Position numbers and translations under genes: made by a program. From positions 62,001 through 126,000 of the forward strand of contig JAHBUZ010000003.1 in the NCBI GenBank assembly GCA_019637815.1: DNA of 64,000 nt. Reading direction: 5' to 3'. Shown one piece after another: positions 1-64,000 of the stretch (position 1 is the stretch's first letter; every line of letters starts with the position of its first letter). The notes below the pieces were generated by a model. That model made no database searches and was not told the origin of the DNA. It worked only from the letters and a program-made list of their open reading frames with translations. This stretch comes from Chloroflexota bacterium. GTDB lineage: Bacteria > Chloroflexota > Limnocylindria > Limnocylindrales > CSP1-4.

Positions 1-134
<134 letters not shown>

Positions 135-150
135 GGCCGGCGCGTCCGGC

Positions 151-963
151 GTGACGCCGCCTGCCGCAGGGCTCGCACAGCGACTGGGTCACGAGTTCCG
201 GGACCCCGCCCTGCTGGAGCAGGCGCTCACCCACAGCAGCTACGTCAACGAGCACCCGGAGCCGCCGGTCGTCGCCAACGAGCGACTGGAGTTCCTGGGT
301 GATGCGGTGCTGTCCCTCGTCATCTCGGAGGCGCTCTGGCAGCGTCACCCGGAGGACTCGGAAGGAGCGCTGACGGCGCGGCGTGCGGCCATCGTGTCCG
401 CACGCGGCTTGGCGCGCATCGCGGGTCGCATCGACCTCGGCACGTGGCTGCGCCTGGGACAGGGCGCGGAACGCTCCGGTGAGCGTGCGCGCGGCTCGGT
501 GCTCGCCTCGACCTTCGAGGCCGTGCTCGCTGCGCTGTATCTCGATGGCGGGCTGGAGGTTGCCCGTGCGGTCGTTCTGGAGCTGTGTGCGCCGGAGCTC
601 GACGAGCCGATCCCACCGATGGCCCTCAAGTCACCCAAGAGCCGACTCCAGGAGCTGGCCTACGCTCGCGACGGCCGACCGCCCAGCTATCGCGTGACCC
701 TCGTGGAGGGCCCGGCCCACGATCGCCGGTACGCGGTGGAGGTGGCGCTCCAGGGCGAGGTGCTGGGGACGGGGGTCGGTCGGAGTCGACGGGACGCCGA
801 GACGGCCGCGGCCGAGATGGCGCTCGAGGCGGTCGCCACGCGCGATGTCCTGCCCGCGTCGGTGGGCGATGGGCCCGGACCGGACGCCGCCACCGGGTCA
901 CCCGCGCCAGCCGCCGCGTCCGCCGAGACGCCGTCGACCGATCCCCTGGGCACCCAGTCATGA
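151..963 (+). CDS. rnc: ribonuclease III
   Basis: RNase III cleaves double-stranded RNA in rRNA maturation and mRNA control. The frame is open from base 67, inside acpP, but homology begins at the GTG at 151 (VTPPAAGLAQRLGHEF), giving 270 residues. The nuclease signature NERLEFLGDAV is at about residues 43-53, with acidic residues E44, E47 and D51. The second acidic patch reads LASTFEAV, so E123 is kept but the position matching E. coli Asp114 is Ser120. A double-stranded RNA-binding domain follows (SPKSRLQEL to AEMALEAV, about 161-227), then a Pro/Ala/Ser-rich tail of about 35 residues that is not usual for the family. The stop overlaps the smc start as ATGA. Confidence 0.95.
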   Translation: MTPPAAGLAQRLGHEFRDPALLEQALTHSSYVNEHPEPPVVANERLEFLGDAVLSLVISEALWQRHPEDSEGALTARRAAIVSARGLARIAGRIDLGTWLRLGQGAERSGERARGSVLASTFEAVLAALYLDGGLEVARAVVLELCAPELDEPIPPMALKSPKSRLQELAYARDGRPPSYRVTLVEGPAHDRRYAVEVALQGEVLGTGVGRSRRDAETAAAEMALEAVATRDVLPASVGDGPGPDAATGSPAPAAASAETPSTDPLGTQS

Positions 964-3900
964 GCACCGCACGTCTCCGCTCCCTGCGGCTCGTGGGCTT
1001 CAAGTCCTTCGCCGAGCGGACCCAGGTCGAGTTCGGTCCCGGCATCTCCGCGGTCGTGGGGCCCAACGGCAGCGGCAAGAGCAACCTCGCGGACGCGCTT
1101 CGGTGGGTCCTTGGGGAGCAGGGTCGGAGCCTGCGCACCCGTCGCGCCGAGGACCTCATCTATGCCGGCTCGTCCACCCGACGTGCCCAGGGGATGTCCG
1201 ATGTGACGCTCGTCCTGGACAACGAGGATGGTCTGCTGCCCGTGCCCTATGCGGAGGTGGAGCTGGGTCGACGGCTCTTTCGCAACGGCGAGAACGAGTT
1301 CCTGGTCAATCGTCAGCGGGTCCGCCTGCGGGACCTCGTGGACCTGCTCGATGAGGCGAACCTCGCCGACAACGCGTTCCTGTTCATCGGCCAGGGCATG
1401 GTGGACCAGGCGCTGGCGCTGCGACCGGAGGAGCGGCGACCACTGTTCGAGGAGGCGGCTGGCATCCGCAAGCACGAGCGACGCCGCCGTGCGGCGGAGA
1501 ACGAGCTGGCCCAGGCGGAGGCGAACCTGGAGCGGGTCCGTGACCTCGTGGATGAGCTGCGGCCGCAGGCCCGGCGACTCGCCGCCCAGGCGGAGCAGCA
1601 GCGGGAACGTCTGTCGGCGGGCAGCGAGTTGGCGGATGCGCTCGTGGCATCGGGTCGGGCGCGCCTGGGGGGTGCCGCGCGTGAGCTGAGGGCGGGCGAC
1701 CGACGGCTGGAGCGGGAGCGAGCGGCAGCGGACACGGCGCTCCTCGGGCTCCGGGATGCCGAGGGAGCCATCGCGACGGCCACCGCCGAGCTCACCAGCC
1801 GGCAGGAGCAGGAGCGGGCTCGTCGGGCGGAGCTGGACGCGGCCCGCGCGCGGCTGACGGAGCTGCGGCTGGAGGAGTCGCGCACCCTCTCGGACGCCGC
1901 GGCCCACGAGCGGGAGCTGGCGGGCATCGAGACCGACCGCGAAGCCACCCATCAGCGGATGACGGCGGCACGCCTGGAGCTGGCGGCCGCGCTCCCGGAG
2001 CCGGACCTGGCGGCGGAGACCGCCCTGGAGGACGCCACGACGCGCCTGCGGGACGGGGAGCGGCAGGCACGCGAGCTGCGCGAGACCGGTCGTGCGGCGG
2101 AGGAGCGCACGCAGCTCGCCCGGGACGCGCGTGCCGCCCAGGAGGCAGCCCTGGCACGCGCCGTGAGTCGGGCGACGGCCGCACAGGCGGCGCTCGCCGA
2201 CCACGTGGCACGCACGGAGGGCGCGGCCACGAGCCTGCGGGCGGCGCTGGACGCGGCCGAGCAGGCGACGATCGAGGCCGAGCGGGCCGCCGAGGCGGAG
2301 CAGGCTGCCGACGCCGCCTCGGTGCACGCGCGCGAGGCACAGCGAGCCGCGGATGACCGCGCGTCGGCCATCGCTGGCCAGGTCGCGGCGGCCCGCGGCG
2401 CCCTGGATGCCGCGACCGCGAGTCTGACCGCGCTCCGCCGGCGGCTGGGAAGCGCCGATGTCACGTCGGCCGTGCGCATCCGACGCCTGGATGACGGGCT
2501 GGAAGTCGAGCCCTCGTTGCGTCAGGCGGTCGCGGTGGCGCTCGGTGAGGCGCTCACGGCGGCGGTGGTCGATCCCGCGACCGTGCTGGAGACGGGGGAC
2601 ACCACGACCGGCAGCTGGGTGCTCGACGGGATCGGGTCCGCGGCCGTCCGGGAGCGCGAGCGCCAGGAGGTGCTGGGTCTGGCGACGGACCGCGGTGGTG
2701 GTGCGCTCGCGACGGCGGTCCTGCGGGATGCCTCCGGTCAGGCGGCACGGCTCCTCGCGCGCAGCGTCTGGGTGCCGGACCTGGCGGCCGCCCTGGAGCT
2801 GGCGGGTCGTCTCCCGGCGGGCTGGCAGGTGGTCACACCATCCGGGTCGCTGCTCAGCGATGTCGGCCTGGTGCGGGTGGGCATCCAGCAGGATGCGCTG
2901 GAGCTGCGGGCGCGCGTCAGCGAGGCGGAGCGGGCAGAGGCTGCCGCTGCCGCGGAGTCGGCGACCCTCGAGGAAGGGTCGCGCACGGCACGCGAGGCGG
3001 CGAGCGCAGCGCGGACGGCGGCGGACGAGGCACGGATCGCGCTGGATGCCGCACGGCGTGACCGGCGCCAGGTCGATGAGCGGGCACGTGCGACGACCCG
3101 GGCCGCGGACGCCGCCCAGCGGGAGGGATCCTGGGCGGAGGCGCAGGCCGCCCGATTGCGACAGGAGGCGGAGACCGCCGAGGCCGAGCTGCGGACCCGC
3201 GAGGCGGAGGCGGCCGCCTGGACGGCAGCGCCCGAGGAAGCGTCACAGGATGACGACTGGGCGCGCCAGCTGGCGGCGCTCGATGCGCGCCTGGAGGCCC
3301 TGCGTGCCGAGCGCGACCGCCATGCGGCGGCAGCGACGGCGGGTCGTCGGGCACGCGACGAGGCGCTCGAGCGACGTCGACGGGCCGAGGTCCGGCTGGC
3401 CATGGACGAGACGCACGTCCAGGAGCTCGACGCACGATCGGAGCGAGCCGTGGCGGCACGATCGGACCGGGCCACGGTCCTCGCGCGGGCCCGGGAGCAG
3501 CTCGCGGCAGCCGTCGAGCAGGAGTCGCGGCTCGCGACGTCGCTCGCGGCCATCGAGGCGACGAGCGGTGACGAACGTGCCCGCCTGGTCGCGGCCGAGG
3601 CGGCGGCGAGCGAGGCGCGGGAGGCGGTACGACGGACCGAGACCGCGACACGTGCCGCGGAGGTCGCGGTGATGGCGGCGCGGCTCCAGCTGGACGCGGG
3701 TCGGGAGGCGCTCCTCGTGGAGCTGGCCGGCATCGGCGCGGATGGGCTGGCGGCGCTCCAGCGCGCGGCCGGTCTGCCGGAGGTGGTGGCCGACGACGCG
3801 CCACTCCCGGAGGATGCGGCACGGCCCGCGGATGCGGCACTCGCCGATGAGTCGGCACTCCCCGGCGATGCTCCACTCCCTGCGGACTCGGCACGCCCCG

Positions 3901-4730
3901 CGGACGCTCCCGACACCGACGCGACCGAGGACGCCACCCCCATCGACGCCTCGGCGGACGCCCTCGCGCAGGCGCTCGAGCACGGCCTCGACGTGGCGCT
4001 CGCGCGCTGGGCGGACGAGGCTGACGACACGATCCCCGGCATCTCGCCGGCGCGGCTCTCCACGCTCCGTCGGCGCTACCACGAGCTGGGTGCCGGCAAC
4101 CCGTTCGCGGAGCGGGAGCTGGCGGAGGTCCGGGAGCGGCTCGACGGGCTCGAATCCCAGCACGCGGACCTCGAGACGGCCATCCGCGAGACGCGGGCGC
4201 TCATCGCACGCTTGGAGACGCTCATCTCGGAGCAGTTCCGGCGTACCTTCGCCGAGCTGGAGGGTGCGTTCGCGCGTCGCTTCGAGCAGCTCTTCGGAGG
4301 CGGCGAGGCCTCGCTCCTGCTGACCAGCCCCGAGGACCTTGGCGCCACGGGCGTGGAGATCACCGCTCGTCCCCCGGGCAAGCGGCGCCAACCCCTGGCC
4401 ATGCTCTCCGGTGGCGAGCGTGCGCTCACCGCCGTCGCCCTGTTGCTCGCCATGCTGGAGGTCCATCCCGTGCCGTTCTGTGTCCTCGACGAGGTGGACG
4501 CCGCGCTCGACGAGGCGAACGTGGGTCGCTTCGCGGCTGCCCTGCGAGGGCTGTCGGAGCACATCCAGTTCGTGGTCATCACCCACAACCGGGGCACCAT
4601 CGAGACCGCCGACGCGCTGTATGGCGTGACCACCGGGGACGATGCGGTCAGCCGCGTGGTGTCCCTGCGGCTCGCGGACCTGCCACCGGCGGGCAGCGAG
4701 GACGGCGCCTTCGCGGGAGCCATCCGATGA
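960..4730 (+). CDS. smc: chromosome segregation protein SMC
   Basis: SMC is the DNA-entrapping ATPase of the bacterial condensin. The protein has 1256 residues from the ATG at 960, which overlaps the rnc stop; the open frame runs further upstream but only as out-of-frame rnc. The Walker A motif GPNGSGKS is at 34-41, followed by two long coiled coils rich in Ala, Glu and Arg around a hinge (about 500-630). The ABC signature LSGGE is at 1149-1153 and Walker B VLDEVDAALDE is at 1175-1185. The hinge is divergent: the usual Gly-rich end is replaced by SGSLLSDVGLVRVG. An acidic, Pro/Ala-rich repeat block (about 945-1000) interrupts the second coiled coil. ScpA and ScpB are not encoded nearby. Confidence 0.95.
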   Translation: MSTARLRSLRLVGFKSFAERTQVEFGPGISAVVGPNGSGKSNLADALRWVLGEQGRSLRTRRAEDLIYAGSSTRRAQGMSDVTLVLDNEDGLLPVPYAEVELGRRLFRNGENEFLVNRQRVRLRDLVDLLDEANLADNAFLFIGQGMVDQALALRPEERRPLFEEAAGIRKHERRRRAAENELAQAEANLERVRDLVDELRPQARRLAAQAEQQRERLSAGSELADALVASGRARLGGAARELRAGDRRLERERAAADTALLGLRDAEGAIATATAELTSRQEQERARRAELDAARARLTELRLEESRTLSDAAAHERELAGIETDREATHQRMTAARLELAAALPEPDLAAETALEDATTRLRDGERQARELRETGRAAEERTQLARDARAAQEAALARAVSRATAAQAALADHVARTEGAATSLRAALDAAEQATIEAERAAEAEQAADAASVHAREAQRAADDRASAIAGQVAAARGALDAATASLTALRRRLGSADVTSAVRIRRLDDGLEVEPSLRQAVAVALGEALTAAVVDPATVLETGDTTTGSWVLDGIGSAAVRERERQEVLGLATDRGGGALATAVLRDASGQAARLLARSVWVPDLAAALELAGRLPAGWQVVTPSGSLLSDVGLVRVGIQQDALELRARVSEAERAEAAAAAESATLEEGSRTAREAASAARTAADEARIALDAARRDRRQVDERARATTRAADAAQREGSWAEAQAARLRQEAETAEAELRTREAEAAAWTAAPEEASQDDDWARQLAALDARLEALRAERDRHAAAATAGRRARDEALERRRRAEVRLAMDETHVQELDARSERAVAARSDRATVLARAREQLAAAVEQESRLATSLAAIEATSGDERARLVAAEAAASEAREAVRRTETATRAAEVAVMAARLQLDAGREALLVELAGIGADGLAALQRAAGLPEVVADDAPLPEDAARPADAALADESALPGDAPLPADSARPADAPDTDATEDATPIDASADALAQALEHGLDVALARWADEADDTIPGISPARLSTLRRRYHELGAGNPFAERELAEVRERLDGLESQHADLETAIRETRALIARLETLISEQFRRTFAELEGAFARRFEQLFGGGEASLLLTSPEDLGATGVEITARPPGKRRQPLAMLSGGERALTAVALLLAMLEVHPVPFCVLDEVDAALDEANVGRFAAALRGLSEHIQFVVITHNRGTIETADALYGVTTGDDAVSRVVSLRLADLPPAGSEDGAFAGAIR

Positions 4731-5638
4731 CCGAGCCGCTGAGCACGACCGACCGGGCGGAGCTGCTGGCCGGCCTCGAGCGGAGCCGGACCGGGCTCGT
4801 CGGGCGCATCCGGTCGATCCTGCGCCAGGCCTCGGATGACGACGCGTGGGAGAGCGTCGAGGAGATCCTCATCGCCGGGGACCTCGGTGCGTCGCTCGCG
4901 ATGGGGGTCGTGGAGCGGGCACGGGAGCGTCGGGACCTGCCGCCGGACCTCGCGCTCCAGGCGGAGCTCATCGACCTGTTCGCGCCCCGCGATCCCACCC
5001 CGTGGCCACGCAAGCCCGCCGTGGACGTGCCCGCCATCATCCTCGTCGTGGGCGTCAACGGGACGGGCAAGACCACGACCATCGCGAAGCTCGCGTGGCG
5101 CTTCAAGAGCCGGGGCGCGCGAGTGCTGCTGGCGGCCGGGGACACGTTCCGGGCGGCCGCCATCGAGCAGCTCCAGACGTGGGCGAGCCGCATCGACGTG
5201 CCCGTCGTGGCGCACGCCGCGAACGCCGACCCGTCCGCGGTCGTGTGGGACGCAATGGATGCCGCCGTCGCGCGGCACACCGACGTGGTCATCGTGGACA
5301 CCGCCGGTCGGCTGCACACCCGCAGCAACCTCATGGAGGAGCTGGCCAAGATCCGCCGGACCATCGCGCGACGCATCCCCGATGCCACGCCGGAGGTGAT
5401 GTTCGTGCTCGATGCCACGACCGGCCAGAACGGCCTGATGCAGGCGAAGGCGTTCCACGAGTCGGCGGGCCTGACCGGCATCGCGCTGACCAAGCTCGAT
5501 TCGACCGCCAAGGGCGGCATCGCGTTCGCCATCGAGCAGGAAGTCGGTGTGCCGGTGCTGTTCGTGGGCGTCGGCGAGAAGCTCGAGGACCTCATCGACT
5601 TCGACCCCAACGCGTTCGCGCAGGCGATGTTCGCCTGA
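4727..5638 (+). CDS. ftsY: signal recognition particle receptor FtsY
   Basis: FtsY is the SRP receptor GTPase that delivers ribosome-nascent chain complexes to the Sec translocon. It has 303 residues and overlaps smc by ATGA. An N domain of about 95 residues precedes the G domain, with GVNGTGKTTT at 109-118, DTAGRLHT at 191-198 and TKLD at 255-258, ending in VGVGEKLEDLIDFDPNAFAQAMF. The long acidic A domain of E. coli is absent, as in many short bacterial FtsY proteins. Its partner Ffh lies two genes downstream. YlxM, often between them in Firmicutes, is not seen; a glycosylase gene occupies that place. Confidence 0.96.
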   Translation: MTEPLSTTDRAELLAGLERSRTGLVGRIRSILRQASDDDAWESVEEILIAGDLGASLAMGVVERARERRDLPPDLALQAELIDLFAPRDPTPWPRKPAVDVPAIILVVGVNGTGKTTTIAKLAWRFKSRGARVLLAAGDTFRAAAIEQLQTWASRIDVPVVAHAANADPSAVVWDAMDAAVARHTDVVIVDTAGRLHTRSNLMEELAKIRRTIARRIPDATPEVMFVLDATTGQNGLMQAKAFHESAGLTGIALTKLDSTAKGGIAFAIEQEVGVPVLFVGVGEKLEDLIDFDPNAFAQAMFA

Positions 5639-5681
5639 GCCAGCCGATGGCGGACGGGCGAGGGCTGCCTGGGACGCGTTC

Positions 5682-6356
5682 GTGACCGACCACGACGGCA
5701 CCTCGCCACGCCCGGACCGCCTCCGGGCGGAGGTCACCGCCGCCGCGTCCCGGCTGGCGGTACGCGACGAGGATCTGGCACGGCTCCTGGAGCGGCATGG
5801 CCCGCCGCCGGTGTGGCATCGGGGTGCCGGCTTCACGACGCTCGTCCACACCATCCTCGGCCAGCAGGTGTCGCTCGCCTCGGCGCGTTCGGCCCTGGAC
5901 CGGTCGCGCCGCGCGGTCGGTGGGGACCTGACCCCCGAGGCGCTGGTCGCCACCGGCATCGATGGCCTGCGGGCGCACGGTCTGACCCGCCAGAAGGCGA
6001 GCTATCTCGTCGGTGTCGCCGAGTCGGTCGTCGCCGGTCGTCTCGACCTCGACGGGCTCGACGGGCTGACCGACGACGAGGTCATCGCGGCGCTCGTCGC
6101 CGAGCGGGGCATCGGACGCTGGACCGCGGATATCCACCTGCTCATGGGCATGGCCCGCCCGGATGTCTGGCCGTCCGGTGACCTCGCGCTCATCATCGCG
6201 GCACGGACCTGGACGCACGTCGGCCCTACGGCGAGCGGCGAGACGGTGGCGCAGCACGCGACCCGCTGGGCACCCGACCGCTCGACCGCTGCCCGCATGC
6301 TCTGGCACGCGTATCTGCTGGAGCGCGGCCGACCCCTCGACGAGGATCCGCTCTGA
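5682..6356 (+). CDS. DNA-3-methyladenine glycosylase II-like (AlkA family, HhH-GPD)
   Basis: This is a helix-hairpin-helix base-excision glycosylase that probably removes alkylated bases. The only sensible start in frame is the GTG at 5682, giving 224 residues. Family features are VHTILGQQVSLASARSA near the N terminus, the hairpin region LVAERGIGRWTADIHLL, and the following ARPDVWPSGDLAL, in which the Asp fits the AlkA catalytic aspartate. No Fe-S cysteine cluster of the EndoIII type is present and the N-terminal AlkA_N domain is missing, so it is a short AlkA-like form. It sits between ftsY and ffh with small gaps. Confidence 0.85.
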   Translation: MTDHDGTSPRPDRLRAEVTAAASRLAVRDEDLARLLERHGPPPVWHRGAGFTTLVHTILGQQVSLASARSALDRSRRAVGGDLTPEALVATGIDGLRAHGLTRQKASYLVGVAESVVAGRLDLDGLDGLTDDEVIAALVAERGIGRWTADIHLLMGMARPDVWPSGDLALIIAARTWTHVGPTASGETVAQHATRWAPDRSTAARMLWHAYLLERGRPLDEDPL

Positions 6357-6385
6357 CCCGGACACGACGGCCGCGGCGCTCCCGC

Positions 6386-6391
6386 TAGACT
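6386..6391 (+). promoter_or_regulatory. -10 element of ffh (probably near-leaderless)
   Basis: TAGACT lies nine bases before the ffh ATG at 6401. No Shine-Dalgarno lies between, so transcription would begin at or very close to the start codon. No clear -35 is seen. Confidence 0.5.
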
Positions 6392-6400
6392 GCCCATCCC

Positions 6401-7747
6401 ATGTTCGATGCACTGAGCGACCGCCTGCGCGATGCCCTGAGCCGGCTCTCCGGCCATGGACGGATCACCGAAGCCGATGTCGATGCCGCCATGCGCGAGG
6501 TCCGTCTCGCGCTCCTGGAGGCGGACGTCAACTACAAGGTCGTCAAGGACCTCGTGGGCCGCATCAAGGCCCGTGCCGTGGGCGCGGACGTGCTGGAAGG
6601 CATCAACCCCGGGCAGGCCGTGGTCAAGATCGTCCACGACGAGCTCGCCGCCATCCTCGGCGAGGGGGACCGGACGTTCCGCATCAGCGGCGCACCGGCC
6701 GTCATCGTGATGGTCGGCCTCCAGGGCTCGGGCAAGACGACCTCGTCCGCCAAGCTCGCCCGCCACATCGTGCGCCAGGGCCGTCAGCCGCTGCTCGTGG
6801 CCGCGGACCCGTATCGACCCGCCGCGGTGGATCAGCTCATCACCCTCGGGCGGCAGCTGGAGATCCCCGTCCACAGCGCGCCGTCCGGCACGCCGGTCGT
6901 GGACATCGCGCGCGGTGGCATCGAGATGGCTCGGCGCACCGGCCGGGACGTGGTCATCGTGGACACCGCCGGCCGCCTCACGGTCGATGACGCGCTCATG
7001 GCCGAGATCCGGGCCGTGTGCGCCGCGGTCGCGCCTACCGAGACGCTCCTCGTCGTGGATGCCATGGTCGGCCAGGAGGCGGTGCCCGTCGCGGAGGCGT
7101 TCCGGGACGCGGTGCCGCTCACGGGCCTCGTGCTGACCAAGATGGACGGCGACGCCCGCGGTGGTGCGGCGCTCTCGATCAGCGCCGTCACGGGCGTGCC
7201 CGTCAAGTTCATGGGCACGGGCGAGAAGACCGACGCCCTGGAGGTGTTCCATCCGGACCGGCTGGCGGGCCGGATCCTGGGCATGGGCGATGTCCTCAGC
7301 CTCGTCGAGAAGGCGCAGGAGACGCTCGACTCGAAGCAGGCCGAGCAGATGGCCGAGAGCCTGCGCAAGAACAGCTTCACGCTCGACATGTGGCTGGAGT
7401 CGATGCAGCAGCTCAAGAAGATGGGGCCGCTCGGCTCGCTCATGGAGATGATCCCCGGCCTGGGCGGCATGAAGGACGCCCGCAAGCAGGTCCAGGAGGC
7501 AGAGGAGCGCGGCGAGCTGCGCCGCACGGAAGCGATCATCCGCTCCATGACGCCCGCGGAGCGGCGTGACCCGGGCATCCTCAACGCGTCGCGTCGTCGA
7601 CGCATCGCCCGTGGCTCGGGGACCAGCCTGCCGGAGGTCAACAAGCTCATCAAGCAGTTCGGCGAGATGCAGCGGCTGTTCAAGCAGATGGGCGGCATGG
7701 GTGGTCGCAAGGGCATCCCGGGCCTGGGTCCGCTGGGTCGTCGATAG
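6401..7747 (+). CDS. ffh: signal recognition particle GTPase Ffh
   Basis: Ffh binds 4.5S RNA and hydrophobic signal sequences and docks with FtsY. It has 448 residues from the ATG at 6401. An N domain (SRLSGHGRITEADVDAAMREVRLALLEADVNYKV) precedes the G domain with GLQGSGKTTSSAKLA, ADPYRPAAVDQL, DTAGRL and TKMDGDARGGAALS. The M domain starts at about residue 300 (GMGDVLSLVEKAQETLD) and contains KNSFTLDMWLESMQQLKKMGPL, the RNA-binding SRRRRIARGSG and a Met/Gly-rich C terminus. No 4.5S RNA gene was recognised in the window. Confidence 0.97.
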   Translation: MFDALSDRLRDALSRLSGHGRITEADVDAAMREVRLALLEADVNYKVVKDLVGRIKARAVGADVLEGINPGQAVVKIVHDELAAILGEGDRTFRISGAPAVIVMVGLQGSGKTTSSAKLARHIVRQGRQPLLVAADPYRPAAVDQLITLGRQLEIPVHSAPSGTPVVDIARGGIEMARRTGRDVVIVDTAGRLTVDDALMAEIRAVCAAVAPTETLLVVDAMVGQEAVPVAEAFRDAVPLTGLVLTKMDGDARGGAALSISAVTGVPVKFMGTGEKTDALEVFHPDRLAGRILGMGDVLSLVEKAQETLDSKQAEQMAESLRKNSFTLDMWLESMQQLKKMGPLGSLMEMIPGLGGMKDARKQVQEAEERGELRRTEAIIRSMTPAERRDPGILNASRRRRIARGSGTSLPEVNKLIKQFGEMQRLFKQMGGMGGRKGIPGLGPLGRR

Positions 7748-7930
7748 CCGCGATCGCGGCGGGCCGTCTCGGCGCACCGCGCGTCGAGCACACCGTTCGG
7801 CGCCGCCGCACCCGGTCCCCGGGAACCCCGGACCACTGGCGAGCGACATCGGGACACCCGTCCGGCGGCATCGAACGGCCGGTCGTGCGAACATGACCCG
7901 GATACACCGCTGCTGAACGAGGGCCACGCC

Positions 7931-9589
7931 ATGACCCGATCCCTGTCTCGCCCGGCGCCGCTGCGCTGGATCGTCGCCATCCTCGTGACCATCGCGATGC
8001 TCGTGGGGACCACGGGCGTCGCCGTGTTCGCCCAGTCGGGGAGCAGCGGCGGACCCGTGTTCGCGCCGGCCGCCTCGGTCGGCTACGGCGAGCTCCGCCT
8101 GGACCTGCCGGGTGACCAGCAGGAGTCCCTCGCGGCGTTCATGGCGCACTTCCCGGGCTTCGCCGACCAGGCGTCGTTCGAGACCAAGCTGGAGGAGCTG
8201 CTCGACCAGGTCGTGAGCTCCTCGAGCGGCGGCGGCGCGACGTGGACCGGCAACATCGAGCCCTGGTCGAACGGCCAGCTCGCGGTGGCCCTGCTGGGCC
8301 TGCCGGACATGTCGACATCGAGCTCGTTCGGACCCCAGGATCCCCCGGAGATGGTCCTTGCCTTCGGCGTCGCCGACCGGACCGCCCTGGAGGCACAGCT
8401 GGCGACCTTCCTGACGCAGGAGCCCATCGGTCAGGAGGAGTACCAGGGTGCCACGATCACCATCGTGGGTGATGACATCAGCTACGCGGTCACCGACTCC
8501 TATCTCCTCGCTGCGCCCGCGGTCGACCAGGTCAAGGCCTCGCTCGATGTGCTCGCAGGTGCGGCGCCGAGCCTCGCCGAGGACTCCGCCTTCGGTGTCG
8601 CCGCAGCGCGCGTGCCGGCCAACCGCCTCGCCGCGTTCTACTTCTCGACCGCGGCGCTCGTGCCGCTCCTGGAGCAGCAGCTGGCATCCCAGCCCGGTGC
8701 GGAGCTCGTGCTCCAGCAGCTGGACCAGATTCCCGCATGGGTGTCCGGCTACACGCAGGTCGGCTCGGACCGACTGATCATCGCCGGTGACGTCCAGTAT
8801 CCGGCGAGCGTGCCGGTGCCCACGCTCCGGGAGTCGGATCTCGCGAGCCGCTTCCCGGCGGGCCAGCTCGCCTGGTTCGAGGTCCGGGACGTCGGCGAGA
8901 CGTTCCACACCATCATCGAGCAGACCCTCGCCCAGGTGGAGGCCATGGAGCCGGGCTCCACTGCCCAGCTGGCGCAGATCGAGCGCATCCTCGGCGTACC
9001 GGTGGAGGAGCTCCTGGACCCGGTGGAGGACCTCGCGATCGGTGTCTGGCAGGACGCGGATGGCCGGTTCGCCATGGGCATCGGGGCGACGCTCACGGAC
9101 GAGGCCGCCGCGCGTCAGCGCGTGACCACGCTCCTCGCGCTCGCCCGGATGGGCCTCGCGAACGCGCCCATCACGGTCACCCAGACCGACGTGGAGGGCA
9201 TCGAGGTCACCACGTTCGGCGTGGAGGACGCGGGCGGCATGGGGGCCATGCCCATCGATCCGTCCGTCAGCATCGCGCTCGGTGACGGCCACCTGTTCAT
9301 CGGCATCGGCGACTTCGCCGCGGCCGCCATCACCCGGGACGCGGCGACCTCGCTCGCCTCGGACGCCCGGTACCAGGACGCGCTCGCGATCGCCGGCAGC
9401 CCGAACGCCGGTCTCGTGTGGGTCGACATCGCGGCCATCCAGTCGACCATCGAGTCGATGGGCCTGGCCGATGCCGAGTACACGACGGAGGTCAAGCCCT
9501 GGCTCGATGCGCTCGACCAGGTGGTGGTCTCCTCGACCTCGGACGAGGACGGTATCGTGTCCGGGCAGCTGGTGCTGCTCGTCCGCTAG
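7931..9589 (+). CDS. secreted/membrane-anchored DUF3352-family protein
   Basis: The 552-residue protein has an N-terminal hydrophobic stretch (WIVAILVTIAMLVGTTGVAVFAQ, about 14-36) that can act as signal peptide or anchor, followed by a long extracellular part. Its repeated ALLGLPDM, FGVADRTALEAQLATFL and GDGHLFIGIGD-type segments match the DUF3352 family, seen often in Cyanobacteria and Chloroflexota and of unknown function. The Ala/Asp/Thr composition and lack of cysteines fit an exported protein. It is flanked by ffh and rpsP and has its own downstream hairpin, so it is probably an independent unit inserted between translation genes. The gap 7748-7930 before it holds no gene I can support. 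Confidence 0.75.
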   Translation: MTRSLSRPAPLRWIVAILVTIAMLVGTTGVAVFAQSGSSGGPVFAPAASVGYGELRLDLPGDQQESLAAFMAHFPGFADQASFETKLEELLDQVVSSSSGGGATWTGNIEPWSNGQLAVALLGLPDMSTSSSFGPQDPPEMVLAFGVADRTALEAQLATFLTQEPIGQEEYQGATITIVGDDISYAVTDSYLLAAPAVDQVKASLDVLAGAAPSLAEDSAFGVAAARVPANRLAAFYFSTAALVPLLEQQLASQPGAELVLQQLDQIPAWVSGYTQVGSDRLIIAGDVQYPASVPVPTLRESDLASRFPAGQLAWFEVRDVGETFHTIIEQTLAQVEAMEPGSTAQLAQIERILGVPVEELLDPVEDLAIGVWQDADGRFAMGIGATLTDEAAARQRVTTLLALARMGLANAPITVTQTDVEGIEVTTFGVEDAGGMGAMPIDPSVSIALGDGHLFIGIGDFAAAAITRDAATSLASDARYQDALAIAGSPNAGLVWVDIAAIQSTIESMGLADAEYTTEVKPWLDALDQVVVSSTSDEDGIVSGQLVLLVR

Positions 9590-9593
9590 ACTG

Positions 9594-9624
9594 ACCGGTC
9601 GTCGGCACAGAGCCGCCGGCCGGT
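9594..9624 (+). terminator. hairpin after the DUF3352 gene
   Basis: The arms ACCGGTCGTCGGC and GCCGCCGGCCGGT form a 13-position stem with one wobble and one mismatch around an ACAGA loop, beginning five bases after the stop codon. There is no T-tract, as is common in GC-rich genomes. A -10-like TACACT follows directly. Confidence 0.5.
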
Positions 9625-9630
9625 TACACT
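9625..9630 (+). promoter_or_regulatory. putative -10 of the rpsP operon
   Basis: TACACT directly follows the upstream hairpin and lies about 125 bases before the rpsP start, where a leader could form. It is the same hexamer as at rpsO and vapB. No -35 was recognised. Confidence 0.4.
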
Positions 9631-9756
9631 GCGCAGGTCCCGGCACGCGGGTCATGTCCGCGTGCCCCTCGAATGAGCCGACCCTTCCGGCTCGCACAGA
9701 GCCGAATCGCCGGCGCCCTGAGCGTCGGTCGCCAGCCCAAGGAGGCATCACCACCC

Positions 9757-10005
9757 GTGGTCCGGATCCGTCTCACCCGGGTCGGCGCGACGAAGCAGCC
9801 GACCTATCGGTTCGTCGTCGCCGACGCTCGCGCGGCCCGCGATGGACGCGCCATCGATACCATCGGCCACTACGATCCCCGCCAGGATCCGGTCTCGATC
9901 CATGTCGACGCCGAGAAGGCGCAGCGCTGGCTCAGCCAGGGCGCCCAGCCGTCCCACACCGTCGCTCGCCTGTTCCGACAGGTGGGCATCCTGCCCGCCC
10001 GGTAG
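9757..10005 (+). CDS. rpsP: 30S ribosomal protein S16
   Basis: This is a 30S assembly protein. The frame is open from 9673, but S16 begins VVRIRLTRVGATKQPTYRFVVAD, so the start is the GTG at 9757 (82 residues), with AAGGAGG at 9739-9745 as ribosome-binding site. The remaining sequence (GRAIDTIGHYDPRQDP and the C-terminal AQPSHTVARLFRQVGILP) is typical, and the length is usual. It heads the rpsP-khpA-rimM-trmD-rplS group found in many bacteria. Confidence 0.96.
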   Translation: MVRIRLTRVGATKQPTYRFVVADARAARDGRAIDTIGHYDPRQDPVSIHVDAEKAQRWLSQGAQPSHTVARLFRQVGILPAR

Positions 10006-10011
10006 GCCGGC

Positions 10012-10245
10012 ATGTCCGCACCCGATCTGGTCGCGTTCGTGGCCAAGGCACTCGTGGACGATCCGGACGCCGTGAGCGTGGAGGTCCATGACGACGAGGG
10101 CACCCAGGTCATCGAGCTCCACGTGTCCGAGGAGGACATGGGCAAGGTGATCGGGCGGAACGGCAGCGTCGCCAAGGCGATGCGTACCCTGCTCAAGGTC
10201 GTCGCCACGCGCGAGGGCACGCCCATCGCGCTGGAGATCGTCTGA
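10012..10245 (+). CDS. khpA: KH-domain RNA-binding protein KhpA
   Basis: The 77-residue protein is a single type II KH domain with the RNA-binding loop IGRNG in EEDMGKVIGRNGSVAKAMRTLL. KhpA proteins bind RNA broadly and pair with KhpB in Gram-positives; KhpB is not encoded here. It lies six bases after rpsP and is followed by rimM, its standard place. Confidence 0.93.
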   Translation: MSAPDLVAFVAKALVDDPDAVSVEVHDDEGTQVIELHVSEEDMGKVIGRNGSVAKAMRTLLKVVATREGTPIALEIV

Positions 10246-10256
10246 CCGATATCGTC

Positions 10257-11003
10257 ATGAGCCAGGGGACCGTGGGCGACGAGCGCCCTGCCGACCCCGA
10301 GCGGCTCGTGGTCGCCCAGGTGCGTGGTCTCCACGGCCTCAAGGGTGGGGTCCGGCTGGAGATCCTCACCGATGACCCCGCTCGATTCGAGCCGGGGCGC
10401 GCGCTGTATCTGGAAGGGGAGTCCGCCCCGCTCACCATCGCGTGGGCGCAGGAGGACGGCCCGGGCATCCTCGTGCGCTTCGCGGAGCTGACCGACCGCA
10501 CGAGCGTCGAGCCATTGCGGGAGCGCTATCTGGAGGCGGACGCGCCCAGCGAGCCGCTGCCCGCGGGCACCTGGTACTGGCATCAGCTCGTGGGGCTGAC
10601 GGCGACCGATACCTCCGGTGGGCCGCTCGGCCGTGTCGTGGACGTGTTCCGGGCGGGCGGTGGGGATGTGTTCGTGGTGCGCGGGCCGCGGGGCGAGGTG
10701 CTGGTGCCCGCCGTGGGGAGCGTGGTCCGCGAGCTGACGCCCGCCGAGGGCAGGCTCGTCGTGGACACCGATGCGTTGGGCCTCGATGAGGAGGAGCCGC
10801 GCCCGCGCCCGCGGGGACGGCGCACGACCCGCGCGCACAAGGCGCGGACGGCCGGAGCCACCGGGGAGGGGAGTGCCACGTCGCCGGCGAGTGCCGTCAC
10901 GACCGAGGGGAGTGCCACGTCGCCAGGGCGTGCACCGGCACCGGGGGATGCCGCGCCCACCGAAGGCGCCACGTCACGGGACCCCGCGACCCCCGGCGCG
11001 TGA
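10257..11003 (+). CDS. rimM: ribosome maturation factor RimM
   Basis: RimM assists maturation of the 30S head and binds S19. The 248-residue protein has the N-terminal beta-barrel (LVVAQVRGLHGLKGGVRLEILTD) and the PRC-barrel (YWHQLVGLTATDTSGGPLGRVVDVF to EVLVPAVGSVVRELTPAEGRLVV), ending near residue 178. About 70 more residues are a basic then Ser/Thr/Pro/Ala-rich tail not needed for the family. In the tail a segment of about 20 bases is directly repeated 39 bases apart (10866 and 10905). The stop overlaps the trmD start. Confidence 0.94.
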   Translation: MSQGTVGDERPADPERLVVAQVRGLHGLKGGVRLEILTDDPARFEPGRALYLEGESAPLTIAWAQEDGPGILVRFAELTDRTSVEPLRERYLEADAPSEPLPAGTWYWHQLVGLTATDTSGGPLGRVVDVFRAGGGDVFVVRGPRGEVLVPAVGSVVRELTPAEGRLVVDTDALGLDEEEPRPRPRGRRTTRAHKARTAGATGEGSATSPASAVTTEGSATSPGRAPAPGDAAPTEGATSRDPATPGA

Positions 11004-11677
11004 TGCGCATCGACGTCCTGACCCTGTTCCCGGGCCTGTTCCCGGGGCCGCTCGCGGAGAGCATCCCGGGTCGCGCCCTGGCATCGGGTGCCGCCTCGCT
11101 CCAGGCGCATGACCTCCGTGACTGGGGTCTCGGTCGGCATCGGAGCGTCGATGACTACCCGTACGGTGGCGGCGCGGGCATGCTCCTGCGTCCCGAGCCG
11201 GTGATGGAGGCGCTCGATGCGGTGGCGCCACGCGACGCCGGTGGGCTGCGCATCCTGCTCGACCCCGGCGGGACGCGTTTCGACCAGTCGGTCGCGCGAC
11301 GCCTGGCGGACGAGCCGCACCTGGTCCTCGTCTGCCCCCGCTACGAGGGCATCGACGATCGCGTCCGCTCGGTCATCGACCTCGAGCTGTCCATCGGCGA
11401 CTACGTCCTGTCCGGCGGCGAGATCCCGGCGCTGGTGGTCATCGATGCGGTGCTGCGGCTGCTGCCGGGGGTCATCGACGAGGCCTCGCCGGAGGATGAG
11501 AGCTTCGCGACGGGCCTGCTGGAGTATCCCCAGTACACGCGCCCCGCGGAGTACCGCGGGCTGCGTGTCCCGGATGTCCTGCTGAGCGGCCACCACGGGG
11601 AGGTCGAGCGGTGGCGGCGGGCGCAGGCGCTGGAGCGGACGCGTCGCGTCCGGCCGGACCTGCTGTCGCAGGACTGA
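11003..11677 (+). CDS. trmD: tRNA (guanine-N1)-methyltransferase TrmD
   Basis: TrmD methylates G37 of tRNAs using S-adenosylmethionine and prevents +1 frameshifts. The ATG at 11003 overlaps the last base of the rimM stop; a GTG at 11000 is an alternative. It has 224 residues. SPOUT knot and family motifs are [58 protein letters not shown] and [13 protein letters not shown], plus the C-terminal [17 protein letters not shown]. Confidence 0.96.
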
Positions 11678-11683
11678 TATACT
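11675..11683 (+). promoter_or_regulatory. extended -10 promoter of rplS
   Basis: TGATATACT is an extended -10 (TGn followed by TATACT). Its TG belongs to the trmD stop codon. It lies 82 bases before the rplS ATG, which gives rplS its own promoter apart from read-through. The same TGnTATACT form precedes nusA. Confidence 0.6.
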
Positions 11684-11765
11684 CCGCGGCCGACCCATCG
11701 ATCATGTGTCCGGGCGCCCGCGTGCCCGTGCGGCAGCCGACCACCCACAGCGAGTGAGCACTTCC

Positions 11766-12110
11766 ATGAGCGTTCTCGACGAGATCGTCGCAGACCAGAT
11801 CCGGACCGACCTGCCGGAGCTGGCTTCCGGAGACACCGTGCGTGTCTCGGCCAAGGTCGTCGAGGGGAACCGGGAGCGCATCCAGGTCTTCGAAGGCACC
11901 GTCATGCGGCTGCGTGGCGGCGGTATCACCCGCTCCATCACCGTGCGTGCGCTGCGCAGCGGCGTGGGTGTGGAGCGGACCTTCAAGATCAACTCGCCCC
12001 GGATCGACAAGATCGAGGTCGTGCGACATGGTGTCGCCCGTCGTGCGCAGCTGTATTTCCTGCGGAACCGCGTGGGCAAGGCTGCCTCGCTCCGCGAGCG
12101 CCGCGGCTAG
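11766..12110 (+). CDS. rplS: 50S ribosomal protein L19
   Basis: This is a 50S protein at the subunit interface. From the ATG at 11766 it has 114 residues, the usual size; a GTG at 11754 would add four residues. Family sequence: [22 protein letters not shown], then [24 protein letters not shown], then [22 protein letters not shown]. It closes the rpsP-trmD group. Confidence 0.95.
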
Positions 12111-12158
12111 TCCTCCGGTCCCCGTGTCGACCCCGCTGGGTCGGTGGCGCACGGGTCC

Positions 12159-12914
12159 ATGACCGCACGGCTCCCGCACCTCAAGGCGGAATGGCGCCTG
12201 TGGCAGCAGGGCAAGCGCCTTGTCGTGGGCGTCGATGAGGTGGGCATGGGTGCGCTGTGCGCGCCCGTCGTGGCAGCCGCCGTCCTCGTCCGACCGAACA
12301 CCAGGCGCATCTCCGGGGTCCGTGACTCGAAGACCCTGTCGCAGCAGCAGCGCGACCGGGTCGTGGCGGAGATCAAGCGCCGCAGCCTGGCGTGGGGGGT
12401 CGGTGCCGCGTCCGTCGCGGAGATCGAGCGGCTCAACATCTACCACGCGTCACACCTCGCGATGCGACGCGCCCTCACCCGGATCGCCGAGTACGACCAC
12501 GTGCTCGTGGACGGCCGCAAGATAGTCGGCTTCGAGACGCAGGTGGGGCCGTACACGGCGATCGTGGACGGTGATGCCAGCTCGTATGCCATCGCGTGTG
12601 CCTCGATCATCGCCAAGGTCACGCGTGACCGGCTGATGGCGCTGCTCGCGGCGCGCTACCCGGGCTATGGCTGGGAGCGCAACGCGGGATACGCCACGCG
12701 TGACCACGTGGCGGGCCTGGAGCGACTGGGGGTCACGCCGTTCCATCGACGGGGCTACCAGCGCATCCGGGCGATGCTCGAGGGGGAGCAGCTGGCGTTG
12801 ACCCTCGAGGAGGATGTGCCGGCGACGGACGCATCGGATCACGATGCGGCGGGCGACGTTCGGGACGCTGCTCGCTTGGTGCCGGAGCCCACCGTCGAGC
12901 CTGTGCCCGGCTGA
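12159..12914 (+). CDS. rnhB: ribonuclease HII
   Basis: RNase HII cuts RNA in RNA-DNA hybrids, especially at single ribonucleotides. I chose the ATG at 12159 (251 residues) over the GTG at 12144. The active-site start reads GVDEVGMGALCAPVVAAAVLV with D26 and E27; further motifs are RDSKTLS, VDGRKI, ASIIAKVTRD and YPGYGWERNAGYATRDH. The family's usual GRG junction-sensing loop is GMG here. The last 40 residues form an Asp/Pro-rich tail. Confidence 0.93.
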   Translation: MTARLPHLKAEWRLWQQGKRLVVGVDEVGMGALCAPVVAAAVLVRPNTRRISGVRDSKTLSQQQRDRVVAEIKRRSLAWGVGAASVAEIERLNIYHASHLAMRRALTRIAEYDHVLVDGRKIVGFETQVGPYTAIVDGDASSYAIACASIIAKVTRDRLMALLAARYPGYGWERNAGYATRDHVAGLERLGVTPFHRRGYQRIRAMLEGEQLALTLEEDVPATDASDHDAAGDVRDAARLVPEPTVEPVPG

Positions 12915-12989
12915 GCTCGATCCGGAGCCACGACCGGCGTCGTCGTGGCATCGTCGGTGATAAGCCGCTGGTAAGGCGCCTTCGGCAGG

Positions 12990-13415
12990 ATGGTGGGCGT
13001 GAGTCCAGCACCCAGCCCTCGGACCGCGCGTGGCCGCACCGGCATCGCAGCGGAGGCCATCGCTCGTCGATACCTCGAGGGCCTGGGCTGGCGAGTGGTG
13101 GACAGCAACGTGGTGGTGGGTCGTGGCGAGCTGGACCTGGTGGCGCTCGACCCGGACGAACCGGGGGTGCTGGTCGTGCTCGAGGTCCGGGGCGCACGGA
13201 CCCGTCGATTCGGTCCCCCGGAGGTGTCCGTGGATGACCGCAAGCTCGGGCGCGTGCTGCGCGCCGCATGGGAGCTGGCTCGCAGCGGCTGGATCGACGA
13301 GCGTGGGCTGGCCGTGGACCGGCTGCGTGTCGATGTGCTGGCGGTGGAGCTGGCGCCGAGCATCGGCCCTGACCAGGGCGGACCCACCATCCGTCATATC
13401 CGGGGTGTCGGCTGA
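12990..13415 (+). CDS. yraN: UPF0102 (YraN-like) endonuclease-fold protein
   Basis: The 141-residue protein has the YraN core: [34 protein letters not shown] and [30 protein letters not shown]. This resembles a PD-(D/E)xK nuclease fold, with D in ELDLVA and E in LEVR. YraN is commonly next to rnhB, as here. Its function is unknown, with DNA uptake or repair suggested in some species. The start could be the ATG at 12990 or the GTG at 12999. The 298 bases after it hold no gene, only the rpsB promoter and leader. Confidence 0.88.
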
Positions 13416-13550
13416 GCGCTGGGCGTGGTGCCTGTGGCGAGCGTCGCGTTCGATGGCACCGGGCGTGCTACCCGGCACGGTGTGGCGGTGGCAGGTGGCC
13501 TCGCCCGAGGCGCGGCGCACTGCCCACCGAGCGGCCACTCGCACCGACCG

Positions 13551-13559
13551 TGCTAGTAT
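13551..13559 (+). promoter_or_regulatory. extended -10 promoter of rpsB
   Basis: TGCTAGTAT is an extended -10. Transcription would leave a leader of roughly 150 bases before the rpsB ATG. The leader contains short GC-rich inverted repeats and could house S2 autoregulation, but no known leader motif was recognised. Confidence 0.55.
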
Positions 13560-13713
13560 CCACCGGCCCATCCGGGCATCCGAGCACGTCCCGCTGGGGC
13601 GTGCATCCCACACGCGAGACCGCTCCCCACGGGGGTGCCGGGCGGCAGCCGACCGACCTGGTCCGTGGATCACGAGGCTCGCGGAGGCGACAACCACAGG
13701 AGGCTCCCGTCCC

Positions 13714-14607
13714 ATGCCCACCGTCTCGATGCGCCAGCTGCTGGAAGCAGGTGTCCACTTCGGACACCAGACTCGCCGCTGGAACCCGAAGATGAAGCCC
13801 TACATCTTCGCGGAGCGCAACGGCATCCACATCATCGACCTGGCCCAGACGGTCCAGCGGCTTGACAGCGCCCTCGAGTTCATCACGGATACGGTCGCCG
13901 GCGGTGACACGATCCTGTTCGTGGGCACCAAGAAGCAGGCGCAGGAGCCCATCGCCGAAGAGGCCGCCCGAGCCGAGATGCCCTACGTCAACCAGCGCTG
14001 GCTGGGCGGCATGCTCACCAACTTCGTGACCATCCGCAAGCGTCTCGGCCTGCTCGACCAGATGGAGGCGCGCCAGGCGAACGGCGAGTTCGAGCGTCTC
14101 ACCAAGAAGGAGGCCTCGCGCCTCACCGATGAGATGACCCGGCTCCAGCGGACCCTGGGCGGCATGCGTCGGATGCGCCGCCTGCCGGGCGCCCTGTTCG
14201 TCATCGACCCGCACCGCGAGCGCATCGCGGTGACCGAGGCGCGCAAGCTGGAGATCCCGGTCATCGGCACGGGTGACACGAACGTGGACCCCGACCAGCT
14301 CGACTACATCATCCCCGCCAACGACGACGCCATCCGCGCCATCCGGCTGCTGTGCCACCTGGTCTCGGAAGCGTCCATCGAGGGCGCCGGTCAGCGCGCC
14401 GCGCGTGCCGCTGCCGAGCCGGAGCTGCCTGCCGAGGTCGCGGAGGCGGAGGAGGCGAGCGAGGAGCTGATGGCGGCGATCGCGGCCGGCGGCACCTTCA
14501 GCTTCGCGCCCGAGCCCGAGGAGGATGACCTCCTGCCCGGCGGCCCCGAGGTCACCGAGCCTGCGGCAGCGCCCGCCCCGGCATCCGACGCGACTCCGGC
14601 CGCCTGA
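13714..14607 (+). CDS. rpsB: 30S ribosomal protein S2
   Basis: The frame opens far upstream, but S2 begins [32 protein letters not shown] at the ATG 13714, preceded by AGGAGG at 13698-13703. The protein has 297 residues. The S2 core runs to about residue 230 ([57 protein letters not shown]). The final 65 residues are an acidic, Ala/Pro-rich extension beyond the usual 230-260 residue length. It is followed by tsf, the universal rpsB-tsf pair. Confidence 0.97.
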
Positions 14608-14763
14608 GGCGACACGGCCGGGGCCCGGCGGCGACACCGCGGAGCGGCGCTCGTCGACGAGGTCGATGCCGAGGGGCCCGTGGTCCGGTGACCGCCGGGC
14701 CACACCGCCCGGGGACCGGCCGGACCTGACCCACCTGACACGAACGAAGGGATCACCCAGCAC

Positions 14764-15363
14764 ATGGCGAACATCACCCCCGACATGGTCAAGGAGCTCC
14801 GGGACCGCACCGGGGCCGGCTTCATGGACTGCAAGCGCGCGCTCGAGGAGGTCGAGGGAGACCTGGATCGTGCCGTGGCGCTGCTTCGCGAGCGAGGCGT
14901 CGCCGCGGCCGCCAAGAAGGCCGGCCGTGACGCCCGCGAGGGCCTCGTCAGCTCGTACATCCACGCCGGTGGCCGCCTGGGCGTGCTCATCGAGGTGAAC
15001 TGCGAGACGGACTTCGTGGCCCGCAACGAGGACTTCCAGAAGCTGGTCAAGGACCTGGCGATGCAGGTCGCGGGGCTCGCGCCGGAGTTCGTGACGGTGG
15101 AGTCCATCCCGGCCGAGATCACCGAGCGCAAGACCGCCGAGCTCATGGCGGACGAGTCGGTGGCGTCCAAGCCGGAGGCCATCCGGGGCAAGATCGTCGA
15201 GGGCCAGCTGCGCAAGTGGCACCAGCAGGTGGTGCTGTACGAGCAGCCCTTCCGCGACTCCGACCAGACCGTCGGCCAGCTCATCACGGACGCCGTCGCC
15301 AAGATCGGTGAGAACATCCGGGTGCGCCGCTTCACGCGCTACCAGCTCGGGGAGGAGATGTGA
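14764..15363 (+). CDS. tsf: translation elongation factor Ts
   Basis: EF-Ts recharges EF-Tu by nucleotide exchange. The 199-residue protein starts [29 protein letters not shown] (UBA-like domain and TDFV-type signature) and contains [19 protein letters not shown]. It is the short form with a single dimerisation subdomain, as in Thermus, rather than the 280-residue E. coli form. The 156 bases between rpsB and tsf hold only GC-rich inverted repeats. Confidence 0.96.
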
Positions 15364-15412
15364 CCATCACCCGGGCCGTTCGCGGCCGGGGGATGATCCG
15401 GGAGGTCGGTCG

Positions 15413-16144
15413 GTGACGACGCGGGACCGCTGGCATCGGGTCGTGCTCAAGCTGTCGGGGGAAGCCCTCCTGGGCGACCGGCAGTACGGCGTGGACCCGG
15501 CTGTCTGTCGGTCCATCGCGCAGCAGGTGGGCAGCGCCCGTGAAGCGGGCGTCGAGATCGCCATCGTGGTCGGTGGCGGCAACATCTTCCGTGGTCTCGC
15601 GGCGGCCGCCCGGGGCATGGAACGGGCGACGGGTGACTACATCGGGATGCTCGCCACGGTCATGAATGGCCTCGCGCTCCAGGACGCGCTCGAGAAGGCC
15701 GGCGTGCCCACCCGGGTCATGACCGCCATCGGCATGAACGAGGTGGCCGAGCCCTACATCCGCCGGCGTGCCATGCGACACCTGGAGAAGGGCCGCGTGG
15801 TCATCCTCGCCGCGGGGACCGGGAACCCGTACTTCACGACCGATACCGCTGCGGCGCTCCGGGCCGTGGAGATCGGTGCCCAGGTGCTGCTCAAGGGCAC
15901 CAAGGTGGATGGCGTCTACACGGCCGACCCCACCCAGGACCCCGATGCGGAGCGTCATGAGACGATCACCTACGGTCAGGTCCTGGCGGACCGGCTGAAC
16001 GTGCTCGATTCGACGGCGGTCAGCCTGTGCATGGAGAATGACCTGCCCATCGTCGTGTTCGACATGAAGCAGCCGGACAACATCCGGCGGGTCGCCCTCG
16101 GCGAGCCCATCGGGACCATCATCCACGGAGGAGGCGACGCATGA
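15413..16144 (+). CDS. pyrH: uridylate kinase (UMP kinase)
   Basis: UMP kinase converts UMP to UDP with ATP. Homology starts at the GTG 15413 ([21 protein letters not shown]), with GGGAGG about ten bases upstream; the longer open frame is tsf read out of frame. It has 243 residues. Motifs are [75 protein letters not shown] and the C-terminal [16 protein letters not shown]. It overlaps frr by ATGA. Confidence 0.96.
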
Positions 16145-16698
16145 ACGATGCCGCCCGTCAGCCCCTGGAGGCCCGCATGGGCCGCGCCATCGAAGCGATG
16201 GAACGCGACTTCGCCACGGTGCGCACCGGCCGCGCATCCACGTCGCTCGTGGAGCGGCTCCAGGTGGAGTACTACGGCACCCTGACGCCGCTCAACCAGT
16301 TGGCCAGTATCAGCGTGCCGGAGGCCCACCAGGTGGTCATCCAGCCCTGGGACCGCGGCGTCCTGGGCGCCATCGAGAAGGCCATCCAGAAGAGCGACAT
16401 CGGCCTCACCCCGAACAGCGACGGCACGGTCGTCCGGCTCAACATCCCGCCGCTCACCGAGGAGCGCCGTCGTGACCTGGTGAAGGTGGTCCACCGACGC
16501 GCCGAGGAAGCGCGCGTGGAGATCCGCAACCATCGCCGCGATGCGACCGACGAGGTGCGTCGCCAGGAGAAGGCCGGCGAGGTGGGTGCGGACGATGCCC
16601 GTCGGGAGCAGGAGCGCATCGAGAAGGTGACCCACCACTGGATCGACCAGGTCGACCAGGGCGCGAAGGCCAAGGAACAGGAGATCATGGAGGTCTGA
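16141..16698 (+). CDS. frr: ribosome recycling factor
   Basis: RRF splits post-termination ribosomes with EF-G. The 185-residue protein has the family pattern [47 protein letters not shown] and [21 protein letters not shown], with a long helical C terminus. It sits in the usual pyrH-frr-uppS order and overlaps both neighbours. Confidence 0.97.
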
Positions 16699-17453
16699 TG
16701 GCCTCCACACCCGCCCTCGACGATCCGATCGACCGGGCGGTCGACGGGGCCATGGACGACCCCGACACAGCCGAGGTGCCCCGCCACGTCGCGGTCATCA
16801 TGGATGGCAACCGGCGCTGGGCCCGGGAACGCGGGGTACCCGAGGCCCAGGGTCACGCGGCCGGTGTCGATGCGGTCCGACCCATCGTGGAGCGTGCCCA
16901 GCAGCGGGGCGTGCAGGTGCTCTCCATCTATGCCTTCAGCCGTGAGAACTGGCAGCGGGGCAGCCACGAGGTGGGCACCCTGATGGCGCTGCTCGATGCG
17001 GCGATCCAGGACTACACCCCGGACCTCGTGCGCCAGGGCGTCGCGGTGCGGCTGCTCGGTCGCATGGAGGAGCTGGAGGCGACGACTCGCGCGTCCATCG
17101 AGCAGGCGCTCGAGCGGACCGCGGGCGGCACCCGGATGGTCCTCAACGTGGCCTTCAACTACTCCGGCCGCTCGGAGATCGTGGACGTGGTCCGCAGCTG
17201 TCTCCGAGACGGGCTCTCGCCCGAGGACATCACCGAGGACGTGCTCGCGGCGCGGCTCTACACCACGGACCTGCCGGAGGTGGACCTGCTCATCCGGACC
17301 GGTGGCGACCAGCGCATCAGCAACTTCCTGCTGTGGCAGGCGGCCTATGCCGAGCTCCACTTCTGTGACCGCTACTGGCCCGACTTCGACCCGGACGCGT
17401 TCGACGTGGCGCTGGAGGACTACGCGCGCCGCTCGCGGCGCTTCGGACGCTAG
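16698..17453 (+). CDS. uppS: isoprenyl transferase (undecaprenyl diphosphate synthase type)
   Basis: This cis-prenyltransferase makes the polyprenyl diphosphate lipid carrier for the cell wall. The 251-residue protein shows HVAVIMDGNRRWARERG (catalytic Asp and P-loop), YAFSRENWQR, LNVAFNYSGRSEIVD and LIRTGGDQRISNFLLWQAAYAELHF. The last is the diphosphate-binding region, in which the usual GGE-R reads GGDQR. It shares one base with frr (TGATG) and is followed by cdsA. Confidence 0.96.
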   Translation: MASTPALDDPIDRAVDGAMDDPDTAEVPRHVAVIMDGNRRWARERGVPEAQGHAAGVDAVRPIVERAQQRGVQVLSIYAFSRENWQRGSHEVGTLMALLDAAIQDYTPDLVRQGVAVRLLGRMEELEATTRASIEQALERTAGGTRMVLNVAFNYSGRSEIVDVVRSCLRDGLSPEDITEDVLAARLYTTDLPEVDLLIRTGGDQRISNFLLWQAAYAELHFCDRYWPDFDPDAFDVALEDYARRSRRFGR

Positions 17454-17465
17454 GGGCGACCCGCG

Positions 17466-18311
17466 ATGCAGCAACGGCTCATCAGCGCGGCGGTGCTGGT
17501 GCCCGTCGTGGTGGGCGTGTTCCTGCTGGGCACGCCCTGGCTGACGCTGGGCATCGCGGCCGTGGCGGCACTCGCCGCGGTCGAGGTCGTGCGGCTCCTG
17601 CGAGCGGCCGGGCTGCCGGTCACCTCGCTCATCGTCATCGTCGTGCCGACGCTGGCGGCACTCGTCCTGGGGTCGTTCACGATCCCGGAGGGTGCCGGCA
17701 TCGCGGCCGTGGCAGGGGTCCTGGTCGTGGCCGCGATCGCGGCATTCCGGCGGCCGGATGTCGGTGACGGCTTCAGGGACTGGACCGGTACCTCGTTCGG
17801 GGCGGTCTACGCGTCGATGCTGGCGTTCCTGGCCGGGATCCTGGTGGTGGCACCGGCCCTCCCGTCCGACGCGCCACTCCACGGCTGGTTCGACGCCGGC
17901 CGGACGTGGCTGCTGGTGCTCGTGCTGACCGTGTGGAGCTTCGATTCGTTCGCGTATCTCGCCGGCCGGACGCTCAAGCGCGGCCGGTTCCTCAACCACA
18001 TCTCGCCCAACAAGACGTGGAGCGGTGTGGTCGGCGGCACCATCGCGGCCATCGTCGTGGCCGGGGTCCTCACGTGGGCCGCTGGTGGCGGACCCATCGG
18101 CGGGTTCGTGCTGGGGCTGGTGGTCGCGGTCGCCGCCCAGGCGGGGGATGTCGCCGAATCGATGCTCAAGCGGACCGCCGGCGCGAAGGACTCCGGGACG
18201 CTCATCCCGGGTCATGGTGGGGTGCTGGACCGGGTGGACTCGTTCCTGTTCGCGGCGCCCGTGATGTACGGCTACCTGGTGCTCGCCGGGCACTTCGGCT
18301 GGATCGGCTGA
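17466..18311 (+). CDS. cdsA: phosphatidate cytidylyltransferase
   Basis: CdsA makes CDP-diacylglycerol from phosphatidate and CTP in the membrane. The 281-residue protein has about seven to eight hydrophobic segments and the full family signature near the C terminus (SMLKRTAGAKDSGTLIPGHG followed by GVLDRVDS, about residues 235-262). It lies 12 bases after uppS and its stop overlaps the dxr ATG. Confidence 0.96.
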   Translation: MQQRLISAAVLVPVVVGVFLLGTPWLTLGIAAVAALAAVEVVRLLRAAGLPVTSLIVIVVPTLAALVLGSFTIPEGAGIAAVAGVLVVAAIAAFRRPDVGDGFRDWTGTSFGAVYASMLAFLAGILVVAPALPSDAPLHGWFDAGRTWLLVLVLTVWSFDSFAYLAGRTLKRGRFLNHISPNKTWSGVVGGTIAAIVVAGVLTWAAGGGPIGGFVLGLVVAVAAQAGDVAESMLKRTAGAKDSGTLIPGHGGVLDRVDSFLFAAPVMYGYLVLAGHFGWIG

Positions 18312-19606
18312 TGGCACGCGGTGGTGGCGCGGCCGCTGGGGTGCCGCGCGATGACGATCCCCCACGCGACGTAGACGCGCCCCTCCACGACGCCCCGCTC
18401 GGTGTCGCCCTGCTCGGCTCCACGGGCTCCATCGGCACCCAGGCACTGGACGTGCTGCGGAGCGCGGGTCCCGAGCGGTTCCGGGTCGTGGCGCTGGCCG
18501 CCGGCCGTGACGCCGCCACGCTGGGTGCCCAGCTCCACGAGGTGCGACCACTCGTCGCCGCGCTCGCCGATCCCGCTGCTGCGGCCGCGCTCGACGTCCC
18601 CCCGGGTGTGACGCTCGATCGTGACCCCGACGCCATGGAGCGCTTCGCGACCCGCGATGACGTGGACCTCGTGGTCGTGGCCACGGGCGGCATCGTGAGC
18701 CTGCGCCCGGTCATCGCCGCGCTGCGGGCCGGCAAGGTGGTGGCGACCGCGAACAAGGAGACGCTCGTCGCGGGTGGTCACCTGGTGATGCCGTTGGCCG
18801 CTGCACGAGCCGCGGAACGCCGTGCCCAGGGCGTCACGGATCCGCTGGGTGATCCGCTGGGCTGGGTCCGGCCCATCGATTCCGAGCACTCGGCGCTCTG
18901 GCAATGCCTCGTGGGTGAGCGCCACGCGGACATCCAGCGTCTCATCCTCACCGCGTCCGGTGGCCCGTTCCGCACCTGGGACGCGGCACGTCTCGCCGCC
19001 GTGACACCGCGCGACGCGCTGGCGCACCCGACGTGGGACATGGGCGCCAAGATCACCATCGACTCGGCGACGCTCCTGAACAAGGGCCTGGAGGTCATCG
19101 AGGCCTGCTGGCTGTACGATGTGGCCATCGACTCCATCGACGTCCTCGTCCACCCCCAGAGCCTGGTCCACTCGATGGTGGAGTTCGTGGATGGCTCGCT
19201 GAAGGCCCAGCTGGGTCTCCCGGACATGCGCATCCCCATCCAGTACGCCCTCACCTGGCCGACCCGCATCGCGGGTCCCGCCCCTCGTCTCGACCTGCTG
19301 ACGCAGGACGCGCTCCGGTTCGAGGCGCTCGATGACGCCCGCTTCCCGGCCGTCGACCTCGCCCGGACGGCATTCGCCGCGGGACCCCGCGCGACGGCCG
19401 CGCTCATCTGTGCGGACGAGGTCGCCGTGGCGCGGTTCCTCGACGGGACGCTCTCGTTCCCGGCCATCACGGATCTCGTCGCGGCTGCCGTGACGCGCTT
19501 CGGTGATGGCGCCCCGCCGGACGTGCCCGCGCTCACCGAGCTCGACCGGGAGGTGCGTGCCTGGGCGGCCACCGCTGATGTACCGGAGTCCCGCACATGG
19601 GCATGA
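18311..19606 (+). CDS. dxr: 1-deoxy-D-xylulose 5-phosphate reductoisomerase
   Basis: DXR makes MEP, the first committed step of the non-mevalonate isoprenoid pathway. The upstream open frame is cdsA out of frame; the ATG at 18311 gives 431 residues. The NADPH fold LLGSTGSIGTQALDVL starts near residue 34, after a charged N-terminal extension. Other motifs are ATANKETLVAGG, PIDSEHSALWQ, LTASGGPFR, HPTWDMGAKITIDSATLLNKGLEVIEA and VHPQSLVHSMVEFVDGS. A 20-residue insertion around 170-190 (ERRAQGVTDPLGDPLG) makes it longer than the usual 390-400. With ispG downstream it places two MEP enzymes in one operon. Confidence 0.96.
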   Translation: MARGGGAAAGVPRDDDPPRDVDAPLHDAPLGVALLGSTGSIGTQALDVLRSAGPERFRVVALAAGRDAATLGAQLHEVRPLVAALADPAAAAALDVPPGVTLDRDPDAMERFATRDDVDLVVVATGGIVSLRPVIAALRAGKVVATANKETLVAGGHLVMPLAAARAAERRAQGVTDPLGDPLGWVRPIDSEHSALWQCLVGERHADIQRLILTASGGPFRTWDAARLAAVTPRDALAHPTWDMGAKITIDSATLLNKGLEVIEACWLYDVAIDSIDVLVHPQSLVHSMVEFVDGSLKAQLGLPDMRIPIQYALTWPTRIAGPAPRLDLLTQDALRFEALDDARFPAVDLARTAFAAGPRATAALICADEVAVARFLDGTLSFPAITDLVAAAVTRFGDGAPPDVPALTELDREVRAWAATADVPESRTWA

Positions 19607-20721
19607 TCTTCGACGCAGGCATCAACGTCGTCCTGCTGCTGGCCATCCTCGTCGTCCTCGTGGTGCTCCACGAAGCGGGGCACTTCGTGATGGCGCGGCT
19701 CGCGGGCGTGCGGGTCCACGAGTTCGGTGTCGGCTTCCCGCCGCGTGCCGCGATCCTGCATCGTGGCCCGGAGACCGTGTACACCCTCAACTGGCTGCCC
19801 ATCGGTGGCTTCGTGCGCCTGGAGGGGGAGGAGGGCGACTCCGAGGATCCCCGGGCGTTCGTCAACCAGCGTCTGCGCACGCGCCTGGTGATCCTGCTCG
19901 CCGGCGTGGCCATGAACGTGCTCCTGGCGTGGCTCATCTTCGCGCTCATCGCGGGGCTCGCGGACCCCGTCGCCCAGGTACGCGTGGCGAGCGTCCAGCC
20001 GGGCTCACCGGCGGCGTCCATCGGGCTCGTGGGTGGCGTCCAGACCGGCACGACCGCCAACGGGGACCCGCTGTACGACGGTTCGGGTGACCTCATCATC
20101 GCCATCGATGGCCATCGGTTCCCGGTGTTCGCGGATCCCACCCAGCCGGATGCGCCACTCCGCTACCTGCGGGCACATGCCGGCGAGACCGTGATCCTCA
20201 CCGTCCAGCGCCAGGACGGCACCGTGGAGGACATGACCGTCACGCTGCGGCCGCCCGCGGAGGCGACCAACGGCGCCCTGGGCATCGGCGTCCAGTCCCT
20301 GCCGACGGCGGACATCCAGCGCGGGCCGCTCGACGCTGTGGTCATCGGCTTCCAGCGCACCGTGGATGCCTCGACGCTCATCCTGCGCGGGCTCCAGGAC
20401 CTCATCCGGAACCTCGGTGACCCGCCGGTCCAGGGTCCGGTGGGCATGGTCGATACCGTGGGCGCGTATCGCACGCAGCTGCCACCGGTGTTCCTGCTGT
20501 GGCTCATCGGTGTGCTCTCGGCGAACCTCGCGGTGGTCAACGCGCTACCGCTGCCCCCGCTCGACGGTGGTCGGGCACTCATGGCCATCCTCAAGCGCCT
20601 GTTCCAGGAGCGCATCACGCCGCTCGTGGAGCAGCGTGTCTACCTCGCGGGCTGGGTGGGGCTCATGGCGTTCCTCGTCTGGATCACCATGTTCGACATC
20701 CGACGGCTGGGCGGCGGCTGA
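19597..20721 (+). CDS. rseP: site-2 membrane metalloprotease RseP
   Basis: This intramembrane zinc protease acts in regulated proteolysis of anti-sigma factors and signal peptides. It has 374 residues with transmembrane segments and the zinc motif HEAGH at about 26-30. GFVRLEGEEGD follows, then a PDZ domain (about 125-220, VASVQPGSPAASIGL). The third metal ligand lies in NALPLPPLDGGRALMAILKRLF. It overlaps dxr by ten bases, the common dxr-rseP-ispG arrangement. Confidence 0.95.
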   Translation: MGMIFDAGINVVLLLAILVVLVVLHEAGHFVMARLAGVRVHEFGVGFPPRAAILHRGPETVYTLNWLPIGGFVRLEGEEGDSEDPRAFVNQRLRTRLVILLAGVAMNVLLAWLIFALIAGLADPVAQVRVASVQPGSPAASIGLVGGVQTGTTANGDPLYDGSGDLIIAIDGHRFPVFADPTQPDAPLRYLRAHAGETVILTVQRQDGTVEDMTVTLRPPAEATNGALGIGVQSLPTADIQRGPLDAVVIGFQRTVDASTLILRGLQDLIRNLGDPPVQGPVGMVDTVGAYRTQLPPVFLLWLIGVLSANLAVVNALPLPPLDGGRALMAILKRLFQERITPLVEQRVYLAGWVGLMAFLVWITMFDIRRLGGG

Positions 20722-20753
20722 CCGCGCTCGCTCGAGCCACCGCGTCCGCCCGC

Positions 20754-20759
20754 TAGCAT
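20754..20759 (+). promoter_or_regulatory. -10 element before ispG
   Basis: TAGCAT lies nine bases before the ispG ATG with no Shine-Dalgarno between, so ispG may also be made from a near-leaderless transcript besides read-through from rseP. Confidence 0.4.
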
Positions 20760-20768
20760 GTCCCGTAC

Positions 20769-22025
20769 ATGAGCCAGACCGGCGCCGCTGCCAGGCGCTC
20801 CACCGTGACCGTGGATGTCGGGGGCATCCGGGTCGGGTCCGCGTACCCGGTCGTCGTCCAGTCGATGACCAACACGGACACCGCCGATGCGGACGCCACC
20901 GCGCTCCAGGTCGCGGCGCTCGCGCACGCCGGCTCGGAGCTGGTGCGCATCACGGTCAACAACGACGCTGCCGCGGCCGCGGTGCCGGACATCCGGCGGA
21001 AGCTGGACGACCTGGGCATCGGCGTGCCGCTCGTGGGTGACTTCCACTACAACGGCCACCAGCTGCTCGTGGAGTTCCCGGCCATGGCCGCGGCGCTCGC
21101 CAAGTACCGCATCAACCCCGGCAACGTGGGTGCCAAGCGGCGTGACGAGCACTTCGCGACCATCGTGCGGGTGGCCATGGACCAGGGCAAACCGGTGCGC
21201 ATCGGCGTCAACTGGGGCTCGCTCGACCCGGCGCTGCTGACCCAGCTGATGGATGAGAACGCCCGGTCGGCATCACCCCTCGATGCCCGGGACGTGATGG
21301 TCGAGGCGATGCTCCAGTCCGCGCTCCGGTCCGCGGAGCTGGCCGAGACCACCGGCCTCGCGCACGACCGGATCATCCTCTCGGCGAAGGTGTCCGGGGT
21401 GACGGACCTCGTCGATGTCTACCGCCTGCTCGCGGTGCGCTGTGACTACCCGCTCCACCTGGGCCTGACGGAGGCGGGCATGGCCATGAAGGGCATCGTC
21501 GCGTCCACGGCGGGACTGTCGATCCTGCTCTGGCAGGGCATCGGGGACACCATCCGGGTGTCATTGACGCCGAGCCCGGGTGGCGACCGCACGGAGGAGG
21601 TGCGGGTCGCCCAGCAGGTGCTCCAGTCGCTGAGCATGCGCTCGTTCCTGCCCCAGGTCTCGGCATGCCCCGGCTGCGGCCGGACGACGAGCACGTTCTT
21701 CCAGGTGATGGCGGAGCGCATCCAGGGATACCTGCGGGACCGCATGCCGGAGTGGGCCGGCAGCTACCCGGGCGTCGAGGAGATGCGCGTCGCGGTCATG
21801 GGCTGTGTCGTCAACGGACCGGGCGAATCGCGACACGCGGACATCGGCATCTCCCTGCCGGGCACCTTCGAGGAGCCGGTCGCGCCGGTGTTCGTGGACG
21901 GCGCTCTGCGCACGACGCTCCGTGGCGAGGGGCTGGTCGACGAGTTCATCACGATCCTCGAGGAGTACGTCGCGCAGCGCTACGGTGGGGTGGCCACCGG
22001 GACACCCGTCGCGGTGGGTGCCTGA
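20769..22025 (+). CDS. ispG: 4-hydroxy-3-methylbut-2-en-1-yl diphosphate synthase (flavodoxin/ferredoxin type)
   Basis: IspG is the [4Fe-4S] enzyme making HMBPP in the MEP pathway. The 418-residue protein has a TIM barrel ([29 protein letters not shown]) and a C-terminal Fe-S domain with cysteines in [14 protein letters not shown] and [20 protein letters not shown]. It is the two-domain bacterial form. Its stop overlaps the next start by one base. Confidence 0.96.
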
Positions 22026-23230
22026 TGGCGTCCGATCCGGACACCACGCCCGAGTCGGTCGAGCCACCGGCAGCGCCTGCGGCGGTCAGCCCGCCTGCCG
22101 CGCCACCCCAGGTGATGGCAGCCGCACCCGTTGCCGGGACCGACCCGCCACGACGCACCTTCAAGCAACGCATCGATGATCACCCGGTGGGCCTGCTCCT
22201 GGCGATGCTCATCACGGCGGTGACCGCCACCATCGGGATCATCGTGCCGGTGCTCCAGCAGACCCAGGACAGCCGGGTCGCGGCGGTCGAGGCGGAGCTC
22301 GCGCAGGCGCGCGCGGAGCAGGTGCTGGTCACGGAGGAGCTGCGGGTCGAGCTGGCCCAGGCGCGCCGCGAGACGGAGACCGCGGTCGCGGAGGAGCGGG
22401 CACGCGGTCAGGCGCGCATCGATGAGCTGGAGCGGAGCCTCTCGAGCATCACGCGCACCCTGGGTGACGGCACCGACTACTTCGATGTGCGGCGACTCGT
22501 CGTGGACGCGCGCGATGCCTCGGCGATCCCCCCGACCTCCCGGTACGAGGCCGCGGACCGGTTCTATGCGCTCGATCCGGACCAGGCGACGGGCTGGACC
22601 CGGACCACGATCACGGATCTCGAGCTGTCAGCGGGACTGTTCGGCATGACCGAGGCGGAATACCGGGAGCGCAACCCGGCTGTCAGCGAGGCCGCCTGGG
22701 AGAACGCCACTCGGTTCCCGATCCACGTCTGGTACTACGGCGACGACCGGAAGCTGGAGTTCACCGACCCCGCCAACGGCGCCATGGTCACGTTCCATCC
22801 GCGCACCATCGCGATGGTCCAGCGGGTGAGCCACGCGGATTACCTGACCGCCGCGCTCTCGCAGTTCCCGAGTGCCTCCGAGGAGGCCACGGCGATCCTG
22901 CGGTCCAGCTTCGCCCGCGATCCTGCCGGCTGGGCGCTCCAGGACCGGCTCCTCAACGACCTCGCGTTCGGGGGCACCTTCCGTGCTCGTGTGGAATCGC
23001 TCCAGAAGGGCGATGACATCGGCTACGGCCGGCTGGAGACGGTGTTCCCCGATGTGACCGTGGACGGACAGCAGTATCCGGAGTACTTCTGGGGTCAGGA
23101 GTGGCTGGTCGTCGATTCCGGCAGCGACCTCTACCTGGTGCGGCTCTGGGTCGCCGATGACGACCATCGGTCGCCGGACTACTCGGCGGTCAGCACCTGG
23201 CTGGACGCGCTGCGCATCGTCCGGGCCTGA
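22025..23230 (+). CDS. membrane-anchored coiled-coil protein, unknown function
   Basis: The ATG at 22025 overlaps the ispG stop and gives 401 residues; the longer open frame is ispG out of frame. A Pro/Ala-rich cytoplasmic N terminus of about 45 residues precedes one transmembrane helix (GLLLAMLITAVTATIGIIVPVL, about 56-77). A coiled coil follows (about 80-135, AVEAELAQARAEQVLVTEEL), then a globular, Trp/Tyr-rich extracellular domain. I do not recognise the family. The tight overlap suggests co-transcription with ispG. Confidence 0.7.
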   Translation: MASDPDTTPESVEPPAAPAAVSPPAAPPQVMAAAPVAGTDPPRRTFKQRIDDHPVGLLLAMLITAVTATIGIIVPVLQQTQDSRVAAVEAELAQARAEQVLVTEELRVELAQARRETETAVAEERARGQARIDELERSLSSITRTLGDGTDYFDVRRLVVDARDASAIPPTSRYEAADRFYALDPDQATGWTRTTITDLELSAGLFGMTEAEYRERNPAVSEAAWENATRFPIHVWYYGDDRKLEFTDPANGAMVTFHPRTIAMVQRVSHADYLTAALSQFPSASEEATAILRSSFARDPAGWALQDRLLNDLAFGGTFRARVESLQKGDDIGYGRLETVFPDVTVDGQQYPEYFWGQEWLVVDSGSDLYLVRLWVADDDHRSPDYSAVSTWLDALRIVRA

Positions 23231-23363
23231 TCGGGGGTCGCGCGCCGCGGGCCTGCGGTACGATAGCCAGCCCGTCCGCCCGATGAGGGTCGGTCGATAC
23301 CACGCCCATCCCCGCCGGCCGGCCACCGGCCCCGACCAGCACCGCAGGAGCCGCTGAGCACGC

Positions 23364-24824
23364 ATGTCCACGACCGGTCCCGGACCCACCATCACCTCCC
23401 AGGCGGACGACTTCCCCGGCTGGTACAACGACGTGGTCCGTCGCGCGGAGCTCGCTGACTACTCGCCGGTGCGCGGCTGCATGATCATCCGGCCCTACGG
23501 CTATGCCATCTGGGAATCGATGCGCGACGAGCTGGACCGGCACATCAAGCGGACCGGCCACAGCAACGTCTACTTCCCGCTGTTCGTGCCCAAGTCGCTG
23601 CTGGAGAAGGAGGCCGAGCACGTCGAGGGCTTCGATCCGCAGGTCGCCTGGGTCACGCGGGCGGGCGGCAAGGAGCTCGACGAGTGGCTCGCGATCCGGC
23701 CCACCTCGGAGGCGATCATCGCTGACTCGGTGAAGGACTGGATCCAGTCCTACCGGGACCTGCCGCTGCTCATGAACCTCTGGAACAACGTGGTCCGCTG
23801 GGAGCTCCGGACGCGCCTGTTCCTGCGCACGGCCGAGTTCCTGTGGCAGGAGGCGCACACCTTCCACGCGACCGAGGCGGAGGCCGCCGCGGAGGTGGAC
23901 ACGGGCCTGGAAGCGTATCGCGCGGTCGCGGAGGACTGGCTCGCCATCCCGGTGGTCCAGGGCCGCAAGAGCGAGGGCGAGAAGTTCCCGGGAGCGGTGT
24001 ACAGCCACTCCATCGAGGCCATGATGCGCGACACCAAGGCGCTCCAGGCCGGCACCAGCCACATGCTCGGCCAGAACTTCGCGAAGGCTGCGGACATCCG
24101 GTTCCTCGACCGGGACAACGAGCGCAAGCACCCCTGGGGCACGTCCTGGGGGTTCTCGACGCGCATGGTCGGTGCCACGATCATGGCCCACGGTGACGAG
24201 GCCGGGCTGGTCCTGCCGCCCAACGTGGCGCCCTTCCAGGTGGTCATCGTGCCCATCTTCCGGTCCGAGGAGGACCGGGTGAAGGTCGCCGCGGCGATCG
24301 AGCAGCTGGAGGCGTCCCTCGCGGACGTCGTGACCGCGTCCGGACCGCTGCGCTGGAAGACCGACTGGCGCGAGGAGACCCCGGGCTTCAAGTACAACCA
24401 CTGGGAGCTGCGCGGTGTGCCGCTGCGGCTGGAGGTGGGCCCGCGGGACGTCGCGGCAGGGCAGGGGGTGCTCGTGCGACGCATCGACCGGCACAAGGAG
24501 CCCGTGCCCCTGGCGTCGCTGGCGGCCGAGCTGCCGGAGCGTCTCGCGACGTACCAGCAGGCCGTGTTCCAGCGCGCGCTCGACTTCCGGGCGGCGAACA
24601 CCCGCTCGCTCGACACCCTGGACGCGCTGCGGGAGTCCATCGAGGTGGAGGGCGGGTTCGTGATGGCGCCCTGGTGCGGCTCCCCGGAGTGCGAGCAGGC
24701 GGTCAACGAGGCGACCGGCGCGACCATCCGGTGCATCCCGTTCGACTCCCCGGACGAGGCAGGGCGCTGTCTCGTGGACGGGCGGCCATCCGAACGACGA
24801 GTGCTGTTCGCGCGCGCCTACTGA
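23364..24824 (+). CDS. proS: prolyl-tRNA synthetase (ProS type 3, archaeal/eukaryotic-like)
   Basis: ProRS charges tRNA-Pro. The 486-residue protein lacks the bacterial editing insertion and has class II motifs VYFPLFVP, RPTSEAIIADSVKDWIQSYRDLPL, FLRTAEFLWQEAHTFH and TSWGFSTRMVGATIMAHGD. It ends in the zinc-type domain with cysteines in APWCGSPECEQ, IRCIPF and GRCLVDG and a C-terminal Tyr. This matches the archaeal/eukaryotic-like form also used by Thermus and many Chloroflexota. The 133-base leader shows a TACGAT box at about 23258 but no T-box features. Confidence 0.95.
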   Translation: MSTTGPGPTITSQADDFPGWYNDVVRRAELADYSPVRGCMIIRPYGYAIWESMRDELDRHIKRTGHSNVYFPLFVPKSLLEKEAEHVEGFDPQVAWVTRAGGKELDEWLAIRPTSEAIIADSVKDWIQSYRDLPLLMNLWNNVVRWELRTRLFLRTAEFLWQEAHTFHATEAEAAAEVDTGLEAYRAVAEDWLAIPVVQGRKSEGEKFPGAVYSHSIEAMMRDTKALQAGTSHMLGQNFAKAADIRFLDRDNERKHPWGTSWGFSTRMVGATIMAHGDEAGLVLPPNVAPFQVVIVPIFRSEEDRVKVAAAIEQLEASLADVVTASGPLRWKTDWREETPGFKYNHWELRGVPLRLEVGPRDVAAGQGVLVRRIDRHKEPVPLASLAAELPERLATYQQAVFQRALDFRAANTRSLDTLDALRESIEVEGGFVMAPWCGSPECEQAVNEATGATIRCIPFDSPDEAGRCLVDGRPSERRVLFARAY

Positions 24825-24929
24825 TCATCCGGGCCGGAGCGGCGTTGTCGGTCAGCGCTCGCCGAGGGCCTGCCGACCGCCGATCCGCCGAGCACCCGGT
24901 CCCTGATCCGCTCCCCAGGAGGTCCAGAC

Positions 24930-25340
24930 ATGTCGCTCACCCCCGACCGCCCGGTCACCGACGCCCCGGACGGGCGCCGATCCATGGCCGGCAGCATCCT
25001 CTGGCCACTCGCCGTCCTCCTGCTCATCGCCGTGACGGCACAGGCCGCGCTCGCGGGTGGCGGCGCGTTCGGTGCGGCCGCGTGGCGGATGCACGTGATG
25101 CTGGGCATGGTCATCGTGGTCCTCGGCGTGGCTGCAGCGGTCCTGGCATGGCTGGCGGATGCGCCCCGGGTGGTCCGCCGGCTGGCCGGCGGGGTGGCGC
25201 TGTTGTCCGTGCTCCAGCCGGTGTCCTCGATGGTCGCCAAGGGCGGTGCGCCGTGGGTCGGCTCGCTCCATTCCATCGGTGCCTTCGTGCTGTTCGGTCT
25301 GGCCGGGATGCTCGCGGTGCGCGCGCGCTCGCGGCGCTGA
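24930..25340 (+). CDS. small four-helix membrane protein, unknown function
   Basis: The 136-residue protein has four hydrophobic segments (about 22-42, 53-75, 83-100 and 113-131). A histidine falls in the second (WRMHVMLGMVIVVLG) and the fourth (SLHSIGAFVLFGLAGML), a pattern that could bind heme as in small b-type cytochromes; this is inference only. GGAGG lies about ten bases before the ATG. It follows proS and is probably transcribed with it. Confidence 0.65.
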   Translation: MSLTPDRPVTDAPDGRRSMAGSILWPLAVLLLIAVTAQAALAGGGAFGAAAWRMHVMLGMVIVVLGVAAAVLAWLADAPRVVRRLAGGVALLSVLQPVSSMVAKGGAPWVGSLHSIGAFVLFGLAGMLAVRARSRR

Positions 25341-25577
25341 CGTTCGGCCATCCTCCCGGCTCGGGACGGAGCGACCCTCGCGCATCGAGCGATGCCCGTC
25401 CGTCCGGGAGGACGACACGGGCGGTATCCTGAGCAGACGTCGCGTGACTCGGCTCGTCCACCATCATCGATGGATCGAGTCGGAACAGCGGGTCGCGATC
25501 CGCCGGAGGCGGACCGTCATCCGAGGCTGGTCGGTGGGTGCGGACACCTGGGCCGCCTCCACGAGGGGAGCGTCATC

Positions 25578-26834
25578 ATGGATGGATCAGCCCCACGGTC
25601 GCCGCGTGCGTCCACCCGCGGTGGTGCCGCGGTCCTGGTCGCCGCCGTGCTCGGTCTCGTGGCGACGCTCCCGACGGGTGCGATCGCCGCGGACGTCGTG
25701 GATCCCGCGGCGGCGGTGTCACCGCTGCAGGTCGGGACGCGACTGACCTGGGAGGCCGGTGACGCGACCACGGAGGGCTATCAGCTCATCTCCGACCCGA
25801 ATGGCTGGCTCGAGCGTGACGGCAGCTACTACACGCTGAGGACGATGGGTGGCCGTGGTGGGTTCGGCCTCCACCAGATCGACATCGTCGAGGCGGGTCC
25901 GGACGGCACCGTCGGTGACCTGCGCATCCTGGCCAACCCGACGCCAGGGACGAAGGAGCACGTCACCTTCGGTGTGGGACGGGTCGTCGCCGATGCGGAT
26001 GGCTTCGGCATCTACTGGATGCCGCCCGCGCGACTCGCTGCGATGGAGGAATCCAGGGAGGGGCCCACCCGGGTGTTCCGCGCGACGCGTGACCTCACCG
26101 GGCAGCCGTTCGACATCCTGGGCATCACGACCCGCATCGAAGGGCACTATGAGACGCGGCTCTATGACGTGGCGTCCGGCCTCCTGCTGATCGCATCGTC
26201 GATGACCGTGATCACGCCCGGCGTGCGGCTGCTCGATGACCACGGCAACCTGCTGGACGAGGGTCGTGGTGCGGTGACCTACACGACCAAGGCGTTCCTC
26301 GGTCAACGTCAGTTCGTGCTGCCGTGGTCCGGGACGCCGATGCCGGAGTGGGCCGCCACCGGTCGGTCCCTCCTGTTCCAGGGCCAGATCGGCAACCACT
26401 CGTACCTCATGTCAGGGATCCCGGGCATGCCGTACAGCGTCAGCCACGGGTTCGATCAGCGCCTCGGCGGTGTCCTGCTCGGTCGCCAGACCGCCCGATG
26501 GCCGAGCATGGTGGCCGGCCAGTCGGACGACGAGGACATCAAGGAGCGGGTCTATGCCGTGGGGACCATCGACGGACTCTGGATCCCGCCGGCAGCGCTC
26601 GCGCAGCTGCGCCCCGGTCAGGTGCTCGACCAGGATCCCCACAACGGCCACACCTTCACGTTCGAGGGCATCGTGGAAGGACTCGCAACGATCGTGCGAG
26701 GCGGCACGGCCGACCGCTGGACGGGCGGCTACGACCCGGTGTCGGGCGTCCTCATGCGGAGCTACTACAGCCAGCGCATCGACGTGCCCGGCGGCGACGC
26801 GCAGATCGTGGAGCTGGCACGCGTCGGGCCGTAG
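25578..26834 (+). CDS. secreted protein, unknown function
   Basis: The start is the ATG at 25578 with a GAGGGGAG ribosome-binding site just upstream (418 residues); the longer frame lacks a coding look. A signal peptide is visible (GGAAVLVAAVLGLVATLPTGAIAA, about 15-38). The mature part is rich in beta-strand-like sequence (LQVGTRLTWEAGDATTEGYQL, YETRLYDVASGLLLIAS) with no catalytic motif I know. A TATCCT box at about 25427 may be its -10. The intervals 25341-25577 and 26835-27068 carry only regulatory sequence. Confidence 0.65.
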   Translation: MDGSAPRSPRASTRGGAAVLVAAVLGLVATLPTGAIAADVVDPAAAVSPLQVGTRLTWEAGDATTEGYQLISDPNGWLERDGSYYTLRTMGGRGGFGLHQIDIVEAGPDGTVGDLRILANPTPGTKEHVTFGVGRVVADADGFGIYWMPPARLAAMEESREGPTRVFRATRDLTGQPFDILGITTRIEGHYETRLYDVASGLLLIASSMTVITPGVRLLDDHGNLLDEGRGAVTYTTKAFLGQRQFVLPWSGTPMPEWAATGRSLLFQGQIGNHSYLMSGIPGMPYSVSHGFDQRLGGVLLGRQTARWPSMVAGQSDDEDIKERVYAVGTIDGLWIPPAALAQLRPGQVLDQDPHNGHTFTFEGIVEGLATIVRGGTADRWTGGYDPVSGVLMRSYYSQRIDVPGGDAQIVELARVGP

Positions 26835-26955
26835 GCTCGGCTCCCGGTCGCGCGCGGCGCGGACACCAGGCGGTGGCACGCCACTCGTGCGTGACGGAGC
26901 TGGTCGTGACCACCATCCGAGCGCCGTTGGACCGCCCGGGAGTCCCTTCGTCCGG

Positions 26956-26964
26956 TGGTATACT
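26956..26964 (+). promoter_or_regulatory. extended -10 promoter of the nusA operon
   Basis: TGGTATACT is a near-perfect extended -10 (TGn-TATACT). It lies 104 bases before the nusA ATG and is followed by a strong leader hairpin. No -35 is seen at 17 bases, as expected for extended -10 promoters. Confidence 0.65.
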
Positions 26965-26991
26965 CCACCGGCTACGAGTCTCGGCCGCCTG

Positions 26992-27019
26992 AAGGACGTG
27001 GGTGACCCCCACGTTCCTT
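26992..27019 (+). promoter_or_regulatory. leader hairpin upstream of nusA
   Basis: AAGGACGTGGG pairs with CCCACGTTCCTT around a TGACC loop with one bulged T, giving an 11-bp stem about 50 bases before the nusA start. There is no T-tract behind it, so it is more likely a leader structure or pause site than a full terminator. It could be a target for nusA autoregulation. Confidence 0.5.
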
Positions 27020-27068
27020 GTATGACCGGGACCGGCCACAACGTTTCGACATCTGTTCGGAGGGGCAC

Positions 27069-28322
27069 ATGAACCGCGATTTCATCGGCGCCCTCCTCCA
27101 GCTCAACGCCGAGAAGGGTGTGCCGCGCGAGCAGCTCGTGCACACCATCGAGGATGCCATCCAGTCGGCCTACCGGCGGGTGGCACCCGGGTACGAGGAC
27201 GTCCACGTCAGGATCGACGGCGAGACCGGCCGGATGCGCGTGTTCCGCGCCCGGATGGTCGTGCCCGAGGTGGAGGATCCCGCCACCGAGTGGAGCGTGG
27301 ATGAGGCGCATCAGCACGACCCGGACGCCGCGCTCGGCGACCTCGTGGAGTACCAGGAGCTGGACCCGGAGCAGTTCGGACGGGTCGGCGCGCAGATCGC
27401 CGGCCAGGTCGTCCGGCAGCGCCTCCGTGAGGCGGAGCGGGAGAACCTGTTCGACGAGTTCGCGCACCGCGACGCGGAGATCGTCACCGGGACGGTGAGC
27501 CGGGTGGAGCCGCGCGGGGTCATCCTGGACCTGGGCAAGGCAGAGGCCGTGCTGCCCACCACGGACCAGTCGGCGACCGAGCACTACCGCATCGGCCAGC
27601 ACGTGAAGGCGTTCGTGATGGAGGTCCGGCGCACCACGCGCGGCCCGCTCATCTACGTGAGCCGCACCCACAAGAACTTCCTGCGACGCCTGTTCGAGCT
27701 GGAGGTCCCCGAGATCCACGCCGGCACGGTTGAGATCAAGGCGATCGCCCGGGAGGCCGGCAGCCGCAGCAAGATCGCCGTGTCCAGCCGCCAGGAAGGG
27801 CTCGATCCGGTGGGTGCCACGGTCGGCCAGCGAGGCGGCCGTGTCCAGTCCGTGGTCGCGGAGCTGGGCGGCGAGAAGATCGACGTCATCCCGTGGTCGG
27901 AGGATCCGGCCACGTTCGTCGCGAACGCGCTCTCGCCCGCGCAGGTCGTGGGTGTCCAGATCGACGAGGAGAACCGCATCGCGTCGGTGACCGTGCCCGA
28001 GCGGATGCTCTCGCTGGCCATCGGCCGCGAGGGTCAGAACGCTCGACTCGCAGCGAAGCTGACCGGCTGGCGCATCGATATCCGAAGCGACCAGGCGCCC
28101 TCGAGCGATGCGGCCGCCGATGGGCCAGCCGCTGCCGACGAGGCCGCCGCGGACGCTGGCGAGGCCATCGTGGCGACGGGGGACGACGCCGAAGCCGGTA
28201 CGACCGCCGACGCCGGTACGACCGCCGACGCCGGCACGACCGCCGACGCCGGCACGACCGCCGACGCCGGCGAGGAGGCCGCGGTGCCGGTCGAATCGGC
28301 CGCTGGCGAGGTGACGTCGTAG
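27069..28322 (+). CDS. nusA: transcription termination/antitermination factor NusA
   Basis: NusA binds RNA polymerase and nascent RNA. The ATG at 27069 with GGAGG before it gives 417 residues. An N-terminal polymerase-binding domain (MNRDFIGALLQLNAEKGVPREQLVHTIEDAIQSAYRR) precedes the S1 domain (EIVTGTVSRVEPRGVILDLGKAEAVLP) and two KH domains (PVGATVGQRGGRVQSVVAELGGEKIDVI and SLAIGREGQNARLAAKLTGWRIDI). The acidic C terminus contains four TTADAG repeats. It opens the nusA-ylxR-infB-rbfA operon; the rimP gene that usually precedes it is absent. Confidence 0.96.
   Translation: MNRDFIGALLQLNAEKGVPREQLVHTIEDAIQSAYRRVAPGYEDVHVRIDGETGRMRVFRARMVVPEVEDPATEWSVDEAHQHDPDAALGDLVEYQELDPEQFGRVGAQIAGQVVRQRLREAERENLFDEFAHRDAEIVTGTVSRVEPRGVILDLGKAEAVLPTTDQSATEHYRIGQHVKAFVMEVRRTTRGPLIYVSRTHKNFLRRLFELEVPEIHAGTVEIKAIAREAGSRSKIAVSSRQEGLDPVGATVGQRGGRVQSVVAELGGEKIDVIPWSEDPATFVANALSPAQVVGVQIDEENRIASVTVPERMLSLAIGREGQNARLAAKLTGWRIDIRSDQAPSSDAAADGPAAADEAAADAGEAIVATGDDAEAGTTADAGTTADAGTTADAGTTADAGEEAAVPVESAAGEVTS
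28200..28271 (+). repeat. 4 x 18-bp tandem repeat in nusA
   Basis: Four head-to-tail copies of an 18-bp unit (28200, 28218, 28236, 28254) encode TTADAG four times. Copy 1 differs from the other three only in its last base (T for C). This in-frame minisatellite in the disordered tail can change copy number without breaking NusA. Confidence 0.85.
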
Positions 28323-28621
28323 TCGCGGCGGCGCCCGTTCGGCGTCCACCGGTCCGGACCTGCGTCGCGTGCCGCACGGAACGCCCGCAGCGTGACCTCG
28401 TGCGCATCGTGCGGACACCCGCGGGGGCCGTGACGTTCGACCCGACGGGCCACGCCCCCGGTCGGGGTGCCTACCTGTGCGCGGACCCCGCCTGTTGGCA
28501 GCAGGCCGTCCGGCGCTCCGCCCTCCAACGGGCATTGTCCACACCCATCCCCGCCGAGCTGCGCGAGCGGCTCGAGCACGGCGACCTCGTGTCGCTCCAC
28601 GGAGGTCAGCATGGCTCGTAG
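28322..28621 (+). CDS. ylxR: YlxR family protein (RNase P-modulating/RNA-binding)
   Basis: The family core is clear: VRTCVACRTERPQRDLVRIVR, then GRGAYLCADPACWQQAVRR. YlxR is encoded between nusA and infB in most bacteria and binds RNA. No ATG, GTG or TTG exists in this frame near the expected N terminus. GAGGTGA at 28308-28314 is an excellent ribosome-binding site inside the end of nusA and points to GTC at 28322 (or GTA 28319, GTC 28316) as start, giving about 99 residues, the normal size. The start is therefore uncertain. The end overlaps infB by 11 bases. Confidence 0.8.
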   Translation, partial: VAAAPVRRPPVRTCVACRTERPQRDLVRIVRTPAGAVTFDPTGHAPGRGAYLCADPACWQQAVRRSALQRALSTPIPAELRERLEHGDLVSLHGGQHGS

Positions 28622-30512
28622 TCGAAGTGGGACGCGCAACACGCGCGGCCCTCGCAAGCCCCAGCGTCGCGGCGACGGTGGCCAGGGCGGTGCCGTCCAG
28701 ACCATCGATCCGTCCGCGCGTGGCGCGGTGGAGATCCCCGCGTCGATCATGGTCAAGGAGCTGGCCGAGCTCATCGGGGTGAACCCGGCGGACATCATCC
28801 GGGAGCTCATCAAGAGCGGCATCTTCGCGAGCATCAACCAGGTCATCGACCGGGACACCGCGGCGCTCGTGACCAGCGACCTCGGCTACGAGGTGGCCGA
28901 GGCGAGCCCGAGCGAGCCGACCATCGAGGCGTCCGGCGAGACGACCGCCGGTGAGGCCGCCAAGGACGTCATCACCGACGAGACGGACGATCCCGCGGAC
29001 CTCGTGTCTCGGGCCCCCATCGTGACGGTGATGGGCCACGTCGACCACGGCAAGACCAGCCTCCTGGACGCCATCCGCAAGAGCACCGTGGCGGCCGGCG
29101 AGCGGGGCGGCATCACCCAGCACGTGGGCGCCAGCGAGGCCGATCACAACGGTCGACACATCGTGTTCCTGGACACGCCGGGCCACGAGGCGTTCACGGC
29201 CATGCGCGCACGGGGCGCCCGGGTCACGGACATCGCGGTGCTCGTGGTGGCCGCGGATGACGGCGTCATGCCCCAGACCATCGAGGCCATCGACCATGCG
29301 CGCGCCGCGGGCGTGCCCATCGTCATCGCGCTCAACAAGATCGACAAGACCGACTCCACCCCCGATCGGGTGAAGACGGAGCTCTCCGAGCACAACGTGA
29401 TCATCGAGGAGTACGGCGGCGACGTGCCCATGGTCGCGGTGAGCGCCAAGACCGGCCAGGGCATCGATGACCTGCTCGAGACGATCCTCATCACGTCGGA
29501 CGCCGTGGTCGACCCCAAGGGCAACCCCAAGCGATCCGCCATCGGCACCGTCGTGGAGGCGGAGCTGGACAAGGGCCGCGGACCGGTGGCGACGATCCTG
29601 GTCCAGACCGGCACCCTGCGCGTCGGTGACATCGCGGTCGTGGGCGAGACCTACGGTCGTGTCCGGGCCATGGAGGACACCAAGGGTCGTCGCGTGACCA
29701 AGGCCGGCCCCTCCACCGCGGTCGTGCTGCTGGGCCTGGGGGACGTGCCGGCGGCCGGTGACGTGCTGCGGGTCGTCGCGGACGAGAAGCGCGCCCGGAC
29801 CATCGTGGAGGAGCGCCGGAACGCCCAGACGAGCCGGCCGGAGGGCCACGGTCGCGCCACCCTGGAGGACCTGTATCGGCAGATCCAGGCGGGCCAGACC
29901 AAGGAGCTGCGCATCATCCTCAAGGCGGATGTGCAGGGGTCGCTGGGGGCCATCGTGCACGCCCTCGACCAGCTCCAGACCGACGAGGTCAAGATCAACG
30001 TGCTGCGCCAGGGCGCCGGCGACATCACGGACAACGACATCCTGCTGGCATCCGCCTCGGACGCGGTGGTCGTGGGCTTCAACACCAAGCTCGACCCGGC
30101 CGCCCGTCGCACGGCGGAGGCCGAGGACGTGGAGGTCCGCCTCTACGACATCATCTATCGCCTGACCGAGGACATGGACGCGGCCCTGCGGGGCATGCTC
30201 GAGCCCGAGGAGCAGGAGGTCGTGGAGGGTCGCGCCGAGGTGCGCCAGATCTTCCGGTCGGGCAAGAGCACCGTCATCGCGGGCAGCTACGTGACCGACG
30301 GCCGGATGGTGCGAGGCGGTGCGCGTGTCTATCGTGGCGGCCGGCTCGTGACCACGGATCGCATCGAGTCCCTGCGCCGGTTCCGGGACGATGTGCGCGA
30401 GGTGGCCGCCGGCTACGAGTGCGGCATCGGGCTCGCCTCGTACAAGGACCTCGAAGAGGGCGACATCATCGAGAGCTTCACCACGCAGATCGTCTCCCGC
30501 GCGGCGGGCTAG
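28611..30512 (+). CDS. infB: translation initiation factor IF-2
   Basis: IF-2 is the GTPase that places initiator tRNA. The ATG at 28611 with GGAGGT at 28601-28606 gives 633 residues, a compact form lacking the long N-terminal repeats of E. coli. An IF2_N domain ([37 protein letters not shown]) precedes the G domain with [22 protein letters not shown] and NKIDKTD. Domains II, III and IV follow ([17 protein letters not shown], and the C-terminal [23 protein letters not shown]). Confidence 0.97.
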
Positions 30513-30563
30513 ACGGACCGTGGCGCGTCGGGGGTCTCGGCCCCTGTCCCGGATGGAGCGAGC

Positions 30564-31040
30564 ATGAGCGAGCGCACGGCACGCCTGGACGAGCTGCTGC
30601 GCGAGGAGATCTCGGCGATCGTCGCGCGTGAGGTCGCCGATCCGCGCATCGGGTTCGTGACCATCACGAGCGTGGACGTGGCACCGGACCTCGCCCACGC
30701 CACGGTCTGGGTGTCCGTCATCGGCGATGCCCAGACCCGGCGTGCCTCCGTGCGCGCGCTCGGTCGGGCCATGCCCTTCGTGCGGCATCGCCTGGGCGCG
30801 CTGCGGCTCAAGCGCATCCCGGAGCTGCACGTCCGTGAGGATGACTCCGCGGAGCGGGGCACCCGCGTCATGCATCTCCTCGATCAGCTGGAGGAGGGGA
30901 GCGCCGATCCGCTCGCGGGCCCGGCGCCGACACCCACGACACTGCCCATGCCCGCCCCGATGCGCGGCGTGCCGGAGCCCCGCAAGCCGCGTCGGACGTC
31001 ATCGAAGCGGTCGGACGGAGGGCGACGCCATGGCCACTGA
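30564..31040 (+). CDS. rbfA: ribosome-binding factor A
   Basis: RbfA is a 30S maturation factor that binds near the 16S 5' end. The 158-residue protein has the KH-like core RLDELLREEISAIVAREVADPRIGFVTITSVDVAPDLAHATVWVSV and RHRLGALRLKRIPELHVREDDS. A Pro-rich then basic C-terminal tail of about 45 residues is extra. It overlaps the next gene by 11 bases. Confidence 0.95.
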   Translation: MSERTARLDELLREEISAIVAREVADPRIGFVTITSVDVAPDLAHATVWVSVIGDAQTRRASVRALGRAMPFVRHRLGALRLKRIPELHVREDDSAERGTRVMHLLDQLEEGSADPLAGPAPTPTTLPMPAPMRGVPEPRKPRRTSSKRSDGGRRHGH

Positions 31041-32076
31041 CCCCACGGCCAGCCTCGGGTCGATCACCGGGCACGACCTGGCCGCCGTGCCGGACGCGGT
31101 CGTGGCGCTGCTCGGGGCGTCGCGGCGCGTCCTCGCCATCGGCCACGAGAGCCCGGACGCGGACGCGTTCGGCTCGGCGCTGGGTGTCGCGCTCGCCGTG
31201 GAGTGGCTGGGTGGTCGGGCGACCGCCATGAGCAGCGACCCCGTGCCGCCGATGTACGACTTCATGCCCCACATCGAGCGGATCCGGGCGGAGCCCGACC
31301 CCGACCTCGACTATGACCTCATCGTGGTCTCGGACAGCGGGGATCTGGGGCGTGTCGGGCGGGTCGCGCGGGAGCATGCCGAGCTGTTCGGTCGGGTGCC
31401 CATCCTGGTCATCGACCACCACGCCTCGAACGAGGGCTTCGGTGCCGTCGACTGGGTGGACCCGAGCGCCGCGGCCGCGTGCGAGATGGTGGCCCTGCTC
31501 CTGCCCCGCCTGGGTGTGCCGCTGGATGCCCTCGATGGCACGATCGCCGCGGACCTCATGGCAGGCGTCATCGGCGACACGGGCATGTTCCAGCACCCCA
31601 ACGCGACACCGCGCACGATGCGCGTGAGCGCGGATCTGCTGGCGGCCGGCGCATCCATCGCGGACGTGGCACGGCGCATCTACCGCAACAAGCCCAACGC
31701 CCAGCTGCGCCTGTTCGGCCGGGTCCTCGCACGGCTCGAGAGCGACCTCGACGAGCGGCTCGTGTGGGCGAGCCTCGAGCCGGATGACCTCGTCCGGAGC
31801 GGCGCCAGCGCGGAGCAGTCGGAGGGCATCATCGACCTGCTCGCGCAGTCCGCCACGGCGGAGGTGGCCATCCTGTTCCGGGACCTCGGTGACCGGACGC
31901 GCATCAGCACCCGCACGCGGGATGGTGGCGTGGACGCCATCGTGCTGACGTCCACCTTCGGCGGCGGCGGCCATCCCCGGGCTGCCGGAGCCACGGTGAT
32001 GCTGCCGCTCGCGGAGGCCCGGGTCGCGGTGCTCGCGGAGGCGACGCGGCTCATCGATGCCCTGGGGCCACGCTGA
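31030..32076 (+). CDS. nrnA: DHH-family bifunctional oligoribonuclease/pAp phosphatase
   Basis: NrnA degrades 2-5 nt RNAs left by exonucleases and can dephosphorylate pAp. From the ATG at 31030 it has 348 residues; the longer frame is rbfA out of frame. DHH motifs are HESPDADAFGSALG (39-52), VSDSGD, VIDHHAS and GVIGDTGMFQHPN. The C-terminal DHHA1 domain has TSTFGGGGHPRAAGATV. It lies between rbfA and truB as usual, and matters here because pnp further along the operon carries its own oligoribonuclease-like domain. Confidence 0.94.
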   Translation: MATDPTASLGSITGHDLAAVPDAVVALLGASRRVLAIGHESPDADAFGSALGVALAVEWLGGRATAMSSDPVPPMYDFMPHIERIRAEPDPDLDYDLIVVSDSGDLGRVGRVAREHAELFGRVPILVIDHHASNEGFGAVDWVDPSAAAACEMVALLLPRLGVPLDALDGTIAADLMAGVIGDTGMFQHPNATPRTMRVSADLLAAGASIADVARRIYRNKPNAQLRLFGRVLARLESDLDERLVWASLEPDDLVRSGASAEQSEGIIDLLAQSATAEVAILFRDLGDRTRISTRTRDGGVDAIVLTSTFGGGGHPRAAGATVMLPLAEARVAVLAEATRLIDALGPR

Positions 32077-32078
32077 CC

Positions 32079-33152
32079 ATGGCGGAGGACACGCAGGGAT
32101 CCCGGTCGGACGCGCCCCAGGGCGGTCGTGGCACCGATCGCGATCGCCGCGGACGTGGTGCCGGCCGGGACGGCCGCAGCCGGTCCGCCGATCGAGGCGC
32201 GACACACCGGCCACCGCGCCTCGACATCGACGGCATCCTCGTGGTGGACAAGCCCGTCGGACCCACCTCGCATGACGTGGTGGCCATCGTCCGGCGGCTG
32301 TCGGGCGCGAAGCGGGTGGGCCACGGCGGCACGCTCGATCCGTTCGCCGCCGGGGTCCTGCCGGTGTTCCTGGGCCGTGCCACGCGCATGGTGGAGTACC
32401 ACCTCGGCGACGAGAAGGCGTATCGGGCGGTGATGGTCTTCGGGGCGCGCTCCACGACCGATGACATCGATGGCGAGCTGACGCCGGTCGAGGGGGTCGC
32501 GGCACCGAGCCGCGCGGCGGTGGAGACGGCGCTCGCCGGGTTCGTGGGCACCATCGAGCAACGGCCGCCCGACTACTCGGCGGTGCGCATCGCGGGTCGT
32601 CACGCCTACGAGCTGGCGCGCCACGGCGAGACCCCGGAGCTGAAGTCACGCACCGTGACCTTCCACGAGATCCGGGTCATCGACTGGGACGAGCGTGACC
32701 CGGAGCGCCCGGCAGCGACCGTGGAGATGCGCTGCTCCGCGGGGACCTACGTCCGGGCACTGGCCCGGGACTGCGGGGAGGTCCTGGGCACGGGCGCATA
32801 TCTCGGCGCGCTCGTGCGCACCGCGAGCGGCCCGTTCCGGAAGGACGCCGCACGGCCCCTCGAGGAGGTGCGCGGTCTCCTCGCGGATGGCCGCATCGGC
32901 GAGCTGCTGCTGCCCGTGGACACGGGTCTGGACGCGTGGCCGCAGGTGTCGCTGGACAGCACCGATCTCCAGTCGCTGCTGCGGGGCCAGGTGGTCCGGG
33001 CGCGCGGCGTGGCGGTGCCGGAGCCCGGTCCGGGGGGCCTCGTGCGGGTCCTCGCACCGAACGGCGCGCTCGCGGCGATGGCACGCCTCGAGGGTGGGCG
33101 TCTCCACCCCGAGAAGGTGCTCCTGGAGCCCGGGGTCGCGGGGGCGGCCTGA
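32079..33152 (+). CDS. truB: tRNA pseudouridine(55) synthase TruB
   Basis: TruB makes pseudouridine 55 in the tRNA T-loop. The 357-residue protein has a basic, Arg/Gly/Asp-rich N-terminal extension of about 45 residues. The core follows: GILVVDKPVGPTSHDVVAIVRR and the catalytic GHGGTLDPFAAGVLPVFLG, then EQRPPDYSAVRIAGRHAYELAR, MRCSAGTYVRALARD, and a PUA-like C terminus (RVLAPNGALAAMARLEGGRLHPEKVL). Confidence 0.95.
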   Translation: MAEDTQGSRSDAPQGGRGTDRDRRGRGAGRDGRSRSADRGATHRPPRLDIDGILVVDKPVGPTSHDVVAIVRRLSGAKRVGHGGTLDPFAAGVLPVFLGRATRMVEYHLGDEKAYRAVMVFGARSTTDDIDGELTPVEGVAAPSRAAVETALAGFVGTIEQRPPDYSAVRIAGRHAYELARHGETPELKSRTVTFHEIRVIDWDERDPERPAATVEMRCSAGTYVRALARDCGEVLGTGAYLGALVRTASGPFRKDAARPLEEVRGLLADGRIGELLLPVDTGLDAWPQVSLDSTDLQSLLRGQVVRARGVAVPEPGPGGLVRVLAPNGALAAMARLEGGRLHPEKVLLEPGVAGAA

Positions 33153-33154
33153 AC

Positions 33155-33754
33155 GTGTCCGCGGACGTCCTGGGTGACATCGACGAGCTGCGACCGGGTC
33201 TCCGGTTCGTGGCCACCGTGGGCGTGTTCGATGGGGTCCACCTGGGCCATGCGGAGGTGCTCGCGCGTCTCGTGGCGCTCGCCGGGGAGCTGGCGGCCGC
33301 GGCGGTCGTCATCACGTTCGACCCGCATCCCAATGCGCTCATCACGGGCCGCGCGCCGGAGCTGCTGTGCGATCGTCAGGAGCAGCTGACGCGGCTCCGG
33401 GACGCAGGGGTGGACGTGGTCGTGGTGCAGCGGTTCGACGAGGCGTTCCGGTCGCAGACGGCCGAGGAGTTCCTCGACCGGCTGGCCCGGGACCGGGAGC
33501 TGGTCGGCCTCGTGATGTCCCACGAATCGGCCTTCGGCCGCGACCGGCAGGGGACCGTGGCGACCGTCCAGCGGCTGGCGAGCCGGGACGGCTGGCGGCT
33601 GGTGGAGGTGGAGACCCTGGAGGTCGATGGTGCGCCCGTGTCGAGCTCGCGCATCCGTGCTGCGCTCACGGCAGGCGACCTCGTCACCGCCGAGCGGCTG
33701 CTGGGCCATCCCTGGACGCCACCCGGGGACGAGGGCACGCAAGGGACGACATGA
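33155..33754 (+). CDS. ribF: FAD synthetase domain of RibF, lacking the riboflavin kinase half
   Basis: Bacterial RibF is normally a bifunctional protein of about 310 residues (C-terminal flavokinase and N-terminal FMN adenylyltransferase). This one starts at the GTG 33155 and has 199 residues: VGVFDGVHLGH (22-32), VITFDPHPN, and SSSRIRAALTAGDLVTAERLLGHPW. It then ends within 15 residues, at the exact domain boundary. The flavokinase domain is absent from this frame and not seen in other frames nearby. The stop overlaps the start of a P-loop kinase gene (ATGA). Confidence 0.9.
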   Translation: MSADVLGDIDELRPGLRFVATVGVFDGVHLGHAEVLARLVALAGELAAAAVVITFDPHPNALITGRAPELLCDRQEQLTRLRDAGVDVVVVQRFDEAFRSQTAEEFLDRLARDRELVGLVMSHESAFGRDRQGTVATVQRLASRDGWRLVEVETLEVDGAPVSSSRIRAALTAGDLVTAERLLGHPWTPPGDEGTQGTT

Positions 33755-34317
33755 CCGGTCACGCCGAGGCGATCCTCATCACGGGTGTCTACGGGGTGGG
33801 CAAATCGACCGTGACCGGTCAGCTGGCGGACCTGCTGGAGGCGGCCGGGATCCGCTACGCCGCGCTCGATCTCGACTGGCTGTCGTGGGCGTGGGTCGAG
33901 GACGCTGGGGACGACCCCGTCGACGCGTTGATGCTGGAGCACCTGGCGCTGCTGGTGGATAACCTCCGCCGACGAGGCAACGACCGGTTCGTGCTGGCGG
34001 GCGCGGTGATGACCACGGCCGAGCTGGCGGCGATCCGGGACACGCTGGACATGCCCGTACGCGTGGTGCGCCTGACCGCGCCCCTCGAGACCGTCCACCG
34101 GCGTCTCGCCAACGAGCCGACCACGGGCAGGGACGAGGATCGGCGCCGCACGGACGCCTGGCTGGCGAGCGACGACGACGCGATGCCCGCGGCCGACCTG
34201 GTGATCGCGAACATGGGTTCGATCCCGGCCACTGCCGAGGCGGTCCTGGCCTGGACCGGCTGGCTGGAGGGCGACCCCACCGTCGACCCCGAGGACGATG
34301 CCGCTGTCGGCACCTGA
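33751..34317 (+). CDS. small P-loop (AAA_33/shikimate-kinase-like) kinase, substrate unknown
   Basis: The ATG at 33751 overlaps the ribF stop; 188 residues. Walker A is GVYGVGKST (12-20), followed by QLADLLEAAGIRYAALDLDWLSW, a substrate-site-like Asp-x-Asp-Trp. A lid-like Arg-rich region lies near 125-140 (ETVHRRLANEPTTGRDEDRRR). It resembles adenylylsulfate/chloramphenicol-phosphotransferase-type small kinases. Its position in place of the missing flavokinase half of RibF raises the possibility of a replacement kinase, but nothing in the sequence proves the substrate. Confidence 0.7.
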   Translation: MTGHAEAILITGVYGVGKSTVTGQLADLLEAAGIRYAALDLDWLSWAWVEDAGDDPVDALMLEHLALLVDNLRRRGNDRFVLAGAVMTTAELAAIRDTLDMPVRVVRLTAPLETVHRRLANEPTTGRDEDRRRTDAWLASDDDAMPAADLVIANMGSIPATAEAVLAWTGWLEGDPTVDPEDDAAVGT

Positions 34318-34349
34318 GCCACACGCCCGCCAGCGATCCCGAACGCCTG

Positions 34350-34358
34350 TGCTACACT
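34350..34358 (+). promoter_or_regulatory. extended -10 promoter of rpsO-pnp
   Basis: TGCTACACT is an extended -10, 40 bases before the rpsO start. The same nine bases occur upstream of vapB (56976-56984). Confidence 0.6.
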
Positions 34359-34398
34359 CCCGGCGAACTATCGAAGGAATGGATGGTTGGAGGACTCT

Positions 34399-34668
34399 GT
34401 GCCGCTCACGCGGGAAACGAAGGAAGGCATCATCACGGAGCATGCCACCCACGAGGGTGACACCGGCTCCCCGGAGGTCCAGATCGCTCTGCTGACGGAG
34501 CGCATCACGGGTCTCACGGAGCATCTGCGCGCCTTCCCGAAGGATCATCACTCGCGGCGCGGCCTGCTCAAGCTCGTCGGCCAGCGCCGCCGCCTCCTCG
34601 CGTACCTGATGCGCAAGGACAACGCCCGGTATCGCGCCGTCATCAGCCGGCTCGGCCTGCGCCGCTAG
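34399..34668 (+). CDS. rpsO: 30S ribosomal protein S15
   Basis: S15 is a primary 16S rRNA binder. TTG at 34387 is in frame, but GGAGG at 34389-34393 places the start at the GTG 34399 ([33 protein letters not shown]), 89 residues, the universal length. The [21 protein letters not shown] signature is present. pnp follows, the conserved rpsO-pnp pair. Confidence 0.96.
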
Positions 34669-34736
34669 CGCACGCCAGGCGACGGCCGCCACATGGGACC
34701 GTCGCGCGACACTCGCTGACCAGCGACGCCGAGGAT

Positions 34737-34824
34737 CCCATCGCGTGATGGGCTGCACTCGGTCATAGCAGACGCGCTGCCATCGGCAGCCGCAGCACAG
34801 GTCCGTCATCCCTCCGCGTGGAGG
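34737..34824 (+). promoter_or_regulatory. three-hairpin pnp leader, last one covering the ribosome-binding site
   Basis: In the 160-base rpsO-pnp gap, three simple hairpins follow each other: CCCATC-GCGT-GATGGG (34737-34752), GCTGCC-ATC-GGCAGC (34776-34790) and CCTCC-GCGT-GGAGG (34811-34824). The right arm of the last is the pnp Shine-Dalgarno, four bases from the ATG. In E. coli the equivalent region is cut by RNase III and used by PNPase to control itself; the layout here suggests similar control, by inference. Confidence 0.5.
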
Positions 34825-34828
34825 ACAC

Positions 34829-37411
34829 ATGCCGGTCACTACCCTGTCCGCCGAGTTCGGCGGTCGCACCCTCACCATCGAGACGGGCCGCATGGCCCGA
34901 CTGGCCGGGGGTTCTGTCACCGTGCGCTACGGCGACACCCTCGTGCTGGGCACGGCGAACCGCTCGGACCCCCGTCCCGGGCTGGACTTCTTCCCGCTCA
35001 CGGTGGACTTCGAGGAGCGGATGTATGCCGCGGGCAAGATCCCGGGCGGCTTCATCAAGCGCGAGGCGCGACCGTCCGAGGCAGCCATCCTGGCCGCCCG
35101 GCTGACCGACCGGCCCATCCGGCCGCTGTTCCCGGAGGGCTACAAGGATGACGTCCAGGTCGTCCTGACGGTCCTCTCCACCGACCGTGAGAACGACCCC
35201 GATGTGCTCGGTACGGTCGCCGCGTCGGCAGCGCTGACCATCAGCGAGATCCCGTTCCTGGGCCCCGTGGGCGCGGTGCGCGTCGGGCGTATCGGCGGGC
35301 AGTTCGTCATCAACCCGACCTTCGAGGATCTCAAGGAGTCCGAGCTCGACCTGGTCGTCTCGGGTACCCGTGACGCGATCATGATGGTCGAGGCCGGCGC
35401 GAACCTCCTGACCGAGGACGTGATGGCGGAGGCCATCCTGTTCGGCCACCGCTCGCTCCAGCCGCTCATCGACCTCCAGGAGCAGCTTCGGGCACAGGTC
35501 GGCAAGACCAAGCGGACGCCCTTCATCGAGCCCGGCACGGACTCCACGCTCCAGTTCGCCGATGCCGTCGCCGCCGGCCGCTCGTTCGTGGTGTTCGACC
35601 TCGAGACCACGAGCGTGGACCCCAAGCTCGGCCGCATCGTGGAGATCGGTGCCGTCAAGGTGGAGCAGGGCGCCATCAAGGACCGCTGGTCGACGTTCGT
35701 GGATCCGCAGCGGCCCATCGTCGGCAACCAGCTCCATGGCCTCACGGACAAGGACGTCAAGGGCGCCCCGACCGCCGACAAGGCCGTCGCGGAGCTGCTG
35801 ACGTTCGCGGGTGATGCGCTGCTCGTCGGTCACAACGTGGGCTTCGACCTGTCGTTCGTGAAAGCCGTCGCCGCCGCCAAGGTGGAGCAGGGTCGCTACC
35901 TGGACACGCTCAGCCTCAGCCGGGACGCCTACCCGGACCTCGGCGTGTACAAGCTCGCCGACCTGTGCCGCTTCTTCTCGCTCTCGGAGCCGACCCATCG
36001 GGCGCTGCCGGATGCAGAGGCCACTGCGGCGCTGCTCGTGCGCCTCATCGAGGACCTGCCCGTCCGCGTGAAGAGCCTCAAGGAGGCCATCGCGGCCTCG
36101 ATCCGCTCGCGCGCCAACGGTGGCGATCGGGATGCGGCGGACGCCGCGCTCGAGGCCGCCAAGATCGACTCGGGCCTGTCCAAGGGCCTGACCGGGCTCG
36201 TCCACAAGAAGGTCGTGCGGGAGCTGGTGCTCTCCGAGGGCATCCGCATGGACGGCCGCGACACGGAGACCATCCGGCCCATCTCGGTGGAGGTCGGGCT
36301 CGTGCCGCGCGCGCATGGCTCGGGTCTGTTCACGCGGGGTGACACGCAGGCGCTCACGGTCGCGACCCTGGGCCCCAGCTCGGACGTCCAGCGGATCGAC
36401 ACCATCGGCCCTGCGGAGTCGAAGCGCTACCTCCACCACTACAACATGCCGCCCTACAGCACCGGTGAGAACAAGCCCATGCGAGGGCCCGGCCGCCGCG
36501 AGATCGGCCACGGTGCGCTTGCCGAGCGGGCGCTCCTGCCAGTGCTGCCGAGCCACGAGGAGTTCCCGTACGTCATCCGCCTCGTGAGCGAGTGCGTGAC
36601 GTCCAATGGCTCGACCTCGATGGCCTCCACCTGCGGCTCCACGCTCGCGCTCATGGATGCCGGTGTGCCCATCAAGGCCCCGGTCGCCGGCGCGGCGATG
36701 GGTCTGGTCACGGAGGGCGACCGGTTCGCGGTGCTCACGGACATCCTCGGCAAGGAGGATGCCTTCGGTGACATGGACTTCAAGGTCACCGGCACCCGGG
36801 ATGGCATCACGGCGCTCCAGATGGACATCAAGGTCCAGGGCATCAACGAGGCGATCATCCGCACCGGCCTGGAGAAGGCCCGCGTGGCCCGCCTGTCCAT
36901 CCTGGACAAGATGGTCGACGTGATGCCGCAGGCTCGCCAGGAGATGAGCGAGTTCGCGCCGCGCATCACCACCATCCACATCAACCCCGAGAAGATCCGC
37001 GACATCATCGGCAAGGGTGGCGCGACCATCCGCAAGATCCAGGAAGAGACCGGCACGGAGATCAACGTCGAGGACGACGGCACCGTCGAGGTGGCCGCGG
37101 CCGACGGCGAGGCCTCCAAGAAGGCGATCGCCTGGATCGAGTCGATCACCCGCGAGGTGGAGATCGGTGCGCTCTACCTGGGCAAGGTGACGCGCATCAT
37201 GGGCTTCGGTGCCTTCGTGGAGATCCTGCCCGGCAAGGAGGGCCTCGTGCGCATCGGCGAGCTCGCCGACTACCACGTGCCGACCGTGGAGGACGTGGTC
37301 CAGATCGGTGATGAGATCATGGTCGTGGTGACCGAGATCGACCGCCAGGGCCGCGTCAACCTGTCCCGCAAGGCCGCCATGCAGCGACACCAGGCGAAGG
37401 CTCCCGCCTGA
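34829..37411 (+). CDS. pnp: PNPase with an inserted DEDDh 3'-5' exonuclease domain
   Basis: PNPase degrades RNA 3'-5' with phosphate. This protein has 860 residues against about 700-740 usually. Order: RNase PH domain 1 (about 1-210, [20 protein letters not shown]); start of the helical linker (211-245); a DnaQ-like exonuclease (about 250-411); rest of the linker (412-468); RNase PH domain 2 (469-705); KH (713-775, IIGKGG); S1 (778-847). The exonuclease has all five DEDDh residues: D257 and E259 (VVFDLETTS), D340 (GHNVGFD), H390 and D395 (HRALPD). PNPase site residues are also intact: SNGSTSMAS at 592-600, D644, D650, K652. The insert is in frame without repeats or base-composition change, so it is a real domain fusion. 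It should combine phosphorolytic and hydrolytic decay. Confidence 0.96.
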
Positions 37412-37451
37412 TCCATCGGGCGGCGCGATGCCGCCACGGACCGAGCTGACA

Positions 37452-37482
37452 GACGACCCGTCCCGACCAGGGGCGGGTCGTC
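37452..37482 (+). terminator. strong hairpin terminator after pnp
   Basis: A 13-bp stem (left arm 37452-37464, right arm 37470-37482, one G-T wobble, GACCA loop) lies 40 bases after the pnp stop. It marks the end of the nusA-pnp transcription block. No long T-run follows. Confidence 0.7.
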
Positions 37483-37611
37483 GCTCGTCCGGCGGAGGAC
37501 GATCGTGGTCGGGTCGCGTCATGGGTCCGGGTTGCGTCAGGGCCGGAAGCGCTGGCACTATCCCGCACAACGGGGCACAGCGAGGCGGCCGCGGACGGAC
37601 GGAGGGGCGAC

Positions 37612-39882
37612 GTGCTGCAGGGTCGATCCATACCTCGGGGCCTGACGATCATCCTGGGAGTGGTCCTGGCGTGGTCGAGCGCGATCGTGGCGTCGACCGG
37701 CGCGACATCCGCCCAGGGGACATCCGTCCGGCTGGCCGCCGCTCGCGCCGGACACACTGCGACGCTCCTCCAGGACGGACGGGTGCTCCTCGCGGGCGGT
37801 CAGCAGAACGCGAACGGGCTGGATCCGCTCCGGTCCGCGGAGGTCTGGGATCCCGTGACGGAGACATCCTCGGCGGTCGGCTCGCTGCCGGAGGCGCGCA
37901 CCGGCCACACCGCCACGCTCCTGGCCGATGGCCGCGTGCTCCTCGTGGGCGGCATCGGGTCGCGGGGCACGGCGCTCCGGTCCGTGGCGCTGTTCGATCC
38001 GGGCGCCGGCACGTTCACGCGCACCGGCGCGCTCCGCGATGCTCGCCAGTCCCACACCGCGACGCTCCTGCCGGATGGGAAGGTGCTGATCGCTGGCGGC
38101 CTGGATGACGATGTGGACATCCTGCGGTCGGTGGAGGTGTGGGATCCCGATACCGGTACGTCCACCCGTGCCGGACGGCTCCGGACGGTGCGCATGCACC
38201 ACACCGCGACCCTGTTGCCGGACGGGCGGGTGCTCATCGTGGGCGGGGATGATGCCAGCGGCCCCCTGTCCAGCGCGGAGATCCTGGACCCCGCCGCCGC
38301 GCGATCCACGAGCACCGGGTCGCTCGCCCGTGCTCGAAGCCGGCACACGGCGTCCCTGCTGCCGGACGGCCGCGTGCTCATCGCCGGGGGCGCGGCCGTG
38401 GAGCGGACCGTGTCACGGGCGGAGATCTGGGACCCGACGTCCGGGGCCTTCAGCGCGGCTGGTGCGTTCGACACGGCGCGCGAGGTGTTCCGGTCGACGG
38501 TCCTGCCCGACGGCCGGGTGCTCGTGACGGGCGGCTGGCGCGCGCCCAGGGCGCTCGCGTCCATGGAGGCGTGGGATGCCGCGAGCGGCGGGTTCACGGC
38601 CGCGGGCGACCTGCGTCAGGCACGCTGGGATCACACTGCGACCCTGCTCGGGGACGGTCGCGTGTTCGTCGCAGGCGGCTATGACTCCCGGGAGACCGCG
38701 CGACGGAGTGCCGAGATCGTGGAGCCCGGGGGAGCGGAGCCGGTCGCCTCGCCAGGCCCGACGCTGGCCCCCGATGGGGCGATCCGCCTGGCTCGCACCG
38801 GCCACACGGCCACGTTGCTCGGGGAGGGGACCGTCCTCGTGGCAGGTGGCGCGGGACGAGCCGGCGTGCCTCGCGCGTCGGTCGAGACCTGGGACCCGGT
38901 CGCGGGTGTCGCGACGGACGCGGGGCCGCTCCGCGAGGCTCGCACCGGCCACACGGCCACGCTCCTGCCGGACGGGCGGGTGCTCGTGACAGGCGGTCAT
39001 GGTCCGGCCGGCGAGCCGCTCGGCAGCACCGAGCTGCGTGACCCGACGACGGGCCGGTTCCAGACGGCGCAGCCGCTGACGGCACCGCGGTCGGCGCACG
39101 CCGCCACCCTCCTGCCCGACGGCCGGGTGCTGATCAGCGGCGGCATCGGCCTGGAGGGCACGCTGGACACGATGGAGCTGTGGGACCCCGTGACCGGCAC
39201 ATCCACGCCGACGGGCTCGATGCTGGAGGCTCGCACCGGCCACACGGCCACGCTCCTGGCGGACGGTCGCGTGGTCATGGTGGGCGGCCAGACGGATGCC
39301 GACTCGTCGCCCCTGGCCTCGTCGGTCCCGGCCTCGTCGCCCTCGACGGCGTCGCTCGCGACCGCTCCCTCGCTCGCGAGCGCCGAGGTCTGGGATCCGG
39401 CCACGGGGACGACGACGCTGACCGGGTCGCTGCCAGCCCCGCGTTCCGGCCATACGGCCACGCTCCTGCTGGACGGCCGCGTGCTCATCGTGGGCGGTTA
39501 CGTGCCGGGCGAGGGCGCCAGCGGCTCGGCCGTGGTGTGGGAACCCGTGACCGGTGTGTTCGCGCCGGCCGGGACCCTGTCGGTCGCTCGGTTCGGGCAC
39601 ACGGCCACGCTCCTGCTGGACGGCCGCGTGCTGATCGTCGGCGGCACGACGGGCTCCGGCGCGTCCGACACTGTCGTCGAGGTAGAGGTCTGGGGTCCCG
39701 TGACCGGCACGTTCGGGCCCGCGGGCAGCCTCGCTCGTCCGCGCCAGGACCACACCGCCACGCTCCTCGCGGACGGACGAGTGTTGATCATCGCGGGTCG
39801 TGATGGGAACGGGACCGCGCTGTCATCCGTGGAGCTCTGGGACCCTGTGACCGGGGCCGTCACGGACGCTGCGGGCGATTGA
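37612..39882 (+). CDS. secreted kelch-repeat protein (two predicted beta-propellers)
   Basis: The GTG at 37612 after GGAGGGG starts a 756-residue protein with a signal peptide (GLTIILGVVLAWSSAIVASTGATSAQ, about 10-35). Fourteen kelch repeats follow, each with a core close to GHTATLLPDGRVLIVGG and ending EVWDPVTG. Repeats 1-7 and 8-14 are separated by a Pro-rich linker (about 374-390), which suggests two seven-bladed propellers. A Ser/Ala-rich loop interrupts repeat 11. No catalytic residues of galactose oxidase are evident. A surface-binding or adhesion role is likely; the ligand is unknown. Confidence 0.85.
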   Translation: MLQGRSIPRGLTIILGVVLAWSSAIVASTGATSAQGTSVRLAAARAGHTATLLQDGRVLLAGGQQNANGLDPLRSAEVWDPVTETSSAVGSLPEARTGHTATLLADGRVLLVGGIGSRGTALRSVALFDPGAGTFTRTGALRDARQSHTATLLPDGKVLIAGGLDDDVDILRSVEVWDPDTGTSTRAGRLRTVRMHHTATLLPDGRVLIVGGDDASGPLSSAEILDPAAARSTSTGSLARARSRHTASLLPDGRVLIAGGAAVERTVSRAEIWDPTSGAFSAAGAFDTAREVFRSTVLPDGRVLVTGGWRAPRALASMEAWDAASGGFTAAGDLRQARWDHTATLLGDGRVFVAGGYDSRETARRSAEIVEPGGAEPVASPGPTLAPDGAIRLARTGHTATLLGEGTVLVAGGAGRAGVPRASVETWDPVAGVATDAGPLREARTGHTATLLPDGRVLVTGGHGPAGEPLGSTELRDPTTGRFQTAQPLTAPRSAHAATLLPDGRVLISGGIGLEGTLDTMELWDPVTGTSTPTGSMLEARTGHTATLLADGRVVMVGGQTDADSSPLASSVPASSPSTASLATAPSLASAEVWDPATGTTTLTGSLPAPRSGHTATLLLDGRVLIVGGYVPGEGASGSAVVWEPVTGVFAPAGTLSVARFGHTATLLLDGRVLIVGGTTGSGASDTVVEVEVWGPVTGTFGPAGSLARPRQDHTATLLADGRVLIIAGRDGNGTALSSVELWDPVTGAVTDAAGD

Positions 39883-39964
39883 CGGCCCGCTGGCCGGCAG
39901 CGCCCCGGAGACGCATGGCCCGCTGACCGGGCAGCGCATCCTGCGGCGGGTCCGCCACACGATC

Positions 39965-40972
39965 GTGGCGGCCGCGATGGTCGCAGGCGTCGCGACCATG
40001 GGTGCCATCGTCTGGATGGTCGTGGCACCGGGGCGTGGTGGGGTCCCGGCGCTGGCCGCCATCGGTCTGCCGTATGCCCTGCCGGTCGCCGCCGTCATGG
40101 CGATGGCGGCACCCCTCGCATCACGCCGGTCGGCCCTCCTGCTGCTGACCGGCGCCCTTGCCATCACGATGCTGGTCGTGCCCCGGGTGACGGGCCTCCT
40201 GCCGCGCGATCGGGCCGCGGCCGCGAGCGACCTTGCCTCGGTGACGGTGGTCACCTACAACGCCTACGTCTTCGACCACGATCCGCCGGAACGGCTCCTC
40301 GGATCGCTTGCCGCGCTGGCGCCGGCGGTCATCGGGCTCCAGGAGGTGACCCCGGCGCGGGGGAGCGCACTCGAGAGCGACGCGACCCTGCGCCGGCTGT
40401 TCCCGTATCGCGAGATCCGTGCGGATCCCGACCGGAGCAGCCTCGCCATCCTGTCCAGCTGGCCGCTGGAGACGCGGCCCGGGCTCGAGGGCGTGTCGCT
40501 CATCGATGCGGTGGTCCGGATGCCCGATCGATCGCTCGCCGTCCTGGTCGTCCACGCGCCCTTGCCGCTGGCCCTCGGTGGCGTGCCGTTCTCGCCCGAT
40601 CGGCGGGACGCGGCGCTCGGCGCGTTCCGGGACGCGGTCGACCGGCGCATGGACGAGGGCCTGCCCGTCGTGCTCATGGGCGACCTCAACACCACCGACC
40701 GCGAGATGGCGTTCGAGACGCTCGCAGCGGGCCTCCAGGATGTCCATGCGGCGGTGGGGGAGGGACTGGGTCATGGCTGGCGGCTGCGCTTCCGGGGCGT
40801 CGTGACCCCAGCGCTGCTGCGCATCGATCACATGCTCGTCTCGCCCGACCTCGTGCCGCTGGAGAGCCGGCTGGATTGCGAGGCGAGCGCGAGCGATCAC
40901 TGCCTGCTCCGGGGTCGTCTCGGCTGGCCGGTCGCGGGACCGGTATCATCGAGCGGTCCACGCCAGCCATAG
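39965..40972 (+). CDS. membrane-anchored endonuclease/exonuclease/phosphatase family protein
   Basis: The GTG at 39965 follows a stop in frame; 335 residues. Two to three N-terminal hydrophobic segments (about 1-75) precede an EEP domain with VTYNAYVFD (N99), VIGLQEV (E127), VVLMGDLNTTD, LRIDHMLVS and ASDHCLLRGRL, so the metal-dependent hydrolase residues are complete. It resembles YafD-like extracellular-facing phosphodiesterases; the substrate is unknown. Between it and the kelch gene an imperfect 21-bp direct repeat (about 39892 and 39917) is present. Confidence 0.82.
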   Translation: MAAAMVAGVATMGAIVWMVVAPGRGGVPALAAIGLPYALPVAAVMAMAAPLASRRSALLLLTGALAITMLVVPRVTGLLPRDRAAAASDLASVTVVTYNAYVFDHDPPERLLGSLAALAPAVIGLQEVTPARGSALESDATLRRLFPYREIRADPDRSSLAILSSWPLETRPGLEGVSLIDAVVRMPDRSLAVLVVHAPLPLALGGVPFSPDRRDAALGAFRDAVDRRMDEGLPVVLMGDLNTTDREMAFETLAAGLQDVHAAVGEGLGHGWRLRFRGVVTPALLRIDHMLVSPDLVPLESRLDCEASASDHCLLRGRLGWPVAGPVSSSGPRQP

Positions 40973-40985
40973 GAAGCCCGACGCC

Positions 40986-42077
40986 ATGGTCACCGAAGCG
41001 ATCGCCCCCTCCCAGCCAGTCGCCGCCACGCGACCCCTGACCGTCGCGGTCGTGGGCGCCACCGGTCTGGTCGGGCGGACCATGATCGCCGTGCTCGGTG
41101 AGCGCGGCTTCCCGGTCGGAGAGCTGCGCCCCCTCGCGTCGCGGGCAGAGGGCCGCACGGTCGCCTTCGGTGGTCGTGAGTGGCCGGTCCAGGTCGCCAC
41201 GCCCGATTCCTTCGAGGGCGTGGACGTGGCCATCTTCTCGGCCGGTGGCGAGACCTCGCGCGTGCTCGCGCCGGAGGCCGCCAGCCGGGGCGCCGTCGTG
41301 GTCGACAACTCTTCGCAGTGGCGCATGGACCCGACCGTGCCGCTCGTCGTGTCCCAGGTGAATCCCGATGACCTGGCGCTCCACGAGGGCATCATCGCGA
41401 ACCCGAACTGCTCCACGATGCAGCTGGTACCCCTGCTCATGGCGCTCCGGGACGCGGTGGGCCTGGAGCGGGTCATCGTGGATACCTACCAGTCCGTGAG
41501 CGGTACGGGCGGCAAGGCGGTCGCGGAGCTGGAGCAGCAGACGCGTGCCTGGGCTGCCGGCCAGCCCATCGAGTCGAGCGTCTATCCGCATCAGATCGCG
41601 TTCAACGTGCTGCCCCATATCGACGTGTTCCGCGAGGACGGCTACTCCAAGGAGGAGTGGAAGGTGCTCGCGGAGAGCCGCAAGATCCTCCATCTGCCCG
41701 ACCTGCGCGTGTCCTGCACCGCCGTCCGGGTGCCGGTGGTGTCCGCCCACTCGGAGGCGGTCCACGTGGAGACGCGCGAGCCCATCACCCCGCAGCGGGC
41801 CCGCGAGCTGTTCGCGGCGGTGCCGGGCGTGGTCGTGGTGGATGACCTGGCGGCGAACCGGTACCCGCTCGCCATCGATGCCGCAGGCTCGGATGACATC
41901 TTCGTGGGCCGGGTGCGCTCGGACAGCTCGACCGATGACGGCCGGGGTCTCGCCTTCTGGTGTGTCTCGGACAACATCCGCAAGGGCGCCGCGACCAACG
42001 CGGTCCAGCTCGCGGAGATCGTGGTGGAGCGCGGCTGGCTGCTGCCGGCATCCCGGCGAGCCGCGTCGGTCGGGTGA
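40986..42077 (+). CDS. asd: aspartate-semialdehyde dehydrogenase
   Basis: ASADH reduces aspartyl phosphate to the semialdehyde for lysine, threonine, methionine and cell-wall precursors. The 363-residue protein has VVGATGLVGRTM (NADP binding, 22-33), the catalytic cysteine C142 in IIANPNCSTMQLV, and EEWKVLAESRKIL. RVPVVSAHSEAVHVE follows near the active-site His. A TATCAT box at about 40943 may be its -10. Confidence 0.96.
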   Translation: MVTEAIAPSQPVAATRPLTVAVVGATGLVGRTMIAVLGERGFPVGELRPLASRAEGRTVAFGGREWPVQVATPDSFEGVDVAIFSAGGETSRVLAPEAASRGAVVVDNSSQWRMDPTVPLVVSQVNPDDLALHEGIIANPNCSTMQLVPLLMALRDAVGLERVIVDTYQSVSGTGGKAVAELEQQTRAWAAGQPIESSVYPHQIAFNVLPHIDVFREDGYSKEEWKVLAESRKILHLPDLRVSCTAVRVPVVSAHSEAVHVETREPITPQRARELFAAVPGVVVVDDLAANRYPLAIDAAGSDDIFVGRVRSDSSTDDGRGLAFWCVSDNIRKGAATNAVQLAEIVVERGWLLPASRRAASVG

Positions 42078-42135
42078 CCCACGGCCGCCCCGTGACCTCC
42101 CGGACCGTGGCGGGACCGCGGTCGCCACGCTCGGC

Positions 42136-43038
42136 GTGACGCCCGAGGAGCGCAGCGGCGCCCTCGCGCGCATCGCCGACGAGGTGCGTACCTGTCAGCG
42201 GTGTCGCCTCGCGACGACGCGTACCCGCGCGGTGCCCGGTGAAGGCAGCCCGGACACCGAGGTGGTGTTCGTGGGGGAGGGGCCCGGTCAGAACGAGGAC
42301 CAGCAGGGCCGCCCCTTCGTGGGCGCGGCGGGTCGGTTCCTCGACGAGCTCATCACGACGGTCGGCTGGCGACGACGCGACGTGTTCATCACGAACGTGG
42401 TGAAGTGCCGCCCGCCCGGCAACCGTGACCCGGAACCGGACGAGATGGCCGCCTGCGCGCCGTACCTGCGCCGCCAGCTGGAGGTGCTGGACCCCGCGCT
42501 CGTGGTGACGCTCGGCCGGTTCTCGCTGGGCACGTTCATGCCCGGCGCCAAGATCAGCCAGGTCCACGGCACGATCCGGCCGGTGGATCCGGGCACGGGT
42601 GCACGCGCGGCGCGAGCGGTCGCGATGTATCACCCGGCCGCCGCGCTGCGTGCCACGAACCTCAAGGAGACGATGCGGGACGACATGTCCCGGATCCCCC
42701 AGGCGCTCATCGATGCCCGCGCGGCACGCCCGGCGCCCGAGGCCGACGAGCCCGCTGCGGGACCGACGGCCCCGCCGGACGCGCTCGAGCCGATCGCCGA
42801 GCCCGCCACGCCCGAGCTCCAGCCGATCGCCGAGCTCGTGCCGACGCCCGAGCCCGCGCCGGTGCCCGAGCCCGCGACGGCTCCCATGACCGACCCGATC
42901 CCCGTGGACCCCATCGAGCCCGAGATGGCGGCACCAGACCCGCCCGAGGACCTCGAGGATCTCGACCAGCTGACGACCCTGGAGGTCGTCATCGCCCCCG
43001 ACCGATCGCCGGAGACCGACCAGATGCGACTCTTCTGA
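42136..43038 (+). CDS. udg: family 4 uracil-DNA glycosylase with C-terminal clamp-binding motif
   Basis: The GTG at 42136 is the only plausible start (300 residues). The Fe-S glycosylase domain (1-190) has cysteines C20, C23, C91 and C107, motif GEGPGQNEDQQGRPFVGAAG (47-66) and MYHPAAALR (164-172). These define thermophile-type family 4 UDG, which removes uracil from DNA. Residues about 200-290 are a disordered Pro/Glu/Ala tether, and the last five residues, QMRLF (296-300), match the bacterial beta-clamp-binding consensus QxxLF. The stop overlaps the rnj start. Confidence 0.92.
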   Translation: MTPEERSGALARIADEVRTCQRCRLATTRTRAVPGEGSPDTEVVFVGEGPGQNEDQQGRPFVGAAGRFLDELITTVGWRRRDVFITNVVKCRPPGNRDPEPDEMAACAPYLRRQLEVLDPALVVTLGRFSLGTFMPGAKISQVHGTIRPVDPGTGARAARAVAMYHPAAALRATNLKETMRDDMSRIPQALIDARAARPAPEADEPAAGPTAPPDALEPIAEPATPELQPIAELVPTPEPAPVPEPATAPMTDPIPVDPIEPEMAAPDPPEDLEDLDQLTTLEVVIAPDRSPETDQMRLF

Positions 43039-44741
43039 TGCCAGCCAAGGCCCCCGTCACCCAGGCACCGCCCACCTCCACCGAACCCCTGCGGATCATC
43101 CCGCTGGGCGGGGTCGGGGAGATCGGCAAGAACATGACCGTGTTCGAGTACGACGATGAGATCGTCGTCATCGACTGCGGTCTCGCCTTCCCGGACGAGG
43201 AGATGTTCGGCATCGACCTCGTCATCCCGGACGTCTCCTATCTCAAGGAGCGCCGTCACAAGGTCAAGGCGTTCCTCATCACGCACGCCCACGAGGACCA
43301 CGTCGGGGCGCTGCCGTACGTCCTGCCGGAGTTCCCGGGCGTGCCCGTCTATGCCTCGACGCTGGCGCGTGGCCTGCTCGCCAACAAGATCAAGGAGCAC
43401 AAGCTCCGCAACAACCCGCTGCTGCCGTTCGATCCGGGTCAGACCATCGAGCTGGGCGCGTTCTCGGCGCGCGCGTTCCGGATCGGCCACTCCATCCCGG
43501 ATGCGATGGGCATCGCGCTCCACACGCCGGTGGGCACGGTCGTGCACACCGGAGACTTCAAGTTCGACCAGACCCCGGTCGATGGCAAGGGCACGGACTT
43601 CCACGAGCTGGCCCGCCTGGGCGCCGAGGGCGTGCTGTGCCTGATGTCCGATTCCACGCGCGCCGAGACGCCCGGCTACACGCCCTCCGAGCGGACCGTG
43701 GGCGAGGCCTTCCGGGGCATCATGGAAGGGCTGGACGGGCGGGTCATCGTGGCCACCTTCGCGTCGAACATCGCGCGTATCCAGCAGGTGTTCGATGCCG
43801 CCGGCGAGTTCGGTCGCAAGGTGACGGTCATCGGTCGCTCGATGGAGCAGAACACGCGCATCGCGACCGACCTCGGCTATCTCCATCCGGGCCCCGGGCA
43901 GCTGGTCCCCAAGGACCGGTTGCGGGACATCCCCGATGCCGAGATGTGCATCGCGACCACGGGTGCCCAGGGCGAGCCCATGGCGGGCCTTGCCCGGATG
44001 GCCAACCGGGATCACCGGTTCGTGGAGATCGTGCCCGGCGACACGGTCATCGTGAGCGCGAGCCCCATCCCCGGCAACGAGGAGTACGTGGCGCGCACCA
44101 TCGACAACCTGTTCAAGGTGGGTGCCAACGTCTACTACCATGCCATCCGTCATGCACACGTCTCGGGCCACGCCAGCCAGGAGGAGCTGAAGCTGATGCT
44201 CAACCTGACCCGGCCGAAGACCTTCATCCCCATCCACGGGGAGTTCCGGATGCAGGTCGCACACGGCCGCATCGCAGCGGAGGTGGGTGTGCCCCCGGAG
44301 GGCATCTTCATCCTCGAGAATGGCCAGCCCATGGAGTTCTTCGCGGACGGCACCGTGCGTCGGGCCAACCCGGTGGAGGCCGGCATGGTGTTCGTGGACG
44401 GTCTCACCGTGGGCGAGGTCGGTGACGTCGTGCTGCGGGACCGACGCGCGCTCGCCAACGACGGGATGTTCCTGGTCGTGGTCACCGTGGACAAGCAGAA
44501 CGGGCGCCTGGTGGGCAAGCCGGAGGTGGTCACGCACGGCTTCGTGGCGACACCGGACGCGGCGCTCATCGCGGGCGCCACGGAGCGCATCGCCCGCGTG
44601 CTCGAGGGTCCGGGTGACCGGATCGACCGCATCAACGAGATCGCACTGCTCAAGGAGAAGCTCAAGGACGGCCTCTCCCGCTATCTGTACGAGCAGACCC
44701 GGCGGCGTCCCATGGTGATGCCCGTGGTCGTGGAGGTCTGA
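43038..44741 (+). CDS. rnj: ribonuclease J
   Basis: RNase J is a metallo-beta-lactamase/beta-CASP nuclease with 5'-3' exo- and endonuclease activity on RNA. The 567-residue protein has IIPLGGVGEIGKNMTVFEYD, the metal motif THAHEDHVGALPYVL (82-96), HTGDFKFDQTP, MSDSTRAETPGYTPSE and IPIHGEFRMQVAHGRIAAEVG, then the C-terminal domain. It lies in a tightly overlapping udg-rnj-ftsK group. Confidence 0.96.
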   Translation: MPAKAPVTQAPPTSTEPLRIIPLGGVGEIGKNMTVFEYDDEIVVIDCGLAFPDEEMFGIDLVIPDVSYLKERRHKVKAFLITHAHEDHVGALPYVLPEFPGVPVYASTLARGLLANKIKEHKLRNNPLLPFDPGQTIELGAFSARAFRIGHSIPDAMGIALHTPVGTVVHTGDFKFDQTPVDGKGTDFHELARLGAEGVLCLMSDSTRAETPGYTPSERTVGEAFRGIMEGLDGRVIVATFASNIARIQQVFDAAGEFGRKVTVIGRSMEQNTRIATDLGYLHPGPGQLVPKDRLRDIPDAEMCIATTGAQGEPMAGLARMANRDHRFVEIVPGDTVIVSASPIPGNEEYVARTIDNLFKVGANVYYHAIRHAHVSGHASQEELKLMLNLTRPKTFIPIHGEFRMQVAHGRIAAEVGVPPEGIFILENGQPMEFFADGTVRRANPVEAGMVFVDGLTVGEVGDVVLRDRRALANDGMFLVVVTVDKQNGRLVGKPEVVTHGFVATPDAALIAGATERIARVLEGPGDRIDRINEIALLKEKLKDGLSRYLYEQTRRRPMVMPVVVEV

Positions 44742-47233
44742 TGCCCGCCAGCCGCAGCTCGGGGAGTCGCTCCGGCGCCAAGCCGCGTGCCGCGCGGCCC
44801 GCGAGCCGGTCGAAGCGCACCGCGAGCGCCAGCGCCCCGAAGACGGTCCGGGGTCCGCTGTTCGCGCCCGGCACCATCCGCTCCATCGTGGGCGTGGTGC
44901 TCATCGTGCTGGGTGGCATCACGCTCGTGGCGCTCCTGCTCGGCGGCCAGGGGGTGTTCGGCACGTTCGTGACCGAGAGCCTCCGACCGACCTTCGGCCA
45001 GGGCGCATGGCTCCTGGGTGTGCTGCTCGTGGTGGCGGGCGTGCTCGTGGAACGAGCGCCACGCATCTCCCACGGCTGGCTCGCCATCGCGCTCGGCGGT
45101 GTGCTCGTCTTCCTGGCGGGGGAGGGCCTCATCCACCTCCTGTCCGGACGTGGCGATTCGCGGGCGGACCTGAGCGCGGGCGGCGGGGGCATCGGCGAGT
45201 GGCTCGCATCGACCCTGACGGACCTCGTGGGGTCGGCGGGCGCCTTCGTGGTGCTCGTGGGCGTGGTCGTGGTGGGCATCCTGCTGCTGTTCGACATGAC
45301 CCTCCGGGCGCTCGTCCAGCCGGTCTCGACCGGCGGACGGGTGCTGGCCAGCCTGACGGGGTCCACCATCGAGGCGGCCCGCGCCCGGAGCGTCCGCGAG
45401 GACGAGGACGACGGATCCCTGGAGGCCGTGCCCGCCGGACGGTCGAAGGCCCGGACACGCGCCGAGCCGGCCACGCCCGCGGCACCGCCGCGTGAGCGGA
45501 CGGAAGCGATCCCCATCCTGCCCACGCCGGTGCCCAGCCCGGCCCCGCTCAGCCAGACCGTGTGGTCGGGTGGTCTCCTCGATCCGACGGGACCCGGGCC
45601 CGCGCCCAACGGGACCGGTGGGAAGGCCGGACCTGGCCGACCCGGCGACGCATCGCCCGCGGGTGGCGCCGCCCCGGGGCGCGCTCCCGGTGGACGGGTC
45701 ATGGCTCCGACCGCGGACGGCGCCGTGGGGGTCCTGGCGCCCGACACCGAGGTCGCGCCCAGGCCGCCCCGGGAGTGGCAGTTGCCCGCGGTGGGCATCC
45801 TGGACCTGGGTGCCACGCCCGGCAACGGCGCGAGCGTCGACCACGAGCGCAACAAGCAGATCATCGAGGAGAAGCTGCGCAGCTTCCAGATCCCGGCCCA
45901 GGTGGTGGGCACCAACAGCGGCCCGGTGGTGACCCAGTACGAGGTCAAGCCGGACGTGCGGGTCAAGGTGTCGCGCATCGAAGGGCTGTCCGACGACCTT
46001 GCGATGGCCCTCGCGGCGCGCTCCATCCGCATCGAGGCGCCCATCCCGGGCAAGGACGTGGTGGGCATCGAGATCCCCAACCATGCCCCCGAGACCGTCG
46101 GCTTCCGGCGCCTGTTCGAGGACGCCCGGATGGACCAGGCGACCAGCAAGCTGACCTTCGCCCTGGGTCGGGACGTCTCCGGCAAGGCCTACGCAGTGGA
46201 CCTCGCGCGGATGCCGCACCTGCTCATCGCGGGTGCCACGGGCTCCGGCAAGAGCGTGTGTGTCAACGCGCTCATCACGAGCCTGCTCATGCGTGCCACA
46301 CCCAGCGAGGTGGAGCTGGTGCTCGTCGATCTCAAGCGCGTGGAGCTGGCCGCCTACGCGGACCTGCCGCATCTCAAGGCACCCGTGATCATGGAGCCCA
46401 ACCAGGCACGTGCCGCGCTCGCCTGGGCGGTCGGCCAGATGGAGGACCGCTACAAGGTCCTCGCGGCCAAGGGCGAGCGCAACATCGGCGCCTACAACGC
46501 CAGTCCGCGCGTCGAGGAGGACGAGCGGATGCCGTATCTCGTGCTGGTCATCGACGAGCTCGCCGACCTGATGATGCGCGAGGGTCGCAAGGTGGAGGAC
46601 CCCATCGTCAAGCTCGCCCAGAAGGCGCGCGCGGTGGGCATCCACCTGGTGCTGGCCACGCAGCGGCCGAGCGTCAACGTGGTGACCGGTCTCATCAAGG
46701 CGAACGTGCCCAGCCGTATCGCGTTCGCGATGGCCTCCAACGTGGACAGCCGGACGGTGCTCGATTCGCCGGGTGCGGAGGAGCTCATCGGCCGGGGCGA
46801 CATGCTGTACCAGCCGTCGGATCTACCGCGGCCGGTGCGGCTCCAGGGCGTGTTCCTGTCCGATGCCGAGGTGCGCGCCGTGTGCGACGTCTGGCGCGAG
46901 CAGGAGCCCGACCCGAGCTATGACCCGGATGTGCTGGCGGGTGCAGGCGAGGACGGCGAGGAGGGCGGCGGTCAGTTCGGCTGGCTGGCCAAGCTCGCCG
47001 AGGACGAGCTCACGCCACGCGCCGCGGAGCTGGTGCTCCAGACCGGCAAGGCGAGCACGTCGATGATGCAGACCAAGCTGAAGGTGGGCTTCAACCGGGC
47101 GAGCCGGCTCATGGACGAGCTGGAGCGCGTGGGCATCGTGGGGCCCCAGGATCCGCGCAACCCCGCGACGCCTCGCCAGGTGTACGGCCCGGAAAACTGG
47201 TTGCGTGGTCCGGAGGACGTCGACGACCTTTGA
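44741..47233 (+). CDS. ftsK: DNA translocase FtsK
   Basis: FtsK pumps DNA at division and activates XerCD recombination at dif. The 830-residue protein has four N-terminal transmembrane segments (about 45-190), a Pro/Gly/Ala linker (about 200-345), and the motor domain with DHERNKQIIEEKLRSF, Walker A GATGSGKSVCVNALI and Walker B LVLVIDELADLMM. It ends in a gamma winged helix (LQTGKASTSMMQTKLKVGFNRASRLMDELERVGIVG) that reads KOPS sequences. It ends EDVDDL. After the TGA, the same frame runs 22 codons to a second EDMDDL stop. Confidence 0.96.
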   Translation: MPASRSSGSRSGAKPRAARPASRSKRTASASAPKTVRGPLFAPGTIRSIVGVVLIVLGGITLVALLLGGQGVFGTFVTESLRPTFGQGAWLLGVLLVVAGVLVERAPRISHGWLAIALGGVLVFLAGEGLIHLLSGRGDSRADLSAGGGGIGEWLASTLTDLVGSAGAFVVLVGVVVVGILLLFDMTLRALVQPVSTGGRVLASLTGSTIEAARARSVREDEDDGSLEAVPAGRSKARTRAEPATPAAPPRERTEAIPILPTPVPSPAPLSQTVWSGGLLDPTGPGPAPNGTGGKAGPGRPGDASPAGGAAPGRAPGGRVMAPTADGAVGVLAPDTEVAPRPPREWQLPAVGILDLGATPGNGASVDHERNKQIIEEKLRSFQIPAQVVGTNSGPVVTQYEVKPDVRVKVSRIEGLSDDLAMALAARSIRIEAPIPGKDVVGIEIPNHAPETVGFRRLFEDARMDQATSKLTFALGRDVSGKAYAVDLARMPHLLIAGATGSGKSVCVNALITSLLMRATPSEVELVLVDLKRVELAAYADLPHLKAPVIMEPNQARAALAWAVGQMEDRYKVLAAKGERNIGAYNASPRVEEDERMPYLVLVIDELADLMMREGRKVEDPIVKLAQKARAVGIHLVLATQRPSVNVVTGLIKANVPSRIAFAMASNVDSRTVLDSPGAEELIGRGDMLYQPSDLPRPVRLQGVFLSDAEVRAVCDVWREQEPDPSYDPDVLAGAGEDGEEGGGQFGWLAKLAEDELTPRAAELVLQTGKASTSMMQTKLKVGFNRASRLMDELERVGIVGPQDPRNPATPRQVYGPENWLRGPEDVDDL

Positions 47234-47530
47234 CGCCGCCATGTCATCGACTGGCAGGGAGAGGATCGGATCCGTGGCGCAGAGGACATGGACGACCTCT
47301 GAGCCCGGCACGCCCGCAGCGGACCCCACCGAACGGCACCGGACCGACCGATCCGGTCGTCGCTGACCTCGATCGTCACCCGACCATCCGACCACCCCGG
47401 ACCCGACCATCCACCGCCGGCCGGGACTGGCGCGACGTCGTAGACTGAGGGCTGCCGCGGGGAGGTGGACGGCCCTCGCTGCGCGCGACCGGAATGACTC
47501 ACCGCAGGGATCAGGGGATCGACCGAAGGC

Positions 47531-48985
47531 ATGACCGCTCGCCAGCAGATCCGCGTCGGCCGACGCCTTGGGCGTGACCGCGCGCCGGTCGACGCCACGC
47601 CCGCGCCGGGCGTCGGGGACCTGCTGCATGCCGCCCGCGAGAAGAAGGGCGTCGACCTGTATCGCGCGGAGCGGGACACCAAGATCCGGGCCCGCCATCT
47701 GGCCGCCCTCGAATCGGGGGACTACGCGGAGCTGCCGGGCTCGGTCTACGTCAAGGGGTTCCTGCGCAACTACGCCACGTACCTGGGCCTCGACCCGGTC
47801 GAGGCCCTCGAGCGATGGCACGAGGAGCAGGACCCGGGCCAGCGGGTCGCCGCGACCGCCGCCGTCGGCGTGCCCCCCCAACCGCTCGCGGACCCGCGAC
47901 GAGGGCTGACCTTCACGCCGGGCGTGCTCGTGGCGGTGGTCCTGAGCCTCGTGGTCGTCGGCTTCCTGGGCTATGTCGCGCTCCAGCTGACCCGCTTCTC
48001 GCAGACACCCGAGCTGTCGTTGTCGGTGCCGGCGTACATCCAGCTGCCCCTGGGATCCACGACGGTGACGCTCAGCGGCAACGCGCCGGTCCAGGCCACG
48101 GTGGACGCGACCGATGGCTCCGGCAGGCCCGCGGGCAGCACGGTCGCCAACGACGAGGGGATCTGGGCGATGGACCTCACGGTCCGTCGCGGGCAGAACG
48201 ACTTCACGCTCGTCACCCGAGACCCGGAGACGGGCCGTGACGCGCCGCCCCGCCAGGTGATGGTGGTCGTCGCGGTGCCCGAGGCGTCGATGCCGGCGCC
48301 CACTCCGGCACCCACCGCGCCCGTGATCGTCCCGGGTGTCGAGCCGACCATCGCACCCGTGGACGCGTCGCTCGAGCCGGGCGCGTCCGCCGTGCCGGAG
48401 GTCTCCGGCTCACCCGCCGCGGATGCCGCGCAGCTGGAGCTCAGCTCGCCGGGGGAGCGGTCCACCTCGAAGGATCCGGCGGTCACCGTCAAGGGCCGCA
48501 CGGACGCCAGGGCGGTGCGCATCTCGGCCACCTGGGAAGGCAGCGGCAAGCGGCCCGGCAACCCCGGCACGGTGCAGGTGGACGTCCGGCGCGGCGCGTT
48601 CTCGCGAGACATCGCGCTGGCACCCGGACGCTGGGCGGTCACCGTGGAGACGGTGGCGACCGACAGCCTCTCGAGCACCACCCTCACGCGGTCGGTGGAG
48701 GTGGACTACCAGGGCTTCGTCGTGGAGGTCGCCGTCAAGCAGGGGCGACGCGCCTGGATCCAGGTGACCGTGGATGGTCGCGTCCTCGACGCGGGCGGGG
48801 TCATGTCCGACGGCGATCGCCGCATCGTGCGCGCCCGGGAGTCGGTCATCGTGAGGACCGGCGTGGAACGCAACACGCTGGTGGGTGTCCAGGGCGCTCG
48901 ACCGGAGCAGCTGGGCCCCACGATCGGCGTGGGTGTCTGGCGTGTCGACAAGGGCAAGGCGCCCACACGTCTCCAGGGGCGGTGA
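47531..48985 (+). CDS. RodZ-like protein: HTH, one membrane helix, Ig-like insert, DUF4115
   Basis: The 484-residue protein has a cytoplasmic helix-turn-helix of the HTH_25 type (29-95, GDLLHAAREKKGVDLYRAERDTKI and LPGSVYVKGFLRNYA) and one transmembrane helix (130-153). Two Ig-like/Thr-Val-rich domains follow (about 158-260 and 310-395). The C-terminal DUF4115 domain (about 395-480) has RRAWIQVTVDGRVLDAGGVMSDGD. This is RodZ architecture, linking cytoskeleton and envelope, with an enlarged outside part. The 297-base gap before it has a TAGACT box at about 47441 but no gene. Confidence 0.85.
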   Translation: MTARQQIRVGRRLGRDRAPVDATPAPGVGDLLHAAREKKGVDLYRAERDTKIRARHLAALESGDYAELPGSVYVKGFLRNYATYLGLDPVEALERWHEEQDPGQRVAATAAVGVPPQPLADPRRGLTFTPGVLVAVVLSLVVVGFLGYVALQLTRFSQTPELSLSVPAYIQLPLGSTTVTLSGNAPVQATVDATDGSGRPAGSTVANDEGIWAMDLTVRRGQNDFTLVTRDPETGRDAPPRQVMVVVAVPEASMPAPTPAPTAPVIVPGVEPTIAPVDASLEPGASAVPEVSGSPAADAAQLELSSPGERSTSKDPAVTVKGRTDARAVRISATWEGSGKRPGNPGTVQVDVRRGAFSRDIALAPGRWAVTVETVATDSLSSTTLTRSVEVDYQGFVVEVAVKQGRRAWIQVTVDGRVLDAGGVMSDGDRRIVRARESVIVRTGVERNTLVGVQGARPEQLGPTIGVGVWRVDKGKAPTRLQGR

Positions 48986-49596
48986 GCGTGGCCGGCGACC
49001 CGGCTGGCAGGGACCGCGCGCTCGATGACATGCCCGCCCTACTCGGGCTCGCGGCCGAGGTGGGCGCACGAGCCGCCGCAGCGGGCCGCACGATCGTCAC
49101 CGCCGAGTCCTGCACGGGTGGCCTGGTGGGCCATCTGCTGACGGAGATCCCCGGGTCCAGCGCGTGGTACCTGGGTGGTGCCGTGGTCTACAGCGATGCC
49201 CTCAAGCGGGGCCTCACCGATGTGCCGGCAGCGCTGCTCGCAGCACATGGTGCGGTGTCCGGTGAGGTGGCGGCATCGCTCGCGGATGGCGCCCGGGAGC
49301 GGTTCGGCGGGGACATCGGCGTCGCGGTCACGGGGATCGCAGGACCCACGGGTGCCACGCCCACCAAGCCGGTCGGGTTGGTGTACGTCGCCGTCGCGGA
49401 CGGGGCGCGGACCGTGGTCCGGCGAGCCGTCTGGGATGGGGACCGGAGCGCCAACAAGCGCGCGAGCGCGGGCCTCGTGCTGCGGCTGCTCCTGGGATGG
49501 CTGCCGGCCGCTCCGGCGACCGCGTCACCGACGACCGCGGCCGGATCACCCACCTCCGCTGCCGGACCCCCGACGACCACGACCGGGTCGACGTGA
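48982..49596 (+). CDS. pncC: CinA C-terminal-type nicotinamide-nucleotide amidase (PncC)
   Basis: PncC deamidates NMN to recycle pyridine nucleotides. The GTG at 48982 overlaps the previous stop; 204 residues. Family sequence: TIVTAESCTGGLVGHLLTEIPGSSAWYLGGAVVYSDALKRG and VAVTGIAGPTGATPTKPVGLVYVAVAD. The N-terminal COG1058 domain of full-length CinA is absent. A Thr/Ala/Pro tail ends the protein. It overlaps the next start by ATGA-type coupling. Confidence 0.92.
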   Translation: MSVAGDPAGRDRALDDMPALLGLAAEVGARAAAAGRTIVTAESCTGGLVGHLLTEIPGSSAWYLGGAVVYSDALKRGLTDVPAALLAAHGAVSGEVAASLADGARERFGGDIGVAVTGIAGPTGATPTKPVGLVYVAVADGARTVVRRAVWDGDRSANKRASAGLVLRLLLGWLPAAPATASPTTAAGSPTSAAGPPTTTTGST

Positions 49597-51146
49597 CCCG
49601 CACCGCCGCGCAGATCGGCGCAGGGCTGGAGGCGGCTCGTGCGGCCAGGCCCATCACGTCCGGCAGCCGGATCCACGTGGTGGGAGCAGCGGGCGCCGGC
49701 GCATCGGCCGCGGCCTGGCTCGCGGCACGCGCGGGTGCCGTGGTGACCGGTTGCGACCCGGGCGCGCCGTCCCCGTACACGGCCGCGCTGGACGCGCTCG
49801 ATGTGGCCGTCGCGGACCACCATGACCCGGCGCACGTCGCCCGTGACGGTCAGGCGCTGGTGGACCGGGTCGCGGTGACCAAGGCGCTCACCGCCGTGGC
49901 GCCGGACCATCCGGAGTTGCAGGCCGCGCAGGCGGCGGGGCTCCGCCTGGAGGCGTGGCAGCAGGTCGTGGCGGACGCCGCCGCGTCGCAGGGTGGTCGG
50001 CTGATCGCGGTCGCGGGGACCCACGGCAAGTCCACGAGCGCCGGCTGGCTGGTGGCGCTGCTCACGGCCGCCGGTCGCGATCCAGGGGCGTTCGTGGGCG
50101 CCCTGCTGGCACCGGAGCTGACGGATGGACCGCCCGCCACGGCGCGCTGGGGGAGGGGCTCGGCGTTCGTGGTGGAGGCGGACGAGTACGCGGGCAACTT
50201 CGATGCGTACCGGCCGGACATCGCGGTGCTGCTCAACGCTGAGTGGGATCACCCGGACGTGTTCCTCGACGAGGACGCCGTGCTGGACACGTTCCGGGAC
50301 TGGCTCCTGGCGCCGGGTGCGCAGGAGCGGGTCGTGGTCGCGAACGTCGCCGATCGCGGCGTCGCACGGCTGGTGGAGCGGCTCCCGGTCGGCGCGATGG
50401 GCGTCCGCCGGGTGGTCCGGGTCGGGCTCCTGGATGACGGGGATCCGTCCAGCGGGCACACATCGAGGCCGGAGGACGGGCTCGACCTCGTCGGTCGGTC
50501 GCTGCCGGGTGCGCGACTGGTGCTCGATGGGCCGGCGCTGACGGCGGCGGGTGCGTCGGGCCCGCTGGAAGTCGCCCTTGCGCTGCCCGGTCGCCACAAC
50601 GCGGCGAACGCGCTGTGTGTCGCCGCCGCGGCGCTGGAGGCGGGTCTCACCGCCGAGGAGCTGGCGGCGCACCTGGGTGGATTCCGAGGGGTCGGTCGAC
50701 GGATGGAGGTGAAGGGCGAGCCGCGGGGCGTGCTGGTGCTCGACGACTACGGGCATCACCCGACGGCCATCGCCGCGACCCTCGCGGCCGTCCGCGAGAC
50801 GTACCCCGGTCGGCCCGTGTGGGCGGTGTACGAGCCGCTCACGTATCACCGGACCGCGGCCATGGTGCCGGCGTTCGCGGACGTCCTCGCGACGGCGGAC
50901 CATGCGGTCATCGCGGACATCTGGGCGGGCCGCGACCCGGACACCACCATCACCTCGGCCGCAGCGCTCGCGGAGGCGATCGGTGCGCGCACGACCCGGA
51001 CGGCCACGGCACCGGGCTCGGTGGAGGTCACCGCGGAGCATCTCGCCGCACGCGTGCGACCCGGGGACGTGGTACTGGTCATGGGCGGCGGGCGTTCGTA
51101 TGTCATCGCGGAACGGCTGGTGACACTCCTGTCCGAGGGCGGCTGA
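49593..51146 (+). CDS. murC: Mur ligase, MurC-like (UDP-N-acetylmuramate--alanine ligase type)
   Basis: The GTG at 49593 gives 517 residues. The N domain starts IHVVGAAGAGASAAAWLA (about 28-45). The ATP loop is VAGTHGKSTSAGWLVALL, then EADEYAGNFDAYRPDIAVLLNAEWDHPDVF and LPGRHNAANALCVAAA, and the C domain has VLDDYGHHPTAIAATLAAVRETYP. These match MurC (with Mpl as alternative). No other mur genes are adjacent, so cell-wall assignment rests on family likeness alone. Confidence 0.83.
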   Translation: MTRTAAQIGAGLEAARAARPITSGSRIHVVGAAGAGASAAAWLAARAGAVVTGCDPGAPSPYTAALDALDVAVADHHDPAHVARDGQALVDRVAVTKALTAVAPDHPELQAAQAAGLRLEAWQQVVADAAASQGGRLIAVAGTHGKSTSAGWLVALLTAAGRDPGAFVGALLAPELTDGPPATARWGRGSAFVVEADEYAGNFDAYRPDIAVLLNAEWDHPDVFLDEDAVLDTFRDWLLAPGAQERVVVANVADRGVARLVERLPVGAMGVRRVVRVGLLDDGDPSSGHTSRPEDGLDLVGRSLPGARLVLDGPALTAAGASGPLEVALALPGRHNAANALCVAAAALEAGLTAEELAAHLGGFRGVGRRMEVKGEPRGVLVLDDYGHHPTAIAATLAAVRETYPGRPVWAVYEPLTYHRTAAMVPAFADVLATADHAVIADIWAGRDPDTTITSAAALAEAIGARTTRTATAPGSVEVTAEHLAARVRPGDVVLVMGGGRSYVIAERLVTLLSEGG

Positions 51147-51178
51147 GACCACGGTGCCCGGCCCGCTCGGCGGATTGG

Positions 51179-51184
51179 TACGAT
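51179..51184 (+). promoter_or_regulatory. -10 of a leaderless NTF2-like gene
   Basis: TACGAT, preceded by TGG as an extended -10, lies exactly six bases before the ATG at 51191, so transcription should start at the first codon. Confidence 0.55.
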
Positions 51185-51190
51185 GCGCGC

Positions 51191-51631
51191 ATGCCCAACC
51201 TGACGCCCGGTGACGGGCAGGATCTCCTGGCACGCCTCAAGCGTGCGGCCGAGCAGCGTGACGTGGACCTGGCGCTCGCCCAGTTCCGCGAGGATGCCGA
51301 GCTGCGTGGCGACCCGTTCGAGGAGCCGCTCGTCGGTGCCAACGCCATCCGTGCCGCCTGGAACGATGCCGCGGCGACACGTGTCAACGTGGAGATGGAC
51401 GCCGAGCAGGTCTGGGCCGTCGGGACGACCGTCCTGGCCCGCTGGCACGGTGCCTATACCCGCCGCTCGGACGCGCATCGGATCCGACAGCGTGGCTTCC
51501 TGACCATCGAGCTGGATGACGCGGGCCTCATCGCGCGCATGCGCGAGTGGACCCTCACCCGGGATGTCGGGATCGACTCGTCCGTCCAGGCCGAAGGGGA
51601 CGCCGACCCCGGAGCGACCCATGGCGGGTGA
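51191..51631 (+). CDS. NTF2-like/SnoaL-type protein
   Basis: The 146-residue protein reads LLARLKRAAEQRDVDLALAQFREDAELRGDPFEEPLVGANAIRAAWNDAA, a typical opening of the cone-shaped NTF2 fold, with VWAVGTTVLARWHGAYTRR and GFLTIELDDAGLIARMREWTL strands. Such proteins bind small ligands; no catalytic residue can be named. It has no Shine-Dalgarno and overlaps yajQ by 11 bases. Confidence 0.75.
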   Translation: MPNLTPGDGQDLLARLKRAAEQRDVDLALAQFREDAELRGDPFEEPLVGANAIRAAWNDAAATRVNVEMDAEQVWAVGTTVLARWHGAYTRRSDAHRIRQRGFLTIELDDAGLIARMREWTLTRDVGIDSSVQAEGDADPGATHGG

Positions 51632-52118
51632 CGCGTCCTTCGATGTCGTGAGCGACTACGATCGCCAGGAGCTGGTGAACGCGCTCGACCAGGTCCGGCG
51701 CGAGGTGACGAGCCGGTATGACTTCAAGGGTGCCACGGCGGACGTGGAGCTGGGCAAGGACGAGATCACCCTGACGGTGGACTCGGAGCTGCGGGCGCAG
51801 GCGCTCAAGGACCTCATCGAGTCGAAGGCCGTCCGACGGGGTCTCTCGCTCAAGGTCTTCGACTGGGGCAAGCTGGAGCCCGCCGGCGGCAACCTGCTGC
51901 GGCAGCGCATCGGGCTTCGGAAGGGCCTGCCGGAGGATGTCGCCAAGCGCATCACCAAGCTGCTGCGGGACGACCATCCGAAGGTCAAGGGCCAGATCCA
52001 GGGGGACGCGGTCCGCGTGACCAGCAAGAGCAAGGATGAGCTCCAGAAGGTCATCACGCGGCTGCGGGAGGATGCGGACGAGTATCCCGTGGCGCTCCAG
52101 TTCCAGAACTACCGCTGA
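51621..52118 (+). CDS. yajQ: YajQ-family nucleotide-binding protein
   Basis: YajQ proteins bind nucleotides (cyclic di-GMP in Xanthomonas). From the ATG at 51621 it has 165 residues: FDVVSDYDRQELVNALDQVRREVTSRYDFKG, LKVFDWGKLEPAGGNLLRQRIGLRKGL and the C-terminal HPKVKGQIQGDAVRVTSKSKDELQKVITRLRE to ALQFQNYR. All are close to the family and the length is usual. Confidence 0.95.
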   Translation: MAGDASFDVVSDYDRQELVNALDQVRREVTSRYDFKGATADVELGKDEITLTVDSELRAQALKDLIESKAVRRGLSLKVFDWGKLEPAGGNLLRQRIGLRKGLPEDVAKRITKLLRDDHPKVKGQIQGDAVRVTSKSKDELQKVITRLREDADEYPVALQFQNYR

Positions 52119-52119
52119 G

Positions 52120-54279
52120 GTGGACCATGGAGACGAGTCCCTGGGTGCGCCTGGGCCTGGGCCTGATCGCGGTCCTGGTGATCCTGGTGATGATCTGGAA
52201 CTCGGTGGCGATCCCCTGATCGACGCGGACGCCGGACCGACCGCCGACGGAGCGGTCGAGCCTGCCGCCGAGATCGGACCGGCCGCCGAGGCCGAGCCGA
52301 TCGCCGCCAAGGAGCCTGCCGCCGGGATCGAACCGACCGCAGGCGCCGAGGACCGAGCCGCCGCAGCCGACCTGGCCGCCGAGGTCGAACCGGGCACGCT
52401 GGCCACCGAGGACACTCTGGCCGAGCCTGCCGCTCCGGCCGCCGGAACCGAGCCGGTCGCCGATGACGCTGCCACCGCAGCCGAGCCTGCCGCCCCGGCC
52501 GAGCCCGACGCCCCTGCGGTCGCCGGGCCTGAGTCGACCACATCGACCGCGCCTCCAGACGACGCGGACCCGGTCGCGGCGGCCGAGCCTGCCGCCCCAT
52601 CGGCGCCACGTCCCACGATCGCCCAGCTCGTCGCCCAGCGGCTCCACGAGGCAGGCGCGCGCGTCGCGTTCACGGTGCCCAGCGATGGCGTCCTGCCGCT
52701 CCTGGGCGCGCTCTCGGACGGGGGGATCCGCGTCGTCGCGACCCGTCATCCGGCTGCGGCCTCGGTGATGGCGGCGGCGACCGCGCAGCTCACGGGCCGC
52801 CCCCAGGTGGTCGTGGTGGGCCGGACGCCAGGCGCCGCCGGCGCGGCCGTCGGTATCCACGTGGCCCGCCAGGACTCGGTGCCGCTCGTGGCGGTCGTGG
52901 GTGACGTGCGGCGGGAGCATCGCGGTCGGGGCGCGGTGGGGGAGTCGGACCTCGCGAACGGCATCGGCGCGCTGGCCAGCTGGTCCGTGGAGCTGGAGCG
53001 ACCGGGTGATGCCGGACGGGTCCTCGGTGAGGCGATGCGTCAGCTCGCGAGTGGCCGGCCGGGTCCCATCCTGCTCGCGATCCCGGAGGACCTCCTGGCG
53101 ATGCGCCTCTCCCAGGACCCGCCGCCCGTGTCCGCAGCGACCGTGCCCACGACCGACCGGGACGCGGTGAAGCGCGCGGTCAAGGCGCTGGCGGCCTCGC
53201 ATCGGGGTGTCATCCTGGCCGGCGGCGGGGTGCTCCGCGCGCGTGCCAGCAAGCGACTCGTGGCGCTCGCGGACGAGCTCGGGGTGCCCATCATCGCCGC
53301 GTGGCGTCGCGCGGACGTCGTGCCCGCGGACCATCCGGCGTACGTCGGTGTCACGGGTCCCGGCAGCCCTCGGGTGGTGCGACGCCGGCTGGAGGAGGCG
53401 GACGTGGTGCTCGTGCTGGGCGCCAGGCTCGACGAGGCCACCACCAACGGCTATCGACTGCCGACGCCCGCGCAGACCTTCATCCAGGTGGGTCTCGAGC
53501 CGCGTGTCGCTGCACGAGGGCTGCGCGCACCGGACATCACCATCACGGCGGACATCAGCCGGTTCCTGGACCTGGTCGCGGCCGACCTGCGAGGCAAGGT
53601 GCTGGACGCCGCCAACCGCGAGCAACGGCTCGCAGCCCGGGACGCCGACCGGACGGCGTGGCTGGCCGCGACCGAGCCGGTGACGCTCGCAGCGGATGCG
53701 CCGGGGGTCCACGCCGCCCACGTGTCGGCGACCCTCCAGGCGGCACTGCCCGCGACCACGATCGTGGCCCTGGACACGGGTGCCGCGGTGGGTGCCGTGG
53801 CGGCCACGTATCGCTTCCCGCGACCGGGGACCGCCCTCGCCACGACCAGCGATGCGCTCGGCTACGCCATCCCGGCGGCCATTGCGGCATCCATCGTGCA
53901 TCCCGACCGCCCGACCGTCGCGGTGTGCGGCGATGGCGGCTTCGCGGCATCCATGGCGGAGCTCGAGACCGCGGTCCGTGAAGGTGCCCGGCCCATCATC
54001 ATCGTGCTCGATGACCGGGCCTTCGGCGCCATCCGCGCCCACCAGGACCGGGTCGGTCAGCCACGCCTCGCGAGCGAGCTCGGGCCCATCGATGCGGCGG
54101 CCGTGGGCGAGGCCTGCGGCGCGCTGGCCTTCCGGGTCACCGACGATGCCGCGTTCGAGCCGGCGCTCCGCGAAGCGCTCGCCGCGCGTCGACCGGCGGT
54201 CATCTGGTGCGCCCTCGAGCCGCAGGCGGCCGAGCCGACGGCAGCGCCGCACGCCGAGGCATCCAGCGAGCCCGAGTGA
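52120..54279 (+). CDS. degenerate TPP-dependent enzyme (acetolactate synthase-like) with Ala/Pro/Glu-rich N terminus
   Basis: The only GTG in frame after yajQ is at 52120 (719 residues), without a good ribosome-binding site, so the start is unsure. Residues about 40-165 are low-complexity Ala/Pro/Glu. The Pyr domain follows (TIAQLVAQRLHEAGARVAFTVPSDGVLPLL), with a middle domain (VILAGGGVLRARASKRLVALADELGVPIIAAWRR) and a PP domain with CGDGGFAASMAELETAV (GDG at 604-606). The catalytic Glu of TPP enzymes is replaced: RHP (P211) instead of RHE. The usual Asn-Asn after the GDG loop is Asp-Asp (631-632). It may use a Glu-independent chemistry like glyoxylate carboligase or have lost ALS activity. 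Confidence 0.75.
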   Translation: MDHGDESLGAPGPGPDRGPGDPGDDLELGGDPLIDADAGPTADGAVEPAAEIGPAAEAEPIAAKEPAAGIEPTAGAEDRAAAADLAAEVEPGTLATEDTLAEPAAPAAGTEPVADDAATAAEPAAPAEPDAPAVAGPESTTSTAPPDDADPVAAAEPAAPSAPRPTIAQLVAQRLHEAGARVAFTVPSDGVLPLLGALSDGGIRVVATRHPAAASVMAAATAQLTGRPQVVVVGRTPGAAGAAVGIHVARQDSVPLVAVVGDVRREHRGRGAVGESDLANGIGALASWSVELERPGDAGRVLGEAMRQLASGRPGPILLAIPEDLLAMRLSQDPPPVSAATVPTTDRDAVKRAVKALAASHRGVILAGGGVLRARASKRLVALADELGVPIIAAWRRADVVPADHPAYVGVTGPGSPRVVRRRLEEADVVLVLGARLDEATTNGYRLPTPAQTFIQVGLEPRVAARGLRAPDITITADISRFLDLVAADLRGKVLDAANREQRLAARDADRTAWLAATEPVTLAADAPGVHAAHVSATLQAALPATTIVALDTGAAVGAVAATYRFPRPGTALATTSDALGYAIPAAIAASIVHPDRPTVAVCGDGGFAASMAELETAVREGARPIIIVLDDRAFGAIRAHQDRVGQPRLASELGPIDAAAVGEACGALAFRVTDDAAFEPALREALAARRPAVIWCALEPQAAEPTAAPHAEASSEPE
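52127..52219 (+). CDS. 30-residue single-helix membrane miniprotein
   Basis: ATG at 52127 with GAGG six bases upstream (52117-52120) encodes METSPWVRLGLG then LIAVLVILVMIWNSVAIP and TGA. This is one good transmembrane helix. It lies directly after yajQ and inside the 5' end of the TPP gene in another frame. Just before the stop is CCCC, where a -1 slip would join the helix to the TPP-family frame. So it may be a miniprotein or the true membrane anchor of the next protein. Confidence 0.5.
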   Translation: METSPWVRLGLGLIAVLVILVMIWNSVAIP

Positions 54280-54317
54280 TCCGGGCCTGACGCGGCCCGG
54301 CGACCGGGACCGGCGCG

Positions 54318-55442
54318 TCAGTGGCGGTGGGCTTCCATGCGCTGCCAGTCCTGGCCGTCCACCGTATTCGGGTCGAAGCCCGGGTCATCCGATGACAGGT
54401 ACTCACCGTTCCGGTTGACCCACTGGTCACGGCCGCTGGGAAGCTGGACGATCCGGCCGGTCACCGGGTCCTTGTAGCTCCCCACGCCACCCAGGATCTC
54501 CTGGACGTACTGGGCCTGGCGGTCGGCCTGCTCCTGGCGCTCCTGGGTCACCTGCTGCCAGAGGGCCTGTGATTCCGCGCGGTACTGCCGGAGGAGCTCA
54601 CCGAAGCGTGCCGTGTCGGCCATCTGCTGCTGGATGCCCTGGTAGAACAGCTGCTTGACGAGGCGATAGGTCGCCTCCCACTCGGGCGTCGTGATGCGAC
54701 TCGCGATGATCGTCGACAGGAGTGCCTCCTGCTCGTCGATCGCGCCCCGGGGACCCGCGACCGCATACGCGAAGTTGACGAACCACGAGGTGATGCCGTT
54801 CGCCTGGGAGTACAGCAGCGCGAAGTGGACGTCCTGCTCCCATGGGGTGCCGTCATCGTCGAACTGGTACCGGAGCGTGTAGGCATAGGCCTCGCCCGGT
54901 CCCCCGAAGCCGGTCAGGAACTCCTGGGCGACACGTGGCTGCTGGGTGACGCTCACCGGTCGCAGACCCTGGAGGTGCGTGAGCACCGTGGGTGCCCAGA
55001 ACTGGGCCACGAAGTCCACGGGGTCCGTGATGGGCGGCACGTAGGCCTTGCCCTGGTAGTTGTCACCGATGCCGATCTGGAAGCCCTGGGCATCGAAGTA
55101 CATGAAGTCCTGGATCGGCAGCCAGTCCATGGTGATGCCCGTGGAGGGATCCTCGACATGCGTGTACAGGAACGCGATACGGGCCCACGTGGGCAGCCAC
55201 TGCACGCCACCCTGGGCGGTCCAGCCCTCCGGCAGGAGCATCACGATCGCCTCCTGGTCGCTGGCTGCAGGATCGCGAAAGGCGGTCCGCTGGAAGCGCC
55301 ACGTGCCATCGGGCACCTGGGCGAGCGTCGTCGTGGCGAGGAGCAGGGTGGCGATGACCGCCGCGAGCAGCGCGCAGACCGGCGAGCCACGACGGACGCC
55401 CGGTCGTGATCCGGGCGGGAGCGGGAGGATAGGCTGGGTCAT
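54318..55442 (-). CDS. secreted protein, unknown function
   Basis: Read on the minus strand from the ATG at 55442, 374 residues. A signal peptide is clear (VCALLAAVIATLLLATTTLAQ, about 22-42). The mature domain has many aromatic residues (PEGWTAQGGVQWLPTWARIAF, MDWLPIQDFMYFDAQGFQIG). A Gln-rich helix (about 285-315, QALWQQVTQERQEQADRQAQ) and a C-terminal segment with SYKDPVTGRIVQLPSG follow; the latter resembles ends of many secreted Chloroflexota proteins. No family is recognised. It is divergent from the phosphatase gene. Confidence 0.7.
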   Translation of the reverse strand: MTQPILPLPPGSRPGVRRGSPVCALLAAVIATLLLATTTLAQVPDGTWRFQRTAFRDPAASDQEAIVMLLPEGWTAQGGVQWLPTWARIAFLYTHVEDPSTGITMDWLPIQDFMYFDAQGFQIGIGDNYQGKAYVPPITDPVDFVAQFWAPTVLTHLQGLRPVSVTQQPRVAQEFLTGFGGPGEAYAYTLRYQFDDDGTPWEQDVHFALLYSQANGITSWFVNFAYAVAGPRGAIDEQEALLSTIIASRITTPEWEATYRLVKQLFYQGIQQQMADTARFGELLRQYRAESQALWQQVTQERQEQADRQAQYVQEILGGVGSYKDPVTGRIVQLPSGRDQWVNRNGEYLSSDDPGFDPNTVDGQDWQRMEAHRH

Positions 55443-55616
55443 GGTGCGCAAGGATGCCACGCGGCCGAGCGCGACGCGACCGAGTGTTCGGCGGCCTCGA
55501 TCGCGGATCGTCGTTCGCCCAGGAGGCGGGGCAGGGGACCCGGCTCGCCGAGCGCTCGCGGCGTCGCATCCGGAGGGTGCTGCAGCCTGCGCCGGACGCG
55601 GACCGGTCACCCGTCG

Positions 55617-55622
55617 TACGCT
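55617..55622 (+). promoter_or_regulatory. -10 of a leaderless phosphatase gene
   Basis: TACGCT, then six bases, then ATG at 55629; no Shine-Dalgarno. Confidence 0.5.
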
Positions 55623-55628
55623 GGGCAC

Positions 55629-56366
55629 ATGACCGTCCGCTCCCCCGTCGCTCCCGTGCTCGACCATCCCGATCGCCATCTGCCGTTGCCCGGCACGCGC
55701 AACCTGCGCGATGTCGGTGGCTATCCGACCAGCCTCGGGCGGGTGACCCGCTGGCGGACGCTCCTGCGCACCGACTCCCTCGACCTGCTGCCGGACACCT
55801 CGCAGGAGCAGCTCGTCGCGCTCGGGCTGCGCCAGGCGATCGACCTGCGCTGGCCGTCCGAGCTCGCGACGGCACCGTCCGTGTTCGCCCGGTCGGAGCA
55901 GGTGACGTATCGGAGCGTGCCGCTGCTCGCGGACGACCCGACGCCGCACCTGGGCCTCGTGGGCATGTATCGCCATATCCTCGACGAGCGGGCACGCCAG
56001 CTCATCGAGGTCGTGCGACTGCTGCTCGTCGACGAGGGCATCCCCGCGGTCATCGGCTGTGCCGCGGGCAAGGATCGGACCGGGGTGTCGGTGGCGCTGG
56101 TGCTTGCCGCGGTCGGTGTGCCACGGGATGTCATCGTCCAGGACTACGCGTGGTCCTCGGGCATGTTCGCATGGCCCAGCGAGGATCCCCATCTCGTCGA
56201 CTGGCGCAACGGTTCGGTGGAGACCGAGAGCCCGCCCGAGTACATGGAGGCCGTGCTCGACCACCTTGAGACACGTCATGGCGGCGCGCGGACCCTGCTG
56301 CGCTCCGGCGGGCTCATGGACGATGAGCTGGACCGCCTGGTCGAGGTCATGACCGAGCCCGCCTGA
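55629..56366 (+). CDS. tyrosine-protein phosphatase (MptpB-like, Y_phosphatase3)
   Basis: The 245-residue protein has the family N-terminal motif GTRNLRDVGGYPT (22-34), the phosphatase loop C144-AAGKD-R150 followed by TG, and the QDYAWSSGMFAWP lid-like region. This group includes M. tuberculosis PtpB-type enzymes acting on phosphotyrosine, phosphoserine or phosphoinositides. The substrate here is unknown. It is expressed from its own leaderless promoter. Confidence 0.85.
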   Translation: MTVRSPVAPVLDHPDRHLPLPGTRNLRDVGGYPTSLGRVTRWRTLLRTDSLDLLPDTSQEQLVALGLRQAIDLRWPSELATAPSVFARSEQVTYRSVPLLADDPTPHLGLVGMYRHILDERARQLIEVVRLLLVDEGIPAVIGCAAGKDRTGVSVALVLAAVGVPRDVIVQDYAWSSGMFAWPSEDPHLVDWRNGSVETESPPEYMEAVLDHLETRHGGARTLLRSGGLMDDELDRLVEVMTEPA

Positions 56367-56481
56367 ACGGTGCCGCGATGCCCGGCAGACAGCTGGACCA
56401 GGGGATCGCGGATCACGTCAGGCGAGGGATGCGACCGTGCAGGGTCCTGCCCTGCGAATGTTTCCGTATGGGGGATCGATC

Positions 56482-56910
56482 ATGAGTGACGAAGGACCGG
56501 GCTTTCCCGAGCCTGGTGCAGTGGTCGCGCCACTGCTGGTGGTGGCCGACCTGGACCGCTCCCTGGACTTCTATCGTGGCCTGGGTGCCACCGTCGTCGT
56601 TCGATGGGACGAATACGCGCGCCTCGCGCTCGCCGGTGGGGCGCTCCACCTCGCCACCCCGACCAGCGGGGTCGAGGACCGGCTCAGCGTGGATCTCGCA
56701 CCCCCAGCCTCGATCCACCTGGGGACGGGCGAGGTCGTCATCGACGTGGCCGACTGTCACGCGACGTATGCAGCGCTCGCAGCACGAGGGGTCCGGTTCC
56801 TCGCACCACCCACCGAGCCGTCGTGGGGCGGCGAGATCCGGTGCTTCCTCCAGGACCCGGACGGCCACCTGATCGAGCTCAGCCAGGTGCTCCCTTCCGA
56901 GGACGACTGA
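56482..56910 (+). CDS. VOC-superfamily (glyoxalase/bleomycin-resistance-like) protein
   Basis: The start is most likely the ATG at 56482 (142 residues), although GTG 56437 and ATG 56458 are in frame. VVADLDRSLDFYRGLGATVVVRW and VVIDVADCHATYAALAARGVRF precede FLQDPDGHLIELSQVL, the paired beta-alpha-beta modules of VOC proteins, with a metal-type His/Glu in the last motif. The exact reaction cannot be deduced. Confidence 0.82.
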   Translation: MSDEGPGFPEPGAVVAPLLVVADLDRSLDFYRGLGATVVVRWDEYARLALAGGALHLATPTSGVEDRLSVDLAPPASIHLGTGEVVIDVADCHATYAALAARGVRFLAPPTEPSWGGEIRCFLQDPDGHLIELSQVLPSEDD

Positions 56911-56970
56911 AGCGCGCTGGGTCCGGTGCGGCGCTCGGATCCGTGGCGGTGGAGGTCATCGGCTCCAGTG

Positions 56971-57003
56971 CCTCGTGCTACACTGATGTCGTGTAGCACG
57001 AGG
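56971..57003 (+). promoter_or_regulatory. vapBC promoter-operator: perfect 13-bp inverted repeat over the -10
   Basis: CCTCGTGCTACAC (56971-56983), a seven-base spacer, and GTGTAGCACGAGG (56991-57003) form a perfect dyad. The extended -10 TGCTACACT (56976-56984) lies in the left arm, and the right arm ends five bases before the vapB ATG. It is the expected binding site for the VapB ribbon-helix-helix dimer in autoregulation. Confidence 0.75.
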
Positions 57004-57008
57004 TCACG

Positions 57009-57242
57009 ATGGCGAACCTGACCGTCACGATCGATGCCGAGGTCCTCAAGCGGGCGCGGATCCGGGCCCTCGAACAGGGCACGTCCGTGAATGCGCTCGT
57101 CGCCGAGTACCTGGCGAGCTACGCGGGTGAGGACGACGCCCGCGCGGCGATGCGGGAGTTCCTGGAACGGACACAGCACACCCACGCGAGCAGTGGCCCG
57201 GAAGGTCGCACGTGGCGACGTGAGGACCTGTACGACCTGTGA
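57009..57242 (+). CDS. vapB: VapB-type ribbon-helix-helix antitoxin
   Basis: The 77-residue protein begins ANLTVTIDAEVLKRARIRALEQGTSVNALVAEYLASYA, a ribbon-helix-helix DNA-binding domain. An acidic/aromatic C-terminal tail (RTWRREDLYDL) follows, of the sort that wraps a PIN toxin. It overlaps vapC by four bases. Expression is probably repressed by binding the palindrome directly upstream. Confidence 0.87.
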   Translation: MANLTVTIDAEVLKRARIRALEQGTSVNALVAEYLASYAGEDDARAAMREFLERTQHTHASSGPEGRTWRREDLYDL

Positions 57243-57688
57243 GTGGTGCCTTCATCGACACGAACGTGTGGGTCTACGCGGTCGACGAGGCAGAACCGAC
57301 GAAGCAACTCCGTGCCAAGGCGGCCATCCAGGCCGAGATGGCTGTCGGGATCGTCGTCTCGGCGCAGGTCCTGGGCGAGTTCTATGTCACGGCCACCCGC
57401 AAGCTGGCCCGACCGCTGCTCCATGCGGATGCGCAGGCCTATGTCCGGGACATGCGGCGACAACGGGTCGTACCGATCGGCGACCGGCTGGTGGACGAGG
57501 CGATCGCCGGAGCACAGTCCTGGCAGCTGTCCTACTGGGATGCGCTGCTGCTGGTCGCGGCCCGAACCGCCGGGTGCGATCGACTGCTGACGGAGGACCT
57601 CCAGCACGGCCGCGCGATCGACGGCGTCACCATCGTCGACCCGTTCCTGGAGGGTGCGGAGGGTGCTGATGCAGACCCAGGCGCATAA
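57239..57688 (+). CDS. vapC: VapC-type PIN-domain ribonuclease toxin
   Basis: The 149-residue protein starts at the GTG 57239. PIN acidic residues are D7 (FIDTNVWVYA), E47 (VLGEFYV), D101 (YWDALLLVAA) and D120 (LLTEDLQHG), so the Mg-dependent RNase site is complete. VapC toxins cleave tRNA or rRNA when not bound by VapB. The last ten residues are acidic and may be disordered. Confidence 0.9.
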   Translation: MSGAFIDTNVWVYAVDEAEPTKQLRAKAAIQAEMAVGIVVSAQVLGEFYVTATRKLARPLLHADAQAYVRDMRRQRVVPIGDRLVDEAIAGAQSWQLSYWDALLLVAARTAGCDRLLTEDLQHGRAIDGVTIVDPFLEGAEGADADPGA

Positions 57689-57707
57689 CGACACGTCGAC
57701 AGCCCAC

Positions 57708-57887
57708 TCACCGGGCGCGAGCGTCCGATCCGTCGACCAGTCGATGGGCATCGCGCTCCGCGCGCACGCAGACCAGGCAGAGCGTCGCCGCTTCGGGGCC
57801 GACGAGGTAGATGCGGGCGAACTCCGGCCAGTGGCCACGACATATCCGATGCAGGAGGCCCGCTCGGCAGGGGCGTCGGCGAGACAT
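57708..57887 (-). CDS. small cysteine-containing protein, unknown
   Basis: On the minus strand an excellent ribosome-binding site (AGGAGGAGG ending five bases before the ATG at 57887) precedes a 59-residue frame starting MSRRRPCRAGLLHRICRGHW and containing CLVCVRAERDAH. The Cys/His spacing could form a small metal site. The family is unknown. Its promoter would overlap the dif-like site just upstream. Confidence 0.5.
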   Translation of the reverse strand: MSRRRPCRAGLLHRICRGHWPEFARIYLVGPEAATLCLVCVRAERDAHRLVDGSDARAR

Positions 57888-57959
57888 CGGTACCTCCTCC
57901 TGTGTATCCCTGGCGACAACAGCACGCGTTTCTGGCAACCGCACCTCCGTGGAACTGAC

Positions 57960-57987
57960 CTGTTACATAACTTCGATTATCGGAAGT
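57960..57987 (-). other. dif-like XerC/XerD recombination site
   Basis: On the minus strand the 28 bp read as arm ACTTCCGATAA (57987-57977), a six-base centre (57976-57971), and arm TTATGTAACAG (57970-57960). This is the XerC arm/6-bp/XerD arm layout. From memory, B. subtilis dif has arms ACTTCCTAGAA and TTATGTAAACT, matching 9 of 11 and about 8 of 11. The site is an AT-rich island in GC-rich DNA. It may be the chromosomal dif or an attachment site of a Xer-using mobile element. Confidence 0.6.
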
Positions 57988-58089
57988 GTGATACGGTGGG
58001 ACTCGAGGGTGAGTGACCTCGCGACCTCCTCCCGCTGAGGTCCTCCCCTCGGAGCCCCTGGAGTCTTGAGAGCCCCGACCGAGGTCGCA

Positions 58090-58095
58090 TACACT
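58090..58095 (+). promoter_or_regulatory. -10 of a leaderless small gene
   Basis: TACACT, six bases, then GTG at 58102; no Shine-Dalgarno. Confidence 0.55.
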
Positions 58096-58101
58096 CGGTT
58101 C

Positions 58102-58344
58102 GTGACACGCATCGATGCCTCGGAACGTCGCTCGATGGTCGAGGCGGTCGATCGACTCATCGACGAACAGCGGTCGCGATGCTTCTGGTACCTCCGATCG
58201 GACTGGTATCCCCGGGACGACCGGGCGCGCGTCCGCGCCCTGCGTCGGATCGAGGAGCGTGGCGATGTCGAGACCGTTGCTCGATCCGCTACCCTGAGAC
58301 GATGGTTCTCACCGAGCTCCAGCGCCGGATCTGTCGACTCCTAG
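58102..58344 (+). CDS. small partner protein of the AbiEii-like nucleotidyltransferase (putative antitoxin)
   Basis: The 80-residue protein reads VDRLIDEQRSRCFWYLRSDWYPRDDRARVRALRRIEERGDVETVARSATLRRWF. The frame extends to TTG 58066, but the -10 position fixes the GTG 58102 as start. Short proteins of this Cys-Phe-Trp-Tyr-Leu-Arg type are, to my recollection, often encoded just ahead of nucleotidyltransferase genes. The downstream gene overlaps it by 43 bases. An antitoxin role is inferred from this pairing; it is not the winged-helix AbiEi family. Confidence 0.6.
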   Translation: MTRIDASERRSMVEAVDRLIDEQRSRCFWYLRSDWYPRDDRARVRALRRIEERGDVETVARSATLRRWFSPSSSAGSVDS

Positions 58345-59138
58345 CACGGACGCGCGTCGAGTCTGGCGAGAGCTACGTCGCGGGTGCGGTGGCGCTCAAC
58401 GAGGCGATCGGCGCGATGCGTATCTCGCGGGACATCGACCTGTTCCACGACACGGACGAGGCCCTCATGGTGAGCTGGCAGGCGGACCGCCGCCTGCTCG
58501 AGGCGAGTGGGTTCGATGTGGAGATCGTGCGGGAGCGGCCGACGTTCATCGAAGCCCATGTCGCTTCGACCGAGGGTGGGGTGCGCGTCGAGTGGGCGCG
58601 TGACAGTGCCTTCCGATTCTTCCCGCTCGTGGCGCATCCGGACTTCGGGCTGGTGCTCCATCCGTTCGACCTCGCCACCAACAAGGTACTGGCGCTCGTG
58701 GGACGGCTCGAGGTCCGCGATTGGGTGGATGTGATCGAGAGCGACGCGCATATCCAGCCGCTCGGCTACCTCGCGTGGGCGGCGTGTGCCAAGGACCCGG
58801 GCTTCGCGCCCGGTGCCATCCTGGACGCCGCGGCTCGCTCGGCTCGATACGCCGCCGATGAGGTGGCCGAGCTCGCGTACGAGGGTGATCCGCCGGATGC
58901 AGCCACGTTGGGTCGGCGCTGGCATGGGATGCTCGCTGACGCCCGGCGCGTCGTGGGTCTGTTGCCGCCCGGCGAGATGGGGAGCTGTGTCCTCGGCGCG
59001 ACAGGCGACCTGGAACGGGCAGACCCCGATGAGTTGGCGCGCCTGGTCCAGGAAGGCCTGCTGACCTATCACCATGGCCGGATCGGCGGCGTGCTGCCCA
59101 TGGTCGGCGGACTCCCCCACCCTCCCAGGCCAACCTGA
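58302..59138 (+). CDS. AbiEii/AbiGii-like nucleotidyltransferase
   Basis: The ATG at 58302 gives 278 residues. YVAGAVALNEAIGAMRISRDIDLFHD carries the nucleotidyltransferase D-x-D (DID) after a substrate-like loop, and HPFDLATNKVLALVGRLEVRDWVDVIE is the family's central motif with the Lys. AbiEii-type enzymes act as toxins that modify tRNA 3' ends in abortive infection. Activity here is inferred. It follows its small partner and lies next to other toxin-antitoxin genes. Confidence 0.8.
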   Translation: MVLTELQRRICRLLARTRVESGESYVAGAVALNEAIGAMRISRDIDLFHDTDEALMVSWQADRRLLEASGFDVEIVRERPTFIEAHVASTEGGVRVEWARDSAFRFFPLVAHPDFGLVLHPFDLATNKVLALVGRLEVRDWVDVIESDAHIQPLGYLAWAACAKDPGFAPGAILDAAARSARYAADEVAELAYEGDPPDAATLGRRWHGMLADARRVVGLLPPGEMGSCVLGATGDLERADPDELARLVQEGLLTYHHGRIGGVLPMVGGLPHPPRPT

Positions 59139-59204
59139 GGCCGCGGGGTCCCGCGATGCGCACCGGGTCCACGGTGGCGATCATGCGGATACCGATCTCC
59201 AGGA

Positions 59205-59441
59205 TCAGCCGTCGTCGCGCCGACCTGCGGCCATCTCCGTCAGCATCTGATCGATATCCGCGGTGGGCGCGCCAAGGGCCGCGAGACGATCCAAGGGGTC
59301 GAGCCCGGGCCGATCGGTGAGGAGGTGGCGTTCGATCGCTTCGCGGACCCACGCGCTGGTCGAGAGGTGTCGACGGCGCGCGGCGACTCGGACGTCCTGT
59401 TGGACGTGGTCCGGGAGCAGGATTTGGAGACGGCGGCTCAT
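59205..59441 (-). CDS. ribbon-helix-helix (CopG-type) protein, orphan antitoxin
   Basis: Minus-strand frame from the ATG at 59441; 78 residues. SRRLQILLPDHVQQDVRVAARRRHLSTSAWVREAIERHL is a ribbon-helix-helix domain. The C-terminal half (DPLDRLAALGAPTADIDQMLTEM) resembles toxin-binding tails. No PIN or ParE-like toxin gene is adjacent on this strand. It is divergent from the PPOX gene with a shared 33-base intergenic region. Confidence 0.72.
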   Translation of the reverse strand: MSRRLQILLPDHVQQDVRVAARRRHLSTSAWVREAIERHLLTDRPGLDPLDRLAALGAPTADIDQMLTEMAAGRRDDG

Positions 59442-59449
59442 CGATGCGT

Positions 59450-59455
59450 ACTGTA
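59450..59455 (-). promoter_or_regulatory. -10 of the RHH gene (leaderless)
   Basis: On the minus strand TACAGT lies eight bases before the ATG at 59441. It is divergent from, and partly interleaved with, the PPOX promoter, so RHH binding could control both. Confidence 0.45.
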
Positions 59456-59461
59456 CGAGGG

Positions 59462-59467
59462 TATCTT
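59462..59467 (+). promoter_or_regulatory. -10 of a leaderless PPOX gene
   Basis: TATCTT, seven bases, then ATG at 59475; no Shine-Dalgarno. Confidence 0.45.
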
Positions 59468-59474
59468 GTCCGTC

Positions 59475-59900
59475 ATGCGCATCCCTGACGCCGTTCGTGA
59501 CTTCCTGGCCACCGGTCCCCTCGCCCATGTGGTGCTTCGGCACGCCGATGACCGTCTCCATGTGACCCTCTCGTGGGTGGGTGTCGAGGGGGACGAGGTG
59601 GTGTTCTCCACGTTCTACTCGCCGCACAAGGTGCGGGACCTGATGGCGGACCCGAGGGTCACGCTGTCCTTCCAGGCGAACGAGCATGCCGGTCCCGGCC
59701 TGTGGCCGTACCTCGTGATCGATGGTGTCGCCCGCGTGACGGAGGGTGGGGCACTCCCCTTCATGGACCGGATCGCGCCGGCGTATCTCGGCCCAGGTGC
59801 CATGTTCCCGGCGCGCGATGCGCCCGCTGGCTGGCTGTTCCACGTGTCGGTGGAACGCATCTACGGCGTGGGACCCTGGCGCGAGTCCGAGGCGGGATGA
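59475..59900 (+). CDS. PPOX-class (F420/FMN-binding split barrel) oxidoreductase
   Basis: The 141-residue protein has the split-barrel pattern PLAHVVLRHADDRLHVTLSWVGVEGDEVVFSTFYSPHKVRDLMADPRVTLSFQ, followed by YLVIDGVARVTEGG. The Lys in HKVRDL and the flanking region fit cofactor phosphate binding in F420-dependent relatives. F420 versus FMN and the substrate cannot be settled by reading. Confidence 0.78.
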   Translation: MRIPDAVRDFLATGPLAHVVLRHADDRLHVTLSWVGVEGDEVVFSTFYSPHKVRDLMADPRVTLSFQANEHAGPGLWPYLVIDGVARVTEGGALPFMDRIAPAYLGPGAMFPARDAPAGWLFHVSVERIYGVGPWRESEAG

Positions 59901-59906
59901 CGGGGG

Positions 59907-59912
59907 CATACT
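59907..59912 (+). promoter_or_regulatory. -10 of a leaderless DUF2461 gene
   Basis: CATACT, six bases, then ATG at 59919; no Shine-Dalgarno. Confidence 0.45.
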
Positions 59913-59918
59913 CCGGGC

Positions 59919-60629
59919 ATGTCGCAGACCAGCGCGTTCGACGGCTTCCGGCCCGACGCCATCCAGTTCATGGCGGACCTCGCCGAGCACAACGAGCGTG
60001 CCTGGTTCCAGCCGCGCAAGGCTGACTTCGAGGAGCTGATCCGCGAGCCGTTCGAGCGACTGGTCGAGGCGCTGGCGGTGCGATTCGATGCGCGTGGGTT
60101 GCCGCTCCTGGCCGACCCCAGGCGGTCGATCTTCCGGATCCACCGGGACACCCGGTTCTCCAAGGACAAGTCGCCGTACAAGACCCATCAGGCGGCGCGC
60201 TTCACGTGGACCGGCGACGAGTCGCCCTTCGCCGAGCGGTCGCACGGGGCGGGCGGGTACTTCCACTTCGAGCCCGGCAGCATGTACGTCGGCGGCGGCA
60301 TGTTCATGCCCGAGCGGGCCATGCTCGACGCGTGGCGACGCCGGGTGGCGGATGCTCCCGAGGAGGTCCACGCGGCGATCGAGGAGCCCGCGTTCGCTGC
60401 GATGTTCGGGCAGGTCACCAGCCACGAGCCGTTCAAGCGGATGCCGCCGGGCTACCCCGCGGACCATCCCGATGCCGAGCTGCTCCGGATGCGCGACGTC
60501 GTGTTCGGGCGACCGCTCTCGGACGAGGAGGTCCTCTCCTCCACCCTGCCCGACACACTCGCTGAGGCATTCGCGGCGGCGATGCCCGTGTTCCGGTTGC
60601 TCGCCTCGCTGCGGCCGGCGGACGACTGA
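59919..60629 (+). CDS. DUF2461 family protein
   Basis: The 236-residue protein matches DUF2461: FDGFRPDAIQFMADLAEHNERAWFQPRKADFEELIREPFERLV, IFRIHRDTRFSKDKSPYKTHQAARF and GGYFHFEPGSMYVGGGMFMPERAMLDAWR. The function of the family is unknown. The length is typical and the gene is intact. Confidence 0.88.
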   Translation: MSQTSAFDGFRPDAIQFMADLAEHNERAWFQPRKADFEELIREPFERLVEALAVRFDARGLPLLADPRRSIFRIHRDTRFSKDKSPYKTHQAARFTWTGDESPFAERSHGAGGYFHFEPGSMYVGGGMFMPERAMLDAWRRRVADAPEEVHAAIEEPAFAAMFGQVTSHEPFKRMPPGYPADHPDAELLRMRDVVFGRPLSDEEVLSSTLPDTLAEAFAAAMPVFRLLASLRPADD

Positions 60630-60639
60630 CAGCGGACGA

Positions 60640-61185
60640 CTACCCCTCCCCCTCGAACGACCGCTCCAGGGCTGCATCATCCGCGAGGAAGTCCTCCGTC
60701 ATGGTGATCTGCCCGCGCAGCGCCCCGAGCATCCGATCCGGCCGAAGCGGCTGGCCGTCCATGGCACGCAAGGCCTCGATGGCGGCGCGCTCATCCTCGT
60801 CCAGCGCTTCGGCGTCAGGGTCGGGCGTGCCCAGGAAGGTCTCGACGATCTCGACCGCCACCTCCGGCGCAAGTCGCTTGAGACTCATCGCCAGTACGTT
60901 CGCGTCGTTCCAGAGCCGTGCGACTCGGGCGATCCACGGCTCCCATCCGAGGGCGCAGCGGACTCCCGGCACCTTGTTCGCAGCCATGGCCACGCCGGTC
61001 CCGGTCCAGCACATCACGACACCGTAGTCGACGGTCCCGTCTGCGACCGCTCTCCCGACCGCTGCTCCGATGCCCGGCCATGCAGGGCCGCCTTCGACCG
61101 CGATCAGCTCGACGTGGTCGGCGAGCCATGTCTGGACCGCTCGGGTGGTCTCGCTCTCATCGTCCGCCGCGAATGCGACCCGCAT
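60640..61185 (-). CDS. RpiB/LacAB-like sugar-phosphate isomerase
   Basis: Minus-strand ATG at 61185; 181 residues. The core has PGIGAAVGRAVADGTVDYGVVMCWTGTGVAMAANKVPGVRCAL with C59 at the catalytic position, and RLWNDANVLAMSLK where RpiB usually has HNDANVL, so the catalytic-type His is Trp92. The usual CGTG is CWTG. It is probably a divergent aldose-ketose isomerase; substrate unknown. The last 60 residues are acidic and extra. Confidence 0.78.
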   Translation of the reverse strand: MRVAFAADDESETTRAVQTWLADHVELIAVEGGPAWPGIGAAVGRAVADGTVDYGVVMCWTGTGVAMAANKVPGVRCALGWEPWIARVARLWNDANVLAMSLKRLAPEVAVEIVETFLGTPDPDAEALDEDERAAIEALRAMDGQPLRPDRMLGALRGQITMTEDFLADDAALERSFEGEG

Positions 61186-61243
61186 CTCGTGACCCTCCGC
61201 GCTTGACCGAGATCGTAGCGCGCCCTTCCACGAAGCGTGACGG

Positions 61244-61870
61244 TCAGCGAAGGCCGTAGCCCAGGTCGTCTGCGAGTCGTCGAAGCGGGAGGTCGAGCCC
61301 CGGGTGCACCAGCGGGATGTGGAGGCTCGGGTGACTCGGCATCGCGTCCTCGACCACCTCGAAGAGCGCGAGGTTCCGCGAGCCTCCGGCCATGGATGAT
61401 CGATAGAGCAGCCCCTGGATCGACGGATACGCTGCCCGGATCGCTCGGCTCCATGCCCGGGCGATGTCACGCCGCCCCGTCGACAGCGCCTGGCTGGCAC
61501 CCGCCCGAGTCGGCCATGCACCGGTGAGATCGAGCAACGGCACCTCCCGGTGCAGCTCGAACCCCGCGAGCCACGGCTCGCCCCAGGTGCGGTCGATGAT
61601 CCGCGTCTCCTGGAAGACTTCCGCGACCGTGGCGATGATGTCCAGCGCGGCGTAGATGATCCCGTGAGCCGGGTCGTCGTGCGGAGGCCGAGGATGGGGG
61701 TCGAAGCGGCCGGTGGCGAGTGGCCCGTACCGTCGGAACGCCGACCAGGTCGATGGATGGCGGCCACCCGCCCGATAGATGCGCCAGGTGGTCGTTCCTG
61801 TGGGGAGTCGGTGGATGTCGCGGGCCCGCAGGAGCGGCAGGCGCTCGGGTGGCAGTGGGAGCTTGGCCAC
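61244..61870 (-). CDS. RES-domain toxin
   Basis: Minus-strand GTG at 61870; 208 residues. The RES fold is visible in TTTWRIYRAGGRHPSTWSAFRRYG, GRFDPHPRPPHDDPAHGIIYAALDIIATVAEVFQETR and GLLYRSSMAGGSRNLALFE, with the Arg, Glu and Ser implied in catalysis. RES toxins such as MbcT and ParT break down or transfer NAD. It follows its antitoxin gene by nine bases. Confidence 0.85.
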   Translation of the reverse strand: MAKLPLPPERLPLLRARDIHRLPTGTTTWRIYRAGGRHPSTWSAFRRYGPLATGRFDPHPRPPHDDPAHGIIYAALDIIATVAEVFQETRIIDRTWGEPWLAGFELHREVPLLDLTGAWPTRAGASQALSTGRRDIARAWSRAIRAAYPSIQGLLYRSSMAGGSRNLALFEVVEDAMPSHPSLHIPLVHPGLDLPLRRLADDLGYGLR

Positions 61871-61879
61871 GGGTGCGGA

Positions 61880-62521
61880 CTACAGGTCGCGGGCGAGGGC
61901 CACCACCGGCTCGGGCGCCCCGCCGGATCGAAGCCAGTCCAGGGGCGAAACGAGCGAATCGCCGAGCTCGAGGTCCGAGCTCGCTGCGGTCAGGAAGGAC
62001 CATGCGTCGACCGGATGCAGATCCTCCGGCAGCGCGGTCACGACAGCCGACAGACCGCGGACCTGCCGGTCCCCGTCGAACTGTGCGCGCGGGAACCGCC
62101 ACTCCTCCCCTTCCCTGATCGCGAACAGCGTCCGCTCCGTGGCGCGTTGCCGGATGCGTGCGGGGGTGACACCGAGGCGCCCGGACACCTCAAGCACGTC
62201 GGCGGAGTCAGCAAGGAGCGCCGCGTATCGAGCGATGGTGGCGGCCACCGGATCGGGTTCGCTGCTCCGACGCGGCGAGAGGTCGAGGCCACCCGCGTCG
62301 AGGAGCCTGCGCTCGTGTTCGGCCATCTGGGAGGCCGGATCGGCGATCCCTGACGGCCGAGCATCCCGGACCGCAGCGATGGCGACCGCCGAGAAGCGGC
62401 GCTCGTCGATCCCCGCCGAACGCAGCGCAGCGCGAAGCGCCGCGAGCTCGTCGCGCGCCGGGTGGCGCTCCTGCGACGCCGCCGCGGATGTGGCCTTGGT
62501 TCTTGTCTGGGCTATCGACAC
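61880..62521 (-). CDS. Xre/MbcA/ParS-like antitoxin of the RES toxin
   Basis: Minus-strand GTG at 62521; 213 residues. An alpha-helical protein with a winged/HTH-like segment (LADSADVLEVSGRLGVTPARIRQRATERTLFAIREGEEWRFPRAQF), then LPEDLHPVDAWSFLTAASSDLELGDSLVSPLDWLRSGGAPEPVVALARDL. The latter is the DUF2384-like toxin-binding part, found typically upstream of RES toxins. Expression is leaderless from TATCAT six bases before the GTG. Confidence 0.82.
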   Translation of the reverse strand: MSIAQTRTKATSAAASQERHPARDELAALRAALRSAGIDERRFSAVAIAAVRDARPSGIADPASQMAEHERRLLDAGGLDLSPRRSSEPDPVAATIARYAALLADSADVLEVSGRLGVTPARIRQRATERTLFAIREGEEWRFPRAQFDGDRQVRGLSAVVTALPEDLHPVDAWSFLTAASSDLELGDSLVSPLDWLRSGGAPEPVVALARDL

Positions 62522-62527
62522 AAGTAC

Positions 62528-62533
62528 ATGATA
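62528..62533 (-). promoter_or_regulatory. -10 of the Xre/RES operon (leaderless)
   Basis: TATCAT on the minus strand, then exactly six bases, then GTG at 62521. Confidence 0.55.
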
Positions 62534-62585
62534 GACGCGCGAGTCAGCCGCGGCAAGTCTCGTGGAGCCGTCACACGCAGACGCT

Positions 62586-62647
62586 ATATGACCCTCGAGT
62601 CGTTGGGCTGTGCCGCATATGACCCCGGAGTCGTTGGGCTGTGCCGC
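62586..62647 (+). repeat. 2 x 31-bp tandem repeat
   Basis: Units 62586-62616 and 62617-62647 are identical except for two or three bases near the centre. They lie between the Xre/RES promoter and the end of the next minus-strand gene, within about 130 non-coding bases. The role is unknown; they could be regulator-binding sites or a scar. Confidence 0.8.
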
Positions 62648-62652
62648 CGCCC

Positions 62653-64000
62653 CTATGCCACGCTGGAGAGTGGATCAGCGTAGTCGTCGGATTCGGCCAC
62701 CACCGCTCCCGCCGCCCGTACCACGGCCGCGCGCAGCTCCGGCCGAGCGGCGAGGATGTCCGGGCCCACCCGGACGGCATAGCCCGGATACCGCTTGACC
62801 GCGGTCATCAGCGAGGTGCCCGTCTCGACGGTCGCGACGAGGCAGGCGAGGAATCTCGCCGCCGGGTAGTCCCAGATGGTCAGGTGGCGTCCGGCGTACG
62901 GCAGGCACGCCCCCCGCGGGCGCGTCAGGCCGGGTCACCGACCCGGTGGCCAGGCGCTCGTCGCTCGGGTCCATCGGCTCGACCACCGACACCATCCGGA
63001 TGGCGGCGTCCACGTTGTGGAGGACGACATCGCCCGGGCGCATCTCCCGCAGCAGCCGCCAGCCACCCTTGGGCTCGTCGGGCGCGCACAGGATCCCCAG
63101 GCACGTCTCGTTCGAGACGCCCTGGTTGACCTGGTAGACCCGTGGATCCCGTGGTCCCTCGACGATGGTCGGCCTGCCGCCGGGGACGGAGATGCGCCGT
63201 CCCACGGACGCGGCCGACGCCGCCTTGGCAGCGAACGAGGACCGGTCGGCCACGACCACCATCGGGTCTGCCGTCGCGGTGAACCGTGCCCTCCCGAGCC
63301 CCGCCTCGTCGATGAATGCGTCGAATGCGTCCCTCGCCTCGGGATGGGCGGCGAGCACGTCCTCGCGGAGCACCCGGACGACCCACGCGATCACCAGCGG
63401 GTCCTCGCCCAGGTCGTTCCCATGAGGTGGGCGATGGTCGAGCGTCATCACGTGCCGCTTCGGGCTGGGCGAGAGGAAGTGGTTGAAGGGGGACAGGTTG
63501 CGGAGCGCGCGGATGCGCTGGTACTCGTCCGGATCGGCCGTCGCCAGTCGCGCGAGCGGGTCGTCGCCTCTGCTTCGCCTGGGCGAGCACGGCAGGATGT
63601 GGCTCAGTTTCCAGCGTGCGGTCCAGATGATCGGGTTGGCTCCGTCCACGCAGCGGCCGAGGAGCTGCCACTCCCGGGCCAGGGCGCGCTCGTCGGGACG
63701 GAGCCGATGGGCGGCCGGCACCGCCCGGGAGCGAAGGCTCCGAAGTAGGTCCGGCGGAGCGGCGCCCTCGCGGCTGCTCCGGAGCAGCCGCTGATGCAGC
63801 CAGATGGCGGGTGAGTTGTCGGTGAAGACGAGCGTGCGGCTGGCGCCGCCTTGGGTCTCCTTCGCCCTCGGCTGCGACCCTTGGCGGCGGACCAGGAGGG
63901 GCAGGGCACGATCCTCGATGGCCTCATGGAGTGCGTGGTGCGCAGCAAGGATGCTGTCGGGGCCCACGAGCAGGTCTTGGGTCAGCAGCTCCTCGCGGAC
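62653..64000 (-). CDS. EVE/PUA-like domain protein, frameshifted in this sequence and cut by the window edge
   Basis: On the minus strand the frame is open from the window edge (VREELLTQDLLVGPDSIL) to about 62915. It has unknown N-terminal sequence (KLSHILPCSPRR, RNLSPFNHFLSPSPKRHVM) and then an EVE-like stretch, RVYQVNQGVSNETCLGILCA to GGWRLLREMRPGDVVLHNVDAAIRMVSVV. It then turns into Arg/Gly-rich nonsense. Another frame from 62934 to the TAG at 62653-62655 reads well (YAGRHLTIWDYPAARFLACLVATVETGTSL). Removing one base from the six-C run at 62910-62915 joins the two. EVE-like domains are common in modified-DNA restriction proteins, but no nuclease motif is proved here. Confidence 0.6.

Follow-up and report, generated by a model that had tools for sequence, protein, structure and literature searches.

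A DEDDh exonuclease domain lies between the two RNase PH halves of PNPase in several families of Chloroflexota

Introduction

What does a DEDDh exonuclease domain do inside a PNPase, and is such a protein a lasting feature of the bacteria that carry it? The question is raised by a pnp gene in the stretch of DNA analysed here (64,000 nucleotides from a Chloroflexota bacterium, hereafter the window). PNPase is described as an enzyme of RNA decay that is highly conserved and is known for its phosphorolytic action. A sequence-only reading of the window had proposed that a complete DEDDh domain stands between the two RNase PH halves of this protein, and that no PNPase of such a design had been described; our literature search, whose coverage left most subscription papers and preprints outside, likewise found no description of a PNPase with a DEDDh domain. 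Each part of the protein comes from a well-known family; the novelty lies in the way they are combined, in the fixation of this architecture across families and in the fact that the insert is usually the sole RNase_T-family match of its genome. If the insert is hydrolytic, both chemistries of 3′ RNA decay would be joined in one polypeptide that is fixed across several bacterial families. The architecture, conservation, distribution, single origin and gene content reported below are read directly from the sequences.

Results

Domain architecture of the fused protein

The pnp frame of the window starts with ATG and is uninterrupted over its 860 codons (Table 1). Its product matches the NCBIfam model of PNPase (TIGR03591) with 955 bits against a cut-off of 525, and a Pfam scan returned two RNase_PH and two RNase_PH_C matches as well as KH_1 at residues 714-771 and S1 at residues 777-848. 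As expected from the sequence-only reading, which had placed the extra domain at codons 245-415 (35561-36073) and had named RNase_T (PF00929) as the family to be found, this family was matched between the RNase PH halves, with 93.4 bits against a gathering score of 24; the Pfam scan thus agreed with its description of a complete DEDDh domain flanked by both halves, with KH and S1 intact. No helicase family of Pfam was matched in the window protein. The second RNase PH half contains [10 protein letters not shown]644, D650 and K652. D644, D650 and K652, which we take to be the phosphorolytic active site of PNPase, are kept in 48 of 48 aligned PNPases. The genome of the window, a draft of 61 contigs that is 87.28% complete, holds one full-length PNPase match.

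Table 1 Features of the pnp gene and its neighbourhood in the window
Feature	Coordinates	Strand	Basis
pnp, fused PNPase-DEDDh protein, 860 aa	34829..37411	+	ORF, Pfam, NCBIfam
First RNase PH half, residues 1-228, ending in a helix pair and a G-K-x-K motif	34829..35512	+	Pfam, alignment, model
Inserted DEDDh exonuclease domain, residues about 251-410	35579..36058	+	PF00929 at 254-403, E 2.9e-26; predicted fold compared with the PolC exonuclease of 9qpc
ExoI motif, codons D257 to E259	35597..35605	+	Alignment
ExoII, D340 codon	35846..35848	+	Alignment
ExoIII-epsilon HxAxxD, H390 to D395	35996..36013	+	Alignment
Residues 411-470, remainder of the all-alpha domain with helices at 434-448 and 452-470; diverged from PF03726	36059..36238	+	Profile scans, model
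Second RNase PH half with the presumed phosphorolytic active site (D644, D650, K652)	36239..36943	+	Pfam, alignment
KH domain	36968..37141	+	Pfam
S1 domain	37157..37372	+	Pfam
rpsO (S15), directly upstream of pnp	34387..34668	+	PF00312, E 1.4e-36
NrnA-like DHH/DHHA1 phosphoesterase, candidate short-oligo nuclease	30727..32076	+	PF01368, PF02272
RNase J, downstream neighbourhood	43038..44741	+	TIGR00649 at window 43092-44729 (G000:C23:105092-106729); ORF

Distribution of the fusion

We searched 101 genomes for PNPase, namely the window's own genome and 100 relatives from five families (f1 to f5). By inference these families are Ca. Limnocylindria (Chloroflexota), because one fused protein, L078, is from Ca. 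Aquidulcis frankliniae, which NCBI taxonomy places in class Ca. Limnocylindria, and the families carry "same class" labels. A PNPase match was obtained in 57/61 genomes of f1, 18/19 of f2, 8/10 of f4, 10/10 of f3 and 1/1 of f5. By hand count, the first RNase PH half, the exonuclease and the second half follow one another in a single stretch in 74 of the 83 f1, f2 and f4 genomes with a PNPase match (53 f1, 15 f2 and 6 f4), two of these stretches (in G002 and G043) containing one in-frame TAG. The matches of the other nine are broken by contig ends or frame-split, three of them stopping short of the junction, and an unfused PNPase was seen in none of the 83.

A class-wide search of 177 genomes found the insert with its flanks, whole or partial, in 92 genomes of f1, 16 of f2 and 16 of f4. 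For f3 and f5 (26 genomes), it gave one match per genome, located in another frame than PNPase; this frame is 890-1066 aa long in 23 of the 24 genomes listed. When 400 genomes of the phylum were searched, the matches listed cover the junction in 50 genomes, from f1, f2 and f4 only, and show no fusion outside the class, those from other families of the phylum beginning at query residue 43 at the earliest, that is, covering the exonuclease alone. Furthermore, a scan of a named collection with two peptide patterns yielded at least 80 loci, partly from the same genomes as the family searches. Thirty-seven of them (L053-L089) are fused, some truncated or frame-split, and all 37 have titles that name Chloroflexi, Chloroflexota or a genus within this phylum; the sequence of L120 ends at the junction, and in the remaining 42 the frame with the exonuclease has no PNPase parts. 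The fusion is a fixed trait of families f1, f2 and f4, and f3 and f5 are without it. Its absence from relatives, which the sequence-only reading had named as a finding that would count against it, was therefore not what we observed. Convergent fusions may exist in other phyla.

Conservation and selection of the exonuclease domain

The five catalytic residues that had been named from the sequence, D257, E259, D340, H390 and D395, stand at the positions given and are kept in 40/40 aligned fused proteins (the alignment omitted L001, which is the window itself, L051, the same gene as L022, and L052, a split frame). Among these proteins 25 of the 175 positions from 245 to 419 are invariant, including all five catalytic ones; the probability that five pre-named positions all fall among those 25 by chance is about 4e-5, a value that serves as a guide only because the sequences are related. 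We then widened the set to 69 distinct rows, L001 and L090-L132 being omitted; D257, E259 and D340 are present in 69/69. With the frameshifted row L086 not counted at the last two positions, H390 is present in 68/68 and D395 in 67/68, His replacing D395 in L071 (one MAG).

We also compared substitution rates in the exonuclease and in the PNPase core. For the five closest pairs, three of them with members in common, dN/dS is 0.08-0.12 in the exonuclease versus 0.04-0.07 in the core, and the exonuclease values rise up to 0.59 among the 25 pairs listed; by this measure the exonuclease domain evolves faster than the PNPase core. The selection acting on the exonuclease, as judged from these codon comparisons, is purifying. 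The conserved active site, together with this selection and the position of the domain, makes a working hydrolytic 3′-to-5′ exonuclease likely.

Insertion site and predicted structure

To locate the insertion, we used eight unfused sister PNPases, of which seven belong to family f3 and one to f5. The spacing in them between the G-K-P-K motif that follows the first half and the point where confident alignment of the second half begins is about 65-70 residues (67 residues in unfused L046). The window protein has about 21 residues ahead of the exonuclease and 44 behind it in the place of this linker (hand count on the alignment). PF03726, the all-alpha domain, gave full matches in both unfused proteins scanned (L042 and L046) and no match in the Pfam scan of the window protein or of fused L078; fused L081 showed a sub-threshold match to the last 27 positions of the profile. 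A profile comparison of the linker aligned the last 32 columns alone with confidence, mostly the start of the second RNase PH half. The two helices that follow the exonuclease in the AlphaFold model, considered with the profile comparison, give the linker helices of the window protein a total length of about that expected. Our reading is that the exonuclease entered the all-alpha linker at its front edge and that the rest of the linker domain has diverged. This refines the earlier placement inside the helical linker: the domain follows the first RNase PH half and lies at the edge of a linker in which PF03726 goes undetected in the window protein.

The AlphaFold monomer model of the window protein was computed from 32 aligned sequences (the window and 31 of 32 loci, the partial L076 being omitted and shorter matches having been left out earlier). 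It has a mean pLDDT of 71.2 and a pTM of 0.67; every 10-residue block of residues 251-470 lies between pLDDT 73 and 94, and the low-confidence parts are residues 47-84, 516-558, 709-711 and 777-860. The domain region modelled alone without an alignment reached a pLDDT of 41.1. The model resembles known PNPases (5xex, Z 46.6 over 495 of 511 residues; 8zaw, Z 46.4; 3cdi, Z 46.3), and its residues 236-453 superpose on the PolC exonuclease region of 9qpc (Z 21.9, 2.0 Å, 177 residues).

For the E. coli enzyme, PMC2723993 describes the helical domain as sitting on the ring face opposite KH/S1 and as lining a side pore, which is thought to pass phosphate and nucleotides and judged unlikely to pass RNA; the all-alpha domain is thought there to influence the access of phosphate and nucleoside diphosphates (NDPs) to the active site. 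If the fused PNPase trimerises as other PNPases do, it would have three hydrolytic sites, and if the E. coli geometry holds, the three DEDDh domains would lie on the face far from the RNA entry. This position of the helical domain argues against phosphorolytic and DEDDh sites that are simply in line. From the far face, the DEDDh domains would act on ends reaching that face or on separate substrates, not as a first filter.

Nearest relatives of the insert

The best profile matches of the insert are PRK07883 DEDD exonuclease, DinG and PolC, and its best solved relative by sequence is the PolC exonuclease (2p1j, 9qpc; E 3.6e-23). Orn and RNase T are also members of the DEDDh superfamily; however, both are small stand-alone proteins in a way that the insert is not, and neither was found among the 11 PDB matches or the best 25 of the 28 NCBIfam matches to the domain. 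The Orn side of the label "DnaQ/oligoribonuclease-like" given by the sequence-only reading is not supported by these matches.

Compared with bacterial PNPase (TIGR03591), the fused protein shares the two RNase PH halves, KH, S1, the phosphorolytic residues, the fold and the presence of rpsO beside pnp, and it differs by the DEDDh exonuclease, about 160 residues long, that follows the first half, the window protein also having no detectable PF03726. The DinG exonucleases (SaDinG, BsuDinG; TIGR01407, PRK08074) contain a DEDDh domain of the same DnaQ subgroup, but there it is joined to an XPD-like helicase instead of PNPase. In PolC, too, the exonuclease lies within a longer chain (the 9qpc match covers 445-605 of 1474), although that host is a DNA polymerase and the host of the insert an RNA phosphorylase. 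A DEDDh domain is likewise joined to a partner in Cas2-DEDDh (8fy9, E 2e-8) and other DEDDh fusions; the partner in Cas2-DEDDh is unrelated, and its DEDDh domain is C-terminal (128-285 of 289), whereas the insert is internal to its partner. Three PADLOC profiles matched the protein, all on the DEDDh part. Among the 50 matches listed for viral structures, which are mostly of DnaQ type and polymerase type, no such architecture was present. As described in PMC12525004, B. subtilis DinG degrades ssDNA and hybrid RNA from 3′ to 5′ but cleaves linear ssRNA only with Mn, so kinship with DinG is no predictor of RNA use; a 3′-5′ exonuclease activity is also described for S. aureus DinG (PMC12345164).

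Origin and descent of the insert

A tree of the PNPase core (LG+G4) was built with the insert removed, and 15 PNPases from other Chloroflexota families served as the outgroup. In it the 20 fused proteins fall into a single clade (100/100), and the fusion trait needs one change. The inserts also form one clade in a tree of their own (100/97, the bootstrap being not fully settled). In both trees, each with 20 fused rows picked by hand, f4 branches first, before f1 and f2. Both trees fit a single origin, and one capture followed by vertical descent would be the simple reading of them.

We considered whether the insert descends from the DinG of the class itself and did not adopt this origin. The free exonuclease tree does not place the insert within DinG. 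Constraining the inserts to group with the DinG exonucleases of the class costs 4.5 log units with p-AU 0.309, by which the AU test neither rejects nor supports this origin; with more Chloroflexota DinG-like rows in the constraint, for which the DinG label was partly guessed from frame length, p-AU is 0.425. For the AU test, seven rows of the 81-row insert tree were omitted because they were long or odd.

Gene neighbourhood and nuclease repertoire

The pnp gene belongs to a familiar cluster with the order nusA, infB, NrnA-like DHH/DHHA1 gene, truB, ribF, rpsO and pnp. The NrnA-like gene, so identified from its DHH and DHHA1 domains alone, ends 2.7 kb upstream of pnp and is one of two DHH matches in the genome. 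We compared the nuclease repertoires of 25 genomes, 17 fused and 8 unfused. In 17/17 fused and 6/8 unfused genomes there was a second DHH gene of NrnA size, with frames of 339-549 aa, and RNase J was present in 25/25. RNB, the profile for RNase R/II, matched 0/25, while the same profile matched 11 of 14 control genomes. PF01612 (RNase D type) had no match in the 17 fused genomes and weak matches in 5/8 unfused ones, in frames of about 900-1100 aa. At a threshold of 1e-4, the insert is the sole RNase_T match in 13 of the 17 fused genomes, the other four having one more each; a single RNase_T match was seen in 6/8 unfused genomes, and a PolC-like frame with an RNase_T match in none of the 25. 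Loss of RNase R/II as the trigger of the fusion has become less probable, since the unfused sister families are without RNB too and its absence by itself therefore did not force the fusion.

DinG-type matches to TIGR01407 that include the helicase were found in 12/12 genomes of f3 and f5 (11 and 1) versus 0/59 genomes of f1, f2 and f4 (46, 5 and 8), two of the 59, G016 and G035, being exceptions with helicase-only matches. In 57 of these 59 genomes the profile lands on the PNPase-borne exonuclease (in the window protein the match spans profile positions 2-164 of 889 and no more); G089 and G093 have no TIGR01407 match, and G089 is also without a PNPase match. None of the 12 DinG-type matches reaches the curated cut-off of 547.7 bits (the best has 496.7). 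The halves lie on separate contigs in G098, the match in G088 is without the first 41 positions, and another search shows a stop codon within the frame of G080. Of 131 Chloroflexota genomes from outside the class, 84 gave a DinG-type match at 1e-60, which in some of them covers only the helicase part, while 47 gave none; this sample and the 400-genome fusion sample overlap but are not identical. Within the class, the joint pattern of fusion and DinG loss is suggestive only, because each is about one event on the tree and 0/59 versus 12/12 thus counts as one observation. Moreover, as a DinG-type gene is often missing elsewhere in the phylum where no fusion was seen among the matches listed, the loss of DinG may be unrelated to the fusion.

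Discussion

For catalysis, trimer form, substrate and biological role, we infer from the sequence evidence, with a probability of roughly 0.6, that the fused PNPase is a two-chemistry 3′ exonuclease, phosphorolytic and hydrolytic, acting on RNA or RNA-DNA hybrids. The PNPase ring would degrade RNA with phosphate as usual, and each subunit would also have an active two-metal DEDDh hydrolase where the all-alpha linker begins. This graft would have arisen once, in the common ancestor of f1, f2 and f4, and would have been kept since then under purifying selection. The DEDDh part would cover the phosphate-independent trimming of RNA and hybrid ends and may be linked to work done elsewhere by the DinG exonuclease, DNA ends being the main rival.

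According to that rival, the DEDDh part is chiefly a DNA exonuclease that has taken over genome maintenance from DinG (3′ DNA ends and R-loops), with PNPase as a scaffold or loader. The nearest relatives of the insert do act on DNA, the distribution of DinG-type genes with a helicase within the class points the same way, and a 2009 study by Cardenas, cited in PMC12525004, reportedly gave B. subtilis PNPase a 3′-to-5′ DNase role in DNA repair. However, the host protein keeps its whole RNA apparatus, including KH and S1, pnp sits with rpsO in a translation/RNA cluster, the fused families retain no helicase of an exonuclease-bearing DinG, and elsewhere in the phylum DinG-type genes are often missing with no fusion seen, all of which makes us regard this explanation as unlikely. 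Still less probable is a role as a nanoRNase, in which the domain would hydrolyse the 2-5 nt leftovers of PNPase to mononucleotides. PNPase leaves short limit products, Orn, a DEDDh enzyme, hydrolyses such short oligos, and the insert is the only RNase_T match in most fused genomes. The sequence-only reading had suggested that the domain could finish off oligos, but this suggestion is weakened by the second NrnA-sized DHH gene in each of the 17 fused genomes; with an NrnA-like gene in the window's own pnp cluster and a kinship to PRK07883, DinG and PolC, no Orn model being among the best 25 of 28, finishing short oligos is unlikely as the main job.

The domain might instead be catalytically idle and be kept for its structure or for RNA binding, giving another shape to the linker and to the side pore used by phosphate and nucleoside diphosphates. 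Its location at the all-alpha domain, which PMC2723993 connects with phosphate/NDP access in E. coli, the divergence of the adjoining PF03726 beyond detection in the window protein and its faster evolution than the PNPase core would suit such a role; that all five catalytic residues are invariant in the 40 aligned proteins, where so few positions are, leaves it very improbable. As for a join of two genes by assembly or gene calling, the fused genomes are drafts of at least seven contigs, the named ones are nearly all titled MAG, and a few copies are split by frameshifts. Against this, the fusion occurs in a single stretch in 74 of 83 genomes, and the same join recurs at the 37 loci of the second, named collection (partly the same genomes, with a few truncated or frame-split). 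The mis-join at the junctions against which the sequence-only reading had warned is contradicted by this comparison of genomes and is ruled out for practical purposes, and the chance that the fusion is an artefact of any such kind is negligible.

In the eukaryotic exosome, a PH-type ring shares the work with a hydrolytic exonuclease that has been added to it. A bolder form of the two-chemistry reading, which we offer tentatively and would not expect to hold in full, is that one ring performs phosphorolysis and hydrolysis on the same 3′ ends, as a one-gene bacterial counterpart of the exosome; it would be an answer to the lack of RNase R/II and would have absorbed the genome's last DEDDh exonuclease, formerly borne by DinG, thereby tying RNA decay to the processing of R-loops and DNA ends.

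The fused PNPase makes it testable how cells without RNase R/II handle ends that PNPase cannot process, and whether functions of a DinG-type exonuclease can be handed over to an RNA decay machine. It also carries a warning for annotation: the NCBIfam cut-offs passed by the window protein are those of plain PNPase models only (among the 25 of 61 models listed), and the extra exonuclease would therefore go unnamed.

Separate DEDDh exonucleases and proofreading

RNase_T (PF00929) members were surveyed in the 25 genomes of the class compared here (17 with fused and eight with unfused PNPase). The results showed no PolC-like frame with an RNase_T match in any of them, and in most of these genomes the only RNase_T matches were PNPase or DinG; such genomes therefore have no recognisable separate DnaQ. 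Proofreading in these genomes may be supplied from another source, for which the PHP domain of DnaE is perhaps a candidate. Two genomes of fused family f1 (L149 and L150) contain an additional, diverged DEDDh gene that is distinct from the PNPase insert, with frames of 422 and 605 aa. In three related sequences, L145, L097, and L130, the last from a Thermomicrobiaceae strain, the DEDDh domain begins about 90–340 residues into frames of 671–914 aa.

Placement and integrity of the fused gene

The PNPase insert of locus L077 clustered with fused family f2 (1-Mb genomes), adjacent to L035. The MAG from which L077 derives is titled Thermoflexus hugenholtzii, a title that is probably wrong.

The fused gene is broken over at least two frames in locus L079 and genome G015 (in the latter directly past the exonuclease), as well as in L086, G048, L052 (genome G054), and L055; these splits are likely sequencing errors. 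Genomes G002 and G043, of the same genus, each have one in-frame TAG within the PNPase match, and the insert region is free of stops in both. In one fused PNPase, L071, the last catalytic Asp of the exonuclease HxAxxD motif is replaced by His, which could represent either a sequencing error or a genuine loss of activity.

Genes around pnp

Two ORFs near pnp are listed below. Since the 5' part of the kinase-like ORF overlaps the ribF frame, its actual start is probably further downstream.

Features near pnp in the window
Feature	Position	Description	Context
P-loop kinase-like ORF	33367-34317	AAA_18 at residues 136-258	flanked by ribF and rpsO
Kelch-repeat protein	37612-39882	756 aa, many repeats	next after pnp

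Follow-up and report, generated by a model that had tools for sequence, protein, structure and literature searches.

The locus examined here raises the question of whether a 28-bp dif-like sequence in a genome of the Limnocylindrales (CSP1-4 group) is the chromosomal dif, or a Xer attachment site that belongs to an integrated element or to a pdif-style module. The initial annotation of the window (the whole stretch of 64,000 nucleotides that was analysed) had put forward these alternatives. It had described two minus-strand arms with a six-base spacer that stand out from GC-rich surroundings, and the sequence is exactly as described, with a GC content of 67–72% around it. The site has the architecture of a chromosomal dif, two 11-bp arms and a 6-bp centre, and its arms resemble those of known dif sites. 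Named after E. coli dif, its parts would be:

57960–57987, minus strand: dif, 28 bp, ACTTCCGATAA TCGAAG TTATGTAACAG, compared with the sites of relatives
57977–57987, minus strand: left (putative XerC-side) arm ACTTCCGATAA, nearly invariant within the family
57971–57976, minus strand: central region TCGAAG, the final G invariant in 72 sites, the other bases variable
57960–57970, minus strand: right (putative XerD-side) arm TTATGTAACAG, outer five bases genus-dependent

When both arms were required, the centre was left free and up to three mismatches were allowed, this pattern matched once in the window and never in 100 dinucleotide-preserving shuffles of it; no dif-like match is expected by chance. 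A genome-wide count, as had been proposed, likewise gave one site (≤3 mismatches) in the 4.07-Mb, 61-contig assembly, at 119960–119987 of a 239-kb contig (C23). A shortened pattern yields one extra match in the assembly, with three mismatches. The exact site is absent from the viral contigs searched.

Among the relatives, all of which are draft MAGs and not independent samples, 70 of 107 genomes of the family carry the site when one mismatch is allowed, almost all of them in exactly one copy, and reversed-pattern controls were near zero. The other 37 family genomes, which gave no match, may be incomplete MAGs, have assembly breaks at dif or contain diverged sites. At the class level, 100 of 177 genomes have a match. 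In the sister family the site is single-copy in 16 of 19 genomes, with the arm variant CCGATAA and, throughout, the same centre. In a more distant family, 12 genomes carry it as CCGCAAA variants; a further family of the class (f3) has no match to the pattern used. The same site also occurs in the records LDXM01000006.1 (CSP1-4) and JAUSJS010000365.1 (“Candidatus Limnocylindrales bacterium”). An alignment of 72 sites shows almost no variation in the XerC arm and a G at the end of every centre, though the search pattern had left the centre free; the five outermost bases of the right arm differ from genus to genus. The search pattern partly demanded the inner arm bases, which therefore cannot count as independently conserved; this applies less to the invariant G and to an almost invariant ACT. 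The flanks directly beside the site are unalignable even within one genus, which makes the 28 bp a conserved island in changing DNA. Instead of a better dif elsewhere and a lack of conservation, the combination that the initial annotation regarded as fatal to its proposal, we thus find a single copy that is conserved in relatives.

The recombinases that would act on such a site are encoded as well. A strong Xer homolog is present in all 37 genomes checked, most of which have two or more. The genome under study contains two canonical Xer genes (C34 and C39), which answers the question of whether XerC and XerD genes accompany the site. The C34 protein is XerC-like (277 bits against XerC, 247 against XerD) and the C39 protein XerD-like (311 bits against XerD, 279 against XerC); both score below the NCBIfam equivalog cut-offs, and both show, on reading by eye, the motifs customary near the catalytic residues. 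The DNA translocase gene lies within the window itself:

44741–47233, plus strand: ftsK, with 4TM, alpha, motor and gamma domains (Pfam), transcribed toward dif and 10.7 kb from it

Its gamma domain matches PF09397 (E = 4.2e-20).

Further evidence for the position of the terminus comes from short polar motifs. In four discovery genomes, including the present one, GGGGAGGG and GGGGGAGG are the most dif-polarised of all octamers (84:5 each). They point at dif from both sides, and they match the E. coli KOPS consensus GGGNAGGG (PMC2680272, PMC5357621). In held-out genomes of the family, the ratios of copies directed toward and away from dif were 162:17 for GGGGAGGG, 49:4 for GGGTAGGG and just 57:37 for GGGCAGGG. 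An origin of the polarity in Shine–Dalgarno sequences or codon usage was rejected, because the motif is still directed toward dif in 22 of 23 cases within genes transcribed away from dif, and in 15 of 17 intergenic copies. The best switch points of the motif bracket dif in all four genomes (−2.7/+7.8, −2.2/+5.7, −1.0/+3.2 and −0.9/+1.3 kb), and in the discovery genomes its density is about 3.5-fold higher within 20 kb of dif, which resembles the dif activation zone of E. coli (PMC5357621). All copies in the window point toward dif:

50149–50157, plus strand: KOPS-like GGGGGAGGG, directed toward dif
10863, 19824, 38821, 40756, 42273 and 45118, plus strand: further KOPS-like motifs, directed toward dif
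60644–60652, minus strand: KOPS-like motif on the opposite side of dif, directed toward dif

These short G-rich octamers, skewed toward dif regardless of gene direction, are therefore candidate KOPS that may be bound by FtsK gamma and may orient its loading. The coding strand also switches at dif in three genomes (G000, G006 and G012), so that polar motifs and gene orientation converge at the site, as in a chromosomal dif. GC skew is too weak in this clade, with no clear switch at dif, for the skew comparison suggested by the initial annotation to be informative. In none of the genomes checked, which are draft MAGs, did a full-length dnaA share a contig with dif.

The conservation in single copy, the polarity of the KOPS-like motifs, the flip of the coding strand and the Xer/FtsK complement all favor the chromosomal alternative, and we regard it as very probable that 57960–57987 is the chromosomal dif of this genome and would work in XerCD/FtsK dimer resolution. 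These 28 bases are almost certainly the sole place where the duplicated chromosomes are separated at cell division. By analogy, XerC and XerD would bind one arm each, presumably the arms named for them above, and would recombine the chromosomes at dif. FtsK would load on polar GGG[G/T]AGGG sequences, which are oriented toward dif on either chromosome arm, and drive the terminus across the septum; its gamma domain would activate XerD, whereby chromosome dimers would be resolved to monomers. Toxin-antitoxin and other accessory genes would be passengers of a fast-changing segment at dif. This layout closely follows the dif/XerCD-FtsK systems of the E. coli and B. subtilis type, with which it shares the 28-bp site, its occurrence once per chromosome, the XerC and XerD genes, FtsK gamma and KOPS-like motifs. 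It differs from them in its arms, the XerC arm being almost invariant and the outer half of the XerD one genus-dependent, and in that the ftsK gene itself lies 4–56 kb from dif.

The latter difference concerns the neighborhood that the initial annotation had found oddly close to ribosomal genes. This closeness is real: bS16, bL19, EF-Ts and bS15 genes (named by eye) lie at 9.7–34.7 kb in the window, within a long block on the XerD side of dif; rRNA or other Rfam matches were not found in the window.

585–54279, plus strand: smc-ftsY-ffh-rpsP-trmD-rplS-tsf-pyrH-frr-nusA-infB-truB-rpsO-pnp-asd-rnj-ftsK-rodZ-cinA-mpl-yajQ-TPP-enzyme block, XerD side, directed toward dif

The gene names of this block were assigned by eye and homologs were mapped by tblastn; only ftsK was checked against Pfam, and gene calls were heuristic throughout. 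In all 16 genomes (from three families) that have ftsK and dif on one contig, the smc-ffh-tsf-nusA-infB-pnp-ftsK block lies on the XerD-arm side and is directed toward dif, with ftsK 4–56 kb away and transcribed toward dif. In the remaining genomes ftsK is on a contig other than that of dif, and in one (G035) the two are over 61 kb apart or unlinked. Descent from a single shared ancestor can explain this closeness across the relatives. The gene families on the XerC side include HflX, MiaA/MiaB, YmdB, RNase Y and RecA (names from Pfam families). According to Kono et al. (2011; PMC3025954), ftsK is in most cases located between an xerC close to dif and an xerD close to the origin, and some closeness of ftsK to dif would thus not be unheard of. 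Their predictions for Chloroflexi likewise place a dif in this phylum; the genomes named there are three of Dehalococcoides, and neither Limnocylindria nor an adjacency of ftsK and dif is among them.

The DNA between this block and dif is hypervariable. In the window it is represented by a short version:

54280–57959, no strand: hypervariable segment from the conserved block to dif, 3.7 kb

This gap measures 0.1–1.8 kb in families f2 and f4 and 3.6–50 kb in the present family. Between genomes of one genus, the alignable share of the 10 kb next to dif is 10% on the XerD side, compared with 52% on the XerC side. The XerC side aligns better in all 150 ordered pairs and in all 22 genomes; the pairs are not independent, as 132 of them come from one genus. 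The XerD-side cargo includes PIN proteins, acetyltransferases, methyltransferases and defence-like genes. Assembly breaks also accumulate here, with eight contig ends within 250 bp of dif on the XerD side (P about 1e-5) and two on the XerC side, 1.2 being expected on each. Such ends were rejected as proof of integration, because k-mer overlap makes the position of a break ambiguous. In one MAG, two contigs (G070:C32 and G070:C175; loci L245 and L246) share an exact 141-bp overlap containing dif, which is a branch of the assembly graph.

Toxin-antitoxin genes had been placed on both sides of dif by the initial annotation:

57009–57242, plus strand: small DUF6364 (RHH-like) protein, putative antitoxin by its position
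57239–57688, plus strand: PIN-domain (VapC-like) putative toxin (Pfam)
58302–59138, plus strand: AbiEii-like nucleotidyltransferase, weak match (23.8 bits, cut-off 22.5)
61244–61870, minus strand: RES-domain putative toxin (Pfam), 3.3 kb right of dif
61880–62521, minus strand: possible antitoxin upstream of the RES gene, by position, with no Pfam match above its cut-off

This description holds for the left side, where the RHH-like/PIN pair ends 271 bp from dif, but on the right it shrinks to the weak AbiEii-like match and the distant RES gene with its possible partner. The genes beside dif look like accessory cargo: those on the left fit the accessory segment, and the right-hand ones fall within the initial kilobases of the XerC side, which are less conserved. 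The PIN gene was rejected as a marker of a viral element, as it has no relative in the viral contigs. At 62675–63967 on the minus strand, a 430-aa open frame has no Pfam match at all.

Could the site then be the attachment site of an IMEX, which uses the host Xer recombinases and would leave a second, perhaps degenerate, copy at its far end? Elements inserted at dif are known from other organisms (CTXphi, GGI and elements of Legionellales; PMC5357621, PMC9765430) and share with the present case the variable DNA abutting dif; the hypervariable XerD-side flank and the excess of contig ends there would both suit such an element. However, the duplicated or degenerate second site of those elements was not found, either in the present assembly or in about 4.3 million flank positions of relatives, which include the complete gap between dif and the block in 12 genomes and contain no second site at up to nine mismatches and no excess of half-sites. 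The cargo families listed also lack any integrase, phage-structural or transposase signature. The partner copy sought by the initial annotation is thus missing, and we consider an IMEX unlikely. A related and similarly doubtful idea is that the XerD-side gap is a lineage-wide integration zone, in which Xer/FtsK would capture or turn over DNA without a duplicated site and ftsK would be kept near its target.

A pdif-style module, with Xer sites on either side of toxin-antitoxin genes as on Acinetobacter plasmids (PMC6449649), would account for the toxin-antitoxin-like genes on both sides of dif. It requires two or more Xer sites, however, and just one was found; the Limnocylindrales site is moreover single-copy throughout the family and conserved in position, on a contig whose smc-ftsK block and length mark it as chromosomal. 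This explanation is therefore highly improbable. Even less can be said for an AT-rich sequence arisen by chance or an unrelated regulatory palindrome. The intergenic position of the site and nothing more would agree with this, while the empty shuffles, a core conserved across the family between unalignable flanks, and a motif polarity centred on the site make it practically inconceivable.

With the chromosomal dif as the preferred reading, a dif, a KOPS-like motif and a predicted terminus position are now given for a large uncultured lineage of Chloroflexota in which GC skew is too weak to reveal them, and the orientation of chromosome arms can consequently be read from fragmented assemblies. 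A KOPS-like consensus fitting that of E. coli in so distant a phylum bears on the conservation of FtsK gamma recognition. The persistent proximity of ftsK to dif and the variable segment beside dif on one side only are peculiarities of terminus organization that can be tested; for now they are descriptive.

A phylum-wide scan with a loosened pattern was discarded: outside the class, matches were mostly no better than reversed controls, and no dif is therefore claimed beyond it. Two genomes of one Chloroflexota genus (G237 and G388) gave hundreds of matches to the loosened pattern. In a congener (G265:C1:3176516–3178492) such matches are about 75 bp apart, which makes repeats inside a single gene more probable than Xer sites.

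Dif-like sites are also numerous in a member of the Bacillota. The 5.4-Mb genome of Ectobacillus panaciterrae DSM 19096 (G519) contains 140 sites of the form ACTNCCGATAA N6 TTATGT (≤1 mismatch), compared with 2 for the reversed control. In 14 Ectobacillus loci (L113, L100, L148, L105 and L129 are among the dif-like loci of this genome), adjacent sites have the same orientation in 24 of 26 pairs and are spaced 0.08–4 kb apart, with gene-sized segments between them (DUF4259, SnoaL-like, EamA and spore permease). These look like integron-like or pdif-like cassette arrays on Xer sites, on which a literature search found no paper. Marinococcus halophilus (G520) and M. halotolerans (G521) have 9 and 11 dif-like sites, respectively.
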